Part shown: positions 1 to 57,839 of the stretch, piece by piece
Layout of the letters: every line of letters starts with the position of its first letter
Position numbering within the stretch: position 1 is the first letter of the stretch
NCBI GenBank assembly: GCA_018970885.1
Contig: JAGWVL010000003.1
Location: forward strand, 1-57,839
From: Actinomycetales bacterium
GTDB taxonomy: Bacteria > Actinomycetota > Actinomycetes > Nanopelagicales > Nanopelagicaceae
DNA length: 57,839 nucleotides
Reading direction: 5' to 3'
The notes under the pieces: generated by a model
What the model saw: only the letters and a program-made list of their open reading frames with translations
Database searches by the model: none
What the model was told of the DNA's origin: nothing
Position numbers and translations under genes: made by a program

Positions 1-934
1 AATAGCAGCTGTTCTTACCTCAGATGCAACCCGCGCCGCTCATGTGCTTGAGGATTTTCCAGATGCGATAGTTGTTTCAACGATGCAAGAGTTGCTTACT
101 CAGCGATTAGATCTAGTCGTTGTGGCATCTGCAAATATTGTTCATGCTGAACAAGCTATCGCTGCCCTTGAAGCAGGAATTCCGACTGTCATCGATAAAC
201 CTATGGGTAGAGATTTTAGTGAAACTCAAAGGATTATTGATGTTGCCTCTCAAAAGGGAGTTCCTGTTTCAACCTTCTTTAATCGTCGATGGGATAGTGA
301 TGCCCTGACAATCAAGAAGGTTCTTGCAAGTGGCGTCTTAGGTGAGATTCATCGTCTGGATTCCAGATTTGAACGTTTCCGTCCAGAGGTAAATACCCAA
401 TCCTGGCGTGAGAACATGAGCGCTCAGGATGGCGGGGGACAGCTATTGGATCTACAGCCCCACTTGATTTCTACCGCAATTGATTGGTTTGGTAATGCAC
501 AACTGGTTACTGCTACTGTCAAATCTATTCGCGGAGCAGCAGATGATGATGCGGTTCTTGTTTTGCGTCATGACAGCGGAGTGATCTCTTACCTGTCTGC
601 TAGCGCCGTGGTAGGAGCACCTGGTCCTCGAATTCGAATTTTAGGAAGTAAAGGCGCTTTAGTTATTAATGAGTTAGATCCACAAGAGGCGTTACTGCGC
701 GCAGGAAAGTTCCCTGAAGGTGGGTCATGGTCTGAGCCAACTACCTCGGTTGCGCACATTCATCGCGGTGATCAGGTAGAGGAAATTGTTGGAGAACCCG
801 GAAATTACGCACTGTTTTACTCAGCTGTTGCTTCTGCAATAACCAATGGCACCCCATGGCCGATAACTAATGAGGATGCCTTACTAGTGGCGCAGATAAT
901 TGATCAAGCTCGAAAGATCGGTACAGATGTCTAG
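1..934 (+). CDS. Gfo/Idh/MocA family NAD(P)-dependent oxidoreductase, 5' partial
   Basis: The reading frame is already open at base 2 (residues IAAVLTSDATRAAH precede the first in-window GTG at 44), so the gene starts before the window and the N-terminal Rossmann strand with its glycine motif is missing. The visible part has the family layout: the end of the nucleotide-binding fold with an EKP-like DKPMG motif, then a long alpha/beta dimerisation and substrate domain with GGGQLLDLQPHLI, which resembles the conserved GG..D.G.H..D segment. Such enzymes oxidise or reduce sugar-like alcohols; the substrate cannot be told. It overlaps the next gene by 8 bases, which suggests translational coupling. 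Confidence 0.88.
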   Translation, partial: IAAVLTSDATRAAHVLEDFPDAIVVSTMQELLTQRLDLVVVASANIVHAEQAIAALEAGIPTVIDKPMGRDFSETQRIIDVASQKGVPVSTFFNRRWDSDALTIKKVLASGVLGEIHRLDSRFERFRPEVNTQSWRENMSAQDGGGQLLDLQPHLISTAIDWFGNAQLVTATVKSIRGAADDDAVLVLRHDSGVISYLSASAVVGAPGPRIRILGSKGALVINELDPQEALLRAGKFPEGGSWSEPTTSVAHIHRGDQVEEIVGEPGNYALFYSAVASAITNGTPWPITNEDALLVAQIIDQARKIGTDV

Positions 935-2090
935 TAGTTCTGAGGTTTTGATCGTTGGGGCAGGTTTGGCGGGTTTGAATGCAGCAATCACATTACAAGA
1001 TGCTGGGGTTGATGTTCAGATAGTTGAGGCAAGCGATAGAGCAGGTGGTCGTGTTGCCTCAGATGTAATTGATGGATTTATTTGCGATCGTGGCTTCCAA
1101 TTGATTAATTCACGGTATCCAGCTTTGCAAGAGTTGGAAGTCATTAAAGAAATTGATTTCATCACAGCACCTCGCGTAATCGAAGTGGCGTTGGGAAATG
1201 ATCGCCATGCGTTGGGGGATCCTCGTGTAGCTCCGTGGACCGCACTTAATCGTGCAACGGGAACTATCCCTGAGAAACTAGCTTTACTTCGCTTTCTCGC
1301 GAGAAAACCGCCATCACACTTTTCAGTAGAAGATTCCCTCAAATCTCTGGGATCTACCTACGATCGAGCCCTGCGTCCTTTTTTGCAGGGTGTTTTTCTG
1401 ACTGACCCAAAAAATGTTGATGCAGCCTATGGGCAATCCATCATTAGAAGTTTTGTTACCGGTTCACCGGGGCTACCTCGTAAAGGTGTCGCTGCGCTAC
1501 CAAATGCGTTAGCAGCTCGGGTAAGAAACTTCACCTATCGAACTCAGGTGGACACGGTTGAAAATGGAAAAGTTCACACCTCTGCTGGAACTTTCACAGC
1601 AAATAAAGTAGTAATTGCAACGGATGCAACAACAGCGACGCAAATTCTTGGATTGCCCGAAGTTCCGCGGATGGCTGGATGCATAACCTGGTATCACGCA
1701 GTTGAAAGTAATCCGTCAGGCACTGGGCGTTTAGTTGTTGATGGGCAAAATCGCGGACCAATCATCAACACCATCGTTGTATCTGATATTTCTGCTGACT
1801 ATGCACCTATTGGTTCTCATTTGGTCTCAACAACTACTGAGTTAGGTGTCACAGAATCTGATGTGCGGCGTCATTTATCGATCATCTGGAAAGCAAGCAC
1901 ACATGATTGGCAGTTAGTCGCTAAGTATGAAATACCTGCAGCTCTACCGATTCAAAGCATCGGACGTGCATTGAGTCAGTCCGTAAAAATCTCAGATGAG
2001 CTATTTGTTATAGGTGATCACAGAGCGGTTCCGTCGCAGCAAGGAGCTCTGTTTTCAGGTCGATTAGTGGCGGAGTTAATCCTCAATTAA
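927..2090 (+). CDS. FAD-dependent amine oxidase-like oxidoreductase
   Basis: A 387-residue flavoprotein. The N-terminus has the dinucleotide motif GAGLAG (about 11-16), an acidic E34 for the FAD ribose, and the following RAGGR typical of the amine oxidase, phytoene desaturase and protoporphyrinogen oxidase superfamily. A C-terminal FAD-contact segment ELFVIGDHRAVPSQQGA is present. ATG 927 was preferred to an upstream in-frame ATA/ATT region because it puts the glycine motif at the usual distance and gives an 8-base overlap with the oxidoreductase gene before it. The substrate is unknown; carotenoid or polyamine-type chemistry are both possible. Its 3' end overlaps the convergent epimerase gene by 15 bases. 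Confidence 0.85.
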   Translation: MSSSSEVLIVGAGLAGLNAAITLQDAGVDVQIVEASDRAGGRVASDVIDGFICDRGFQLINSRYPALQELEVIKEIDFITAPRVIEVALGNDRHALGDPRVAPWTALNRATGTIPEKLALLRFLARKPPSHFSVEDSLKSLGSTYDRALRPFLQGVFLTDPKNVDAAYGQSIIRSFVTGSPGLPRKGVAALPNALAARVRNFTYRTQVDTVENGKVHTSAGTFTANKVVIATDATTATQILGLPEVPRMAGCITWYHAVESNPSGTGRLVVDGQNRGPIINTIVVSDISADYAPIGSHLVSTTTELGVTESDVRRHLSIIWKASTHDWQLVAKYEIPAALPIQSIGRALSQSVKISDELFVIGDHRAVPSQQGALFSGRLVAELILN

Positions 2091-2966
2091 TTGCGCTAGG
2101 GCCTCAGAAATATGAGGGTAATCCCAGGTAAATCCGGCCTCTTGCAACACATGTGGAATCACACGCTTTGATCCGAGTACTTCAGAAGAAAATCCGCCCA
2201 AGGCGATCTTCAGCGCAATTGCAGGTGCCGGAAATAATGCAGGTCGGTGCATAGCGCGGGCAAGTGCAGCGGTAAACTCTTGATTAGTCACTGGGTTAGG
2301 TGCGGTCAGATTGACTGGACCTGAGATCTGGTTTTCTAATGCAAATACTATCGCTCTGATTTGATCATGCAAGGTAATCCAAGACCACCATTGCTTTCCA
2401 TTTCCTAATTTTCCACCAAGTCCTAATCGAAAAAGTGGCAACATTTTTCCAAGCGCACCACCAGTTGGATCTAAAACTAGGCCAGTTCGAATTTTTACCG
2501 TTCGAACATCTCCCGCTAAATCTGCAGCAGCTTCCCATTCGCGACACACGGCGGCGAGAAAATCATCTCCGGCTCGATCTGTTTCGACAACTGCACGGTT
2601 TCCACTTTCACCATACCAACCGATTGCAGAGGCTGAGATAAAAACTTGTGGCTTTACCTCTGCAACTGCATTGGCAATCGCGGTAGTTCCCAATAATCGT
2701 GAATTAAGAATCTCGCTCTTGTACTTTTTGTTCCATCGCTTATCGCCAACACCAACTCCAGCAAGATGAATAATTGCATCAACACCACGTAAAGGTTCTA
2801 GATCCACAAAACCTGTTTGCGGATCCCACTGAATCTCATCGGAGCCAACCGTGGTACGACGAACTAAACGTTGAACGGTGTGGCCTTCTGCTTTTAAATG
2901 ACCAACCAGTGCTGTTCCGATTAAACCGGAAGCACCGGTGATTGCAATGCGTTGAGGAACTGACAT
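2076..2966 (-). CDS. TIGR01777 family NAD(P)-dependent epimerase (YfcH/SDR39U1-like)
   Basis: A 296-residue extended short-chain dehydrogenase fold. The N-terminal GASGLIG (11-17) is the Rossmann glycine motif, followed by VDAIIHLAG and the SASAIGWYG segment that marks the TIGR01777 branch, and a C-terminal DUF1731-like part (LGSKRVIPHVLQEAGFTW). The physiological substrate of this family is not established; the bacterial member is linked to cell division only loosely. It lies 6 bases downstream of the E2 gene on the same strand, so it probably belongs to that operon. Confidence 0.88.
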   Translation of the reverse strand: MSVPQRIAITGASGLIGTALVGHLKAEGHTVQRLVRRTTVGSDEIQWDPQTGFVDLEPLRGVDAIIHLAGVGVGDKRWNKKYKSEILNSRLLGTTAIANAVAEVKPQVFISASAIGWYGESGNRAVVETDRAGDDFLAAVCREWEAAADLAGDVRTVKIRTGLVLDPTGGALGKMLPLFRLGLGGKLGNGKQWWSWITLHDQIRAIVFALENQISGPVNLTAPNPVTNQEFTAALARAMHRPALFPAPAIALKIALGGFSSEVLGSKRVIPHVLQEAGFTWDYPHISEALAQLIED

Positions 2967-2972
2967 GAACTA

Positions 2973-4664
2973 TTAGAGACCTAGATCTGACTCAAAAGCG
3001 CCACCTTCTAAGCGCTCTTTCAAAGTGACCAGGAATCTTGCAGCATCTGCTCCATCGACAACACGGTGGTCATATGACAAGGCAAGATAAACCATTGAGC
3101 GAATTGCAATTGTTTCGCCACCATCCTCACCACGAACAACCATTGGACGCTTTACCACTGCGCCGAGCCCAAGGATTGCAACCTGTGGTTGGTTGATGAT
3201 TGGTGTATCAAAAAGCGCTCCACGGCTTCCAGTATTTGTCAGTGTGAATGTTCCGCCTCCAAGCTCATCTGGAGTTACCTTGTTGTCGCGGGTGCGTGCT
3301 GCAAGATCGGAGATCTTGCGAGCGATTCCACCCATGTTGAGATCCCCGGCATTGGCGATTACTGGAACAAGCAATCCTCGCTCTGTATCTACGGCAATAC
3401 CAAGATGTTCAGCACCGTGATAAGTGATCTGATCACCTTCAACTGATGAGTTAAGTACAGGGTGTTGCTTCAACGCTTCACACACCGCAACTGCAAAAAA
3501 TGGTAGGAATGAAAGTTTTACGCCTTCACGTGCCTCAAAACTTGCCTTGGCGCGATCACGCAGACGTGCAATTTTTGTCACATCAACTTCAACAACAGTT
3601 GTCAATTGCGCACTTACCTGGAGTGACTCAACCATACGTGCTGCAATTACTTTGCGAAGTCGCGACATCGTCACGGTTGTTCCACGTAGTGGTGAAACTG
3701 CAACTACGGGAGGTTTAACTGCAGATGAAGTCGATACGACGGCTACTGAAGCTGCAGGTACAGCAGGATGTGCTAGCGCTTCAACATCTTCACGACGAAT
3801 TCTCCCGCCGATGCCTGTTCCCTTAACCTGAGCGAGGTTTACACCAAGTTCAGATGCAAGTTTGCGAACTAGAGGAGTGACATAAGCATCTGCTGGTTGT
3901 GTGACAGATGGTGATGCCACAACTGGTGCAGGTGATGGAGTCACTGGTGCTGAAACAACGGGTGCAGCAACTACTGGTGCAGGTGATGGAGTCGGTACAG
4001 ACATAGCAACAGGTGCAATTGGTTCAGGTGTTGCTGGAGCAGAAACTGCTCCACCGGCAGCACCGATTAATCCAAGACGAGCACCAACGAGAACGGTTGT
4101 GTCGACGGCAACATCAATTGCAAGAAGAGTTCCAGCAACTGGTGAAGGAATTTCAGTATCGACCTTGTCAGTTGAAACCTCTAAAAGTGCTTCATCAACT
4201 GCAACTGAGTCTCCTACATTTTTTAGCCAACGAGTAACTGTTCCTTCAGAAACACTTTCACCCAGTGCTGGCATGGTAATAACCGTTCCGGTACCAGTTG
4301 CAGCGGTCGCTGCAGGTGTTGGAGGAGGTGACACAGGTGCAGCGGCAACAGCTGCTGGAGTTTGAACCACTGGAGCGGCTTTCGGAGCCGCTGGGGCTGC
4401 ACCTGGCGCTGGCGTCGATGCGGACACTCCATCTGCGATGATTGCTAGTTCTGCTCCAACTGGAACTGTTTGATCAATCTGAACAACAATTTTTTGCAAG
4501 GTTCCTGACACTGGTGAAGGGATCTCGGTATCAACCTTGTCAGTAGAAACCTCTAGAAGTGGTTCATCAACATTTACATGATCGCCTTCGGCCTTTAACC
4601 AACGAGTGACCGTGCCTTCGCTAACGCTTTCGCCAAGTGCTGGCATCGTTACTGAGAATGTCAT
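2973..4664 (-). CDS. sucB: 2-oxo acid dehydrogenase E2, dihydrolipoamide acyltransferase
   Basis: A 563-residue E2 core protein of actinobacterial type with two N-terminal lipoyl domains. The lipoyl lysines are K43 and K167, each in [12 protein letters not shown]. Ala/Pro/Thr-rich linkers follow, then a peripheral subunit-binding domain (about 264-301, [13 protein letters not shown]) and the CoA acyltransferase domain ending with the catalytic H533 and D537 in HRVVDG. A good Shine-Dalgarno AAGGAG precedes ATG 4664. It sits directly downstream of lpd, with which it forms the complex. Succinyltransferase (SucB) is the most likely identity by family, but a pyruvate or branched-chain E2 cannot be excluded because no E1 gene is in the window. 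Confidence 0.9.
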
Positions 4665-4679
4665 CTTTTTTCTCCTTGG

Positions 4680-6047
4680 TTATCCGTGTGCGTGAAGCGG
4701 TTTTCCTGCAAGTGCCATATGAGCTTCGCCCATCGCCTCTGACAGTGTTGGGTGTGCGTGGATCAATGGTGCGACATCACTTGCGCGAGCCTCCCAGTTG
4801 TAAATTAATTCTGCTTCTGCAAGAAGTTCACCAACGCGAGCACCGACCATGTGGACTCCAAGAACTGGACCATTCTTTTGGGCGACAAGCTTGATTGACC
4901 CAGTGGTGTTTAGAATTTGCGCCTTACCATTTCCGGCTAAGTCGTAAGAAAGCTCGACAACATCATGCCCGCGCTTTTTTGCTTCTGCTGTAGTTAAACC
5001 GATAGATGCAACCTCTGGATCTGAATAGGTGACACGTGGAACACCATCGTAATTAATTGGACGAGGATTAAGTCCTGCAATTTCCTCGGCAACCAGAATA
5101 CCTTCCGCAAAACCTACGTGGGCTAGTTGCAAGGTTGGGATCAAGTCTCCAACCGCCCAGATTCCAGGAACATTGGTGCGGCACTTGTTATCTACCAGTA
5201 CGTACCCACGGTCCATCGCAATTCCTTGTTCCTCGTAACCTAGATTTGCTGATACTGGTCCGCGGCCAACAGAAACCATCAAAATTTCTGCCGAAAAAGA
5301 TTTTCCATCTTCAAGGGTCACAGTTACGCCATTTGCTGTCTTAACCGCTGATTGAAAACGAACACCTAACTCAAAGTTGATTCCACGCTTGCGAAATGCT
5401 CGTTCGAGTTGCTTACTGGAAGATTCATCTTCAAGGGCGATCAAGTGAGGTAGACCTTCGATAATCGTCACCTCGGCACCAAATGATTTCCATACAGATG
5501 CAAACTCGCAACCAATAACTCCACCACCAAGAACAATTACACTTTTTGGAACATACGACATTTTTGTGCCGTGGTCAGAGGTAATTATCTTTTCCCCATC
5601 AATTTCAAGACCAGGCAAGGTTTTTGCATATGAACCAGTTGCAAGAATTACATTTTTCCCGGAGTAACGGGTTCCATTCACTTCAATGGTGTCTTTTGCG
5701 ACTAGTTTTCCGTAACCCTCGATGTATGTAATGTTTCGCGACTTCACTAAACCGGATAAACCTTTGTACAGCTTATTAATGACTCCATCCTTATAGGCGT
5801 TAACCCCTGCCATATCGATGCCATCAAATGTTGACTTGACGCCAAAGTGTGAACCTTCACGTGCGCCATCTGCAATCTCCGCCGAATGCAATAAAGCCTT
5901 GGTTGGAATACAACCACGGTGTAAGCAGGTTCCGCCGACCTTGTCCGCTTCGATCAAGGCAACGCTTAAGCCAAGTTGCGCGCCGCGAAGAGCAGCGGCA
6001 TAACCACCACTTCCGCCACCAAGGATGACGAGATCAAATTGAGACAC
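4680..6047 (-). CDS. lpdA: Dihydrolipoamide dehydrogenase (E3)
   Basis: A 455-residue flavoprotein that reoxidises the lipoyl groups of E2 with NAD. Visible are the FAD motif GGGSGG (10-15), the redox disulfide C41-C46 in GGTCLHRGC, a second NAD-binding GGGVIGCEF, and the C-terminal HAHPTLSEAM with the His-Glu pair of the active site. The frame also offers an ATG at 6068, but GGAGGG at 6057-6062 lies at Shine-Dalgarno distance from GTG 6047, and that start places the FAD motif at the usual position. It is 15 bases upstream of the E2 gene and co-directional, so the two are very likely co-transcribed. Confidence 0.95.
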   Translation of the reverse strand: MSQFDLVILGGGSGGYAAALRGAQLGLSVALIEADKVGGTCLHRGCIPTKALLHSAEIADGAREGSHFGVKSTFDGIDMAGVNAYKDGVINKLYKGLSGLVKSRNITYIEGYGKLVAKDTIEVNGTRYSGKNVILATGSYAKTLPGLEIDGEKIITSDHGTKMSYVPKSVIVLGGGVIGCEFASVWKSFGAEVTIIEGLPHLIALEDESSSKQLERAFRKRGINFELGVRFQSAVKTANGVTVTLEDGKSFSAEILMVSVGRGPVSANLGYEEQGIAMDRGYVLVDNKCRTNVPGIWAVGDLIPTLQLAHVGFAEGILVAEEIAGLNPRPINYDGVPRVTYSDPEVASIGLTTAEAKKRGHDVVELSYDLAGNGKAQILNTTGSIKLVAQKNGPVLGVHMVGARVGELLAEAELIYNWEARASDVAPLIHAHPTLSEAMGEAHMALAGKPLHAHG

Positions 6048-6056
6048 TAAACGGCT

Positions 6057-6062
6057 CCCTCC
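6057..6062 (-). promoter_or_regulatory. Ribosome binding site that fixes the lpdA start
   Basis: GGAGGG on the minus strand, 9 bases before GTG 6047. It lies inside the longer open frame that begins at ATG 6068 and therefore argues for GTG 6047 as the true start. Confidence 0.75.
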
Positions 6063-6132
6063 ATACACCCGTACGGGCTAGGTGCTTATCTTGCCTCAAA
6101 GAGGGGGAAAGTTCCCAATGCGCAGGTTCTGG

Positions 6133-7623
6133 TTACCCCTGCTCGGCTAATGTCACAAGTGAGCGCAGGGAAACTCCCGTTCCGCCCACTGGTGTATAGC
6201 CATGAGGCTTACTATCGTTAAATGCTGGACCTGCAATATCTAAGTGAAGCCATGGCAGTTCTGGAGAAACAAACTCCTTCAAGAACAGACCTGCCACCAG
6301 CATTCCACCCATGCGATCACCAATATTGGCCAAATCTGCAACAGGTGAATCTAAAGAGGCGCGAAGCTCTTCAGGTAATGGCATCGGCCAGAACTGTTCT
6401 CCTGTGAGCGCGGTTACCTTCATAAAGGCTTGGCTGAACTCTTGATTGTTTGTCATTACAGCGCTTGTGCGAGTGCCCAAGGCAACAACTTGTGCACCGG
6501 TCAAAGTCGCCACATCGACTATTCCATCCAACTTACTGTTTGAGCTCTGTGCCTTCATCAATGCATCTGCAAGAACCAAACGTCCTTCTGCATCAGGGTT
6601 GAGAACTTCTACCGTTTTGCCACCAAAGATTGTGATGATGTCACTTGGTCGTGTCGCGGTATCACTTGGCATGTTCTCAGCTAGAGGTGCCCAGGCATCT
6701 ATTGCAACATTTAATTTTAATTCGGCGATCGCGATTACCGCCGCACTTACTGCTGCAGCTCCACTCATATCTGATTTCATCGCTTCCATGCCTGCCGCAG
6801 GCTTTAGCGCTAAACCACCGGTATCAAATGTAATTCCTTTACCAACGAAGGCATAATGCTTTTGTGCTTTTCCCTTTGGAGTGTATGAGATGTGTAGCAA
6901 ACGTGGGGGATTGGCAGAACCTTGCCCTACTCCAATAATTCCGCCAAAGCCCTGAGACTTAAGTTGCTTCTCATCCCAAATCTGAACCTTTAAGCCGGCT
7001 TTCGCACCACCTGCAGCTTTTACAACCGCTGTCATTTTCTTTGTGAATGATTCGGGGGTTAAGTGACTTGGTGGAGTATTGATTAAATCCCGCACAAGGT
7101 AGGTGTACTTTGCGATGATCGCTGCGCGAGATACCGCCGCCTTTGCATCAGCAGTTGAAGCCAACTTTGAATGAACTGTGATTGTCTTGAGAGGGGCTTT
7201 GAAATCAACCTTTGTAGTGCCACGAAACTCTGTAAATGAGTACGCACCTAATGCCGCGCCTTCTGCAACGGCAGCTACTTCGGTGAGCGTCTTTGCCGGA
7301 AGGGAAAAGGTTGCAGATGCATTTCCGGCTAGTGCGCGAGATGCAGCGCCTGCGGCGCGACGTAGAGTTTCATGTGGATACTGTGATGATTTGTTTCCAA
7401 GGCCGGTGAAGACTAACAACCGAACATGAGTTCCTGGCACTTTGATCACTTCATCTGCTTTTCCGGTTGCACCCATGTCAGCAAGTTGAGCAAGAACCGC
7501 CTTTGTATCAATCGCCATTTCACCTGTTTCAATGGCTAGGCCGCCCTTTGAATTAGTAGAAGCAAGCCCAAGGACTAGAACCTCATCTTTAACAACGCCA
7601 TCTGAAATCCTTAAAGTGCTCAT
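6133..7623 (-). CDS. pepA: Leucyl aminopeptidase (M17 cytosol aminopeptidase)
   Basis: A 496-residue M17 metallopeptidase that removes N-terminal residues from peptides. The diagnostic NPDAEGRLVLADAL segment carries metal ligands and the catalytic arginine. Upstream are GKGITFDTGGLALKP, holding the metal-binding lysine and aspartate, and MKSDMSGAAAV. The frame extends to an ATG at 7677, but that would run into the divergent gcvT gene; MSTLRISDG starting at 7623 is the natural N-terminus. Only 38 bases separate it from gcvT on the other strand, so the two divergent promoters overlap. TATTAC 10 bases before the start is a possible -10. Confidence 0.94.
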   Translation of the reverse strand: MSTLRISDGVVKDEVLVLGLASTNSKGGLAIETGEMAIDTKAVLAQLADMGATGKADEVIKVPGTHVRLLVFTGLGNKSSQYPHETLRRAAGAASRALAGNASATFSLPAKTLTEVAAVAEGAALGAYSFTEFRGTTKVDFKAPLKTITVHSKLASTADAKAAVSRAAIIAKYTYLVRDLINTPPSHLTPESFTKKMTAVVKAAGGAKAGLKVQIWDEKQLKSQGFGGIIGVGQGSANPPRLLHISYTPKGKAQKHYAFVGKGITFDTGGLALKPAAGMEAMKSDMSGAAAVSAAVIAIAELKLNVAIDAWAPLAENMPSDTATRPSDIITIFGGKTVEVLNPDAEGRLVLADALMKAQSSNSKLDGIVDVATLTGAQVVALGTRTSAVMTNNQEFSQAFMKVTALTGEQFWPMPLPEELRASLDSPVADLANIGDRMGGMLVAGLFLKEFVSPELPWLHLDIAGPAFNDSKPHGYTPVGGTGVSLRSLVTLAEQG

Positions 7624-7661
7624 ACCCTGAAGCGTAATAGAACTCTTGGTAGGTTTGCACA

Positions 7662-8750
7662 ATGAAGAGTTCACCATTAAATGGAAAGCACCTCGCGCTT
7701 AATGCAAAGATGGCCGACTTTGGTGGCTGGTTGATGCCGATAGAGTATCCAGGAGCAGGAGTTCTGGCTGAACACGCAGCCGTTCGTGAGCGTGTGGGAC
7801 TTTTTGATGTCTCACACCTAGGCAAAGCCTCAGTGAAGGGTGCCGGCGCAGTTGAGTTTCTCAACCGTTGCTTCACAAATGACCTGAATAAAATTGAAAG
7901 TGGATCAGCTCAGTACACCTTGTTATGCACACCGACGGGTGGTGTCGTTGATGATCTGATCGCTTATCGTAATTCAGATAGCGATTTCTTCTTAGTGCCC
8001 AATGCATCCAATACATCAGATGTCGTAAAGATTCTGCAGGATGAAGCACCAACTGGGATAGAGGTCACAAACCTACATTCAGAATTTGCGGTATTGGCGA
8101 TTCAAGGCCCTCTTGCACCGCAGGTGTTATCTAAGCTGGGAGTCATTATCGACATCGATTACATGGCATTTACTCATGTGAATATATCGGGAGCCGATGT
8201 AATCCTTTGTAGAACCGGTTACACCGGAGAGTTAGGTTTTGAATTACTTCCTAAGGTCGCTGATGCATCACGGGTATGGGATGCGATTGTTGATGTGATG
8301 ACACCATTGGGTGGTGTCATCTGCGGTTTGGGTGCACGCGATACCTTAAGAACTGAAATGGGCTATCCATTACATGGACATGAATTGTCTCTTGAAATTA
8401 CACCTGTCGAAGCCAATGCAGGTTGGGCGGTAGGCTGGAAAAAGGAGAGCTTCATCGGCTCTGAGAAACTAAAATCACAAAAAGAAAATGGTCTATCGCG
8501 CAAGAACTATGCGCTCAAATCCTTAGATCGCGGAATACCTCGCACCGGAATGATTGTTAAAAATCAAGACGGTGATGTTGTGGGTCAAATAACCAGTGGA
8601 ACCTTTTCACCTACCCTCAAGCATGGAATTGGTTTGGCAATTTTGCAATCAGATGTGGTGCTTGGCCAGATCCTTATGATTGATGTCCGTGGGCGTGATT
8701 CACAGTGTGAAGTTGTAAAGCTTCCCTTTGTTACTTCACATGTTCGTTAA
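7662..8750 (+). CDS. gcvT: Aminomethyltransferase, glycine cleavage T protein
   Basis: A 362-residue tetrahydrofolate-dependent T protein that takes the aminomethyl group from H protein and forms methylene-THF. It shows the family start (HLALNAKMADFGGWLMPIEY), VGLFDVSHLG, and GYTGELGFELL in the folate-binding part, then GLGARDTLRTEMGYPLHGHE and a C-terminal barrel. TAGGTT (7650-7655) ends 6 bases before the ATG and there is no Shine-Dalgarno, so the mRNA may be leaderless. The P and H proteins are not in the window. Its tail overlaps the convergent EcfS gene by 20 bases. A GcvT-like folate protein is the only real alternative. Confidence 0.92.
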   Translation: MKSSPLNGKHLALNAKMADFGGWLMPIEYPGAGVLAEHAAVRERVGLFDVSHLGKASVKGAGAVEFLNRCFTNDLNKIESGSAQYTLLCTPTGGVVDDLIAYRNSDSDFFLVPNASNTSDVVKILQDEAPTGIEVTNLHSEFAVLAIQGPLAPQVLSKLGVIIDIDYMAFTHVNISGADVILCRTGYTGELGFELLPKVADASRVWDAIVDVMTPLGGVICGLGARDTLRTEMGYPLHGHELSLEITPVEANAGWAVGWKKESFIGSEKLKSQKENGLSRKNYALKSLDRGIPRTGMIVKNQDGDVVGQITSGTFSPTLKHGIGLAILQSDVVLGQILMIDVRGRDSQCEVVKLPFVTSHVR

Positions 8751-9528
8751 AGATAATCGGTTGTAAGAAAGCCGCACGGGTGCGGGTTCTACGTAAAGCT
8801 GACAGGACCGCTTTTCCAGAAAATACGATTAAGGCAGCGGTAAAAATTGCACGTGGGATATCCCACGCCATCGATGTAGCAAAATGAAATGCTATAAAGC
8901 GAGAGATGTTCTCTGAGATGTCTCCGTTGGGTAAGTACGACAGTTGAGTACTAGAACCTAGGGCCCAAGGCCAAAATTGAAGATCCATAAGTATGCCAAA
9001 AGCAGCTGAAGCGAAAATGGCATAGATAATCAATACCACTAATTCGCGACGCCCTCGCAGGGTTTTAGGCAAAGCTCCAGCAAGCAAACCAATCCATGCT
9101 GCAGCAAATACTTGGTATCCGAGCCAAGGTCCAATTCCGCCGGTCAATAAGGCGGACACAAACATGGAAATCATCCCTAAAAGAAAACCAAATGATGCAC
9201 CAAATACACGTGCGCTGAGGATCAAAATAAACCACATTGGTTCTATTCCTACCGCGCCTGCTCCCAGCGGTCTTAATGCTGCGATTAAAGCTGACAATAT
9301 GCCAAGGAGAGCAACAGATTTTGCATCTAACTGTTGGCTGGATATTTGAACGACCACTAAGGCAAAGGAAATCACTACAGCACACCAAAAAAAGAGTTGA
9401 GTTTGTGGCAACTTCTCACCCACGTAAAAAAATGGCCACAGAAAACCAGCGGCGCTCAATGCGGATGCAACCAGCAGAACACCCGTAGTTTTGCGTGAAA
9501 AGGTAATCACATTTGCGGTTGTGTTCAT
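8731..9528 (-). CDS. ECF transporter S component, probable cobalamin-binding subunit
   Basis: A 265-residue membrane protein with about six or more hydrophobic segments. The stretch ALLTGGIGPWLGYQVFAAAWIG resembles the CbrT-type S components assigned to vitamin B12, and the gene is the last of an operon headed by a cobalamin riboswitch. The S component would bind the vitamin outside and dock with the T and ATPase subunits encoded just upstream. Its start overlaps the ATPase gene by 4 bases (ATGA). B12 specificity is an inference from the riboswitch and family resemblance; cobalt or a B12 precursor are the alternatives. Confidence 0.82.
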   Translation of the reverse strand: MNTTANVITFSRKTTGVLLVASALSAAGFLWPFFYVGEKLPQTQLFFWCAVVISFALVVVQISSQQLDAKSVALLGILSALIAALRPLGAGAVGIEPMWFILILSARVFGASFGFLLGMISMFVSALLTGGIGPWLGYQVFAAAWIGLLAGALPKTLRGRRELVVLIIYAIFASAAFGILMDLQFWPWALGSSTQLSYLPNGDISENISRFIAFHFATSMAWDIPRAIFTAALIVFSGKAVLSALRRTRTRAAFLQPIIFNEHVK

Positions 9529-11129
9529 GACAAACCTTCGAGGGCGGCGACTACATCTTTGACGCTAAGCCATGGTTGAGGTGACATCACCTTTGCTACT
9601 TGTGGAGCAAATGCTGGAGAAGAGAGCAACACATCAAGAGTTGAACCATCTGCGACGATATCTCCATCTGCGATGAAGATAACCCGCGAAGCAAGCTCGG
9701 CAACTAGTTCTACATCATGAGTTGCCAGGATCACCGCTTTGCCAAAGCTTGCTGAAAAGTTGATCAGCATGCGGGTTAATTCACTTTTAGCTTGATAATC
9801 CAGACCACGAGTAGGTTCATCCAAAATTAAAATGGAAGGATTGGAAGAGAGAACAACACTGAGCGCAAGACCAAGGCGCTGGCCCTCTGATAAATCTCGA
9901 GGATGAGTAGTCATCGAAATTCCAGGTACCAATTGTTGAAGAACCTTACTGGTTGTCCCCGCAATTAACTCATTGTCTCGGTCAGCTTGCTCACATTCGG
10001 TGATGACTGATTGTCCGTATAGAAGGTCACTTGGTTCTTGAGGTATAAATCCAATGGTTTCCCGTCGTTGTTTTCCGTGGAGTTCAAAGGGATTTTTACC
10101 CAATAAGGAAATACTTCCGTTGTTAGGGAGATTGACACCAGCCAACGCTTTCAACAAAGAGCTTTTTCCAGCACCATTTCGACCCATCACTGCAACAACT
10201 TCTCCGGCAAAAATTTTGGAGGAGATGCCGTTAAGAGCGATTGTGTCCCCAAAGAAAACAGTGAGCTTTTCAAAGGTTATGACCTGAGCGGAAGTTGGTT
10301 TTGTCGCTACCTTGTTGCCGGTTGGGATCTGTCGAAACTCCGAAGTCATCCGTCGCATCTCACGTACCGTCACACCAATTTCCTTCAACCCCAGCGCCCT
10401 TGCTAAATGCACGATTGGAGGTGCAATCGGCGATTGCATCAAGATCTCTTCTGGAGTTCCGACATTTGCCACACCTTCGCCATTGATGTAAACAATTCGA
10501 TCGGCAAATTGGATAACACGTTCTAGTTTGTGTTCGGCGATAACGACGGTGAGGCCTAGGTCATGAACTAGGCGGTGCAAAATAGAAAGTACTTCTTCAG
10601 CAGCGATTGGATCTAATGCACTTGTTGGTTCATCCAGAACTAAGACTTTGGGATGGGTCACCAAGGCAGCACCTATAGCAACTCTTTGTTGTTCTCCACC
10701 GCTTAAAGTTGCAATTGATCTATTACGCAGGGGAGCAAGACTCAAAAGATCAAGTACCTCTTCAACTCTTTTGCGCATCACATCATGAGGAAGGTTGAGC
10801 ACCTCCATCCCAAATGCCAACTCTTCTTCGACGGTGTCTGCAACAAAGCCATTTGCTGGATTTTGCCCAACGATTCCTATCAAGTGAGCCATTCCACCGG
10901 GTTTATTCATCTGGGTCGAAAGACCGTTAACACTGACATCACCTGCCAAAATGCCGCCTGTGTGATGGGGGACTAGTCCATTTATTAATCTGAGCAACGA
11001 GGATTTACCCGAACCAGTTGGACCGATGACCAAAACCATTTCGCCTTCAGCAATTGTCAGGTTCAGATCCTCCAGAACAGTGGTGGTGGAGTTTGGATAA
11101 ATTAAAGAAACATGCGAAAACTTAATCAT
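9525..11129 (-). CDS. ECF transporter ATPase, two fused ABC domains
   Basis: A 534-residue protein with two complete nucleotide-binding domains in one chain, corresponding to EcfA and EcfA-prime of other systems. Domain one has Walker A GPTGSGKS (36-43), signature LSGGE (142-146) and Walker B VLVLDEPTS (162-170). Domain two has Walker A GRNGAGKS (316-323), signature LSEGQ (413-417) in place of LSGGQ, and Walker B ILILDEP (433-439). A linker of about 40 residues joins them. It energises uptake by the EcfT and S components encoded on either side, with 4-base overlaps at both ends. Confidence 0.94.
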   Translation of the reverse strand: MIKFSHVSLIYPNSTTTVLEDLNLTIAEGEMVLVIGPTGSGKSSLLRLINGLVPHHTGGILAGDVSVNGLSTQMNKPGGMAHLIGIVGQNPANGFVADTVEEELAFGMEVLNLPHDVMRKRVEEVLDLLSLAPLRNRSIATLSGGEQQRVAIGAALVTHPKVLVLDEPTSALDPIAAEEVLSILHRLVHDLGLTVVIAEHKLERVIQFADRIVYINGEGVANVGTPEEILMQSPIAPPIVHLARALGLKEIGVTVREMRRMTSEFRQIPTGNKVATKPTSAQVITFEKLTVFFGDTIALNGISSKIFAGEVVAVMGRNGAGKSSLLKALAGVNLPNNGSISLLGKNPFELHGKQRRETIGFIPQEPSDLLYGQSVITECEQADRDNELIAGTTSKVLQQLVPGISMTTHPRDLSEGQRLGLALSVVLSSNPSILILDEPTRGLDYQAKSELTRMLINFSASFGKAVILATHDVELVAELASRVIFIADGDIVADGSTLDVLLSSPAFAPQVAKVMSPQPWLSVKDVVAALEGLS

Positions 11130-11872
11130 GAAATCATCACTAGTCCTAAAGCTGAAATTACAACTAGTGAATCCTTAAAGCGCCAAGATATTGGTCGGTA
11201 TTTGGAGCGCTTTTTGCTCACTCCATAGCCACGACTATCCATGGATGCTGCCAGATCTAAAGATCGAGCTAGTGCTTCTTCTAGTAACGGAATCGCAACT
11301 TTTTTCCATGAAGAAAAACCACGCATCTTTTGACCGCGCAATCGTTGTGCCATTCGAATACGTTTTACCGAGCTCACTAATTGAGGAAGGACAGATGTTG
11401 CAATAACTACTGCGACCGCAAACTCATAAATGTAAATCGGCATCACACGAAGCAGTCGATGCGGACTAGTAAGTGAGGCCGCAGCTCCAAATATCACAAT
11501 AATTGAACAAATAAGTAAGCCTTCCGAAACAGAAGATGACAATCTCTCCCATGTCACCGTGCCCCCAATACGAATTCCCGGCATCCAATCTGGCAGCGGC
11601 ACGATTGGCACTGTAAGTATTGGTGTTCCTGGGGTAGGGACGCCAATGGCAACGCCAATCAATGTGCGAACCGCCAAGATCCAAGCCGATAGTTTCAAAG
11701 TCCAATCAAAACTTTTGGCCCACGGTACATCCTCACGAAATGTGAACACCACGACCGCAACTACACCCACACAAGCCATAGCGAAAATGGGATTATCAAC
11801 TCGGATGACTGACACAGCTAATCCAACAGACCAAATCCACCACGTAAGAGGGTGTAGTTGCAATTGCTTCAA
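11126..11872 (-). CDS. ecfT: ECF transporter transmembrane T component
   Basis: A 248-residue integral membrane protein. The cytoplasmic coupling region contains the two short motifs typical of EcfT, here AQRLRG (175-180) and MDSRGYG (211-217), which dock into the ATPase dimer. Hydrophobic segments precede (about 12-45, 60-80, 115-165) and one follows at the C-terminus. It overlaps the ATPase gene by ATGA and lies 6 bases after the secreted protein gene, so the four genes form one operon behind the riboswitch. Confidence 0.9.
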   Translation of the reverse strand: MKQLQLHPLTWWIWSVGLAVSVIRVDNPIFAMACVGVVAVVVFTFREDVPWAKSFDWTLKLSAWILAVRTLIGVAIGVPTPGTPILTVPIVPLPDWMPGIRIGGTVTWERLSSSVSEGLLICSIIVIFGAAASLTSPHRLLRVMPIYIYEFAVAVVIATSVLPQLVSSVKRIRMAQRLRGQKMRGFSSWKKVAIPLLEEALARSLDLAASMDSRGYGVSKKRSKYRPISWRFKDSLVVISALGLVMIS

Positions 11873-11878
11873 GAGAAT

Positions 11879-12397
11879 TTACTTCTTGAGTGCAGCTGGA
11901 GTAGGGATTTCGACACCGCACTCTTTTGCTGGATAACCATTCAGGCCGCAGATCAATCCCGAACCTGCTGCTCTAATCTTTACAACTTGGCCAAGGACAT
12001 CGATGCCCTGGGACTCCTTCGCAGTTCGAACACATGTTGTGATTGTTTTGCGAACCTTTTCACCCTTAGGTGCCCATGCTGATGAACCAAAGTCGATTAC
12101 TAAACCAACACGCTTTGTGTCTTTATCAGCCTTCGTCTTTCCACAAATTTTTTCAAAACTCGGAATGACACGGGGTGCAAGTGATGGAATGTCATCATTT
12201 CCGAAAACAAATGACCAACCTTCTACCGCGCCATCAGCGATATCAACGGTTGGGCCGGTCATCGCAGCCTTCCAGATAGAAGAGCCAGGAGCTGCTTGAA
12301 AGTAGCCCCAATAACGCCAACCCTTGTCGGCTGCTTGCGCCGTTGGGGTTGTAAGTGAAGCGATCAGTAGGATTGCAAGAAGAACTTTGAATTTCAT
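11879..12397 (-). CDS. Secreted SCO2322-family protein, first gene of the B12 ECF operon
   Basis: A 172-residue exported protein with a signal peptide (KFKVLLAILLIASLTTPTAQA, probable cleavage after A22) and mature start ADKGWRYWGYFQ, the hallmark of the actinobacterial SCO2322 family found beside ECF transporters. Four cysteines (C85, C122, C150, C160) could form two disulfides. I see no lipobox, sortase signal or C-terminal membrane anchor, so it is probably free or held by the transporter. The function is unknown to me; its place directly behind a cobalamin riboswitch suggests a role outside the membrane in B12 capture. Confidence 0.8.
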   Translation of the reverse strand: MKFKVLLAILLIASLTTPTAQAADKGWRYWGYFQAAPGSSIWKAAMTGPTVDIADGAVEGWSFVFGNDDIPSLAPRVIPSFEKICGKTKADKDTKRVGLVIDFGSSAWAPKGEKVRKTITTCVRTAKESQGIDVLGQVVKIRAAGSGLICGLNGYPAKECGVEIPTPAALKK

Positions 12398-12452
12398 TGC
12401 TGTGTAGCCTCTCGAAAATTAAAGAGTCTCACAGGGAGTGAACCAGGACCAG

Positions 12453-12477
12453 AGATGTCGGCAAAGCCGAAACATCT
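12453..12477 (-). promoter_or_regulatory. Hairpin in the leader between riboswitch and start codon
   Basis: AGATGT and CGGC pair with GCCG and ACATCT around a 3-base loop with a 2-base bulge. It lies about 55 bases before the ATG of the SCO2322-family gene and after the riboswitch core, so it may be part of the expression platform. It lacks a following run of U, so it is not a classical intrinsic terminator. Confidence 0.5.
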
Positions 12478-12489
12478 GGCGTTAGGAGC

Positions 12490-12514
12490 ACACCCCGCAA
12501 ACCTCGGCGGGTGT
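12490..12514 (-). promoter_or_regulatory. GC-rich hairpin directly after the riboswitch core
   Basis: ACACCCGC pairs with GCGGGGTGT (one bulged base) around an 8-base loop. It starts within about 10 bases of the 3' edge of the aptamer, where cobalamin riboswitches usually carry their kissing-loop or expression-platform stem. No U run follows. Confidence 0.5.
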
Positions 12515-12519
12515 TTGTC

Positions 12520-12665
12520 TCATCTCGATCTAATGGGTAATCCGACTTATCACTGAAAGATGTTCTTTTGCTTTTTGGGAGAACATTCTTTTCGAGATTT
12601 ACGGTTGCGGGTCAGCGTCGGATTTTCACCGAACTTCCCCCACTAGAGGAGCTATTAAGTTGTAG
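12520..12665 (-). ncRNA. Cobalamin (B12) riboswitch
   Basis: On the minus strand the leader contains GGGGAAGTTCGGTGAAAATC followed by CGACGCTGACCCGCAACCGT (12601-12640), matching the conserved core of the cobalamin aptamer (GGGAA, GGTGAAAATCC, GC.G.CCCGCAAC.GT). A second conserved element, AAGTCGGATTACCC, follows at about 12536-12549 and corresponds to the 3' B12-box end. In between are a perfect ATGTTCT/AGAACAT stem and a closing ATCTCGA/TCGAGAT pairing (12592-12598 with 12522-12528). It precedes the SCO2322-EcfT-EcfAA-EcfS operon and should lower its expression when B12 is plentiful. Together with the two hairpins and the promoter of the divergent gene it accounts for the only gene-free stretch above 300 bases (12398-12727). 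The edges are approximate. Confidence 0.9.
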
Positions 12666-12691
12666 GCGAACCAAACCATAAGCGGCTGGGG

Positions 12692-12720
12692 TTGGCAACT
12701 AGGCGCGCGCGTCATAGGCT
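12692..12720 (+). promoter_or_regulatory. Promoter of the aldo/keto reductase gene (leaderless type)
   Basis: TTGGCA (12692-12697), a 17-base spacer, and TAGGCT (12715-12720), followed by only 7 bases (TGCAAGT) before ATG 12728. Transcription would begin at or next to the start codon, and no Shine-Dalgarno is present. Confidence 0.75.
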
Positions 12721-12727
12721 TGCAAGT

Positions 12728-13729
12728 ATGGAATACAGACGCCTTGGCAGTACCGGAATGTATGTCTCAGAGATCTCGTACGGAAACTGGATCACACACG
12801 GAAATCAGATCGAGTCTGATGCTGCAATCAAATGTGTAAAAGCAGCACTTGATGAGGGCATCACAACCTTTGATACCGCTGATGTCTACGCAGGAACAAA
12901 AGCTGAAACTGTTTTAGGTAAAGCGCTCAAAGGTGTAAAGCGTGAATCCTATGAATTATTCACAAAGGTGTATTGGCCAACAGGGGCAGGTAAAAATGAC
13001 CGTGGACTTTCTAGAAAGCACATTATCGAATCATGTAATGCATCGCTTAAGCGTTTGCAGACTGACCACATTGATCTGTACCAAATGCATCGCTTCGATT
13101 ACGAAACTCCACTAGAAGAATCCTTAAGCGCTTTTGATGACTTAATCCGCGCAGGCAAGGTTCATTACATTGGTTTTTCTGAATGGAACGCTTCTCAGAT
13201 TAAATCAGCGTTAGCTATCCAAGATGCTCGCGGATACAACCGTTTTGTTTCTAGCCAACCTCAATACTCAGCGCTATGGCGAGTTATCGAAGCCGAGGTA
13301 GTTCCTTTGTCACAGAAAGAGGGAATAGGACAGATCGTCTGGTCACCAATGGCACAGGGCGTTTTGACCGGAAAGTACCTGCCCGGAAAGAAGGCACCAG
13401 CAGGATCTCGCGCTACCGATAAGGGCAGCGGCGCGAACATGATCAAAGGCTGGCTACGTGATGAGGTTCTTGAGGCGGTTCAAAAACTCAAGCCGATCGC
13501 GGAACAAGCAGGTTTATCAATGTCTCAATTAGCAATTGCTTGGGTCCTGCAAAATCCAAATGTTTCATCGGCAATCATGGGTGCAACAAAACCAAAGCAG
13601 GTTAAGGAAAATGTTAAGGCTGCTGGAGTAAAACTAGATGCTGAAGTTATGAAGGCTATTGATACAGCTTTAGGCAATCTTCCAGAACGCGATCCTAAGA
13701 AAAATGAAAGTCCGAATCCTCGGGCTTAA
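12728..13729 (+). CDS. Aldo/keto reductase, potassium-channel beta-subunit-like
   Basis: A 333-residue TIM-barrel NADPH-dependent reductase. The catalytic tetrad is visible: D and Y in FDTADVYAG, K in ELFTKVYWP, and H in LYQMHRFD. The N-terminus MEYRRLGSTGMYVSEISYG is the family signature and the C-terminal NADPH-binding part reads SSAIMGATKPKQVKEN. The frame stays open further upstream, but ATG 12728 lies 7 bases after a strong TAGGCT -10 box, which fixes the start. The physiological substrate is unknown. The stop codon overlaps the stop of the convergent DUF3043 gene within TTAA. Confidence 0.92.
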   Translation: MEYRRLGSTGMYVSEISYGNWITHGNQIESDAAIKCVKAALDEGITTFDTADVYAGTKAETVLGKALKGVKRESYELFTKVYWPTGAGKNDRGLSRKHIIESCNASLKRLQTDHIDLYQMHRFDYETPLEESLSAFDDLIRAGKVHYIGFSEWNASQIKSALAIQDARGYNRFVSSQPQYSALWRVIEAEVVPLSQKEGIGQIVWSPMAQGVLTGKYLPGKKAPAGSRATDKGSGANMIKGWLRDEVLEAVQKLKPIAEQAGLSMSQLAIAWVLQNPNVSSAIMGATKPKQVKENVKAAGVKLDAEVMKAIDTALGNLPERDPKKNESPNPRA

Positions 13730-14253
13730 TTGATCGGATCGCCAACTTTCACCTGAGGATGTGGTGCACGTAAGCGTCGCATCTGAGTGGAGCGCAACCA
13801 CGCATACATGCCAAGTCCTTTGGTTGATGTTCCTGGAAACTTTGCTTCAATCGCTTTGCGAATTTTACGCGATAGAAAAATTCCATCGATAACCGCAGTT
13901 ACTAGAACTGCATACATCAATGCGATCGCACCAATTTGCACTGCAGCGATTGGAAAAAGTGTGAGTACAAGTACAACAAAAATAATAGGCAAGAAGTACT
14001 CGCCAATGGATCGACGTGAATCTACAAAGTTTCTAACAAATCGACGGGCTGGACCACGATCACGTGCAGGTAATGCCGCTTCATCGCCACGCAGATATGC
14101 AGCTCGCTGAGCTATACGAGCCTCTTTAGCTTGAAGTTTTGAAGCACGCTTCTGATCTTTGGTGACGATGGGAGATAAGGAGGAGACCTTGCGCTTGGAT
14201 TCTGCTTCTCTTCGCTTTGGGGTTGGACGGCCCTTTCCTTCATTGCTTGTCAT
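13726..14253 (-). CDS. DUF3043 domain membrane protein
   Basis: A 175-residue actinobacterial protein. The N-terminus is basic and hydrophilic (GRPTPKRREAESKRK), followed by RGPARRFVRNFVDSRRSIGEYFLP, and two adjacent membrane segments (about 94-135) before a basic C-terminal tail. The function is unknown. It commonly neighbours the A-type Fe-S carrier gene, as it does here on the other strand. A longer frame to 14406 would overlap that gene; ATG 14253 is supported by TATAGT (14260-14265) ending 6 bases before it. Confidence 0.85.
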   Translation of the reverse strand: MTSNEGKGRPTPKRREAESKRKVSSLSPIVTKDQKRASKLQAKEARIAQRAAYLRGDEAALPARDRGPARRFVRNFVDSRRSIGEYFLPIIFVVLVLTLFPIAAVQIGAIALMYAVLVTAVIDGIFLSRKIRKAIEAKFPGTSTKGLGMYAWLRSTQMRRLRAPHPQVKVGDPIN

Positions 14254-14259
14254 GGGGCA

Positions 14260-14265
14260 ACTATA
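14260..14265 (-). promoter_or_regulatory. -10 box of the DUF3043 gene, leaderless spacing
   Basis: TATAGT on the minus strand with a 6-base spacer (TGCCCC) to ATG 14253. No Shine-Dalgarno lies between them. No convincing -35 is seen at 17 bases. Confidence 0.55.
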
Positions 14266-14313
14266 GAGCCCGACTCTTAATTGGCTCGACTCGCAGCAGC
14301 CCTGTTGGGGGAG

Positions 14314-14319
14314 TAGGCT
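14314..14319 (+). promoter_or_regulatory. -10 box TAGGCT of the erpA gene
   Basis: The same TAGGCT hexamer as at several leaderless genes, but here 29 bases before ATG 14349 and followed by the Shine-Dalgarno AAAGGAG, giving an ordinary short leader. This contrast supports the reading of TAGGCT as a -10 element and not a translation signal. Confidence 0.5.
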
Positions 14320-14348
14320 TGTCCTGCGGTCAATAAAGGAGAGCAATA

Positions 14349-14696
14349 ATGACAACAGAAGCATCAACCACAACAGGAATCCATTTAACGGATGTAGCTG
14401 CATCAAAGGTAGCTGCCCTGCTTGCGCAAGAAGGTCGCGATGACCTCAACCTTCGTGTAGCTGTCCAACCTGGTGGTTGCTCAGGCCTCAAGTACCAGTT
14501 GTACTTTGATGATCGCAACATGGATGGCGACATCATCCGTGAATTTGGTGCGGTCAAGGTCATCACCGACAAGATGTCAGATCCGTACCTATCAGGTGCA
14601 ACTATTGATTTTGTAGACACAATTGAGAAACAGGGTTTCACGATCGACAATCCAAATGCGCAAGGTTCTTGCGCATGTGGCGATTCATTTAACTAA
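14349..14696 (+). CDS. erpA: A-type iron-sulfur cluster carrier (HesB/IscA/ErpA family)
   Basis: A 115-residue protein with the three conserved cysteines of A-type carriers: C44 in GGCSG, and C108 and C110 in SCACGDSF. It delivers Fe-S clusters to apo-proteins in the cytoplasm. AAAGGAG precedes the ATG at good distance. With the bc1 Rieske protein encoded a few kilobases away, it may serve respiratory enzymes, but that is inference. The symbol follows the family; IscA or SufA naming would be equally acceptable. Confidence 0.92.
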   Translation: MTTEASTTTGIHLTDVAASKVAALLAQEGRDDLNLRVAVQPGGCSGLKYQLYFDDRNMDGDIIREFGAVKVITDKMSDPYLSGATIDFVDTIEKQGFTIDNPNAQGSCACGDSFN

Positions 14697-14727
14697 CAAG
14701 CTGATTCGTAGACATTAGGATCCCTAC

Positions 14728-15702
14728 ATGAAAATCGGTGTAGCGGGTTCGGTAGGTCTTGACCATTTAATGACTTTTTCTGGAAAGTTCACCGACTCTC
14801 TTGTCGCAGGTTCATTGGAAAAGGTTTCATTAAGTTTTTTAGTGGATAGTCTTGATGTGCGCCGCGGCGGATGTGCTGCAAACATCGCATTCGGAATGGG
14901 CGTGCTTGGCCTCAATCCAATCTTGATCGCAGCGGTTGGAAAAGATTGGGCAGATTACGAGGCTTGGTTAAGCCGACATGGAGTTGATACTTCTCACGTA
15001 TTGGTCTCAACCACCTTGCACACCGCACACTTTGTTGTAACAACCGATCAAGAGCTCAATCAGATTGCATCTTTTTTTCCAGGAGCAATGTCCGAGGCTC
15101 GTAACATTGAGTTAAGTCCAATCATGGAAAAAACCGGTCGGTTGGACATGATGGTGATTTCACCTGATGACCCGGAAGCCATGCTTCGTCACTCCGAAGT
15201 GTGTCGTCAATTAAAGATTCCATTTGCAGCAGATCCATCACAGCAGATGGCGCGAATGACGGGTGAAGAGATCAAGTTGTTAATCGATGGTGCTTCTTAC
15301 CTATTCCTCAATGAGTATGAACTGGCGCTAGCTATGCAAAAGACTGGCTGGAGTGATCGCGAAATTCTTGATCGAGTGAAATATCGCGTGGTCACACTTG
15401 GTTCTCAGGGAGCAAAGGTTGAAAGTGGGGCAGGGGAGTTTGTTCAAGTCACCTGCCCAAAGGAGAAATCCAAAACCGATCCAACGGGTGTTGGAGATTC
15501 ATTCCGTTCAGGATTTATCGCAGGGCTTGCCTGGGGGCTTTCTCATGAAAGGTGTTTGCAATTAGGTGCGTTGATCGCTACCTATGTCATCGAAACCTTG
15601 GGAACACAAGAGTATCGATTTACCGCGGCAGAGTTTGTAGCCCGCTTTGAACAGGCCTATGGAAAAGATGCAGCGGCCGAGATCAGTTCTCATCTTAAGT
15701 AA
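14728..15702 (+). CDS. PfkB family carbohydrate/nucleoside kinase
   Basis: A 324-residue ribokinase-fold kinase. The N-terminal GSVGLDHLM and GGCAANIAFGMGVLG bind substrate, and the C-terminal DPTGVGDSFRSGF carries the anion hole and the catalytic aspartate of the second PfkB signature. The actinobacterial relatives in this position are often annotated as adenosine kinase or sugar kinase; I cannot choose. TAGGAT (14716-14721) ends 6 bases before the ATG with no Shine-Dalgarno. It precedes the ctaC operon. Confidence 0.9.
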   Translation: MKIGVAGSVGLDHLMTFSGKFTDSLVAGSLEKVSLSFLVDSLDVRRGGCAANIAFGMGVLGLNPILIAAVGKDWADYEAWLSRHGVDTSHVLVSTTLHTAHFVVTTDQELNQIASFFPGAMSEARNIELSPIMEKTGRLDMMVISPDDPEAMLRHSEVCRQLKIPFAADPSQQMARMTGEEIKLLIDGASYLFLNEYELALAMQKTGWSDREILDRVKYRVVTLGSQGAKVESGAGEFVQVTCPKEKSKTDPTGVGDSFRSGFIAGLAWGLSHERCLQLGALIATYVIETLGTQEYRFTAAEFVARFEQAYGKDAAAEISSHLK

Positions 15703-15718
15703 TGTGAGCAGTGCCACC

Positions 15719-15751
15719 CCTCGCCGAGTTTAGGCTCATGCCTCGCTGAGT
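15719..15751. repeat. Two copies of an imperfect palindrome 22 bases apart upstream of ctaC
   Basis: CCTCGCCGAGT at 15719-15729 and CCTCGCTGAGT at 15741-15751, identical in 10 of 11 bases. Each contains the near-palindrome CTCGCNGAG. The period is 22 bases, about two helical turns, and the pair sits just upstream of the likely -10 (TATCCT 15764-15769) of ctaC, so it could be an operator. Confidence 0.5.
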
Positions 15752-15775
15752 GGGTTTTCAAACTATCCTTACCCT

Positions 15776-16537
15776 ATGTCCAGACGCAACCGATTGATGC
15801 CGTTGAGCCGCCTTAAGCCGCTCCTCCTTCTGGCCCCATTAGCCTTACTCACTGGTTGTTCCAAGGTTTCAGGTCTTGGTTTTGAAGAGGGCATTACAAG
15901 TGTGAACGACCAATCATTGTCTTTATGGCAAGGCGCATGGATCGCAGCGGGAGTTGTCGGTGTTTTTACTTTAATTTTAATTCTATGGCCCGCAATTTTT
16001 CACCGTGGTAAAAAGGATGATCCATCATTTCCTAAGCAAACTCAGTACAACGTTCCGGTTGAGATCGCTTATACAGTTATTCCCTTTATCATCGTCGCCG
16101 TCTTGTTTTACTACACAGCGCAGAAGCAAACAATTATTACTGAAAAAACTACAACATATGCCCATGAAATTACCGTTGAAGGAATTCAATGGTCTTGGCA
16201 GTTTGGTTACCCAGAAGCTGGTCCAAAAGCCGTAGTGACAGGGACGCCGGAGCAGACTCCGACGCTGGTTGTCCCATTAGGTGAGCGGGTCCGTTACACA
16301 TTGACAGCAAATGATGTTGTCCATGGTTTCTGGATTCCAGCGTTCATGATTCAAATGCAAAATCTTCCGGGAGTAACTAACCATCTCGAATTTACCGCTA
16401 ATAAGTTGGGGGAGTTCCCAGGTCGTTGCAATATTTTGTGCGGACGTAATCACTCGCAAATGTTGTTCACCGTAAAGGTAGTAACACCTGCAGAGTACGA
16501 CGCGTATCTTGAAACAATTAAGGGAGGCCAAGCATGA
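15776..16537 (+). CDS. ctaC: Cytochrome c oxidase subunit II
   Basis: A 253-residue lipoprotein subunit of the aa3 oxidase. It has a lipobox LLTGC with C28 at the end of the signal peptide, two membrane segments (about 50-70 and 97-117), and an extracytoplasmic cupredoxin domain. The CuA ligands are in [15 protein letters not shown]218, C222, H226 and M229, with the other histidine in VVHGFWIP. It receives electrons from the bc1 complex. TATCCT ends 6 bases before the ATG. It overlaps ctaD by ATGA. Confidence 0.96.
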
Positions 16538-18189
16538 CAACCTATGCAGAAAAGCCAACGATTACCGCAGGTCGTCCAGTACCTACCCCTAAAGGAAGGT
16601 CCTTCGTTAAGTGGATTACCTCAACCGACCACAAGACAATTGGTTACCTCTACTTAATGACATCCTTTGCTTGGTTCCTCATCGGAGGAGTCCTCGCCCT
16701 TGCCCTGCGTGCAGAATTAGCACGTCCAGGAATGCAGTTTGTAAGCAATGAGCAGTACAACCAGATTTTCACAATGCACGGAACAATCATGTTGCTTATG
16801 TTTGCAACACCTTTGTTTGTTGGCTTTGCCAATGTGATTATGCCGCTGCAAATCGGCGCCGCAGATGTGGCCTTCCCACGACTGAATATGCTTTCTTACT
16901 GGTTGTATTTTTTCGGCTCAATCATGGCTTTTGGCGGTTTCCTTTCTCCAGGAGGAGCGGCTTCATTTGGTTGGACTGTTTACGCCCCACTTTCAAATGC
17001 CCAGTACTCGCCAGGAATTGGTTCCGATCTTTGGTTGATCGGTTTGGCTATCAGTGGTGTCGGAACAATTCTGGGTGGCGTTAACTTCATTACAACGATC
17101 TTCACAATGCGCGCTCCAGGAATGACCATGTTCCGCATGTCAATTTTTTCATGGAACGTTTTGCTAACTGCGATTCTGGTACTTCTTGCATTCCCACCAC
17201 TAGCTGCTGCGCTACTTGGCCTAGAAGCAGATCGTTTGTATGGCACCCATCTCTTTGATCCAGCAAATGGTGGTGTGATGTTGTTCCAGCACTTGTTCTG
17301 GTTCTTTGGGCACCCAGAAGTTTATATTTTGGCATTGCCATTCTTCGGAATCGCTACCGAAATTTTGCCGGTATTTAGTCGCAAGCCAATCTTTGGTTAC
17401 TTAGGTTTGATCGCAGCAACTATTGCAATTTCAGCACTTTCAGTTTCGGTATGGGCTCACCACATGTTCGCAAGCGGTCAAGTTCTCTTGCCATTCTTCT
17501 CATTCATGACATTCCTTATTGGTGTCCCAACTGGTGTGAAGTTCTTCAACTGGATCGGAACAATGTGGCGTGGCCACGTGACCTTTGAAACTCCAATGTT
17601 GTGGGTTATGGGCTTCTTGATCACCTTCTTGTTCGGTGGGTTAACAGGAATCATCCTCGCCTCGCCTCCACTTGATTTTGCAGTGTCAGCTAGCTACTTC
17701 GTAGTTGCTCACTTCCACTACGTTCTCTTCGGAACAGTGGTCTTTGCCATGTTTGGTGGCTTCTACTTCTGGTGGCCAAAGATGACCGGCCGCATGCTCA
17801 ATGAAACCCTGGGAAAGATCCATTTCTGGACCTTGTTCTTCGGTTTCCACTTAACTTTCTTGATCCAACACTGGTTAGGAATTAAGGGATTCCCGCGCCG
17901 GTATGCAGATTACCTGCCAACAGATGGCTTCACATTTATGAACACAGTTTCAACGATCGGTTCATTCCTGTTAGCACTTTCAATGATTCCTTTCGCGATC
18001 AATATTTGGATTACTCGCAAGGCACCACTTGTTGGTGTTGATGATCCTTGGGGTTACGGTTCTTCGTTGGAATGGGCGACTTCATGTCCACCACCCCGCC
18101 ATAACTTCCTTTCAATGCCACGGATCTCATCAGAGCGACCAGCATTTGATCTTCACCATCCGCATGTAAAGACTGAAGGGCACGAGTAA
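16534..18189 (+). CDS. ctaD: Cytochrome c oxidase subunit I
   Basis: A 551-residue, 12-helix catalytic subunit holding heme a, heme a3 and CuB. The metal and heme ligands are in [20 protein letters not shown] (CuB histidine and cross-linked tyrosine), WAHHMFASG and [10 protein letters not shown]. It reduces oxygen to water and pumps protons. The start overlaps the ctaC stop by 4 bases, so the two are translationally coupled. Length and sequence are those of a normal A-type oxidase. Confidence 0.97.
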
Positions 18190-18192
18190 GCG

Positions 18193-18597
18193 ATGAAAGC
18201 ATCCTGGAAGTTATTTGGTGGATTAAGTGTTTTCTATGTACTGATGACTGTCATTTACTGGCAGGTCGGTGGTGAGCCGGTTGGTGTTGCGGGAATGCTT
18301 CTATCTGCGTGTTTAGCTGGAATGGTCGGCTTCTATGTATGGTTCACACAAAAGCGAATCGGCGTAACACTTCCTGAAGATAACTTGACCGCCGAAATTT
18401 CAGACGGTGCTGGCGAACTAGGTTTCTATAGCCCTCATTCATGGTGGCCGCTACCGGTTGCAATGAGCGCATGTGTATTTGCACTTGGACTTGTTATTGG
18501 TTGGTGGCTCTCACTCATCGGTCTGGGTTCACTTGTAATCTCCATTATCGGAATGGTTACTGAGTACGAGAAGCCAGAGACGGTTTCTGCGCACTAA
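18193..18597 (+). CDS. ctaF: Cytochrome c oxidase subunit IV (actinobacterial type)
   Basis: A 134-residue small membrane subunit with four hydrophobic segments (about 8-24, 32-52, 88-106, 108-126) and the family core SPHSWWPLP. It is found only in actinobacterial aa3 oxidases and follows ctaD by 3 bases. Its stop TAA overlaps the ATG of the SRPBCC gene (TAATG). Confidence 0.92.
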   Translation: MKASWKLFGGLSVFYVLMTVIYWQVGGEPVGVAGMLLSACLAGMVGFYVWFTQKRIGVTLPEDNLTAEISDGAGELGFYSPHSWWPLPVAMSACVFALGLVIGWWLSLIGLGSLVISIIGMVTEYEKPETVSAH

Positions 18598-19070
18598 TGA
18601 GCACTCCTCGTGCTGAAATTCTGGCCACAGATTTTCCAAACACCGCTGCGGCGCGAATAACTATCAACGCACCTGCTCATGTGATCTTCGATCTATTGGC
18701 AAATCCTTCTGCCCATCAACGCTTTGATGGTTCTGGAACTATTCAGCGCTCCATCTCTGGACCTGACCGCCTTTTTCTGGGTGCGAAGTTCGCAATGGCG
18801 ATGAGGATCAAAGTTCCATATCGCATTAGAAATACAGTAGTTGCATTTGAAGAGAATAAAAAAATTACTTGGTGCCATTTAATGAAGTGGACCTGGTGTT
18901 ACGAATTACAGCCAGTCTCTAACTCTCAAACAGTTGTCACTGAATCTTTTGATGCAAGCAATATCCCAGTTTTTGCTAAGTGGTGGTTGAAAACGACGGG
19001 TGCAATGGACCATAACCCAAAGTGGATGGCTAAATCTTTAGTAGCGCTGAAGGCGATCTGCGAAGGTTGA
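18597..19070 (+). CDS. SRPBCC (START-like) family protein
   Basis: A 157-residue single-domain protein: RITINAPAHVIFDLLANPSAHQRFDGSGTI is the classic start of the polyketide cyclase/dehydrase or Bet v1-like fold, which binds hydrophobic ligands in a cavity. The ligand is unknown. It overlaps ctaF by one base and the next gene by 4 bases, so it is translated as part of the ctaCDF transcript. Whether it has any role in the oxidase is not known. Confidence 0.82.
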   Translation: MSTPRAEILATDFPNTAAARITINAPAHVIFDLLANPSAHQRFDGSGTIQRSISGPDRLFLGAKFAMAMRIKVPYRIRNTVVAFEENKKITWCHLMKWTWCYELQPVSNSQTVVTESFDASNIPVFAKWWLKTTGAMDHNPKWMAKSLVALKAICEG

Positions 19071-19921
19071 AGTTAGCGCGATTTGCTCCAGCGCTCTTTG
19101 TTCTTTTGTGGAGCACAGGATTTGTTGGTGCTAAGTACGGTTTACCGTACGCCGACCCATTTGTGTTCCTATCAATACGCGTTTTAATTGCCGCAGTACT
19201 TCTCTTTGCAGTGGCTTACCTGTTAAAGATGCCTGTTCGTATCGGAGGCAATGCCATTGCCCGTTCTTCCATTATTGGATTCTTCCTTCATGCCTGTTAT
19301 CTGGGTGGCGTCTTCTATTCAATAGCTCAAGGATTGCCAGCGGGTGTTGCTGCAGTTGTTACAAGCCTTCAACCGGTGCTCGTCTCGATCTTTGCGGTCA
19401 AAGTATTGGGGGAGCAGCTGCGAATATCACAGGTGGCAGGATTGCTGCTGGGTTTGTGTGGAGTCATTCTGGTACTCGGTCCTTCATTTAAAGCGCACAT
19501 TCCAACCGGTGGGATTATCGCTATCGCTGTAGCACTGATAGGAAGTACAACAGCAACGCTTCTACAAAAGCGGGTGGGTGCTGACATTCCTCTTGTTGCG
19601 GGTACCGCCTATCAATATCTATTCACAGGCTTGGTCTTAGGTGTGATCGCACTTGCAACTGGCAATACCCACCTCACCTGGAGTGCACGCTTTACCGCAG
19701 CCTTTGTGTGGCTGGTGCTTGTTTTATCCGTGGGGGCGATTTTGCTTCTTTTGTGGCTACTGAATTCGGGAAGTGCCGCATCGGTTTCATCACTGTTTTA
19801 CTTAGTTCCACCAGCCACGGCGATTGAAGCATTCTTTCTCTTTGGCGAAAAAGTAAACACCCAAGGCTTCCTTGGAATAGGAGTTACCGCCCTGGGTGTT
19901 TGGCTTGTAATCAGAGGTTAG
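19067..19921 (+). CDS. EamA/DMT superfamily transporter
   Basis: A 284-residue membrane protein with about ten hydrophobic helices and two EamA repeats (about 8-135 and 145-283); LLWSTGFVGAKYGLPYADPF is the typical first helix. Such carriers export or import small metabolites; the substrate is unknown. The start is a TTG at 19067 that overlaps the preceding stop (TTGA), the only start consistent with a complete first helix. Its stop overlaps that of convergent qcrB by 4 bases. Confidence 0.87.
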   Translation: MKLARFAPALFVLLWSTGFVGAKYGLPYADPFVFLSIRVLIAAVLLFAVAYLLKMPVRIGGNAIARSSIIGFFLHACYLGGVFYSIAQGLPAGVAAVVTSLQPVLVSIFAVKVLGEQLRISQVAGLLLGLCGVILVLGPSFKAHIPTGGIIAIAVALIGSTTATLLQKRVGADIPLVAGTAYQYLFTGLVLGVIALATGNTHLTWSARFTAAFVWLVLVLSVGAILLLLWLLNSGSAASVSSLFYLVPPATAIEAFFLFGEKVNTQGFLGIGVTALGVWLVIRG

Positions 19922-21498
19922 TGCTCGATCTCCTTTAACTCATTTGCAGAGACCTTTGGAATCGCTTCAGAGTGAGCAACGCTCATACGTGAGCGAATTT
20001 TGTTTCTGATCGCTCCGGCACGCTTAACGCCGCGCCTGTCAACTTCAGGAAGCTCAAGTGCAGGTGCTTGTTCATGTGAAGTGAGAAGGTAAGCCTTTTC
20101 AGGTGAGATTGGCTCATGTACTTCAACAAACTCTCCATGTGGAAGACGCAACAAACGACCAGTTTCGCGACCATGCAAAACAAGTTCGCGATCTGCGCGC
20201 TGGAGCGAGAGACATAAACGCTTTGTTACAACAAAAGCGATCGGAGGAAGGATGAATATTCCAAAACGAGTTCCCCACATAATTTGGTTGATTGACAAAT
20301 CAAAGTGGGTAGCAATCAGATCGTTACCACCGTTAATGAGCGCAACGATCATGAAGGTAATTGACATGGCACCAAGGGCTGTGCGGTTTGGTGCATTACG
20401 TGGTCGATCCAATAGGTGGTGCTCTCGCTTATCACCAGTTATCCAACTTTCGATAAATGGGTAGAGCGCCATTCCGGTGAACAAAATTCCAGGAACGATC
20501 AATCCTGGGATCAAAATGTTCCATGAAACCGTATATCCAAAGAAATGCGACTCAAGCGGTGGTGCCATACGAACTAGTCCATCGAGCCAACCCATGTACC
20601 AATCCGGTTGCGAGCCGGCAGAGATCTGGCCTGGTGTGTATGGACCGTATAACCAAATCGGATTAATTGAAGCTACCGCTGATAGAAATGCGATAACTCC
20701 AAAGACAATAAAGAAGAATCCGCCAGCCTTTGCCATGTACACAGGCATCAATGGGTATCCGACAACATTCTTTTCGGTACGTCCCGGCCCTGGGTACTGA
20801 GTGTGCTTCTGGTACCAGACCAACATTAAGTGCGCGGTTATGAGTGCAAGGAAAGCACCTGGTAGAAGCAAAACATGCACCGTGTAAATACGTGGAATAA
20901 ATGCTTCTCCCGGAAAAGCTCCACCAAATGCAAAGTAAGCAAGGTAAGAACCGACGACCGGAATAGCTTGAATGATCGCTTCGGCGATACGAATTCCTGT
21001 TCCTGACAAAAGATCATCTGGAAGTGAGTAACCAAGGAAGCCTTCAACGATTCCAAGCGTTAAGAGACCTACACCAATTATCCAGTTACCTTCGCGTGGT
21101 TTGCGGAAAGCTCCAGTGAAGAAAACGCGCATCAAGTGGGCAACAATGGCTGCCATGAAGATAAGCGCAGCCCAGTGGTGAATCTGACGCATCAATAAAC
21201 CACCACGAACTTCAAATGAGATGTGAAGCGTTGATGCATACGCGGCAGACATCTTGATTCCTTCAAGAGGTGCGTATGAACCTTCGTAGATGACTTCACG
21301 TTGAGAAGGATCAAACCAGAAAGTTAAAAATGTTCCTGATAGCAAAAGAATGACGAATGAATACAAAGCAACTTCACCCAGCAAGAATGACCAGTGATCA
21401 GGGAAGACCTTTTGCAAATTCTTTTTCATCCACGCAGCAGCGCCTGTACGCTCATCTACATAGTTTGCAACTTGTCCTAAACGAGCTTCAGCTGTCAT
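19918..21498 (-). CDS. qcrB: Cytochrome bc1 complex cytochrome b subunit
   Basis: A 526-residue actinobacterial cytochrome b. Heme-binding histidines lie in the helices around IHHWAALIFMAAIVAHLMRV and the later ALITAHLMLVWYQKH, and the quinol-site PDWYMGW segment is present. The C-terminal extension beyond the eighth helix (about 400-526) is hydrophilic, as in other actinobacteria. It oxidises menaquinol and, with QcrA and QcrC, passes electrons to the aa3 oxidase without a soluble cytochrome c. It overlaps qcrA by 4 bases. Confidence 0.96.
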   Translation of the reverse strand: MTAEARLGQVANYVDERTGAAAWMKKNLQKVFPDHWSFLLGEVALYSFVILLLSGTFLTFWFDPSQREVIYEGSYAPLEGIKMSAAYASTLHISFEVRGGLLMRQIHHWAALIFMAAIVAHLMRVFFTGAFRKPREGNWIIGVGLLTLGIVEGFLGYSLPDDLLSGTGIRIAEAIIQAIPVVGSYLAYFAFGGAFPGEAFIPRIYTVHVLLLPGAFLALITAHLMLVWYQKHTQYPGPGRTEKNVVGYPLMPVYMAKAGGFFFIVFGVIAFLSAVASINPIWLYGPYTPGQISAGSQPDWYMGWLDGLVRMAPPLESHFFGYTVSWNILIPGLIVPGILFTGMALYPFIESWITGDKREHHLLDRPRNAPNRTALGAMSITFMIVALINGGNDLIATHFDLSINQIMWGTRFGIFILPPIAFVVTKRLCLSLQRADRELVLHGRETGRLLRLPHGEFVEVHEPISPEKAYLLTSHEQAPALELPEVDRRGVKRAGAIRNKIRSRMSVAHSEAIPKVSANELKEIEH

Positions 21499-22490
21499 CG
21501 TGAGTCACGCTCCCAAAAACTTGGTCCGACTGGTTCGGAGAAAGGATTGCGGGCAACGAGGTAACCCTCGCCATCCACGGTTATATCTAACTGCGGAAGT
21601 GGTCTTGCCGCAGGTCCAAATATGACTTTAGCGGCCCGAGTCACATCAAAGGTCGATTGGTGGCATGGGCACAGCAAGTGTTTGGTCTGTTGTTCATAGA
21701 GTGCAACCGCACAGCCCATATGAGAACAGATCTTTGAAAAAGCGATGATTCCCTCATGGGTCATGGCAAGACGATCTGCATCCAGGTTGAACTCATCTGG
21801 ACGTAAACGAATCAAAAGAACAGCATCTTTAGCGATATCGCTCAAAGGACGATGCTCTGGATCTTCAATCTCTGGCAATACCTGAGCTACTGCGCCAACC
21901 TCAAGGTCTGAAGCCTTAATGCGACGATTACCTGGGTCTGTCACTAAATGCGTTCCAGATTTCCAGGTCGTTTTTTCTAATTCATTTCCAGGAAGTGGAC
22001 CTAAATCCCGTAGCAAGAGAATTGGAGAAAGAGCGGACAAACCAAGCGCAGCTCCTAGAGAGCGCTTAATCAAAGAACGACGTCCTAAACCAGCCGCACC
22101 TGCTCCATCCTTTACCGCTTGGACAAACTCCTTGCGATCAGACTCTGGCGAACGAAACTCATGACGATGCGCAATTACCTCTTGATCCGGCATCAAGGTC
22201 TTCGCCCAATGAATCGCACCCATTCCAATGAAGAACAGTGAGATCGCCATGCCTAGACCTAAACCAAGTTGATGCGCATTTTGATTACCCATTACCGGGA
22301 TAAAAATGAATACATCATCAGGAATAAAAATATAAGAAACGATGAGCAGGACAGTTCCTAAAGCAGAGATACCGAAGAGAATTGCTACCTGACGCTCTGC
22401 TCGTTTTGCTGCAACTGGATCATGATCTGCCTTACGGTGAACATGTGCAGGAAGCCCTGGATCCTTTATAGCTTCGATCTCATTAGACAT
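21495..22490 (-). CDS. qcrA: Cytochrome bc1 complex Rieske iron-sulfur subunit
   Basis: A 331-residue protein with three N-terminal membrane segments (about 36-56, 62-88 and 148-165), as usual in actinobacterial QcrA, and a C-terminal Rieske domain. The 2Fe-2S ligands are in CSHMGC (255-260) and CPCHQS (274-279). RRSLIKRSLGAALGLSALSP before the third segment resembles the twin-arginine-like stretch of this family. It is the third gene of ctaE-qcrC-qcrA-qcrB. Confidence 0.96.
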   Translation of the reverse strand: MSNEIEAIKDPGLPAHVHRKADHDPVAAKRAERQVAILFGISALGTVLLIVSYIFIPDDVFIFIPVMGNQNAHQLGLGLGMAISLFFIGMGAIHWAKTLMPDQEVIAHRHEFRSPESDRKEFVQAVKDGAGAAGLGRRSLIKRSLGAALGLSALSPILLLRDLGPLPGNELEKTTWKSGTHLVTDPGNRRIKASDLEVGAVAQVLPEIEDPEHRPLSDIAKDAVLLIRLRPDEFNLDADRLAMTHEGIIAFSKICSHMGCAVALYEQQTKHLLCPCHQSTFDVTRAAKVIFGPAARPLPQLDITVDGEGYLVARNPFSEPVGPSFWERDSR

Positions 22491-22494
22491 CTAC

Positions 22495-23286
22495 TTATCT
22501 CGCCTTCATCGCTAGCCATACCGCAACACCTATGAGAACTCCTAGACCAAGAGTCCATGCAAGCAATCCTTCTGTCACTGGACCTACGCGCCCAAGTGAG
22601 GCGCCACCTAGATTTGGTTCAGCCTCTGCTGCCTTGATCCACTTGATGATCGACATCTTCTCTTTAGGTGTGATTGTCTTGTCGCTAAACACTGGCATCG
22701 ATTGTGGACCGGTAACCATCGCTTCGTAAATATGCTTTGGCTCCACACCCATCAACGTTGGTGCGTACTTTCCTTGTGTCAGTGCTCCACCTTGACCTGC
22801 GAAGTTGTGGCACATCGCGCAGTTGTTCCGGAAAAGTTCTCCACCCTCAGCGGTGCTTCCATCACGTTCATAATTAAGTTGTTCCTGCGTTGGAATTTCA
22901 GGTCCTGGTGCAAGAGATGCAACATAGGCGGCTAATGCCGCTGTTTCTTCAGGTGAATAGAGAGGTTCCTTACGCATTGCTTGGGTGCTCATGTCGGCCA
23001 TAGGCATACGGCCAGTACCCACCTGAAAATCAACCGATGCGGCTCCCACGCCAACGAGTGAAGGTGCGATTGCGCCACCTTCAGAGTTAAGTCCGTGACA
23101 TGAAGAACAACCCTTCAAAAAGATCTGACGACCTTCTTCGATGAGAGCTGATCGATCAGCCGTTGTTGTCTGAGCGGTTGTCGTTGCACTGGCAACACTA
23201 AAAGTAGTTCCAATCGCCAGCAAGGCAAAGATCAACAATGCAGGACCTGCCGCCTTATGGCGACGGTAGCGGGACAAGCGCTTCAC
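22495..23286 (-). CDS. qcrC: Cytochrome bc1 complex diheme cytochrome c subunit
   Basis: A 263-residue membrane-anchored protein with two cytochrome c domains. The heme sites are C60-S-S-C63-H64 and C156-A-M-C159-H160. Hydrophobic anchors lie at about 14-33 and 241-260. The two-heme design replaces a mobile cytochrome c in the actinobacterial supercomplex. It starts with GTG at 23286 behind AAGGAA at Shine-Dalgarno distance, 12 bases after ctaE. Confidence 0.96.
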   Translation of the reverse strand: MKRLSRYRRHKAAGPALLIFALLAIGTTFSVASATTTAQTTTADRSALIEEGRQIFLKGCSSCHGLNSEGGAIAPSLVGVGAASVDFQVGTGRMPMADMSTQAMRKEPLYSPEETAALAAYVASLAPGPEIPTQEQLNYERDGSTAEGGELFRNNCAMCHNFAGQGGALTQGKYAPTLMGVEPKHIYEAMVTGPQSMPVFSDKTITPKEKMSIIKWIKAAEAEPNLGGASLGRVGPVTEGLLAWTLGLGVLIGVAVWLAMKAR

Positions 23287-23298
23287 ATATATTCCTTA

Positions 23299-23922
23299 CT
23301 ACTTAATCAGGTAAATCGCGGCAAATAGCGCGATCCAAACAACGTCGACGAAGTGCCAGTAATACGAAACTACAATTGCTGTTGTTGCTTGTTGATGAGT
23401 AAATCGGCGGGCCTTTGCAACACGAACCATGACAATCAAGAAGGCGATGAGTCCACCGGTTACGTGCAGACCATGGAATCCAGTTGCTACGTAAAACACT
23501 GATGCGTACGCATTTGTAGAAAGTGCTAGACCTTCTGAAACCAACATCGCATACTCATACACTTGCCCGGCGATGAAGAAAGAGCCCATCAAAAATGTAA
23601 GAGCAAACCATTCACGCATACCCCACTTGTTGAGCTGGAGCAGCTTTCCGGTGCGGTGATTCTGGAAGCGCTCGGCTGCAAATACGCCGAACTGACAGGT
23701 GACCGATGAAAGAACTAAAACAGTTGTATTGACCGCTGCAAATGGGATGTTGAGCATCTCTGTTGATTCAGACCAGATCGTTGGACCCTGTACTGCTCGA
23801 GTCGTGAAGTACATCGCAAAGAGAGCGGCAAAAAACATCAGCTCACTGGAGAGCCACACTATTGTTCCGACCGCTACTGCATTGGGGCGAGAGATTTTGT
23901 GGTGTGCTACGGCGCTTGACAT
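23299..23922 (-). CDS. ctaE: Cytochrome c oxidase subunit III
   Basis: A 207-residue, five-helix subunit: [23 protein letters not shown] and [12 protein letters not shown] are family hallmarks. It stabilises subunit I and the proton path. GTG 23928 is an alternative start two codons upstream; ATG 23922 is preferred because AATAAT lies 7 bases before it, matching the leaderless spacing seen elsewhere in the window. It heads the ctaE-qcrC-qcrA-qcrB unit, separated from the ctaCDF block as in many actinobacteria. Confidence 0.94.
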
Positions 23923-23998
23923 AGGCACGATTATTCCCGAAAACAGGCTCCACGTCTGCCTGAGCAGCGCTCGACAGCCCCTCTTTTTGCCGCCGGAG

Positions 23999-24016
23999 AG
24001 GTGAAACGGATCACCT
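23999..24016. promoter_or_regulatory. Inverted repeat between ctaE and the receiver-like gene
   Basis: AGGTGA-AACGGA-TCACCT, perfect 6-base arms around 6 bases, in the 160-base divergent intergenic region. It lies about 77 bases before the ctaE start and 67 before the other gene, so it could be an operator for either. It lacks a U run, so it is not a terminator. Confidence 0.45.
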
Positions 24017-24082
24017 TAAAAATGAAGTTTCTGAGAGTCCACGGAGTAAGGACAATCGCGAACTTTTCAATAGAATGTCACT

Positions 24083-24505
24083 ATGGCCGAGACAAAAAAG
24101 CAGATCATCATCTATTCAGATGACTCCTCAGTTCGCTCCTCAATTGTGTCGGCGCTGGGAGTCCGTGCAGCTAAGGATCTTCCAGAACATGAGCTCCATG
24201 AGTTTGCTACTGGTTCTGCGCTTCGTGCATATGTGGATTCCAAAAATCTAGCAGGCGGTTTTCGCGCTGATCTCTTTATCCTTGATGGAGAAGCGGCGCA
24301 AGAGGGTGGCATGGGCATGGCCCGCCAACTCAAGGATGAGGTTTTTAACTGTCCTCCAATTCTTGTTATCACAGGTCGTAAAGAGGACAAGTGGCTAGCT
24401 GCCTGGTCCTTGGCTGAGGCTTCCATTGTCCACCCCATCGATCCCTTTACCTTGGCTAAGACCGCGGCTGATTTACTCCGCGGGCGTTCTGTAGTTTCTG
24501 CTTAA
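24083..24505 (+). CDS. Stand-alone receiver-like domain protein
   Basis: A 140-residue CheY-like protein without an output domain. Acidic D13/D14 (YSDDSS), the phosphoacceptor-like D68 (LFILDGE) and T97 (LVIT) are at receiver positions, but the conserved lysine before the last helix is replaced (IVHPIDPF, H117 where KP is usual). It may be a degenerate or phosphorylation-independent receiver. TAGAAT (24071-24076) ends 6 bases before the ATG. It lies between the respiratory locus and trpD; its partner is unknown. Confidence 0.72.
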   Translation: MAETKKQIIIYSDDSSVRSSIVSALGVRAAKDLPEHELHEFATGSALRAYVDSKNLAGGFRADLFILDGEAAQEGGMGMARQLKDEVFNCPPILVITGRKEDKWLAAWSLAEASIVHPIDPFTLAKTAADLLRGRSVVSA

Positions 24506-24513
24506 CTTTTCTC

Positions 24514-25557
24514 ATGAGCCAATTGCTGTGGGATGAGAACATAGCAATTATCAATGCAGGTTTAGACCTTGAGGTCGAACGGGTCCAATGGTGCATGGAT
24601 CAAATACTCACCGGCCAAGCTTCTAATGACACCATCAAAAATTTCTTGATCGCTTTGAAAAACAAAGGAGAAAGCCCGGAAGAGGTTGGAGCATTGGTTG
24701 CGCAGATGTATCAACACTGCGCCCCAATCAGTATCACCGAAAGAGCTGTAGACACAGTTGGAACCGGTGGAGATGGTGCCCACACAATCAATATTTCAAC
24801 AACTGCGGCGATCATTGCTGCCGCTGCTGGTGCCAAGGTAATTAAACATGGAAACCGCGCCGCATCATCCAAATCTGGTTCCGCCGATCTTCTGGAAAAC
24901 CTAGGGATCAATATCAATCTCAACGGTTTGCAGGTTGAAGAGAGTTTTGCAACTTTAGGTATTGGATTTTGTTTTGCTCCAATTTTTCATCCAGCTATGA
25001 AGTTTGCGGCAGCGGCTCGTAAAGAGCTCGGTACACCGACGGTTTTTAATATTTTGGGACCTCTTGCTAACCCGGCCCGACCAAAGGCGGCAGCCATCGG
25101 GGTTGCTAATGAGCGAATGCATCTAGTGATGGCGCAAGTTTTGGGAGACCGTGAGGTCGATGGATTTGTTTTCCGCGGAGATGACGGGCTCGATGAAATT
25201 ACCTTAGCAACGACTACATCAGTTTTGAGCATTGGAATGGAGGAAATTACGAGCGGGATATTGGATCCTGAGGAGTTTGGAATCTCCAAAGCACCGATTA
25301 GCGCATTGGTGGGGGGAGATGGTGCAGAAAATGCTCGCATTACCAAGAGGATTTTTAATGGAGAGAAGGGTTCTCACCGTGATGCTTCTATCCTTAATGC
25401 CGCCGCAGCGATCGCAGCCTTTGCGGGAAAGAGTGAAGAGAGTTTGCATCAAAGAATTTCAGATGGAGTGAAAGCGGCCAATAACGCAATTGATACAGGT
25501 GCTGCAAATGAACTTGTCGCAAAATGGGCTGAACTTACTCAGCGATTGGGTGCTTAG
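24514..25557 (+). CDS. trpD: Anthranilate phosphoribosyltransferase
   Basis: A 347-residue enzyme of tryptophan synthesis that joins anthranilate and PRPP. The PRPP motif VGTGGDGAHTINISTTAA and KHGNRAASSKSGSADLLE are canonical, and GPLANPARP is present. It is a single trpD remote from other trp genes, as is common in actinobacteria next to the qcr/cta locus. It starts 8 bases after the receiver-like gene, and its last 23 bases overlap the convergent exonuclease gene. Confidence 0.95.
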   Translation: MSQLLWDENIAIINAGLDLEVERVQWCMDQILTGQASNDTIKNFLIALKNKGESPEEVGALVAQMYQHCAPISITERAVDTVGTGGDGAHTINISTTAAIIAAAAGAKVIKHGNRAASSKSGSADLLENLGININLNGLQVEESFATLGIGFCFAPIFHPAMKFAAAARKELGTPTVFNILGPLANPARPKAAAIGVANERMHLVMAQVLGDREVDGFVFRGDDGLDEITLATTTSVLSIGMEEITSGILDPEEFGISKAPISALVGGDGAENARITKRIFNGEKGSHRDASILNAAAAIAAFAGKSEESLHQRISDGVKAANNAIDTGAANELVAKWAELTQRLGA

Positions 25558-26167
25558 CTCTGCGCTTTTTTGCGGGAAAACTACGCATTTCCTCAAAGTT
25601 GTAAATGTTAAATCCAGCAAGACGTTCAATAAGGCCGTGAAGCACATCAACAGTTGCCCATGCATCATCAAGTGCTCTGTGATTGGGAGATGTAGATGCA
25701 CCGAAAAAATTTGCTAATGTTGAAAGTTTGCAGTTAATCACCTCATCTCGTTCCAGCACTGCTCGTGCAAGTCGTGCAGTATCTACAGTTACATATTCGG
25801 GCCACGGAATTTTATGAGCGATCGAAGCAGCCTTGAGGAAGCTCAGATCAAAAGGGGAGTTGTGTGCAACGACAACTGTTTCATCCGAATTTCCGAGAAA
25901 CTCGAAAAGTAAGGGAAGGATTTCATCGATGAAAGGTGCTGAGAGAAGCATCTGATCTGTAATTCCCGTTAGTTCAGTGATGAAATATGGCAATGCATGA
26001 CCAGGATCTACAAAACTCTGAAAGGTTCCGAGAACCTCACCGCCTCTAACTTTCACGACACCGATCTCAGTTATTCCAGCCCCTAAACGGGGCGAACCAC
26101 CCGAAGTTTCAAGGTCGAGCACCGCAAAGGTTGTTTCAGAGAGTTTTCTATCTGCAACCTTTGTCAT
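25535..26167 (-). CDS. DEDDh 3'-5' exonuclease, DNA polymerase III epsilon-like
   Basis: A 210-residue DnaQ-family nuclease. The catalytic residues are D18 and E20 (VLDLETSGG), D107 (HNSPFDLSFL), H163 and D168 (HRALDDAWAT). It is a single exonuclease domain with a short basic tail, so it could be a proofreading subunit or an independent exonuclease. TACGAT (26175-26180) ends 7 bases before the ATG, giving a leaderless promoter facing that of the hydrolase gene. Confidence 0.9.
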   Translation of the reverse strand: MTKVADRKLSETTFAVLDLETSGGSPRLGAGITEIGVVKVRGGEVLGTFQSFVDPGHALPYFITELTGITDQMLLSAPFIDEILPLLFEFLGNSDETVVVAHNSPFDLSFLKAASIAHKIPWPEYVTVDTARLARAVLERDEVINCKLSTLANFFGASTSPNHRALDDAWATVDVLHGLIERLAGFNIYNFEEMRSFPAKKRRAKHPIAE

Positions 26168-26183
26168 GCATTCAATCGTAGGT

Positions 26184-26199
26184 CATTGCCCTGACAATG
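26184..26199. promoter_or_regulatory. Small inverted repeat in a divergent promoter region
   Basis: CATTG-CCCTGA-CAATG, 5-base arms. It covers the -35 of the hydrolase gene and lies just upstream of the -10 of the exonuclease gene, so a protein bound here could affect both. Confidence 0.3.
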
Positions 26200-26214
26200 G
26201 TTCAGTCGTAGGCT
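26186..26214 (+). promoter_or_regulatory. Promoter of the alpha/beta hydrolase gene (leaderless type)
   Basis: TTGCCC (26186-26191), 17-base spacer, TAGGCT (26209-26214), then TGCAGGT and ATG 26222. The segment from the -10 to the start codon is almost identical to that of the aldo/keto reductase gene at 12715-12730. Confidence 0.72.
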
Positions 26215-26221
26215 TGCAGGT

Positions 26222-26992
26222 ATGGCCGTTCAAGGAGCACCACAAGGTTGGATTCAGGATTGGGCTGCAACAGGCTCTGGAAAAAATGCCCATGTCGGAG
26301 TTTTACTGGTTCATGGCTTCACTGGATCACCGGCTTCTATGCGTCCTTGGGGTGAATTTTTGAATTCGAAGGGATTCACCGTTCGTGTTCCTTTACTTCC
26401 GGGCCATGGAACACAACCTGAAGATCTTAATAAAGTGAAGTGGCAAGAATGGCCGGCAAAGGTTGAGTTTGAGTTAAGTCAACTTCGAAAGAAATGCGAT
26501 GTAATTTTTCTCGTTGGACTTTCAATGGGAGGTGGAACGGTTTTGAATGTAGCCGCAGCTCATAACCAGTCCTTAGCTGGATTAATTCTGGTTAATCCTA
26601 TGATTCACGTAAAGGGAGTTCCGGTTGAATTAGCATTTTTTCTCTCCCGAATACAAAAGATGCGCTCGAGCGTAGGAGATGACATCAAGCGTCCAGGGGT
26701 AACTGAATGGGGCTATGACGCCCTGCCTACTCGTGGTGTATATCAATTGTTGAAGATGTTGCGAATAACAAGACGAAATCTCAAGAACATAACGATTCCA
26801 GTTCAGCTCTTTCATTCTGTAGAAGATCACACCTTACCGGTGACAAATACTGAAATTATTATGTCCGAGATTGGCTCAACCAATAAGACAAGAATAGAAT
26901 TAGTAAACAGCTACCATGTAGCAACAATGGATTATGACCAAGAACTTATCTTCCAAAACTCTCTAACATTCATCGAGTCGCAAATAAAGTAG
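26222..26992 (+). CDS. Alpha/beta hydrolase, carboxylesterase or monoacylglycerol lipase-like
   Basis: A 256-residue hydrolase with the oxyanion-hole HGFTGSP (31-37), the nucleophile S101 in GLSMGGG, D202 in SVEDHTLP and H232 in SYHVATMD, thus a complete triad. The layout matches Est30-type carboxylesterases and bacterial monoglyceride lipases (cytoplasmic, short lid). No signal peptide is seen, so the substrate is probably an intracellular ester. The start is fixed by the TAGGCT promoter 7 bases upstream. Confidence 0.88.
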   Translation: MAVQGAPQGWIQDWAATGSGKNAHVGVLLVHGFTGSPASMRPWGEFLNSKGFTVRVPLLPGHGTQPEDLNKVKWQEWPAKVEFELSQLRKKCDVIFLVGLSMGGGTVLNVAAAHNQSLAGLILVNPMIHVKGVPVELAFFLSRIQKMRSSVGDDIKRPGVTEWGYDALPTRGVYQLLKMLRITRRNLKNITIPVQLFHSVEDHTLPVTNTEIIMSEIGSTNKTRIELVNSYHVATMDYDQELIFQNSLTFIESQIK

Positions 26993-26995
26993 GGT

Positions 26996-27622
26996 CTACG
27001 AAAGCGCAAGAGCGATTGCTATACCCAAGATACCAATTGCAGAAATCGCAGTTAGAGATCTTCTTACCGATGTTTTCTGGATGTAGATAGCGGACTTCTT
27101 TACCGTCCAGATCAGTCCAATGTTCCAGGTTATCGAGATCAGTGCCCACACCGTGCCTAGGGCGATGATTCCAAATCCTAAAGATGTTTCCTTCGGTATA
27201 AATGATGGGATAAAAGCGACTGCGTAAACAGCGGCCTTTGCATTGGTTAAATTGGTAACCAACCCCAACCTAAATGATTCCCACGCCGAAAATGTGGTTG
27301 TGCTTTCCAGATCAAATTTTCCATACTCTTTTCGCAGAGAAAAAAATGTTTGAAGTGAAATAAATACAAGAAACAGAACTCCGGACCATTTCAGGATGGA
27401 ATAGGCGGTTTCAGAACGGGTGAATATTGCAGACAAACCGATTGCGCTAGAAACGCTCCACACCACAATGCCTAAACAGTTGCCTAGTGATGAGAGAAAT
27501 GCAGCTGAAGAGCCGCCCATAATTGATTGCCTTAAGACCATTGCCACGCCTTGTCCAGGCACCATAACGAGCAAAAGTGTTGCTAGAGCAAATGAAGGTA
27601 AGTTGCTCAGCAGCTGTGACAT
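26996..27622 (-). CDS. LysE family amino acid exporter
   Basis: A 208-residue membrane protein with about six helices; ALATLLLVMVPGQGVAMVLRQSIMGG is the family start with the conserved PG. Members export amino acids such as lysine, homoserine or threonine; the substrate cannot be told. The open frame continues upstream through tRNA-Val to 27697, but ATG 27622 is the natural start, with TACCTT (27630-27635) 7 bases before it. Confidence 0.88.
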   Translation of the reverse strand: MSQLLSNLPSFALATLLLVMVPGQGVAMVLRQSIMGGSSAAFLSSLGNCLGIVVWSVSSAIGLSAIFTRSETAYSILKWSGVLFLVFISLQTFFSLRKEYGKFDLESTTTFSAWESFRLGLVTNLTNAKAAVYAVAFIPSFIPKETSLGFGIIALGTVWALISITWNIGLIWTVKKSAIYIQKTSVRRSLTAISAIGILGIAIALALS

Positions 27623-27663
27623 AAGTCCAAAGGTACTAGCGTGAAGCTGGAAATGTTGTGAAG

Positions 27664-27735
27664 TGGACGATACTGGGATCGAACCAGTGACCCCCACAAT
27701 GTCAATGTGGTGCTCTACCGCTGAGCCAATCGTCC
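27664..27735 (-). tRNA. tRNA-Val (GAC)
   Basis: A 72-base cloverleaf: acceptor GGACGAT/ATCGTCC, D arm with TGGCTC...GAGC, anticodon stem CCACA/TGTGG with loop TTGACAT (anticodon GAC), T arm with GGTTCGATCCC. The 3' CCA is not encoded. It is the third of a Gly-Cys-Val set on the minus strand. Confidence 0.96.
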
Positions 27736-27762
27736 TAGGTGTGAGAACTATACAACAGTCAT

Positions 27763-28110
27763 TTAGCGTGAATAATCATCCTCAATACGCTCAATATCAT
27801 CCTCACCAAAGTAGGAACCGGTTTGAACCTCTATAAACACAAGCTCCCGAGATCCTTCATTTGCAATTCGATGTAAGTCACCTACCGCGACATCGACGGT
27901 TTCTCCAGCAACTTTTTGGAAATTTTCTCCATTCAATGTAACCATTGCAGTTCCTGAAATGATGAACCAATGTTCAGCCCTTTTTTGATGTCGCTGATAT
28001 GAAAGCCGTGAACCTGGATTTACATAGATGCATTTAACTTTGTGAATGTCGGATTCCTGCAAAACTTCATAACGCCCCCATGGTCTTACTGAGTCGTTAT
28101 CGATCATCAT
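27763..28110 (-). CDS. Cupin protein, mannose-6-phosphate isomerase type II-like
   Basis: A 115-residue single cupin: RPWGRYEVLQE at the N-terminus, PGSRLSYQRHQKRAEHWFIISG carrying the metal-binding histidines and glutamate, and GDLHRIANEG for the second motif. The closest family is the isomerase part of type II phosphomannose isomerase/GDP-mannose pyrophosphorylase, which would feed mannose to the PIM pathway encoded later in the window; that link is inference. Two ATG codons (28110, 28107) follow AGAGGA. It lies between tRNA-Cys and tRNA-Val. Confidence 0.82.
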   Translation of the reverse strand: MMIDNDSVRPWGRYEVLQESDIHKVKCIYVNPGSRLSYQRHQKRAEHWFIISGTAMVTLNGENFQKVAGETVDVAVGDLHRIANEGSRELVFIEVQTGSYFGEDDIERIEDDYSR

Positions 28111-28170
28111 CTGTCCTCTTGATCCGTTGGTGTCAATGTAGTCTTATTGTGACAACACCTTCATTAAAAG

Positions 28171-28244
28171 TGGAGGTCGGGACGGGATTTGAACCCGTGT
28201 AGAGGGATTTGCAGTCCCTTGCCTCGCCTCTCGGCCACCCGACC
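28171..28244 (-). tRNA. tRNA-Cys (GCA)
   Basis: A 74-base gene including an encoded CCA. Acceptor GGTCGGG/CCCGACC with discriminator T, anticodon stem AGGGA/TCCCT with loop CTGCAAA (anticodon GCA), T arm GGGTTCAAATCCC. Of the three tRNAs here only this one encodes CCA. Confidence 0.96.
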
Positions 28245-28307
28245 ATACAAATATCGCCGTCAGATTTTCATCTTCGAAGAGAGTTGAATCTAAACGGCGA
28301 ACATCAG

Positions 28308-28380
28308 AGCGGACGACCGGGTTCGAACCGGCGACCTGAACCTTGGCAAGGTTCCGCGCTACCAACTGCGCTACGTCCGC
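28308..28380 (-). tRNA. tRNA-Gly (GCC)
   Basis: A 73-base gene. Acceptor GCGGACG/CGTCCGC with discriminator T, anticodon stem GAACC/GGTTC with loop TTGCCAA (anticodon GCC), T arm CCGGTTCGAACCCGG. CCA is not encoded. It is the first gene of the tRNA set on its strand. Confidence 0.96.
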
Positions 28381-28390
28381 GAGGAGAGCA

Positions 28391-28420
28391 AATCTATCGC
28401 AGGAGAGCCGTAAGCGCCAA
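28391..28420 (-). promoter_or_regulatory. Promoter of the tRNA cluster
   Basis: On the minus strand TTGGCG (28415-28420), an 18-base spacer and TAGATT (28391-28396), 10 bases before the first base of tRNA-Gly. The spacing fits a start of transcription just ahead of the tRNA. Confidence 0.6.
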
Positions 28421-28448
28421 AGTGAAGGGGATTGGTTAGCGTTACCTC

Positions 28449-29441
28449 GTGGATTATGCCAAGGATGGAGCGATATTTTGGATGGGAGGTCGATTAGCAA
28501 CAGAGCTAATCGAGGTGTCTCATGATCCTTCCTGCCTTAACGATGGGCAATTCTGGGCGGTATCTACAACATTTGAGGGAGCATTCACCGCGGCAAAGTT
28601 TGCGACAGTAGTACATGCAGATTTTCCAAATGCATCATGGAATCCAATTTCTGCGCCGTGGACAAGTACTCCTGATCAATCCGGATATATCAACTATGTC
28701 GACAGGATTCGCGAATTGATCGCACAAGGATGGGTCTACCAAGTAAATGCCTGTCGTCAGATTTGCGCAGTGGATTCCAACCCAAATTTGCGTGGACTTT
28801 TTTCACGTATCTTGGAGAACAACCCCGCGCCATGGGCGAGTTATCTCGAAATTCCCGGGATCAATATTGCTTCTGCATCTCCGGAGCTATTTCTCAAGCG
28901 ATCCGGCAGTCGCGTGAAGACATCTCCGATAAAGGGAACGCAAAGCCTTGGTTCTGGTGATTTTGGTGTCAAGGATAAATCGGAGAACATCATGATCGTA
29001 GATTTAATGCGCAATGATCTTGGGATAATCTGCAAGAGTGGATCGGTTGAAGTAACACAACTTCTCTATAGTCAAGATCACCCAGGATTACAGCACCTAG
29101 TTTCCGATGTTGAGGGTGATCTAATAGATGGAATTAGTTGGAGCGACATTTTGCGAGCGGTTTCTCCTCCTGGTTCGGTAAGCGGAGCACCTAAATCTTC
29201 AGCACTATCTACCATCTCTGACAATGAAAAACCCCGTGGCCCGTATTGCGGAGCTTTGGGCTGGGTACACGGGGATGAGGCTGAACTTTCAGTTGCTATT
29301 CGTATCTTTTGGAAAGCGGACAAACTCTTCTTTGGAACAGGTGCCGGAATTACCTTTAGCAGTGACTCGCAGAAGGAATGGGAAGAGACTGAACTAAAAG
29401 CCTCCAGATTAGTAAAGATTGCAGCAGGACTTTACAAATGA
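28449..29441 (+). CDS. pabB: Aminodeoxychorismate synthase component I
   Basis: A 330-residue chorismate-utilising enzyme. The motif PIKGT (160-164) with lysine is that of aminodeoxychorismate synthase, where anthranilate synthase has PIAGT. RNDLGIICKSGSVEV, SPPGSVSGAPK and the C-terminal FGTGAGITFSSDSQKEW are the active-site regions. It is much shorter than usual because most of the N-terminal lobe is missing. It starts with GTG, 6 bases after TAGCGT, and overlaps pabC by ATGA, which supports the p-aminobenzoate role. The amidotransferase partner (PabA) is not in the window. Confidence 0.86.
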   Translation: MDYAKDGAIFWMGGRLATELIEVSHDPSCLNDGQFWAVSTTFEGAFTAAKFATVVHADFPNASWNPISAPWTSTPDQSGYINYVDRIRELIAQGWVYQVNACRQICAVDSNPNLRGLFSRILENNPAPWASYLEIPGINIASASPELFLKRSGSRVKTSPIKGTQSLGSGDFGVKDKSENIMIVDLMRNDLGIICKSGSVEVTQLLYSQDHPGLQHLVSDVEGDLIDGISWSDILRAVSPPGSVSGAPKSSALSTISDNEKPRGPYCGALGWVHGDEAELSVAIRIFWKADKLFFGTGAGITFSSDSQKEWEETELKASRLVKIAAGLYK

Positions 29442-30196
29442 AGGTAATTCAAAACGGCGCACTAGTAGATCTTGTCGATAGTCGCTGCAATGAGAAAGGT
29501 TGGATGGATGGTGCTGGTGTTTTTGAAACTATAAGAACTGTAAACAACGCACCATGGGCACTTTCACGACACATGCGTCGAGCGGTAATTAGCGCTAAAC
29601 AATTAGGCTTTTCCATTGCAAACGAGGAAGAACTTCGCAGCGCCGTTGCACTCTTATGCGAAGCTGAAAGAGCTCCAATAGGATTGTTGCGATTGTCATT
29701 TGGAGATGATGGCAACTGGGCGGCCGTACATTTGCCGTACCAAGAAAATAATCAACCTGCCGCTCTAATGACCTTGCAAAAACCAATTTCAGTTGTTGGT
29801 CAGCCCGTAAAGAGTTATCCGTATTCTCATCGGCTAGATATTTTGAACTTTGCTAAGAATGCAGGTTTTGATGAAGCGATCATCGTAAATGAACTGGGCA
29901 AGGTGTGTGAGGGATCTGTTACAAATCTGCTGATAAAACTTGATGGAAAATGGATAACTCCACCCATTAGCGATGGTGTTTTGCCCGGAATCATGCGAGC
30001 CCTAGTGATCGAATTTTGTGGTGCTTCAGTAAAAAGTATTGAAGAAGCAGATCTGCAGCGGGTCGAATCTGCTTTTCTATTGAGCAGCCTGCGAATCGCA
30101 CAACCTGTTTCGGCTATAGATGGAAGATTGTTGAAGCTATCACCTGAATTTGGCGCAGAAATTGAAGCGATGGCGCTGAAGACTTCGGTAGGCTAG
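29438..30196 (+). CDS. pabC: Aminodeoxychorismate lyase, class IV aminotransferase fold
   Basis: A 252-residue PLP enzyme that would release p-aminobenzoate from aminodeoxychorismate. The N-terminus [16 protein letters not shown] is typical, and K125 in VKSYPYS lies 20 residues before FDEAIIVN, the position of the PLP lysine. [12 protein letters not shown] and the GVLPGIMR segment near the C-terminus bind PLP phosphate and substrate. A D-amino acid or branched-chain aminotransferase has the same fold, but overlap with pabB favours PabC. Confidence 0.86.
30189..30194 (+). promoter_or_regulatory. -10 box TAGGCT of thrS, leaderless spacing
   Basis: TAGGCT inside the last codons of pabC, followed by AGCGGC and ATG 30201. 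No Shine-Dalgarno is present. It would give thrS its own leaderless transcript. Confidence 0.55.
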
Positions 30197-30200
30197 CGGC

Positions 30201-32189
30201 ATGGCTCAGATCGCGATCACAGTTGATGGCCTCGCCCAACAGGTAGAAGCAGATCAGCGCCCGACCCATATATTCGCGGAAAACAAAGCGGTTGTTGTTT
30301 GTCGGGTAAATGGTGTTTTAAAGGATTTGTGGACCGAACTTGCCGAGGGTGATGTAGTTGAATCGGTTCTGATTTCTTCCCCTGATGGTTTAGCGGTATT
30401 ACGACACTCCACCGCACACGTTATGGCCCAAGCTGTTCAAGAGGTGTATGCAGATACTCGTCTTGGAATAGGCCCGCCGATTAAAGATGGTTTTTATTAC
30501 GATTTCGAGCCACGCAACACATTTAATCCTGATGATTTAGTCAAGATTGAAAGTGCAATGAGAAAGATAATTAAGGAAGGTCAACGATTCCGTCGTCGTG
30601 TAATCACCGAAGCGCAGGCGCTCAAGGAGTTGGCGCATGAACCATATAAATGTGAATTGATTGGGATTAAGGGTCCTGCGGGCGAAGAGGCTTCAGTTGA
30701 AGTAGGTGGTTCTGAGTTAACTATTTATGACAATTTGGGACGGGATGGAAATCCAGTATGGAGCGATCTATGTCGCGGTCCACATCTTCCAACGACCAAG
30801 TTGATTCCCGCATTCAAATTGATGCGCACCGCTGCTGCCTACTGGCGAGGTTCTGAAAAGAATCCAATGCTCCAAAGAATTTATGGAACAGCATGGCCAT
30901 CACAAGATGAACTCAACGCCTACCTTGAACTCCTTGCTGAAGCGGAAAAGCGTGATCATCGTCGTTTAGGTACAGAGTTAGATCTTTTCTCATTTCCAGA
31001 GGAGATCGGCTCTGGTTTAGCGGTTTTTCATCCGAAGGGCGGAATTGTTCGTCGTGCGATGGAGGATTACTCACGTGTTCGACATGAAGAAGAGAACTAC
31101 GAGTTTGTTTATTCACCTCATTTAACCAAGGCAGCGCTCTTTGAAACCTCTGGTCACCTACAGTGGTACGCCGATGGAATGTATCCACCCATGATTTTGG
31201 ATGAAGAGCTCAATGCTGATGGCACGGTAAAGAAAGCTGGCCAGCAGTACTACATGAAGCCGATGAACTGCCCATTCCACAACCTGATTTACAAATCCCG
31301 TGGACGTTCATATCGCGAACTTCCACTGAGACTATTTGAATTTGGAACCGTCTATCGTTACGAGAAATCAGGAGTTCTTCACGGAATTACACGAGCTCGT
31401 GGCTTTACACAGGATGATGCCCACATTTATTGCACTAAAGAGCAGATGGTGGGGGAGTTAGATTCATTGCTTACCTTCGTTCTTAACTTGTTGCGTGATT
31501 ATGGATTAAATGATTTCTACCTTGAACTTTCTACCAAAAATGAAGAGAAGTTTGTTGGTGAGGATGCTGATTGGGCTGAGGCAACAGAAGCTTTAAGAAA
31601 AGCTGCTACTGCACAAAATCTCGAACTTGTTCTAGATGAAGGAGGCGCGGCTTTTTACGGACCGAAGATTTCTGTGCAGGCAAAGGATGCGATTGGTCGA
31701 ACATGGCAGATGTCAACGATCCAAGTAGATTTCCAACTTCCGCAACGTTTTGAACTTGAATACTCTGCAACAGATGGAACCCGTCAAAGACCTGTCATGA
31801 TTCACAGAGCATTGTTCGGATCCATTGAACGATTCTTTGGTGTTTTGACTGAGCATTACAGCGGAGCATTTCCTCCCTGGTTAGCTCCAGTACAAGCAAT
31901 TGGAATTCCAGTTGCCGATACTTTTGCTGATTATTTGGGTGAGGTCATGCTTGCGATGCGCAAAGCTGGAATTCGAGCCGAGTTAGATGCATCGGATGAT
32001 CGCATGCAGAAAAAGGTGCGAAATGCACAGATGCAGAAGATCCCATTCATGGTCATCGCAGGTGAGGAAGATCAAAAGGCTGGAGCGGTTTCCTTCCGTT
32101 ATCGCAATGGCGAACAGAAAAATGGAATTCCAATTGCAGATGCGATAGCTGAGATTAAAAAGGTTGTCGCCGAACGTACTCAGGTGTGA
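30201..32189 (+). CDS. thrS: Threonyl-tRNA synthetase
   Basis: A 662-residue class II synthetase with the full domain order: TGS (about 1-65), second additional editing domain with [12 protein letters not shown], catalytic core with [10 protein letters not shown] (zinc cysteine), [30 protein letters not shown] (motif 2 region, zinc histidine) and [13 protein letters not shown] (motif 3), then the anticodon-binding domain. It is the first gene of the thrS-HIT pair and has its own TAGGCT box. Confidence 0.97.
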
Positions 32190-32192
32190 TCA

Positions 32193-32720
32193 ATGAGCCA
32201 CGAAATCAATGGTGCAGGGATGCCCGATGGCTGGCAACGTTTATGGGCACCACATCGTCTCGAATACCTACGTGGAGAAAATAGACCACTAGCAGGCAAT
32301 GATGTCTCGTGCCCGTTTTGCGAAATTCCTGCAAAGGATGATCAAGCGGGTTTGATTGTGCACAGAGGGAAAAATGCTTATGTAGTGATGAACCTGTACC
32401 CATACAACCCAGGACATCTTTTGGTCTGTGCATTGAGACATGTTGCTGATTTAACTGATTTAACCGTTGAAGAGCGGAACGAAATTACCGATCTGACTTC
32501 TCATGCCATGACAACAATCCGCAAAGTTTCATCGCCTGAAGGATTCAACCTTGGTATGAATCAAGGAGCAATTGCGGGTGCTGGAGTAGCTGCCCACATT
32601 CACCAACATGTTGTTCCACGTTGGGGCGGGGATGCAAACTTTATGCCGATAATTGGGAAAACAAAGGTCTTACCTCAGCTGCTGCATTTGACTCGAGAAG
32701 AGATCGCAGCTGCTTGGTAG
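32193..32720 (+). CDS. HIT family nucleotide hydrolase/phosphorylase
   Basis: A 175-residue histidine triad protein. H135, H137 and H139 are in HIHQHVVPRW, and C40 and C43 (CPFC) form a probable zinc site with histidines. This branch in actinobacteria includes diadenosine tetraphosphate phosphorylase, encoded like this gene after thrS. Ap4A produced by aminoacyl-tRNA synthetases would be the natural substrate. It starts 3 bases after thrS and abuts the convergent gene with no gap. Confidence 0.9.
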   Translation: MSHEINGAGMPDGWQRLWAPHRLEYLRGENRPLAGNDVSCPFCEIPAKDDQAGLIVHRGKNAYVVMNLYPYNPGHLLVCALRHVADLTDLTVEERNEITDLTSHAMTTIRKVSSPEGFNLGMNQGAIAGAGVAAHIHQHVVPRWGGDANFMPIIGKTKVLPQLLHLTREEIAAAW

Positions 32721-33302
32721 CTATTGAAGTTCCTCAATGTACCGCCTCACAATATCGACACCGATCCCTTTTTCAATCCAGAGCGGAATCGCTGGAAAAA
32801 GTAATCCCGCAGGAAATGCTTGCTCGCCAGAGCTCTGTATCAACTCTAAGTACTCATCTCTAAACTCTTGAACCAAGGTTTGATGCTCGGGTTCACTCAT
32901 TCGGGTTGAAGGTGGAGAGGTTGAGTAATCGATGATCGATAAATCCACTAGCGAAATAAGTGCAACTGGTAACCCTTGTTCATCATGTAAAACTAAAAAT
33001 GGGGTAGCCATCGGAGCGAAAACACGATTAGCAATCATCACTGCATCATCGAAATCTGCCTCTTGCTTTTCCAAGTGCGTGACCACAACCAGACGTGGAA
33101 TTTGAAACTCATCTAGATCAGCCCACAATTGGATTGTCTGTTGATCTATGCCAGTAGCTGGATTAATTGCAAAGATGGCCAAATCGCTATCGCTGTGAAC
33201 CTCTTGGGTAAAAACACCAGCAAAGGTTTTAGCCACTAGTTCAGGCTCAGCGCTGGCATGGCCGTAGACGTGAATCTTGCCCTTGGGGATTTGTGTTTGC
33301 AC
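32721..33302 (-). CDS. Degenerate EF-G-like G domain protein (pseudo-GTPase)
   Basis: A 193-residue protein whose segments line up in order with the G domain of elongation factor G: IHVYGHASAEPEL replaces the P-loop (GHxxSGKTTL), DLAIFAINPATGIDQQTIQLW matches the avavDgveGvepqt stretch, IPRLVVVTHLEKQEADF matches the vpricfvNKmDkxgADF region with NKxD replaced by THLE, and the end LLFPAIPLWIEKGIGVDIVRRYIEEL matches the kivPV..gSA..n.GvqpLLdavv.yl region. The switch regions and DTPG are deleted. It should bind no GTP. GTG 33302 is 6 bases after TAGGCT. The function is unknown. Confidence 0.72.
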   Translation of the reverse strand: MQTQIPKGKIHVYGHASAEPELVAKTFAGVFTQEVHSDSDLAIFAINPATGIDQQTIQLWADLDEFQIPRLVVVTHLEKQEADFDDAVMIANRVFAPMATPFLVLHDEQGLPVALISLVDLSIIDYSTSPPSTRMSEPEHQTLVQEFRDEYLELIQSSGEQAFPAGLLFPAIPLWIEKGIGVDIVRRYIEELQ

Positions 33303-33308
33303 TGGGTC

Positions 33309-33318
33309 AGCCTACGAT
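33309..33318. promoter_or_regulatory. Overlapping divergent -10 boxes
   Basis: Minus-strand TAGGCT (33309-33314) is 6 bases before GTG 33302 of the EF-G-like gene; plus-strand TACGAT (33313-33318) is 8 bases before ATG 33327 of pgsA, with TTGTGT (33291-33296) as a possible -35 at 16 bases. The two boxes share two bases, so polymerase cannot occupy both. Confidence 0.5.
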
Positions 33319-33326
33319 GGTCCTTG

Positions 33327-33920
33327 ATGTTAAGCGCACGTTTAAAGCCAGCGGTCACTCGGGTTATTACCCCCGTGGCAGCTTTTGCACTGCGTCGAGG
33401 AATCACTCCGAATGTGGTTACCTGGGTAGGTGCGGTGGGCGTTGTCAGCTGCGCGCTTTACTTCTATCCGCGGGGTAATTTTTTCGTTGGAACCCTTGCA
33501 ATCTGCATACTGGCGTTGAGTGATCTTTTTGATGGAACCATGGCGAGATTATCGAGCGCAGGTTCTAGCAAGTGGGGTGGCTTCTTGGATTCGACTATTG
33601 ATCGAATAACCGATTCGTCGATTTTGATAGGTGTTTCAATCTATTTGATAAATCACGATGATCAATTGTCGTATGTAGTTTTGGGGACTCTAGTGACAGG
33701 GTTATTGGTTCCATACATACGAGCAAAAGCCGAGAGTTTTGGAATCGATTGTTCTGGAGGAATTGCAGAGCGAACCGAACGCCTAATTATATCTCTGGCA
33801 GCTATTGGATTTGATGGTTTGGGTGTTCCTTATGTGCTTGCGATTGGAATGTGGGTTCTAGCCATACTTGGATCATTCACCGTGATTCAAAGAATGTTAA
33901 TCATAAAGCGAGCAATCTAA
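33327..33920 (+). CDS. pgsA: Phosphatidylinositol phosphate synthase (CDP-alcohol phosphotransferase)
   Basis: A 197-residue membrane enzyme. The CDP-alcohol motif DG..AR........G...D...D reads DGTMARLSSAGSSKWGGFLDSTID, with about six hydrophobic helices. In actinobacteria the gene between the HIT protein and patA makes phosphatidylinositol phosphate, the base of PIM lipids. The frame is open to 33258, but ATG 33327 removes an unlikely hydrophilic leader and is 8 bases after TACGAT. Confidence 0.92.
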   Translation: MLSARLKPAVTRVITPVAAFALRRGITPNVVTWVGAVGVVSCALYFYPRGNFFVGTLAICILALSDLFDGTMARLSSAGSSKWGGFLDSTIDRITDSSILIGVSIYLINHDDQLSYVVLGTLVTGLLVPYIRAKAESFGIDCSGGIAERTERLIISLAAIGFDGLGVPYVLAIGMWVLAILGSFTVIQRMLIIKRAI

Positions 33921-33921
33921 A

Positions 33922-34806
33922 GTGAAAGAGAATTTATCTGCTCACCTTTACTTTGCAGGCTGGCGTTTGGTCAGATGGCTACCAGAAAAGACCGCCTACA
34001 ACTTGGCCTATCGAGTGGCAGATTACTTAGTAAAACAAAATGGGAAAAATGTTCAAAGATTAAGGTCCAATCTTGAGCGTACTCAACCATCGATTACCAA
34101 ACTGAACTTGGATTTACTTGTGATAGAGGCTATGCGTTCATACATGCGTTACTGGGTGGACACCTTTCGCTTTCCTGATTGGTCCGCAGACCGAGTATCT
34201 GGGACTGTGTCAGTCACAAATGAGCACTTACTTCTCGACGCGGTGGCGGCTAAGACCGGCGTTATAGTTGCCCTTCCTCATGCAGGTAACTGGGATCACG
34301 CCGGAGCATATTTTTGCGCTAAAGGAATTCCCCTAGTCACAGTCGCAGAGCGATTAAGGCCAGAGAAACTGTTTCTTAAGTTCCTTGCATACCGAGAAGC
34401 AATGGGAATGGAAGTACTGCCACTTGATGGCGCAGTTCTGGACACTTTGGTACAACGGTTGCGACAAGGCGCTTTAGTTGCACTTGTTGCTGACCGAGAT
34501 CTATCTCGTTCGGGTGTTGATGTTGAATTCTTCAATGGCACAGCGCGAATGCCACCTGGCCCCGCACTGCTAGCTCTTAAAACGCAAGCACCTCTTATTA
34601 CAGCCTTTGTTTCCTATACCGAAAAGGGAATTCATATCGATTTCAAGAGTGTTGATTTACCTAATGCAGGAGAAGAAAGTGAAAAGGTACGAAAGATTGT
34701 TCAGCTGACCGCAAAGCATTTTGAGCAGGGAATTTCGCAAACTCCTCAAGATTGGCACATGTTGCAACGAATATGGATTGATGGCGACTTTAAGGAGCGT
34801 GAGTAA
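33922..34806 (+). CDS. patA: Phosphatidylinositol mannoside acyltransferase
   Basis: A 294-residue member of the lysophospholipid acyltransferase family (LpxL/HtrB-like). The HX4D active site is H120-AGNW-D125. It would acylate the mannose of PIM1/PIM2 on the inner face of the membrane. It starts with GTG one base after pgsA and overlaps pimA by one base (TAATG), so pgsA, patA and pimA form one unit. Confidence 0.92.
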   Translation: MKENLSAHLYFAGWRLVRWLPEKTAYNLAYRVADYLVKQNGKNVQRLRSNLERTQPSITKLNLDLLVIEAMRSYMRYWVDTFRFPDWSADRVSGTVSVTNEHLLLDAVAAKTGVIVALPHAGNWDHAGAYFCAKGIPLVTVAERLRPEKLFLKFLAYREAMGMEVLPLDGAVLDTLVQRLRQGALVALVADRDLSRSGVDVEFFNGTARMPPGPALLALKTQAPLITAFVSYTEKGIHIDFKSVDLPNAGEESEKVRKIVQLTAKHFEQGISQTPQDWHMLQRIWIDGDFKERE

Positions 34807-35984
34807 TGCTTACCCGTTCTTTAAAGATCGGAATTGTCTGTCCCTATAGCTGGGACACACCTGGGGGAGTGCAAAACCATATCCGTGATCTGGCAGAATT
34901 TTTGATTGCTTCAGGCCACGAGGTATCGGTTCTTGCCCCCGCAATTGATGAATCTAATTTGCCAAATTACGTGGTCCATGCTGGAAAACCAATCTCAATT
35001 CCGTATAACGGCGCAGTTGCTCGAGTTCTCTTTGGACCGGTTGCCTTTGCTCGTGTGCGTCAGTGGATATCACAGGGAGATTTTGACCTTCTTCACCTTC
35101 ATGAACCCGCTATTCCATCAATATCACTCTTGTCCTGCTGGGCCGCAGATGGACCGATGGTCGGAACATTTCATGCAGCTGCAAAGCGTCAGAAGATCAT
35201 CTTTGCAATTGGACCAATTCTTGAGCCAGCGATTGAAAAATTGTCGGCTCGCATTGCTGTTTCAGAAGCTGCACGTTTAACTCTGACCGATCATTTAGAT
35301 ACTGATGCGATCATTATTCCCAATGGCATTTACGCAAGTCGGTATGCGCATGGAAGGCGTGAAGAAAAATGGTCTGGAAACACCATTGGATTTATCGGAA
35401 GATTTGAAGAGCCGCGAAAGGGATTGAGTGTTTTAGTAGAAGCTTTACCTGTAATCGCTCGTTTTGCGCCAGATGTAAAGGTTTTTGTTGCAGGACCCGG
35501 AGATCCCGATGAGGTAATTGAGAGCATTGATCCGCAATTGCGTCATCGTTTTGAGTTTCTTGGCAAAATAAGTGAAGAAGAGAAGGCAGATTTCATGTCC
35601 TCAGTCTCTGTTTACGTTGCGCCTAACACTGGTGGTGAATCCTTCGGAATTATCTTGGCTGAAGCATTAGCAGGTGGTGCATGCGTTGTAGCCAGTGACA
35701 TCCCCGCATTCGATGACCTTTTGGGACACGGTCAATTCGGAGCACTCTTTGAATCAGAGAGTCCAACTGAGTTGGCTAAGGTCGTTATCGAACTACTACG
35801 TGATAAAGAAAAGCGCCAGACTTTGTCAGCTGCTGGAAGAACTCATGCTCAAAAATTTGATTGGGCGGTAGTTGCACAGCAAATTTACTCCGTTTACGAG
35901 ATGTCAATTGTTGGAAGTGAAAAGGTGCGTTTAGCATCTGATACGCGCCCTTGGAATCGTTTCCTCAACAAGGATGATAAATAA
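34806..35984 (+). CDS. pimA: Phosphatidyl-myo-inositol mannosyltransferase
   Basis: A 392-residue GT4 glycosyltransferase using GDP-mannose to start PIM synthesis. The N-terminal KIGIVCPYSWDTPGGVQNHI loop and HLHEPAIPS bind acceptor, and the C-terminal GGESFGIILAEALAGG carries the E-X7-E donor site. The gene order pgsA-patA-pimA supports the assignment. It overlaps the next gene by one base. Confidence 0.94.
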   Translation: MLTRSLKIGIVCPYSWDTPGGVQNHIRDLAEFLIASGHEVSVLAPAIDESNLPNYVVHAGKPISIPYNGAVARVLFGPVAFARVRQWISQGDFDLLHLHEPAIPSISLLSCWAADGPMVGTFHAAAKRQKIIFAIGPILEPAIEKLSARIAVSEAARLTLTDHLDTDAIIIPNGIYASRYAHGRREEKWSGNTIGFIGRFEEPRKGLSVLVEALPVIARFAPDVKVFVAGPGDPDEVIESIDPQLRHRFEFLGKISEEEKADFMSSVSVYVAPNTGGESFGIILAEALAGGACVVASDIPAFDDLLGHGQFGALFESESPTELAKVVIELLRDKEKRQTLSAAGRTHAQKFDWAVVAQQIYSVYEMSIVGSEKVRLASDTRPWNRFLNKDDK

Positions 35985-36487
35985 TGACTCGATGGTTTTT
36001 CCTGCTTCTAATGCTCTTGATTTCAACCTGGTACCTAACTTTCACTGCAACTCGCTTGGATCGACTTCATCATCGCGTTGAAACAAGTTGGGCGAACTTG
36101 GATGTGTTGCTGCAGAAGAGAGCTGCTGTAGCGCTCGAGATTGCACACAGTGACATTGCAGATCCTGCCAGTTCAGTTCTTCTTACCGCCGCTGCTTATC
36201 AGGCCCGCGATGCAGATATTCAAAACCGTTCTCAGGCTGAAAGTGGTTTATCGGGAGCCCTTGGTTTGCTGCTGGAAGATTCCGAGCATTTAGAAACTGC
36301 TGCCGATAGCGCTCTTTTGACTGAACTTTCAGCTCTTACCGACAAGATTCGAGTTGCAATCGCCATCCATACCGATGCTGTCGCACGTACCCAGTTGGTG
36401 AGAGGAAAATTTATCGTTCGACTTTTCCGTTTAGCCGGTACCGCTCCACTTCCAATCACTTACGAGTTTGAAGCAGATGTTCTCTAA
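35984..36487 (+). CDS. LemA-like membrane-anchored protein
   Basis: A 167-residue protein with one N-terminal membrane helix (about 4-20) and a helical domain beginning ATRLDRLHHRVETSWANLDVLLQKR, which resembles the start of LemA proteins. The rest is predicted helical with many Ala, Glu and Leu. LemA function is not established. It directly follows pimA with a one-base overlap and ends 11 bases inside the DUF3048 gene. Confidence 0.65.
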   Translation: MTRWFFLLLMLLISTWYLTFTATRLDRLHHRVETSWANLDVLLQKRAAVALEIAHSDIADPASSVLLTAAAYQARDADIQNRSQAESGLSGALGLLLEDSEHLETAADSALLTELSALTDKIRVAIAIHTDAVARTQLVRGKFIVRLFRLAGTAPLPITYEFEADVL

Positions 36488-37472
36488 AAGAGTCTTATCT
36501 CTGATCGTAACCTCTTCACTACTGTTAACAAGTTGTGCGGCGATAACGAGGATACTTCCTGACAAAAAAGCTGTAAGCGTTTTAAGTGGTCGCGAAGGAA
36601 TAGCCGGACAAGTGCTTGCCGTAAAAATTGATGATACGAATATGGCTCATCCCCAAATTGGTTTAGAAGAAGCCGATGTGGTTTACATCGAACAAGTCGA
36701 AGGTGGATTGACTCGTCTGGCCGCGATCTTCTCGTCGAAAATTCCGGTGAGAGTTGGTCCGGTACGAAGTGCAAGAATTTCAGACATAGACATCTTGAGT
36801 CAGTTTGGAAGGGTCGCATTTGCTTACAGTGGCGCACAAAGAAAACTTCTTCCAGTTATAGCAGCTGCTAATCTTGAGGATCTTGGTGCACAACACGAAA
36901 GTTCTAAGATTTACACAACTGATCCGACCAGAATTTCACCGTATGCGATGGTGCTTCGGGCCGACTTGTTAATGCAAAAAATTGTGGATGAAAAACTTCC
37001 GGTTGATGTGGCTAAGAGTGTTGGCTTTATTTTTGGCGACAATCCTGAAGGTGGTGTTCTCACACAAAAAGTTGTTATCAATTGGCCCGCTGCAACCTAT
37101 ATGGCGCAATGGTCACAAAGTGAATCTCGTTGGCTGCTCTCCCATAACGGCAGATTAAATGTGGCCGAGAGTGGAATCGTCTTAGGACCTACAACCCTTG
37201 TAATTCAAATGGTAAAAATCTCTCCATCAGAGTACGGAGATAAACTCGGAGGAGTGACTCCTTTATCCGAAACTATTGGTACTGGTAAGGCGTACGTCCT
37301 TCGAAATGGCGAGCTCTTCACAACTACCTGGAATCGTGCCTATGCAGATTCAGGTACAACATTTGTATTGCCTGATGGTTCGCCAATGAAGTTCGCGCCT
37401 GGCCAAGTGTGGGTCGCTCTGACCGATCGTGAGCCTGAATTCACCGTGCGCGTCATTGAAAAGACGAAGTAG
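36477..37472 (+). CDS. DUF3048 domain lipoprotein (YerB-like)
   Basis: A 331-residue exported protein. The signal peptide ends in the lipobox LLTSC with C20 counted from ATG 36477. The mature part has AVKIDDTNMAHPQIGLEEADVVYIEQVEGGLTRLAAIF and VGPVRSARISDIDIL, typical of DUF3048. A TTG at 36468 could start three codons earlier, but the ATG gives a normal signal peptide. The molecular function is unknown; cell-wall related roles are only guessed for the family. Confidence 0.85.
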   Translation: MFSKRVLSLIVTSSLLLTSCAAITRILPDKKAVSVLSGREGIAGQVLAVKIDDTNMAHPQIGLEEADVVYIEQVEGGLTRLAAIFSSKIPVRVGPVRSARISDIDILSQFGRVAFAYSGAQRKLLPVIAAANLEDLGAQHESSKIYTTDPTRISPYAMVLRADLLMQKIVDEKLPVDVAKSVGFIFGDNPEGGVLTQKVVINWPAATYMAQWSQSESRWLLSHNGRLNVAESGIVLGPTTLVIQMVKISPSEYGDKLGGVTPLSETIGTGKAYVLRNGELFTTTWNRAYADSGTTFVLPDGSPMKFAPGQVWVALTDREPEFTVRVIEKTK

Positions 37473-37512
37473 GATTGGGCTCTATCTTTCGATTGAAGCG
37501 GAGTAATAAATC

Positions 37513-38400
37513 ATGGCTGAAGTAACTGGCACCGGTCGCGTTAAACGCGGAATGGCGGAAATGCTCAAGGGTGGCGTCATCATGGATGTCGTTAACGCCG
37601 AACAGGCAAAGATCGCCGAGGATGCTGGTGCGGTAGCTGTAATGGCGCTGGAGCGCGTTCCGGCAGATATTCGCGCACAAGGCGGAGTTGCTCGTATGTC
37701 TGATCCAGACATGATTCAAAAGATTCAGGCAGCGGTGTCAATTCCAGTTATGGCCAAGGCTCGAATCGGTCACTTTGTCGAAGCCCGTGTTTTGGAGTCA
37801 CTTGGTGTTGATTACATCGACGAGTCTGAGGTTTTGACACCTGCAGATTATGAAAACCATATCGATAAGTTTGATTTCACAGTTCCCTTTGTTTGTGGCG
37901 CAACCAATCTTGGTGAAGCTCTTCGCCGCATCAATGAAGGTGCCGCAATGATTCGCTCAAAGGGCGAAGCAGGAACTGGTGATGTGTCAAATGCGATGCA
38001 ACACATGCGCAAAATCGGTGGAGAGATTCGTCGTCTATCTTCGCTACGAGAGGATGAGTTGTACGTGGCTGCGAAGGAGCTGCAAGCTCCGTATGATTTG
38101 GTAAAAGAGGTTGCACAAACCGGAAAACTCCCAGTTGTCTTGTTTACCGCAGGTGGAATTGCAACACCTGCAGATGCAGCGCTCATGATGAGTATGGGCG
38201 CTGATGGTGTGTTCATTGGCTCCGGAATCTTTAAATCTGGAAACCCAGCGCAGCGTGCCGCCGCTTGCGTTAAGGCAACCACATTTTGGGATGATCCGAA
38301 GGTTATTGCTGATGCATCTCGTGGATTAGGGGAGGCGATGGTTGGTATAAATGTTGCTGATCTTCCAGCTCCACACCGCCTTGCAGAACGCGGTTGGTAA
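37513..38400 (+). CDS. pdxS: Pyridoxal 5'-phosphate synthase, synthase subunit
   Basis: A 295-residue (beta/alpha)8 enzyme that makes PLP from ribose 5-phosphate, glyceraldehyde 3-phosphate and ammonia. Conserved [37 protein letters not shown] (catalytic lysine), and [15 protein letters not shown]-like [15 protein letters not shown] are present. It is followed by its glutaminase pdxT. A GGAG-type Shine-Dalgarno precedes the ATG. It indicates de novo vitamin B6 synthesis. Confidence 0.97.
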
Positions 38401-38411
38401 TTTCCAATTCA

Positions 38412-39008
38412 ATGAAGGTTGGCGTCTTAGCTCTACAAGGTGATGTCCGTGAGCACATAAGCTCCTTAATTGCTTGTGGAGTAGATGCCGTACCCGTTCG
38501 CCGAGAGTCTGAAATTCAATCAATTGATGCTTTGGTTATCCCAGGTGGAGAATCAACGACAATCGCTCAATTATCTGAAGTATTCGGTATCTACGATTTA
38601 TTGAGAGAAAGAATCGCATCTGGAACGCCGGTTTATGGATCGTGTGCAGGAATGATTTTGCTAGCGGCTGAAATCCTTGATGCAAAGGTTGGTCAAAAGA
38701 GTTTCGGTGGGTTGGATATTTCAGTTCGACGAAATGCTTTTGGACGTCAAGTAGATTCCTTTGAATCAGATATTGAGTTTGCAGATGGTTCACAAGAGTT
38801 AATTCGCGCTGTGTTTATCCGTGCACCGTGGGTTGAAAAGGTTGGAAATGAGGTACAGGTTTTAGCCTCAATAAACTCACATCCCGTGGCGGTCCGTTCA
38901 CACACTGCGCTTGCAACTTCATTCCATCCAGAGTTAACGGGGGATCACCGCATTCACCGCTACTTTATTGAGCATGTGGCACGTCCTGCACTTGAGAAGG
39001 TAAAGTAA
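38412..39008 (+). CDS. pdxT: Pyridoxal 5'-phosphate synthase, glutaminase subunit
   Basis: A 198-residue class I amidotransferase supplying ammonia to PdxS. The nucleophile is C78 in YGSCAGMILL, with PGGESTT (44-50) and the His-Glu pair in SFHPELTGD. MKVGVLALQGDVREH is the family N-terminus, so ATG 38412 is chosen over the TTG at 38394. It follows pdxS by 11 bases. Confidence 0.95.
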   Translation: MKVGVLALQGDVREHISSLIACGVDAVPVRRESEIQSIDALVIPGGESTTIAQLSEVFGIYDLLRERIASGTPVYGSCAGMILLAAEILDAKVGQKSFGGLDISVRRNAFGRQVDSFESDIEFADGSQELIRAVFIRAPWVEKVGNEVQVLASINSHPVAVRSHTALATSFHPELTGDHRIHRYFIEHVARPALEKVK

Positions 39009-39048
39009 TCCTCGATTCAGGTGAACATTTATCAGGTGAGGTGAAATC

Positions 39049-39801
39049 ATGTCAGGCCATTCCAAGTGGGCTACGACTAAGCATAAGAAGGCGATTATCG
39101 ATAGTCGTCGTGCGAAGGTGTTCGCAAAGCAGATTCGCGCAATCGAAGTTGCAGCGCGAAATGGTGGCGCTGATATGGATGGCAACCCAACACTCTTTGA
39201 TGCGGTCGCTAAAGCCAAGAAATCTTCGATGCCATCTGACAACATCGAACGTGCAATTAAACGTGGAGCTGGTCTAGAAGCTGGAGCAAAGGATTGGATC
39301 ACCATCATGTACGAGGGCTACGGTCCCAATGGTGTTGCGATAATGATCGAGTGTTTATCGGATAACCGAAATCGATCAGCATCAGAAGTCAAGGTCGCGG
39401 TAACTCGTAATGGCGGATCCATGGCAGATCTAGGTTCTGTTTCATATTTATTTAATCGAAAAGGTGTAGTCATTGTTAAAAAGGATGGCGCATTGACTGA
39501 GGATTCAATTCTCGAGGCAGTTCTTGAGGCTGGAGCTGAAGAGGTTAATGATCTCGGTGAAGCTTTTGAGATTGTGAGCGAGCCGGTTGATCTAGTTCCG
39601 GTTCGTACCGCGTTACAGGCTGCCGGTATTGATTATGAATCAGCCGAATCATCATTCTTGCCGTCTATGAGTATTCCGCTGGATGCCGAAGGTGCGAAGA
39701 AGGTATTTGAGTTGATCGATGCGATTGAAGAGCTAGATGATGTTCAAAATGTTTACAGTAACTTTGATGTTTCTGATGAAGTTATGGCGAGCCTCGACTA
39801 G
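39049..39801 (+). CDS. yebC: YebC/PmpR/TACO1 family protein
   Basis: A 250-residue member of a widespread family implicated in transcription regulation and in translation of difficult sequences. [25 protein letters not shown] and [20 protein letters not shown] are highly conserved. GAGGTGAAATC precedes the ATG as Shine-Dalgarno. It stands upstream of ruvCAB as in most actinobacteria. Confidence 0.95.
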
Positions 39802-39819
39802 ACCATAGTTCAATCACCT

Positions 39820-39825
39820 TAGGCT
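39820..39825 (+). promoter_or_regulatory. -10 box TAGGCT upstream of ruvC
   Basis: TAGGCT followed by 6 bases and an in-frame TTG (39832), or by a short leader with GGAG (39841-39844) before ATG 39850. Both starts are possible. No clear -35 is seen. Confidence 0.5.
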
Positions 39826-39849
39826 TGAACGTTGGCAGATGGAGAAAGC

Positions 39850-40401
39850 ATGGTGAGCGCAATGAGAGTTTTGGGTGTTGACCCAGGTCTGACTCGTTGT
39901 GGTGTCGGCATTGTCGACGGTGCTGTGGGATCTGCTATCTCCCTGGTTGAAGTTGGGATCATTCTTACCCCCACCGATTCGCCACTTGAACAACGATTAT
40001 TGGATCTTGATCAACAATTATCTCAGTGGATCAATGTGTGGAAACCTGATGTGATAGCGGTGGAACGAGTTTTCTCACAACATAATGTTCGAACAGTTAT
40101 GGGTACTGGACAAGCTGCAGGAATAGCTTTGTTGTTGGCAGCCAAAGCCGGAATTCCTGTGATGATGCATACTCCATCTGAGGTGAAGGCATCTGTAACT
40201 GGAAATGGCCGCTCCAATAAAGCTCAAGTTGCGCAGATGGTTCAAAAGATTTTAAGACTTGATAGCGTTCCTAAACCAGTTGATGCAACCGATGCCTTAG
40301 CGCTAGCCATATGTCACATTTGGCGAGGTGCGGGGACAACTCGGCTTGCAACGGCCGCTGCGGAAGAACAGGTGCGGATCAAGAAACTGAGATCTCGATG
40401 A
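39850..40401 (+). CDS. ruvC: Crossover junction endodeoxyribonuclease RuvC
   Basis: A 183-residue Holliday junction resolvase with the acidic catalytic residues in [15 protein letters not shown] and [16 protein letters not shown] stands 5 bases before ATG 39850. The frame is open to TTG 39832 (6 bases after TAGGCT), so a slightly longer leaderless product cannot be ruled out; ATG 39862 is a third option. It overlaps ruvA by ATGA. Confidence 0.94.
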
Positions 40402-41012
40402 TCTCTTTACTCAGTGGAAATGTTCGATCAATACAAAGTGATCGTTTAATAGTTGAAGTTGGGGGATTTGGATTAACAGTTTTAGTTACACCTTCAACAA
40501 CAAATCAGGTAAATCTTGGTTCACAGATTCAACTGTTTACCTCTTTGGTAGTCCGAGAAGACTCCTTGACCCTCTTTGGCTTTGTTAATGAAGAGTCGCG
40601 GAGCTTGTTTGAGCTTGTGCAAACGGTGTCGGGTATTGGACCAAAGGTTGCACTTTCAATCCTTGGTGCATTAACCCCTGAAGATTTAGGCAGGGCGATT
40701 GCCCAAGAGGATATTGCAGCGATAGAAAAGGTACCCGGAATTGGGCGAAAGGGGGCTCAACGTTTAATCCTTGAACTTAAAGGTAAGTTGAGTGATCTCT
40801 CTCATGGTCAGTTGTACAAGGGGCATCAACCTGCGTGGAGAGAGCAGTTATCGAGTGCCTTAGTTTCATTAGGTTTTTCTCCAAAAGAATCAGATGGTGC
40901 AATCTCTAATGTAGTTGCAAAACTTCACTCCGATGGGATCGATGCTTCAACACTTGAATTAAGTGAGCTCCTCAAACTCACACTTGCTAGTGGAAAGAGC
41001 TCTCGTGGCTGA
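40398..41012 (+). CDS. ruvA: Holliday junction DNA helicase subunit RuvA
   Basis: A 204-residue protein with an N-terminal OB fold ([25 protein letters not shown]), two helix-hairpin-helix motifs ([17 protein letters not shown] and [20 protein letters not shown]), and a C-terminal domain that contacts RuvB. It binds the junction and loads RuvB. The overlap ATGA with ruvC fixes the start; the frame is open further upstream within ruvC. Confidence 0.95.
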
Positions 41013-42045
41013 TGACCGTTTAATTACTCCGCAAATCAAGAGTGAAGAGTCTGCCTTAGAACACGCATTGCGTCCTCAATCACTATCTGATTTTGTAGGT
41101 CAACATCGAGTACGTGAGCAAATTGATGTGTTGCTCACTGCAGCACGTCATCGCAACGCTCCCGCCGATCACATCTTGCTATCTGGACCACCAGGATTGG
41201 GAAAGACAACCCTTGCACTGATTCTTGCGGGTGAGATGAATGCACCAATTCGAATTACTAGTGGTCCGGCAATCACCCATGCCGGAGATTTGGCTGCCAT
41301 CCTGTCTTCACTAGTTGAAGGTGAGATTTTGTTTTTGGATGAGATTCATCGATTACCACGCCCTGCCGAAGAGTTGTTGTACCTAGCGATGGAGGATTTT
41401 CGGGTTGATGTCATTGTTGGGAAGGGCCCGGGAGCAACCGCGATTCCGCTACAACTTCCTCATTTCACATTAGTTGGCGCAACAACTCGTGCGGGTCTCT
41501 TGCCTAGTCCTTTAAGAGATCGTTTCGGTTTTACAGCACATTTGGATTTCTATAATGAAGAGGAGATTGCTCATGTCATCACTCGAAGTGCAGAGCTCCT
41601 GAAGATTTCCATTGCTAAGGATGCTGTTATCGAAGTTGCCGGTCGTTCCCGTGGAACTCCGCGAATCGCAAATCGATTGCTACGCCGTGTCCGAGATTTC
41701 GCACAGGTCCAAGGTCGTTCGACGATTTCGCTATCGGATGCGCAAGCTGCATTAGAGATGTACGAAGTCGATGAGTTAGGTCTAGATCGCCTCGATCGAG
41801 CAGTTCTTGTGGCGTTGATCGAGCGCTTTGGTGGGGGACCGGTGGGAGTTTCAACTCTGGCAATCGCAGTGGGCGAGGAGGTCGAAACCGTCGAATCGGT
41901 AGCTGAGCCATTCCTTGTAAGAAATGGCTTTATGGCTCGTACGCCTCGTGGTCGAGTGGCAACTGCGCAGGGATGGCGTCATATAGGACGAACACCACCA
42001 GCTGAACTTGCCTCGCTTTTCGACTTACCCGCATCTGACGCCTAG
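41005..42045 (+). CDS. ruvB: Holliday junction branch migration ATPase RuvB
   Basis: A 346-residue AAA+ motor. Walker [10 protein letters not shown], Walker B FLDEIHRL, sensor [12 protein letters not shown], the arginine finger region PLRDRFG, and a C-terminal winged helix (RTPRGRVAT) are present. GTG 41005 overlaps ruvA by 8 bases and gives the usual short N-terminus (VADDRLITP). Only 11 bases separate it from secD; the yajC gene usually found here is absent. Confidence 0.95.
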
Positions 42046-42048
42046 ACT
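42019..42048 (+). promoter_or_regulatory. Possible promoter of secD, near-leaderless
   Basis: TTCGAC (42019-42024), an 18-base spacer, TAGACT (42043-42048), then 8 bases to ATG 42057. The box overlaps the ruvB stop codon, and no Shine-Dalgarno lies before secD. Confidence 0.5.
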
Positions 42049-42056
42049 CTGCCCCT

Positions 42057-43568
42057 ATGTCTACAACTAATAAGCCAATCAAGTCGAGTTCCCGCCCAGC
42101 ACGTACTTTGGCGATTCTCGCCCTTGTTCTTGTGGCTATGGCAAGCCTTGTCTTCATCCAAGGAGCTACCTCAGTTCGCTTAGGTCTTGATCTACGCGGC
42201 GGTACCTCAGTCACCTTACAACCACGAATCGCACCGGGAGATGAAGGAAAGGTTACGAGCGAAGCGATCGATCAGGCGGTTTCAATCATCCGTCAACGTG
42301 TGAACTCACTCGGTGTTGCAGAATCAGAGGTAGCTGCGCAAGGAAGTGGCACAAATCGTCAGATCGTAATCTCTGTTCCGGGAGATACGGGACGACGCGT
42401 TGTTGAATTAGTTGGACAAACAGCTGAGCTTCGATTCCGTCAGGTGCTTGCATCTGCTTCCGGAATTCCAGCAGCAGCTGATGCAGCAGCGACTCCTGCA
42501 GCAGGTGTAAGTGCTGAGATCAATGCAAAATTTGCTGCACTTGATTGTACAAAGCCAGAAAATCTTCAGGGAACAGGTGCGGATTCGCCAACAGATACCT
42601 TGGTCGCATGTGATCGCGCCGGCGGAACTAAATACATCCTTGCTCCCGCTGAAGTTCTCGGTCGTCAGATTTCTAAGGCCGCTGCAGGTTTGGATACTCA
42701 AGCAGGAAGCAACTGGTTTGTAAGTCTTACCTTTAATGGTGAAGGAACTTCAGCCTTCGGTGCGTTAACAACCCGCGTAACATCTCTTCCAGAACCAACA
42801 AATCAGGTAGCAATTGTGCTGGATGGCTTAGTTGTTTCAGCACCGCGCATTACTGAGGCGATTCCATCAGGAAACGCACAGATCACTGGAAGCTTCACGC
42901 AACTAGAGGCTCAAGATCTTGCAAATGTTTTGAAGTACGGAGCGCTTCCACTCGCATTTGATCGCGGAGAAGTTCAACAGGTTTCACCGACTCTTGGTGC
43001 TGATCAACTGAACGCGGGCTTGCTCGCAGGAGCCTTAGGTTTGCTTTTAGTAGTTATCTTCACCCTGCTGTACTACCGAGCATTAGGTTTTGTAACAGTT
43101 GGTTCATTGGCGATCGCTGGTGGAATGCTCTACCTATTGTTCCTGTTGCTAGGTGAGTGGATCGGTTTCACCTTGACCCTTGCCGGTATTGCTGGTGCAA
43201 TCGTTGCGATTGGTGTTACCGCCGACTCATTCATTGTTTACTTTGAGCGTGTTCGAGATGAGATGCGAGAAGGCCGCACCCTACGAACCGCGGCTGAGAC
43301 TGGTTGGGTCCGTGCTCGCCGTACGATCTTGGTAGCTGACTTTGTGTCACTGATCGCTGCGGTTTTGTTGTATGTCTTCTCAGTGGGTGGAGTGCGAGGA
43401 TTTGCATTCACACTCGGATTGACGACACTTATCGATTTAATCATTATCTTCTGGTTCACCAAGCCGGCGCTGGTCCTTGTTTCACGAAGTAAGTTCTTTA
43501 ACTCAGGACATCCACTTTCAGGTTTTTCTTCAAAGAGCCTGGGTATGTCCGTTGCGAAGGAGGCATAA
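42057..43568 (+). CDS. secD: Protein translocase subunit SecD
   Basis: A 503-residue membrane protein with an N-terminal helix, a large periplasmic P1 domain beginning LGLDLRGGTSVTLQPR, and five C-terminal helices (from about 320) including GVTADSFIVYFERVRDE and the RND-type core. It uses the proton gradient to help pull proteins out after SecA. It is followed by secF with a one-base gap. Confidence 0.95.
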   Translation: MSTTNKPIKSSSRPARTLAILALVLVAMASLVFIQGATSVRLGLDLRGGTSVTLQPRIAPGDEGKVTSEAIDQAVSIIRQRVNSLGVAESEVAAQGSGTNRQIVISVPGDTGRRVVELVGQTAELRFRQVLASASGIPAAADAAATPAAGVSAEINAKFAALDCTKPENLQGTGADSPTDTLVACDRAGGTKYILAPAEVLGRQISKAAAGLDTQAGSNWFVSLTFNGEGTSAFGALTTRVTSLPEPTNQVAIVLDGLVVSAPRITEAIPSGNAQITGSFTQLEAQDLANVLKYGALPLAFDRGEVQQVSPTLGADQLNAGLLAGALGLLLVVIFTLLYYRALGFVTVGSLAIAGGMLYLLFLLLGEWIGFTLTLAGIAGAIVAIGVTADSFIVYFERVRDEMREGRTLRTAAETGWVRARRTILVADFVSLIAAVLLYVFSVGGVRGFAFTLGLTTLIDLIIIFWFTKPALVLVSRSKFFNSGHPLSGFSSKSLGMSVAKEA

Positions 43569-43569
43569 C

Positions 43570-44619
43570 ATGTCGAAACTATCTGGACTAGGTGGCCGTT
43601 TATACCGTGGAGAGACATCTGTTAACTTCATTGGACGTCGTCGTCGTTGGTACACACTGTCGGCTGTTTTTGTTCTGCTTTCTATCGGAGCACTTGCGTT
43701 ACAAGGTTTACATCTAGGAATTGAGTTTAAAGGAGGGTCTTCTTTCACCGTTACAACTCAAAACCCTTCAGTGACGCAAGCGCGTGCAGCTGTTGCCGAA
43801 GCTGGGGTACCAGGGGAGGCAATCATTCAGGTTCTGGGTGATAACAAGGTTCGCGTTCAAACTGGTGCGCTGGAAACTGCTCAAAACAACGCTGTGCAGG
43901 ATGCATTGGCAGCAAAGTTTTCCGTAGCTGTCGCATCGATTGACACTCAAATCATTGGGCCATCATGGGGTAAGGAAATTACACGTAAGGCTTTGTATGG
44001 GCTTTTAGGATTCTTGCTGGTAGTAATGATCTATCTTGCAATGGCACTTGAGCCAAAAATGGCATTTGCTGCGATCGTTGCCGTTGTTCACGACGTTTTC
44101 ATCACCGTTGGAATCTACGCATTGGTGGGCTTTGATGTCACGCCGGCGACGATTATTGGATTCTTAACCATTCTGGGCTATTCACTGTATGACACGGTGG
44201 TGGTCTTCGATAAGGTTCGTGAAAATACGAAATCAATCACATCCTCATCGACAAAGACCTATTCGCAAGCGGTTAACCTCGCAGTCAATCAGACGATAGT
44301 TCGTTCTACAAATACATCAATAGTTGCCTTGTTACCAGTTGCCTCAATCCTCTTCGTGGGAGCTGGATTACTGGGTGCAGGAACACTCAAGGATCTTTCT
44401 CTTGCATTGTTCATCGGATTAATTGTTGGAACCTACTCATCGATCTTTATTGCTCCTCCAGTGTTGGCACAGCTTCGCGAGAAGGAGCCAGCGATGATGG
44501 CGCTATCTAAGCGAGTAAATGCTCGCGGTGGGGTCTCGACTGAAGCATCATCAACACCAGCGGCTGCGATCAATGGTCGGGGACCACGCAACCAGCCAAA
44601 GCGTAAAGGTCGTAAGTAA
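43570..44619 (+). CDS. secF: Protein translocase subunit SecF
   Basis: A 349-residue partner of SecD: one N-terminal helix, a short extracytoplasmic domain starting GIEFKGGSSF, and five helices with GYSLYDTVVVFDKVREN. AAGGAGG precedes ATG 43570, which excludes the longer open frame from 43477. The tail is basic (RNQPKRKGRK). The apt gene that commonly follows is absent; rel begins 9 bases later. Confidence 0.95.
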   Translation: MSKLSGLGGRLYRGETSVNFIGRRRRWYTLSAVFVLLSIGALALQGLHLGIEFKGGSSFTVTTQNPSVTQARAAVAEAGVPGEAIIQVLGDNKVRVQTGALETAQNNAVQDALAAKFSVAVASIDTQIIGPSWGKEITRKALYGLLGFLLVVMIYLAMALEPKMAFAAIVAVVHDVFITVGIYALVGFDVTPATIIGFLTILGYSLYDTVVVFDKVRENTKSITSSSTKTYSQAVNLAVNQTIVRSTNTSIVALLPVASILFVGAGLLGAGTLKDLSLALFIGLIVGTYSSIFIAPPVLAQLREKEPAMMALSKRVNARGGVSTEASSTPAAAINGRGPRNQPKRKGRK

Positions 44620-44627
44620 GGTCTTTT

Positions 44628-46790
44628 GTGGATACTTTGATAGCACCTGTCATTAGTGCTCTCAAAGAAAACCATGCCTCGGTTAATGGTGAGGAAGTTT
44701 CTCGCGCTTTTGAAGTTGCTCGGGTTGCACATGATGGACAGCTTCGAAAATCAGGTGAAGCGTACATTACCCACCCCGTTGCGGTAGCAGAGATTCTGGC
44801 TCACCTTGGTTTAAACCCTGCAACTATCATTGCAGCGCTTTTGCATGACACTGTTGAAGACACCCAGTACTCATTAACGCAATTGCGTCTTGATTTTGGT
44901 GATGAGATTGCAGACCTTGTTGATGGTGTTACAAAACTAGACAAATTGACCTATGGTCCTACCGCAGAAGCTGAAACAGTGCGCAAGATGGTTATTGCCA
45001 TGTCTCGCGACATTCGCGTTTTGGTAATTAAGTTAGCTGATCGCCTGCACAACGCACGCACTTGGAAATTTGTTTCACCAGAAAGTGCGCTGCGTAAAGC
45101 GCGTGAAACCCTTGATATCTATGCACCTTTGGCTCATCGACTTGGCATGAATGCCCTTAAGTGGGAGTTAGAGGATCTGTCGTTTGAAGTTCTGGAACCT
45201 AAAAAGTTTGAAGAAATCTCTCGTTTAGTCGCAGAACGTTCACCTTCTCGTGACAAGCTAACCGAGGAAGTTATCGGCTTAGTTAAAGAAGATTTAGCAC
45301 GTGATGAAATCGACGCAACGGTTACCGGTCGCAAAAAACATTTCTTTTCTGTCTATCAAAAAATGGTTGTACGTGGGCGAGAGTTCAATGACATCTACGA
45401 TTTAGTGGGAATCAGAGTTTTAGTCAACGATGTAAGAGATTGCTACGCGGTACTCGGATCTATTCATGCCCGTTGGAGTCCAGTGCCGGGGCGCTTCAAA
45501 GATTACATCGCAATGCCAAAATTCAATCTTTATCAATCTTTACACACCACTGTTATCGGACCAACGGGTAAAGCGATTGAAATTCAAATCCGAACATATG
45601 ACATGCACGCCCGAGCTGAATTCGGAATAGCAGCCCACTGGAAGTACAAGCAAGGTCCTGAAAACAACGAGTCCTCACCAGAGATGTTGTGGCTTCGTCA
45701 GTTACATGAGTGGCAAAAGGAGACAGAGGATCCTTCCGAATTCCTTGAAGCGCTGCGTTTTGATTTAGGTACTCCCGAGGTTTTCGTTTTTACACCAAAG
45801 GGAAGTGTTGTTGCCCTTCCTGGTGGCTCCACACCGGTTGACTTTGCTTTTTCAGTTCACACCGATGTCGGATTGCGTTGCGCTGGAGCCAAGGTAAATG
45901 GTCGTTTAGTTCCCCTTGAATCTCGCCTCCATAATGGAGATGTTGTCGAGATAGTTACCAACAAGAGTGAATCTGCAGGCCCTAGTCGAGACTGGCTCAA
46001 CTTTGTTAAAAGTCCACGGGCCCGCTCGAAGATCAAAGCGTGGTTTAGCAAGGAACGTCGCGAAGAAGCGATTGATGCTGGGCGTGAATCTATCGCTCGA
46101 CAAATGCGTAAAGCCGGTCTACCACTTCAAAAAATCTTCGCAGGTCAATCACTCCTTGAGTTAGCCCATGATCTTCGTTATTCAGATATCGATGGATTGT
46201 ATTCAGCGGTGGGCGATGGCCATGTTTCAGCAGCATCCATCATTGACAAGTTGGTTGCTTCACTGGGCGCAGAAGATTCTCATCCTGAGCCAACAATGGA
46301 TGTTTTACCCAATCGAGTTCCCTCAACTCGACGATCAAGTAATGCTGTCGAGGTTGAAGGAACAGATGATGTCCTTGTAAAGCTTGCACGTTGTTGCACA
46401 CCCGTTCCTGGTGATTCCATCATGGGTTTCATTACAAAGGGCAGCGGTGTATCAATCCATCGATCAGATTGCACAAATGCATCAGATCTTCAAAAGCATC
46501 AAGCAGATCGTGTAGTCAATGTAAAGTGGCGTACGGGTGCAGCGTCTATCTTCTTAGTAAACATCCAAGTTGAAGCGTTGGACCGCGCATCGTTGTTGGC
46601 TGATGTTACTCGTACCTTGTCTGATCAACACGTTAACATTCTTAGCGCTGCGGTTAGTACATCGAAGGATCGCACTGCATTTTCACGGTTTACCTTTGAA
46701 ATGGCAGATGCCACACACCTTGACGCGGTTTTAGCAGCGGTACGAGGTATTGAAGGGGTTTACGATGTTTACAGGACTACCAACAACTAA
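44628..46790 (+). CDS. rel: Bifunctional (p)ppGpp synthetase/hydrolase Rel
   Basis: A 720-residue long RelA-SpoT homologue. Order: HD hydrolase with H73-D74 (LLHDTVEDT), synthetase domain with R289-F-K-D292, the RXKD form typical of bifunctional enzymes, then YIAMPKFNLYQSLHT, a TGS domain (VFVFTPKGSVVALPGG), a helical and zinc-finger-like region with LARCCTPVPGD, and a C-terminal ACT domain. It starts with GTG 44628. The single Rel would control the stringent response. Confidence 0.95.
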   Translation: MDTLIAPVISALKENHASVNGEEVSRAFEVARVAHDGQLRKSGEAYITHPVAVAEILAHLGLNPATIIAALLHDTVEDTQYSLTQLRLDFGDEIADLVDGVTKLDKLTYGPTAEAETVRKMVIAMSRDIRVLVIKLADRLHNARTWKFVSPESALRKARETLDIYAPLAHRLGMNALKWELEDLSFEVLEPKKFEEISRLVAERSPSRDKLTEEVIGLVKEDLARDEIDATVTGRKKHFFSVYQKMVVRGREFNDIYDLVGIRVLVNDVRDCYAVLGSIHARWSPVPGRFKDYIAMPKFNLYQSLHTTVIGPTGKAIEIQIRTYDMHARAEFGIAAHWKYKQGPENNESSPEMLWLRQLHEWQKETEDPSEFLEALRFDLGTPEVFVFTPKGSVVALPGGSTPVDFAFSVHTDVGLRCAGAKVNGRLVPLESRLHNGDVVEIVTNKSESAGPSRDWLNFVKSPRARSKIKAWFSKERREEAIDAGRESIARQMRKAGLPLQKIFAGQSLLELAHDLRYSDIDGLYSAVGDGHVSAASIIDKLVASLGAEDSHPEPTMDVLPNRVPSTRRSSNAVEVEGTDDVLVKLARCCTPVPGDSIMGFITKGSGVSIHRSDCTNASDLQKHQADRVVNVKWRTGAASIFLVNIQVEALDRASLLADVTRTLSDQHVNILSAAVSTSKDRTAFSRFTFEMADATHLDAVLAAVRGIEGVYDVYRTTNN

Positions 46791-46800
46791 TACCTAAGTC

Positions 46801-48099
46801 TTAGTTGAACTCTGCAAGACTCTTTTCCGCTTCAGCCAACCATACTCTGCGTGCAACAGCGGATTCATTTGCTTCATTAGCCTTCTTAGTATTACCGCTT
46901 GCAGCATACTTTGCCGCCGACTTTTCATAGCTAGCAATAGATTCAGTTAATTGGGCAACAACCTCTTGAGCACGCTTCTTTGCTGCTGGATCGGTTTTGC
47001 GCCAAATCTCGGCTTCAGCCTCTTTGACCGCTGACTCAACAGCAGCAACTCGCGCATCTAATGATGCGCGCTTATCACGGTGAGTCATTCCAATCTTTTC
47101 CCATGAACGGAGGTACTCATTAAGCTTCTTACGTGCCTCTTTTACATCTGAGATTGGTAGAAGTGCCTCAATCAATGGAAGCAACTCTTGGCGCTTAGCA
47201 AGATTTGCTGCCATTGTTACATCACGCTTTTCTAGATCGGCGTTCTTAGCAGCAAAGAATTTATCTTGCGCAGCCTTAAAGCGAGCCCACAGTTTGGCAT
47301 CATCATTTTTCTTTCCACGACCAGCTGCTTTCCATTGATCCATAAGCACTTTGAAACGTTTAGCAGTTGGAACCCATTCAGTAGATGTAGCTAATTTCTC
47401 CGCTTCTTCAACAATCTTCTTTTTCGCATCTGCAACTAACGCTTGTGATGCTTCAAGGGATGCAAAGTGGGTACGACGACGTTTATCAAACTTGTTGCGT
47501 GATGAAGAAAAACGCTTCCAAAGTTCAGCATCTGTCTTTTTGTCTAAACGTGGAGCTGCCTTCCACTCATCCAACAAGACCTTCAATCGATCTCCTGTTG
47601 CTTTCCAGCTCTCTGACAAAGCCAGAGTTTCAGCTTCAGCAACAATCTTTTCCTTTTCAACCAGAATCTGTTCACGACGAGCAGCCTTTGCCGCTATTTC
47701 TGCGGCTTTCTTGGCCTCGTACGCCTCACGATGTCCTTCAATAAGTGGTTCAATCTGATCAACAGATGCAGCTAGCGCTTCGAGATCGCCAACACCGTTG
47801 AGCTCTTTAACCTGGTCGCGAAGTTTCTTTACAGCAGCGTAAGCATCGGCGGGTACCATCGCACCGCTCTTAATCCGCGCAGCGAGCAAAGCAACTTCAG
47901 CTGCTAGAACCTCAAATTTGCGAACAAAGTATGCGAGCGCTTCTTCTGGGCTCTTACCTGGATATGAGCCGACCGCTTTTTCTCCTTGTGAAGTACGAAC
48001 ATAAACAGTTCCATCTTCGGCAACTCGACCAAAGGCTGAAGGATCTCCGATTAACGCACTTGCAGCGCTAGCCTGGTGTGGGAAATTGATATCTGTCAT
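46801..48099 (-). CDS. DUF349 repeat protein
   Basis: A 432-residue, highly charged helical protein. It contains DUF349 repeats, seen as WKATGDRLKVLLDEWKAAP...ELWKRFSSSRNKFDKRR and WVPTAKRFKVLMDQWKAAG...KLWARFKAAQDKF, with further helical copies up to the C-terminus. Long coiled-coil segments rich in Ala, Glu and Lys are evident. The function is unknown. AAAGGA precedes the ATG. It is convergent with rel, 10 bases apart, as commonly found in actinobacteria. Confidence 0.88.
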   Translation of the reverse strand: MTDINFPHQASAASALIGDPSAFGRVAEDGTVYVRTSQGEKAVGSYPGKSPEEALAYFVRKFEVLAAEVALLAARIKSGAMVPADAYAAVKKLRDQVKELNGVGDLEALAASVDQIEPLIEGHREAYEAKKAAEIAAKAARREQILVEKEKIVAEAETLALSESWKATGDRLKVLLDEWKAAPRLDKKTDAELWKRFSSSRNKFDKRRRTHFASLEASQALVADAKKKIVEEAEKLATSTEWVPTAKRFKVLMDQWKAAGRGKKNDDAKLWARFKAAQDKFFAAKNADLEKRDVTMAANLAKRQELLPLIEALLPISDVKEARKKLNEYLRSWEKIGMTHRDKRASLDARVAAVESAVKEAEAEIWRKTDPAAKKRAQEVVAQLTESIASYEKSAAKYAASGNTKKANEANESAVARRVWLAEAEKSLAEFN

Positions 48100-48264
48100 G
48101 AGAGTGATCCTTTCAGCGCGTTACCTTTGTACAAGGCTCGCTATGTGGTGGGTGCGATGCTTAGAAGATTTGAGCCCTCTAAGCGTGGGTCGAGTGTGGA
48201 TTGGTATAGCAAAAGGTACCCTGTCTCATGGTGTGAGCGTCAATCGTGCCAATAATGAGCGTGA

Positions 48265-48945
48265 ATGAGGGGGGTGGAGAGTTTGCTAATCGACTCTTTT
48301 GCCGCCCCAATGTTTGCCACCAACTGTTGGGTCCTGGCACCTGGACCCGGGAGCGAGTGCGTAGTTATCGATCCTGGAATGCCAGATGTGAGCTCACAAT
48401 TGGATGAAATCCTCCAACGCCACAACTTAAAACCGGTTGCGATTATCGCAACGCACGGACATTTAGATCACACCTTTTCAATACAACCGATCGCAGATGG
48501 CTACTCAATTCCTGCGTACATCCATAGCGAGGACCGGGAATATCTTGCAGCTCCTGAAAAACTTCATGGCCAAGAGTTTGCCGCAACCCTTTCGGGGATG
48601 AACTTTGTAGAACCAGCGCAGGTTCGAGAGCTTCGTAATGGAGATCTTGTTGATTTGGTTGGTCTTTCCTTTAAAGCGATTCATGCGCCAGGCCATACTC
48701 GAGGATCTTTAATGTTTGAGGTCTCTGATGAGGTATTAATCAGCGGGGATGTGCTTTTTGCTGGTTCGATTGGACGTACAGATTTACCAACGGGTTCGGC
48801 CAAAGAAATGGAGGAGACATTGCGTAAGAAAGTTGTGACCTTGTCTGACCACCTTCAAGTCCTGCCAGGTCATGGCCCTGAAACCTCTATGGCCTATGAA
48901 AAGAAGAACAATCCCTACTTGAAGAGTTTGGTAGGTCGACATTGA
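48265..48945 (+). CDS. MBL-fold metallo-hydrolase (glyoxalase II-like)
   Basis: A 226-residue hydrolase with the metal motif THGHLDHT and later histidines and aspartates in [27 protein letters not shown] and LPGHGPETS. It is a small glyoxalase II-type protein common before hisS in actinobacteria; substrate unknown. The start is uncertain: ATG 48265 lies 8 bases after AATAAT, while GTG 48274 and a downstream TTG are alternatives. Its stop overlaps the hisS start (TGATG). Confidence 0.88.
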
Positions 48946-50201
48946 TGTCACAGCAAAAAATTACCGCGCCTAAGGGAGTAAGTGAGTACACGCCGCCACG
49001 CTCTAGTGCTTTTGAACATGTTCGCGATTGTTTAATTGCACCAGCAAGTAAGGCTGGTTACCAGTTGATTGAGCTTCCAGTTTTTGAGGATACCGAGCTT
49101 TTCAAACGCGGTGTTGGTGAATCAACTGATGTTGTTTCCAAAGAGATGTATACCTTTGAAGATCGTGGTGGCAGATCTATCACATTGCGTCCTGAAGGAA
49201 CCGCCGGAGTAATGCGTTCTGTGATTGAGCACGGGTTGGATCGCGGACAACTTCCGGTAAAGGTGTGGTATTCAGGACAATTTTTCCGAGCAGAGCGTCC
49301 ACAAGCTGGTCGCTACCGTCAGTTCTATCAAGTTGGAATTGAAGCGATTGGCTTAGATGATCCAGCGATAGATGCAGAGGTAATTGCGATTGCAGATGCG
49401 GGGTTTAAGGCGCTGGGCCTAACAAAGTATCGACTGGAACTGACTTCATTAGGAGATGCTCAATCAAGAGCTGCGCATAAGGTTGATTTATTGAAATTTA
49501 TTGCAACCTTGAAATTAGATGAGGCAACTGCAGCACGTGCTGCAATTAATCCATTGCGTCTATTTGATGATAAACGTGAAGAGATGAAAAAGGTGATGGC
49601 CGATGCGCCCTTACTTGTTAATTACTTAAGCGAAGAATCGCGCGAACATTTTGAAACAGTCACCAAATACTTGACTGCGCTTGGAGTTTCATTCCAACTC
49701 AACCCACGCATGGTTCGTGGGTTGGATTACTACACAGGTACAACCTTCGAGTTTGTTCATGATTTGCTGGGTGCTCAATCTGGAATTGGTGGCGGTGGTC
49801 GCTATGACGGTTTGATGGAGCAGTTAGGTGGACAATCCCTGTCAGGAATTGGTTTTGGTTTGGGTGTCGACAGAGCCTTGTTAGCTGCCGAAGCTGAAGG
49901 AGTTATTGCTCAGGAAGCCTTTGTTTCCGATCTTTTCATTATTCCTTTAGGCGAGGGGACAAAGGTGCAGGCTTTAACTATCGCCAGAGACCTTCGCGCC
50001 AAGGGAAAACGGGTTGAGATCGCTTTTGGTGATCGTGCTCTTAAAGGGGCTATGAAAGGTGCAGACAAGAGCGGTGCGACATTTGTCATCGTCCTTGGTG
50101 AATCAGAACTTTCGAGTGGAACTGTTGAGTTGAAAGAGATGAAAACGGGTCACTCAACCTCCGTTAAGATTGACTCGTTGTTCGAAGCGCTCAACAAATA
50201 G
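48945..50201 (+). CDS. hisS: Histidyl-tRNA synthetase
   Basis: A 418-residue class II synthetase. Motif 2 is [12 protein letters not shown] and [19 protein letters not shown], the histidine-binding signature is [14 protein letters not shown], and motif 3 is [13 protein letters not shown]; an anticodon-binding domain follows (from about 325). ATG 48945 overlaps the stop of the preceding gene; a TTG one codon earlier is less likely. Confidence 0.97.
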
Positions 50202-50215
50202 AATTAGGAATCACA

Positions 50216-51970
50216 ATGTTGCGTACACATGAAGCTGGATCCCTGCGTAAAACACACGCAGGTGAAACTGTCACCCTCGCTGGTTGGGTTTCACGTCGTC
50301 GAGATCATGGCGGAGTTGCCTTTATTGATCTTCGTGATGCTTCAGGTTCAGTACAGGTAGTAATTCGCGATGAAAAGGTTGCTGGCTCGCTTCGTGCCGA
50401 ATGGTGTTTGCTGATTACCGGTGAGGTTGTCGCACGTCCTGCTGGAAACGAAAATACAAATCTTGCAACAGGTGAGATTGAGGTTATGGGCGACACCGTT
50501 GTTGTTCTCTCAGAGGCGGCACCGCTTCCATTCCCAGTAGATAGTGGTGATGACACCGATATCAACGAAGAGGTTCGTTTGCGGTACCGCTATCTGGATT
50601 TACGTCGCGAAAAGCCAGCTCATAACCTTCGATTGCGTTCGAAGGTGACCTCAACAATCCGTCGTGTGATGGAGGATGAAAACTTTTTAGAGATCGAGAC
50701 ACCATACCTCACCCGATCTACACCCGAAGGTGCACGTGACTTCTTAGTCCCTGTAAGACTCCAACCAGGTTCTTGGTATGCGCTACCTCAATCACCGCAA
50801 CTTTTTAAGCAATTACTTATGGTTGCCGGAATGGAGAAGTATTACCAAATCGCTCGCTGTTTCCGGGATGAGGATTTCCGAGCAGATCGCCAACCAGAGT
50901 TTACTCAATTGGACATCGAAATGTCATTTATCGACCAAGAAGACATTTTAGCTGTAGCTGAAAAGATTGTTGCGCGAGTTTGGAAGGAGGCGGTTAATTA
51001 TGAGATTCCTCTTCCATTAAAGCGTATGACTTATGCAGATGCGATGACCAATTACGGATCTGACAAACCAGATTTACGGTTTGGTAATGAATTAGTTGAT
51101 CTAACCTCTTTCTTCGCTGAGACACCATTTCGTGTTTTCCAAGCACCATATGTTGGTGGCGTTGTTATGCCTGGGGGAGCATCATCTGCTCGCCGCGAGT
51201 TAGATGCATGGCAAGACTGGGCTAAGGCACGAGGTGCAAAAGGACTTGCATACATTTTGGTAAATGAGGATGGAACTCTAGGCGGTCCAGTATCAAAGAA
51301 CATCTCTGAGAAAGAGAGTGCAGGAATTGTTGCTGCCACTGGAGCAAAATTGGGGGACGCTATCTTCTTCGCTGCCGGAGAGCGAATAAATTCCCTTAAT
51401 CTCTTAGGAGCGGTTCGACTAGAGATCGGTAAGCGTTGCAATCTCATCGCTGATGGTAAGTGGGAGTTTTTGTGGGTTGTAGATGCTCCTATGTTTGAAC
51501 CGACAGATGATGGTGGCTGGACGGCGGTACACCATCCATTTACCGGACCAAAACCTGAGTTTGCCGCAACCTTTAAATCTGATCCTGCTTCTGCATTGGC
51601 TTACGCCTATGACATCGTGCTCAACGGAACAGAGTTAGGTGGTGGTTCGATTCGTATCCATGACCGCGCTATTCAAAAGGATGTTTTCTCAGTCATTGGT
51701 TTAAGTGATGAAGAAGCATCAAGCAAGTTTGGCTTTTTACTGGAAGCATTTAACTACGGCCCACCACCACACGGCGGAATCGCATTGGGACTTGACCGAG
51801 TCTGTGCATTGTTAACCGGCTCGGATTCAATTCGTGAAGTAATCGCCTTTCCAAAGACAGCAAGTGGAGGAGATCCATTAACTGGTGCTCCAACTCCAAT
51901 CACGCCTGCTCAAAGAAAAGAGAGCGGAATAGATTGGGTTCCACAGCCTAAAAACCCGCAAGAGAGTTAA
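50216..51970 (+). CDS. aspS: Aspartyl-tRNA synthetase
   Basis: A 584-residue bacterial-type enzyme: N-terminal OB anticodon domain ([22 protein letters not shown]), catalytic core with [48 protein letters not shown] (motif 2), a GAD insertion domain (about 290-415), and the final [15 protein letters not shown] (motif 3). AGGA precedes the ATG. Whether it also charges tRNA-Asn cannot be judged from the sequence alone. Confidence 0.97.
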
Positions 51971-51979
51971 AGGGTCAGG

Positions 51980-51985
51980 TAGGCT
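51980..51985 (+). promoter_or_regulatory. -10 box TAGGCT of the DUF948 gene, leaderless spacing
   Basis: TAGGCT then AACAAC and ATG 51992. It lies 9 bases after the aspS stop. No Shine-Dalgarno and no clear -35 are visible. Confidence 0.55.
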
Positions 51986-51991
51986 AACAAC

Positions 51992-52354
51992 ATGGGTCCA
52001 GGTGGAATTGCAACAATTATCGCAGCCTCTTCATTGGCTGTTATCGCTCTGGCTATCGCGTACGTCGTAATACGTGTAGGTCGTTTAGTTGATGAGGCTA
52101 AGGCATCGTTGAAAGCTCTTACCGATGAGACGGCACCATTGATCGATGAGGTCCATACAACCGTTACCTTAGTTAATGGCCCACTGCACAGCATTAACCG
52201 TGTAAGCAAAAATATTGAAGAGATGTCAGACAAGGTCACCGAAGCAACTACAGGTTTTATCAACAAAAATGGCTCTGCGGTAAAGGTTGCGGGAGCACTT
52301 CTCTCAGCGGCACAAATGAGTAAAGGTCGTTCCAAGAAGAAGAAGGCTGAGTGA
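51992..52354 (+). CDS. DUF948 domain membrane-anchored protein
   Basis: A 120-residue protein with one N-terminal membrane helix (about 7-27) followed by a helical region (VGRLVDEAKASLKALTDETAPLIDEV) and a lysine-rich tail (KGRSKKKKAE). It matches the DUF948 layout, a family of unknown function often found near alaS in actinobacteria. TAGGCT ends 6 bases before the ATG. Confidence 0.82.
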   Translation: MGPGGIATIIAASSLAVIALAIAYVVIRVGRLVDEAKASLKALTDETAPLIDEVHTTVTLVNGPLHSINRVSKNIEEMSDKVTEATTGFINKNGSAVKVAGALLSAAQMSKGRSKKKKAE

Positions 52355-52363
52355 TCCTCACTA

Positions 52364-55036
52364 GTGGAATCCGCCGAGATCCGTTCGCGCTGGCTGCGCT
52401 TCTTTGAATCTGACAACCGTCAAGGGTTAACCCATACCGTTGTTCCTTCTGCATCATTAATTGCAGATGACCCCAACCTGCTCTTAGTTAACGCTGGTAT
52501 GGTGCCATTTAAGCCCTACTTTCTTGGCGAGGTTAACCCTCCCTATAAGCGTGCAACCTCTGTTCAGAAATGTGTTCGAACACTTGATATTGATGAGGTT
52601 GGTAAAACAACCCGTCATGCCTCTTTTTTCCAGATGTGTGGAAACTTTTCCTTTGGAGATTACTTTAAAGAGGGTGCGATCGCACTCGCATGGGAGCTGT
52701 TAACGCGCCCTATTGCAGATGGCGGATACGGCTTCCCAGAGGAGAGATTGTGGGTAACTGTTTACCTCGATGATGATGAGGCTGCCGATATATGGCACAA
52801 GCAAATTGGAGTGCCTAAGGAGCGAATCCAGCGCCGAGACATGGCGGACAATTTTTGGTCAATGGGTGTTCCTGGACCATGTGGTCCCTGCTCTGAAATT
52901 TATTATGATCGCGGTCCGGCATACGGCGTTGAAGGTGGGCCGATCGCAGATGAAAACCGTTACCTCGAAGTATGGAACCTTGTTTTCATGCAAAATGAAC
53001 GAGGTGCAGGTGGCGGTAAGGATGGATATCCAATTCTGGGAGAGCTTCCAGCCAAGAGTATTGATACCGGCTTAGGTTTAGAACGAACCGCAGCTTTACT
53101 CCAAGGCGTTGAAAACATTTATGAAATCGACACAACAATTCAGATTCTAAACCGAGCATCTGAGCTTACTGGTGTGAAGTATGGAGCCTCCGAAAAATCA
53201 GATGTCTCACTTCGAATTATCGCAGATCACGCCCGAACCTCGGCGATGTTGATCGGTGATGGAGTTACTCCCGGAAATGAAGGTCGCGGGTATGTTCTCC
53301 GCCGAATGATGCGCCGCACAATCCGCAACATGCGTCTTTTAGGCTCAATGGATCCGATCATGTCTGAATTAACCGTAGCCGCAATTGGTGCGATGGCGCC
53401 TCAATATCCTGAGCTGCTTTCAGATAAGTCTCGCATCATCTCTGTGAGCGTTGCAGAGGAGGAAAGTTTCTTACAAACCCTTAAGAGCGGCACGCAAATC
53501 TTTGACCTCGCATCAGAATCTTTAAAGGAAAGCAAGAGATCTGTGCTTCCAGGTGAAGAGGTTTTCAAACTTCACGATACCTATGGTTTTCCATTTGATT
53601 TAACTTTAGAGATGGCCCGCGAAGAGGGACTAAGTGTTGATGAAGATGGCTTTCGTCGTTTGATGAAGGAGCAGAAAGATCGAGCAAAGGCTGATGCAAA
53701 AGCAAAAAAATCTGGTCACACCGATCTTTCTGTATATCGTTCAATCGCCGATAAAAGTGGCAGGACTGAGTTTGTTGGCTACACACATCTGAACACTGAA
53801 TCCTCACTAACAGGTATTTTGGTTGATGGTGTTTCAGTGTCATCAGCATCAGAGGGTGATGATGTAGAGATTATTCTCAATAGAACGCCGTTTTACGCAG
53901 AAGGTGGTGGACAGTTAGCAGATGGCGGTCGTATTACATTGAGTAACGGTTCTGTCGTCGAGATTGATGATGTCCAATCACCAGTTCCAGGGATTTCTGT
54001 TCACCGTGGAAGAGTCTTAACTGGAAGTGTTGAGGTTGGATCAGAGGCGCTAGCTGAAATAGATTCCGAAAGGCGCTCAGCGATCTCTCGGGCACACACC
54101 GCAACCCACATGGTTCACAAAGCTTTCCGAGAAATCCTTGGGGAAACCGCGACCCAAGCTGGTTCAGAAAACTCTCCCGGTCGATTTCGTTTTGATTTCC
54201 CAGCAACAGGTGCGGTTTCATCCTCAGTACTCAATGACGTTGAATCACGAGTAAACACCTTGCTCATGGACAATTTAGAGGTCACGGCAGAGAGCATGTC
54301 CCAAGCAAAGGCAAAAGAGATTGGCGCAATGGCATTGTTCGGCGAGAAGTATGGAGATGTCGTTCGCGTTGTCAGTGTCGGAGATTGGGCTCGCGAATTA
54401 TGCGGTGGAACGCATGTTTCACGTTCTGGACAACTTGGTGTCGTGAAGTTGCTTGGGGAATCATCAATTGGTGCCGGTGTTCGACGTGTCGAAGCACTCG
54501 TTGGAGTAGATGCTTATCGATTCTTAGCCCGTGAGCATCTTTTGTTGAACTCATTGACTGAGTTAATGAAGGGAGCACGTACCGAGGAACTTCCTGAGCG
54601 TATCTCTGACTTGCTTAACAAAATGAAGGAGATAGAAAAGGAGCTTGCAACGGTCAGATCGGCACAAGCGCTTTCACAAGTTGGAGATCTAGCAAAGAGT
54701 GCCACCTTGATTAACGGTCATACATTTATTGGTTCAGTGATGGCCGATGGAGTCTCTGGAGATGATCTGAGAAAAATTGCGATTGATTTACGTTCACAAA
54801 ACAGCAATAGCGTTATCGCTCTTGTAAGTAGCAACGACGGGAAACCGGTTTTGGTAGTCGCTGTCAGCGATGAGGCTCGTGCTACCGGAGTTAAGGCAGG
54901 TACCCTCGTAAAGGTGGGCTCAGCAATTCTTGGAGGCGGTGGTGGTGGCAAGGATGATTTCGCACAAGGTGGCGGAACAAATCCTGCGCAGTCATCGGAA
55001 GCGATCGCAGCTATTTCTCAATCTCTTCTTGGGTAA
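52364..55036 (+). CDS. alaS: Alanyl-tRNA synthetase
   Basis: An 890-residue class II synthetase. The N-terminal core has [36 protein letters not shown] and [11 protein letters not shown]; the editing domain has [12 protein letters not shown] and [10 protein letters not shown] (zinc ligands); the C-terminal domain ends with [15 protein letters not shown]. The start is GTG 52364 giving [14 protein letters not shown], the normal N-terminus. It is the head of alaS-ruvX-mltG-aroE. Confidence 0.97.
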
Positions 55037-55465
55037 ATGATGCAACGGGGACGCCGAATCGCCTTTGATTATGGAGATGTCCGTATAGGTGTAGCGGTGA
55101 GTGATCCTGACTCCATTCTTTGCTCACCTTTGACTACGCTAAAAACTACTGACAAAACACTTTTCACTCAGATCGAAGATATCTTGCGTGAGATTGAACC
55201 GGTACAACTCTTTGTAGGAAATCCGGCGCTATTAAGTGGCAAAGAGGGGACCGCATCTCAAAAAGCGGTTAGCTTTGCGCAACATCTGCGTGAGATTTCA
55301 ACGATCGAGGTCATCATGGTTGATGAACGAATGTCTACAGTGAGCGCATCTAGAAATCTGCGAGATTCGGGCATAAATGCGAAAGCGGCAAAAAATAGCA
55401 TTGACATGGCAGCAGCGGTCGCAATTCTCGAATTTGCGTTAGAGCTTCAAAAGGGTAGTTCGTGA
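55037..55465 (+). CDS. ruvX: RuvX/YqgF family nuclease-like protein
   Basis: A 142-residue RNase H-fold protein with FDYGDVRIGVAVSDP, VGNPALLSGKEGT and DERMSTVSASRNLRDSG. The family is a putative Holliday junction resolvase with roles in 16S rRNA 5' processing in E. coli. It starts at the base after the alaS stop; ATG 55037 is immediately followed by a second ATG. It overlaps mltG by GTGA. Confidence 0.92.
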   Translation: MMQRGRRIAFDYGDVRIGVAVSDPDSILCSPLTTLKTTDKTLFTQIEDILREIEPVQLFVGNPALLSGKEGTASQKAVSFAQHLREISTIEVIMVDERMSTVSASRNLRDSGINAKAAKNSIDMAAAVAILEFALELQKGSS

Positions 55466-56481
55466 AGTCGATAGTAAGACTCGTGCTGGCGGGAGTTTTT
55501 GTACTACTGCTGTCCATTTCACTCTTCTTGATTCGTTCTGGAACCACATCTGCCCCTGATTATCAAAGTGTTGCTTCGGTCCAAGGTTTAGAGGAAAAAA
55601 TTATTGAGATACCAGCTGGTTCAACAGGATCCGAAATAGCACAGATCTTGTTTGACGCCGGAATCATAAAATCCTCACAGGCGTACTTTCGGGTGGCGGT
55701 GGGCGATACTCGATCAGAGAAGGTAGCTCCAGGTCGCCATCGATTAACAGCAAAGATCTCAGCGCAGCAAGCACTTGATCAACTGCTAGATCCCACACGT
55801 ATTCCAAATTTGATAAAGATCAATGAGGGTATGTGGAAGAGCGAAATTCAAAGCGCACTCAACAGCTATGGGTTTACAAAGGCTGAAATTAAGAATGCAT
55901 TCTCTCAACTTCAACTTCCTCAAGGCTTTTCAGATAGTGAAGGCCTGCTCTTTCCAGCGCAATACTCTTTTGCCGAGGGTACTTCAGCGCTAACGGCGGT
56001 TCAGGAGATGATCGACCGTTTTTCGCGAGAGCCGAAGGCGAAGCAGCTATTGAAGGGCGGCAAGAAGTACTCACCGCAACAGTTACTTATCATCGCCTCG
56101 ATCGTTCAAGCAGAGGGAGTTCCGGAGGATTTTACAAAAGTTGCTCGTGTTGTTTATAACCGATTAGAAATTGACATGCCACTTCAGATGGATTCGACAG
56201 TTCATTTCATTAAGAAAATCCGAGGTGAAATATTTTTAAGTCGCAATTCGACGTTATTGAACTCGCCGTATAACACTTATCAACGCTATGGACTTCCACC
56301 AGGTCCTATCGGGAGCCCAGGAAGTGCGGCAATCGCTGCGGCATTAAATCCAGCATCGGGCAACTGGTTGTATTTCATTACAGTAGCCCCAGGGGATACC
56401 CGCTTTACATCGAGTATCGAAGAGTTCAATTCGTGGAAAGTTTTGTATACCAAAAACCGGAAGGCGGGGGCGTTCAATTGA
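55462..56481 (+). CDS. mltG: Endolytic murein transglycosylase MltG
   Basis: A 339-residue membrane-anchored enzyme that cuts nascent glycan strands and ends their elongation. It has one N-terminal helix (about 5-27), a LysM-like segment (IEIPAGSTGSEIAQILFDAGII), and the YceG domain with IIASIVQAEG (catalytic glutamate), RVVYNRLEIDMPLQMDSTVHF and NSPYNTYQRYGLPPGPIGSPG. The start is GTG 55462 overlapping ruvX. Confidence 0.94.
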   Translation: MKSIVRLVLAGVFVLLLSISLFLIRSGTTSAPDYQSVASVQGLEEKIIEIPAGSTGSEIAQILFDAGIIKSSQAYFRVAVGDTRSEKVAPGRHRLTAKISAQQALDQLLDPTRIPNLIKINEGMWKSEIQSALNSYGFTKAEIKNAFSQLQLPQGFSDSEGLLFPAQYSFAEGTSALTAVQEMIDRFSREPKAKQLLKGGKKYSPQQLLIIASIVQAEGVPEDFTKVARVVYNRLEIDMPLQMDSTVHFIKKIRGEIFLSRNSTLLNSPYNTYQRYGLPPGPIGSPGSAAIAAALNPASGNWLYFITVAPGDTRFTSSIEEFNSWKVLYTKNRKAGAFN

Positions 56482-57275
56482 TCTATGCAGCTGTATTGGG
56501 TTCGCCCATTAGCCATTCACTGAGCCCCTTGTTGCACAGGCTTGCGTACAAACATGTGGGAATTGAAGGGCGATACGAAGCGATCGAAGTAAAGTCAGGG
56601 GATCTGGCAAGATTTTTGTCGACCACTACAAATGACGCATTTTCGTTGACGATGCCACTTAAAGAAGAGGCGCTTGGGATCGCACACAACACTAGCCAGA
56701 TTGCAAAGAGGATCTCTGGTGGAAATACCCTCGTTCGCTCAGACACCGGATGGAACCTTACAAGTACAGATGTTGATGGTTTCAAGTACGCACTTATCGG
56801 GCATGGAATAAGTAAGGTTGAACACTGTTTGGTAATCGGTGCAGGCGCTACCGCTCGAGCAGCGGTCGCGGCGGTTTCAGACGCAGCTGACACAATTACG
56901 GTGATCAACCGAAACCCAGAACGCGAAGCACAAATGAAAACTGCTGCTGGGAGAGAAGTTATGTTTGTGCCGTGGGAGATAAATTTGCAAATCAACACCG
57001 CAGATTTAGTGATCAACACAACTCCAGCACATGCGGCAGATGAGTTTCAGGCAAGTCTCAAATCGCCTCAGGGAACTTTTTTTGAGGTTTTGTACCATCC
57101 TTGGCCTACGGCTCTTGCACAAAGTTGGATGAACTCTAGCCAAAAGGTTATTGATGGATTGGATCTGTTGATACATCAAGCGATTTCTCAAGTAGAGATA
57201 TTTGGACAACTTTCGGTCAATCGCTCTGAAATGTACGATCTCCTGCGCAAGGCGGCGTTAGACCAGATTGGTTAA
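56478..57275 (+). CDS. aroE: Shikimate dehydrogenase
   Basis: A 265-residue enzyme reducing 3-dehydroshikimate. SPISHSLSP binds shikimate, the catalytic lysine is in LTMPLKEEAL (usual NVTxPxK), STDVDGF holds the conserved aspartate, and GAGATARAAV is the NADP site. TTG 56478 overlapping the mltG stop (TTGA) gives a normal N-terminus; ATG 56433 inside mltG would add 15 residues that the family lacks. Confidence 0.92.
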   Translation: MIYAAVLGSPISHSLSPLLHRLAYKHVGIEGRYEAIEVKSGDLARFLSTTTNDAFSLTMPLKEEALGIAHNTSQIAKRISGGNTLVRSDTGWNLTSTDVDGFKYALIGHGISKVEHCLVIGAGATARAAVAAVSDAADTITVINRNPEREAQMKTAAGREVMFVPWEINLQINTADLVINTTPAHAADEFQASLKSPQGTFFEVLYHPWPTALAQSWMNSSQKVIDGLDLLIHQAISQVEIFGQLSVNRSEMYDLLRKAALDQIG

Positions 57276-57308
57276 TCACACCCAAAAAATCTGTAGTCTA
57301 AACTCACC

Positions 57309-57314
57309 TAATCT
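57309..57314 (+). promoter_or_regulatory. -10 box of the A24 peptidase gene, leaderless spacing
   Basis: TAATCT followed by GAAGCA and ATG 57321. No Shine-Dalgarno. Confidence 0.5.
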
Positions 57315-57320
57315 GAAGCA

Positions 57321-57722
57321 ATGCTCTTGATTCTTTCTCTGATGGCAATTCCTATCTCACTTGCCGATATTAAGAGTTTTAAAATCCCCAATGTTTATCT
57401 ACGGCTTCTTACTGTCGGTTTAGCACCTTTCATCGCGGTCAATGGCCTTGGCGCCATTTCTCATCTAGTCATCTCCTTTCTTCTGGTTATCACGCTTCAC
57501 CTGTGTGGGATGGGCATGGGCGATGCGAAACTGCTATTGCTCATTGTTCTCGCCTTCAACTCTGACCAACAATTTTCATCGCTAATATTTTTTTCACATC
57601 TACTTGGTGTTGCAACTTTCTATCTTTTGGTCCTTGGACTGATAGATCAGAAGGTCAAGCGGAAAATACCTTTGGCACCTAGTATTTTTGTGGGCCTAGC
57701 GCTTTATTTGGCGACGAGATAG
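57321..57722 (+). CDS. A24 family prepilin peptidase-like protein, minimal form
   Basis: A 133-residue membrane protein with about four to five helices. The two catalytic aspartates of A24 peptidases are D16 ([11 protein letters not shown]) and D68 in [10 protein letters not shown]. It lacks the N-terminal methylase and zinc region of full-length PilD, so it resembles the short TadV/CpaA-type or actinobacterial aro-locus members. No pilin is in the window. It lies between aroE and aroC as in many actinobacteria. Confidence 0.85.
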
Positions 57723-57741
57723 CACCGATATCTGTCACAAT

Positions 57742-57839
57742 ATGCACATGCGTTGGTTAACTGCTGGTGAGTCACATGGTCAGGCACTGAGTGCGATCGT
57801 TGAAGGTATTCCTGCCTCAGTCAAGGTGACTACGGCAGA
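57742..57839 (+). CDS. aroC: Chorismate synthase, 3' partial
   Basis: Only the first 32 codons are inside the window: [20 protein letters not shown] continuing to [12 protein letters not shown], the unmistakable N-terminus of chorismate synthase (LRW.TAGESHG..L). It would convert EPSP to chorismate, feeding the trpD and pabB pathways. ATG 57742 and ATG 57748 are both possible starts. The gene runs off the window end. Confidence 0.93.

Follow-up and report, generated by a model that had tools for sequence, protein, structure and literature searches.

A reduced EF-G2 in Nanopelagicaceae: a G/G' domain without its GTP site, kept by selection and possibly a ligand of the ribosomal stalk

Why would a bacterium keep an EF-G-like G domain that has lost its nucleotide-binding motifs? 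The question is raised by a 193-aa frame in the window, by which we mean the whole stretch of 57,839 nucleotides that was analysed. The named relatives, among them Candidatus Planktophila and BACL15 MAGs, put the window in the acI/Nanopelagicaceae group. An earlier note on this DNA had described the frame as intact and as an EF-G-like G domain. Both points stand, the parent can be narrowed to EF-G2, and the strand is corrected to minus. The gene and its two neighbours are:

32193-32720, plus strand: HIT-family protein (ATP adenylyltransferase-like; under the NCBIfam cut-off), convergent neighbour
32721-33302, minus strand: reduced EF-G2, a predicted 193-aa G/G' domain pseudo-GTPase, GTG start at 33302
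33327-33920, plus strand: pgsA, phosphatidylinositol phosphate synthase, divergent neighbour; its start is taken as the ATG 8 nt 3' of TACGAT

Descent from EF-G2 at the HIT-pgsA junction

The best family match of the 193-aa protein was EF-G2 (NCBIfam NF009377, E 4e-20), with residues 39-159 aligned to profile positions 102-222. The score, 71.8 bits over that part of the profile only, did not reach the curated cut-off of 890 bits, which spans five domains; full-length EF-G2 relatives scored 1094-1244 bits. The Pfam GTP_EFTU match was also sub-threshold (18.3 bits vs 26.5). Among solved structures, the top match was EF-G2 of M. smegmatis (PDB 9k0z, E 1e-10).

Gene order points to the same parent. 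In other Actinomycetes, an EF-G2 of 700-750 aa separates the HIT gene from pgsA and is encoded on the opposite strand, in the order thrS-HIT-EF-G2-pgsA-acyltransferase-pimA. The window has this order with the short form in place, its neighbours being a threonyl-tRNA synthetase, an ATP-adenylyltransferase-like HIT protein, a phosphatidylinositol phosphate synthase and a PIM acyltransferase. A survey of the thrS-pgsA junction, suggested by the earlier note, found full-length EF-G2 of 700-750 aa in this slot outside the family. Because full-length EF-G2 fills the same HIT-pgsA junction in the same orientation there, we infer that the gene shrank in place, and that the reduced gene is an in-place descendant of actinobacterial EF-G2. 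Sequence, predicted fold and synteny agree on this descent; the parent is EF-G2 specifically, which occurs at full length at the same junction across the class. An assembly or sequencing error was considered and rejected: the same short form is found in most of the family and in single-contig genomes such as G014, G015 and G110.

No second EF-G2 was found in the window's genome assembly (84% complete), where the sole full-length match, at C22, is a canonical EF-G1 of 701 aa with a GHIDAGKT-type P-loop (AHIDAGKT), DTPG and NKLD. Within family f1, full-length EF-G2 is known from one MAG (locus L083), whose GC of 0.53 fits the family and whose tree placement is weakly supported (0.67; 0.62 with outgroups). 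At that locus the gene adjoins pgsA, and HIT was not found beside it. We note that a 118-aa minus-strand ORF elsewhere in the window (28144-28500) is spurious, as it overlies tRNA-Cys and tRNA-Gly genes (28171-28244 and 28307-28380).

The location had led to the proposal that the protein regulates PIM synthesis. More broadly, the core could have been co-opted for a non-ribosomal job, for example as a scaffold or regulator of a neighbour's product (PgsA/PIM synthesis or the HIT protein), which we consider unlikely. The gene does lie beside pgsA and HIT in almost every genome examined, its promoter overlaps that of pgsA, and its most conserved parts, the G' strands and alpha4, lie off the classical nucleotide face. 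However, other families have full-length EF-G2 in this very neighbourhood, so that the adjacency is inherited, and at L083 the full-length gene adjoins pgsA without a detected HIT gene. Hence adjacency to pgsA, coming from organisms with full-length EF-G2, is uninformative on what the short form does, and we rejected a PIM role deduced from location.

Lost and retained parts of the G domain

Two segments record what was removed from the GTP site:

33243-33263, minus strand: P-loop remnant GHASAEP, residues 14-20, with GKT lost (alignment and conservation)
33186-33218, minus strand: short linker, residues 29-39, where EF-G2 switch I, beta2-beta3 and switch II/DxPG are deleted (alignment)

Alignment to full-length EF-G2 showed that the P-loop GHSGxGKT has become GHASAEPE, and that a deletion runs from switch I through switch II, including DTPG. 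The earlier note's account of these losses is thereby confirmed. A second deletion, C-terminal to the G' helix, removes the ESEDETLMDRYL... segment. The protein ends directly beyond the last G-domain helix, with no domain II behind it and domains II-V gone, which makes a role as an EF-G mimic, also raised earlier, doubtful. Neither a G1 P-loop (GxxxxGK[ST]) nor a G3 DxPG was found in the window protein or in the other reduced Nanopelagicaceae proteins tested. THLE does stand at the NKxD position, as had been noted, but it cannot be read as a sign of decay: locus L111 (a 9.2-Mb genome) has THLE in an EF-G2 of full length, and other full-length EF-G2 proteins of the class mostly have TKLD at G4.

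An AlphaFold2 model built on 56 relatives (pLDDT 92.8, pTM 0.89) matched EF-G G domains throughout in Foldseek and VIA-align searches (E to 3e-12), with Z of 18-21 and rmsd of 2.4-2.9 over about 190 aligned residues. The structural comparison that the earlier note called for thus returned a confident EF-G G/G' fold (Z about 20), and the EF-G origin of the G domain holds in both sequence and predicted fold. Read against the alignment, the model runs beta1, a short alpha1, beta4, alpha3, beta5, alpha4, four G' strands, the G' helix, beta6 and alpha5; beta2, beta3 and alpha2 are missing from the GTPase core. Class (i) pseudo-GTPases are defined as having a GTPase fold without G motifs, and include p190RhoGAP pG1/pG2, CENP-M and the fungal dynein LIC (PMC5593906). 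The alignment and predicted fold of the 193-aa protein show this combination, and we predict that it is a class (i) pseudo-GTPase, free of nucleotide.

Might the P-loop remnant nonetheless bind a nucleotide or other small ligand in a rebuilt pocket, through a GHxSA loop? G14, H15, S17 and A18 are kept in 48-52 of 56 relatives, which speaks for such a loop. However, the P-loop lysine and Ser/Thr are absent, along with the switch residues and DxPG; GHxSA itself is absent from L088-L090, L099 and L101, on branches outside the window's genus, and in L140 and L141 of family f34 the N-terminal part is missing altogether. We regard this explanation as very improbable.

Retention by selection and recurrence in other lineages

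The ORF is held by 34 of the 37 genomes of the window's genus, many of them incomplete, and by all listed single-contig genomes of the genus. Across the family, 147 of 151 genomes gave a match, a few of these being EF-G1 only or cut by contig ends. Internal stops were absent from the listed genus hits, except for one fragmented copy (G008). Median pairwise dN/dS was 0.069 for reduced EF-G2, about the same as for pgsA (0.073), and 0.036 for HIT, from pairs that are not independent and include some loci of the same genome; the value shows purifying selection. The region upstream of the gene holds two predicted promoter elements:

33309-33314, minus strand: TAGGCT, -10 box 6 nt 5' of the GTG, predicted leaderless promoter of reduced EF-G2 (upstream-region comparison)
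33313-33318, plus strand: TACGAT, likely -10 box of the divergent pgsA, with a two-base overlap with TAGGCT (sequence; block ATCGTAGGCT in most relatives)

A TANNNT hexamer ending 6-7 nt 5' of the start codon was present in 61 of 62 distinct upstream regions of relatives, vs 4.3 expected from shuffles. The TAGGCT start signal proposed earlier is therefore real, and its spacing is that expected for a predicted leaderless transcript. The two -10 boxes at 33309-33318 are divergent, TAGGCT serving reduced EF-G2 (minus) and TACGAT serving pgsA (plus). Because they overlap, and because most relatives also have block ATCGTAGGCT, use of one promoter probably precludes use of the other. In one subgroup (L013, L016, L021, L044, L048, L052 and L053), the block sits at a greater distance upstream, and a separate TATTCT box serves the gene.

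A decaying pseudogene on its way out of a streamlined genome would also lose whole domains, and the small-genome family f5 (G040, G236, G253, G269 and G284) gave no EF-G2 match at the threshold used; EF-G2 may be fully lost there. Yet frames intact in nearly all of about 150 family genomes, the low dN/dS, the conserved promoter and the confident fold refute this reading, which we consider scarcely credible; plain decay was rejected on the first three of these. The reduced EF-G2 is kept by selection, as the earlier note had supposed.

What is new is that the same reduction has recurred in other actinobacterial families. We searched the class and two further families for reduced forms, which lay at the same junction wherever the flanking genes were inspected. 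In family f34, many genomes encode full-length EF-G2 and others carry intact reduced forms, about 190-480 aa long; in family f39, forms of about 315-350 aa occur in some 20 species of genus g94. A full-length EF-G2 profile matched the reduced forms mainly at positions 108-230 or 108-290 (beta4 to G', sometimes to the G-domain end), and a few also retain some of domain II. All reduced forms tested in the three families keep part or all of positions 108-290, so that they share one core: beta4-alpha3-beta5-alpha4 plus the G' subdomain. No form with only domains II-V was noticed in f34, apart from contig-edge pieces, with a full-length query that ought to have revealed such forms. Parsimony on a tree of flanking genes, assuming no regain, gave 7-8 reductions with several nodes weak; we trust at least four.

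Reduced forms differ in how far they have gone. L147-L150 (f34, genus g87; about 375-384 aa) keep a P-loop, GPxxSGKT, and have lost DxPG, an apparent intermediate stage in loss of the GTP site. L140 and L141 (f34, genus g129; about 190 aa) begin near beta4, the whole P-loop region being lost. L084-L087 (genus g29) are intermediates of 343-349 aa with about 100 extra C-terminal residues, predicted at low confidence as beta-alpha-beta-beta-alpha-beta. By eye this extension resembled EF-G domain V; we rejected that assignment after a profile comparison (probability 1.5%; model pLDDT 47).

Where constraint lies and what the core may bind

Two further features bear on what the retained core does:

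32955-33005, minus strand: most conserved stretch, G' strands TPFLVLHDEQGLPVALI, residues 100-116 (conservation)
32823-32894, minus strand: acidic G' helix, residues 137-160, mean net charge -6.4 over 56 relatives (alignment and charge)

Conservation was highest in the first G' strand, TPYLVLH (4.1 bits), followed by the FPAIP strand (4.0) and alpha4 (3.5). Invariant residues include G51, D83, L103, L105, G110, Y126, F147, E150, F163, G166, P173 and G181. From full-length EF-G2 to the reduced form, pairwise identity went from 0.87 to 0.46 in the P-loop, from 0.47 to 0.74 in alpha4 and from 0.58 to 0.73 in G' strands 1-2; the two sets differ in depth, and only the contrast between regions counts. 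On these alignments, constraint has moved from the P-loop to alpha4 and G'. The G' helix is acidic in every one of the 56 aligned relatives, with net charges between -3 and -9. In EF-G, three glutamates of this helix are reported to contact L7/L12 (PMC8446442); E153 and E160 align with two of them and are acidic in most relatives, and the third, middle position (157) is not conserved.

We tentatively favor the explanation that the 193-aa protein binds, independently of GTP, to the factor-binding side of the ribosome, and put it, taken whole, a little short of an even chance. The acidic G' helix would bind the C-terminal domain of the stalk protein bL12; this binding would control how GTPase factors reach the ribosome, most likely when growth is slow or cells are starved; and the retained part would be an EF-G2 function that never needed GTP hydrolysis. 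Three observations on EF-G2 bear on this: (i) GTPase activity is reportedly lacking in M. smegmatis EF-G2, leaving its function ambiguous (PMC9067457); (ii) PDB 9k0z is titled 'EF-G2 bound 70S ribosome complex of M. smegmatis'; and (iii) EFG II proteins keep an acidic G' region, and their G' tip shows greater conservation than that of EFG I (PMC3150367). The simplest reading of these would be that the conserved role of EF-G2 belongs to the G' core, which would act without GTP at the bL12 stalk or the factor-binding centre. Against stalk binding, the strongest conservation falls on G' strands 1-2 and alpha4 and not only on the helix, the middle contact glutamate is not conserved, and affinity for the ribosome may be low without domains II-V.

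A less probable but serious alternative is that the conserved protein has a partner other than bL12 or a neighbour's product. It could bind another translation factor (EF-G1 or RRF), or dimerize through an exposed sheet edge. Loss of beta2-beta3 exposes such a new edge, and G' strands 1-2, alpha4 and the FPAIP strand, all strongly conserved, would suit either partner; the acidic G' helix, kept in 56 of 56 aligned relatives, argues against it. Our preferred reading remains, with the reserve stated above, an in-place descendant of EF-G2 whose nucleotide-free G/G' domain is kept by selection and would bind the bL12 stalk independently of GTP.

Known systems offer partial likenesses. Actinobacterial EF-G2 (FusA2; EFG II) is the direct ancestor, with the same locus, orientation, G/G' fold and TKLD/THLE-type G4 motif, but it has about 715 aa against about 190 in the reduced form, which lacks the P-loop, switches, DxPG, later G' helices and domains II-V. 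Bacteroides EF-G2 (Han et al. 2023), as cited in PMC12775393, is an EF-G paralogue that lacks GTPase activity and acts without GTP hydrolysis, which demonstrates that paralogues of this sort occur; it is a translocase, whereas the reduced form lacks the translocation domains. The eukaryotic class (i) pseudo-GTPases are domains of signalling, centromere and motor proteins, whereas reduced EF-G2 is bacterial, stands alone, derives from a translational GTPase and arose repeatedly. The novelty is a stand-alone, repeatedly evolved pseudo-GTPase from a translation factor, within known kinds and not a new class of system.

The function of actinobacterial EF-G2, a protein that mycobacteria also conserve, has been described as ambiguous ever since it was reported to lack GTPase activity. 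Selection appears to keep beta4-alpha4 and G', and neither the GTP site nor the translocation domains, as if nature had run a deletion experiment several times; the minimal protein points to a direct test of this old question. The conserved role of actinobacterial EF-G2 could then be GTP-independent and reside in about 180 residues, and the G/G' core, repeatedly pared down in streamlined actinobacterial lineages, could form a new stand-alone family of ribosome-stalk regulators, a proposal we make with slightly more reserve than the binding itself. For one of the most abundant freshwater groups, the finding is of a bacterial, translation-derived, stand-alone pseudo-GTPase: in these actinobacteria, with their tiny genomes, the second copy of a protein-synthesis factor is down to about 190 aa and has been kept intact. 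That its GTP-binding parts were lost yet the protein was kept suggests that the factor's job never needed GTP.
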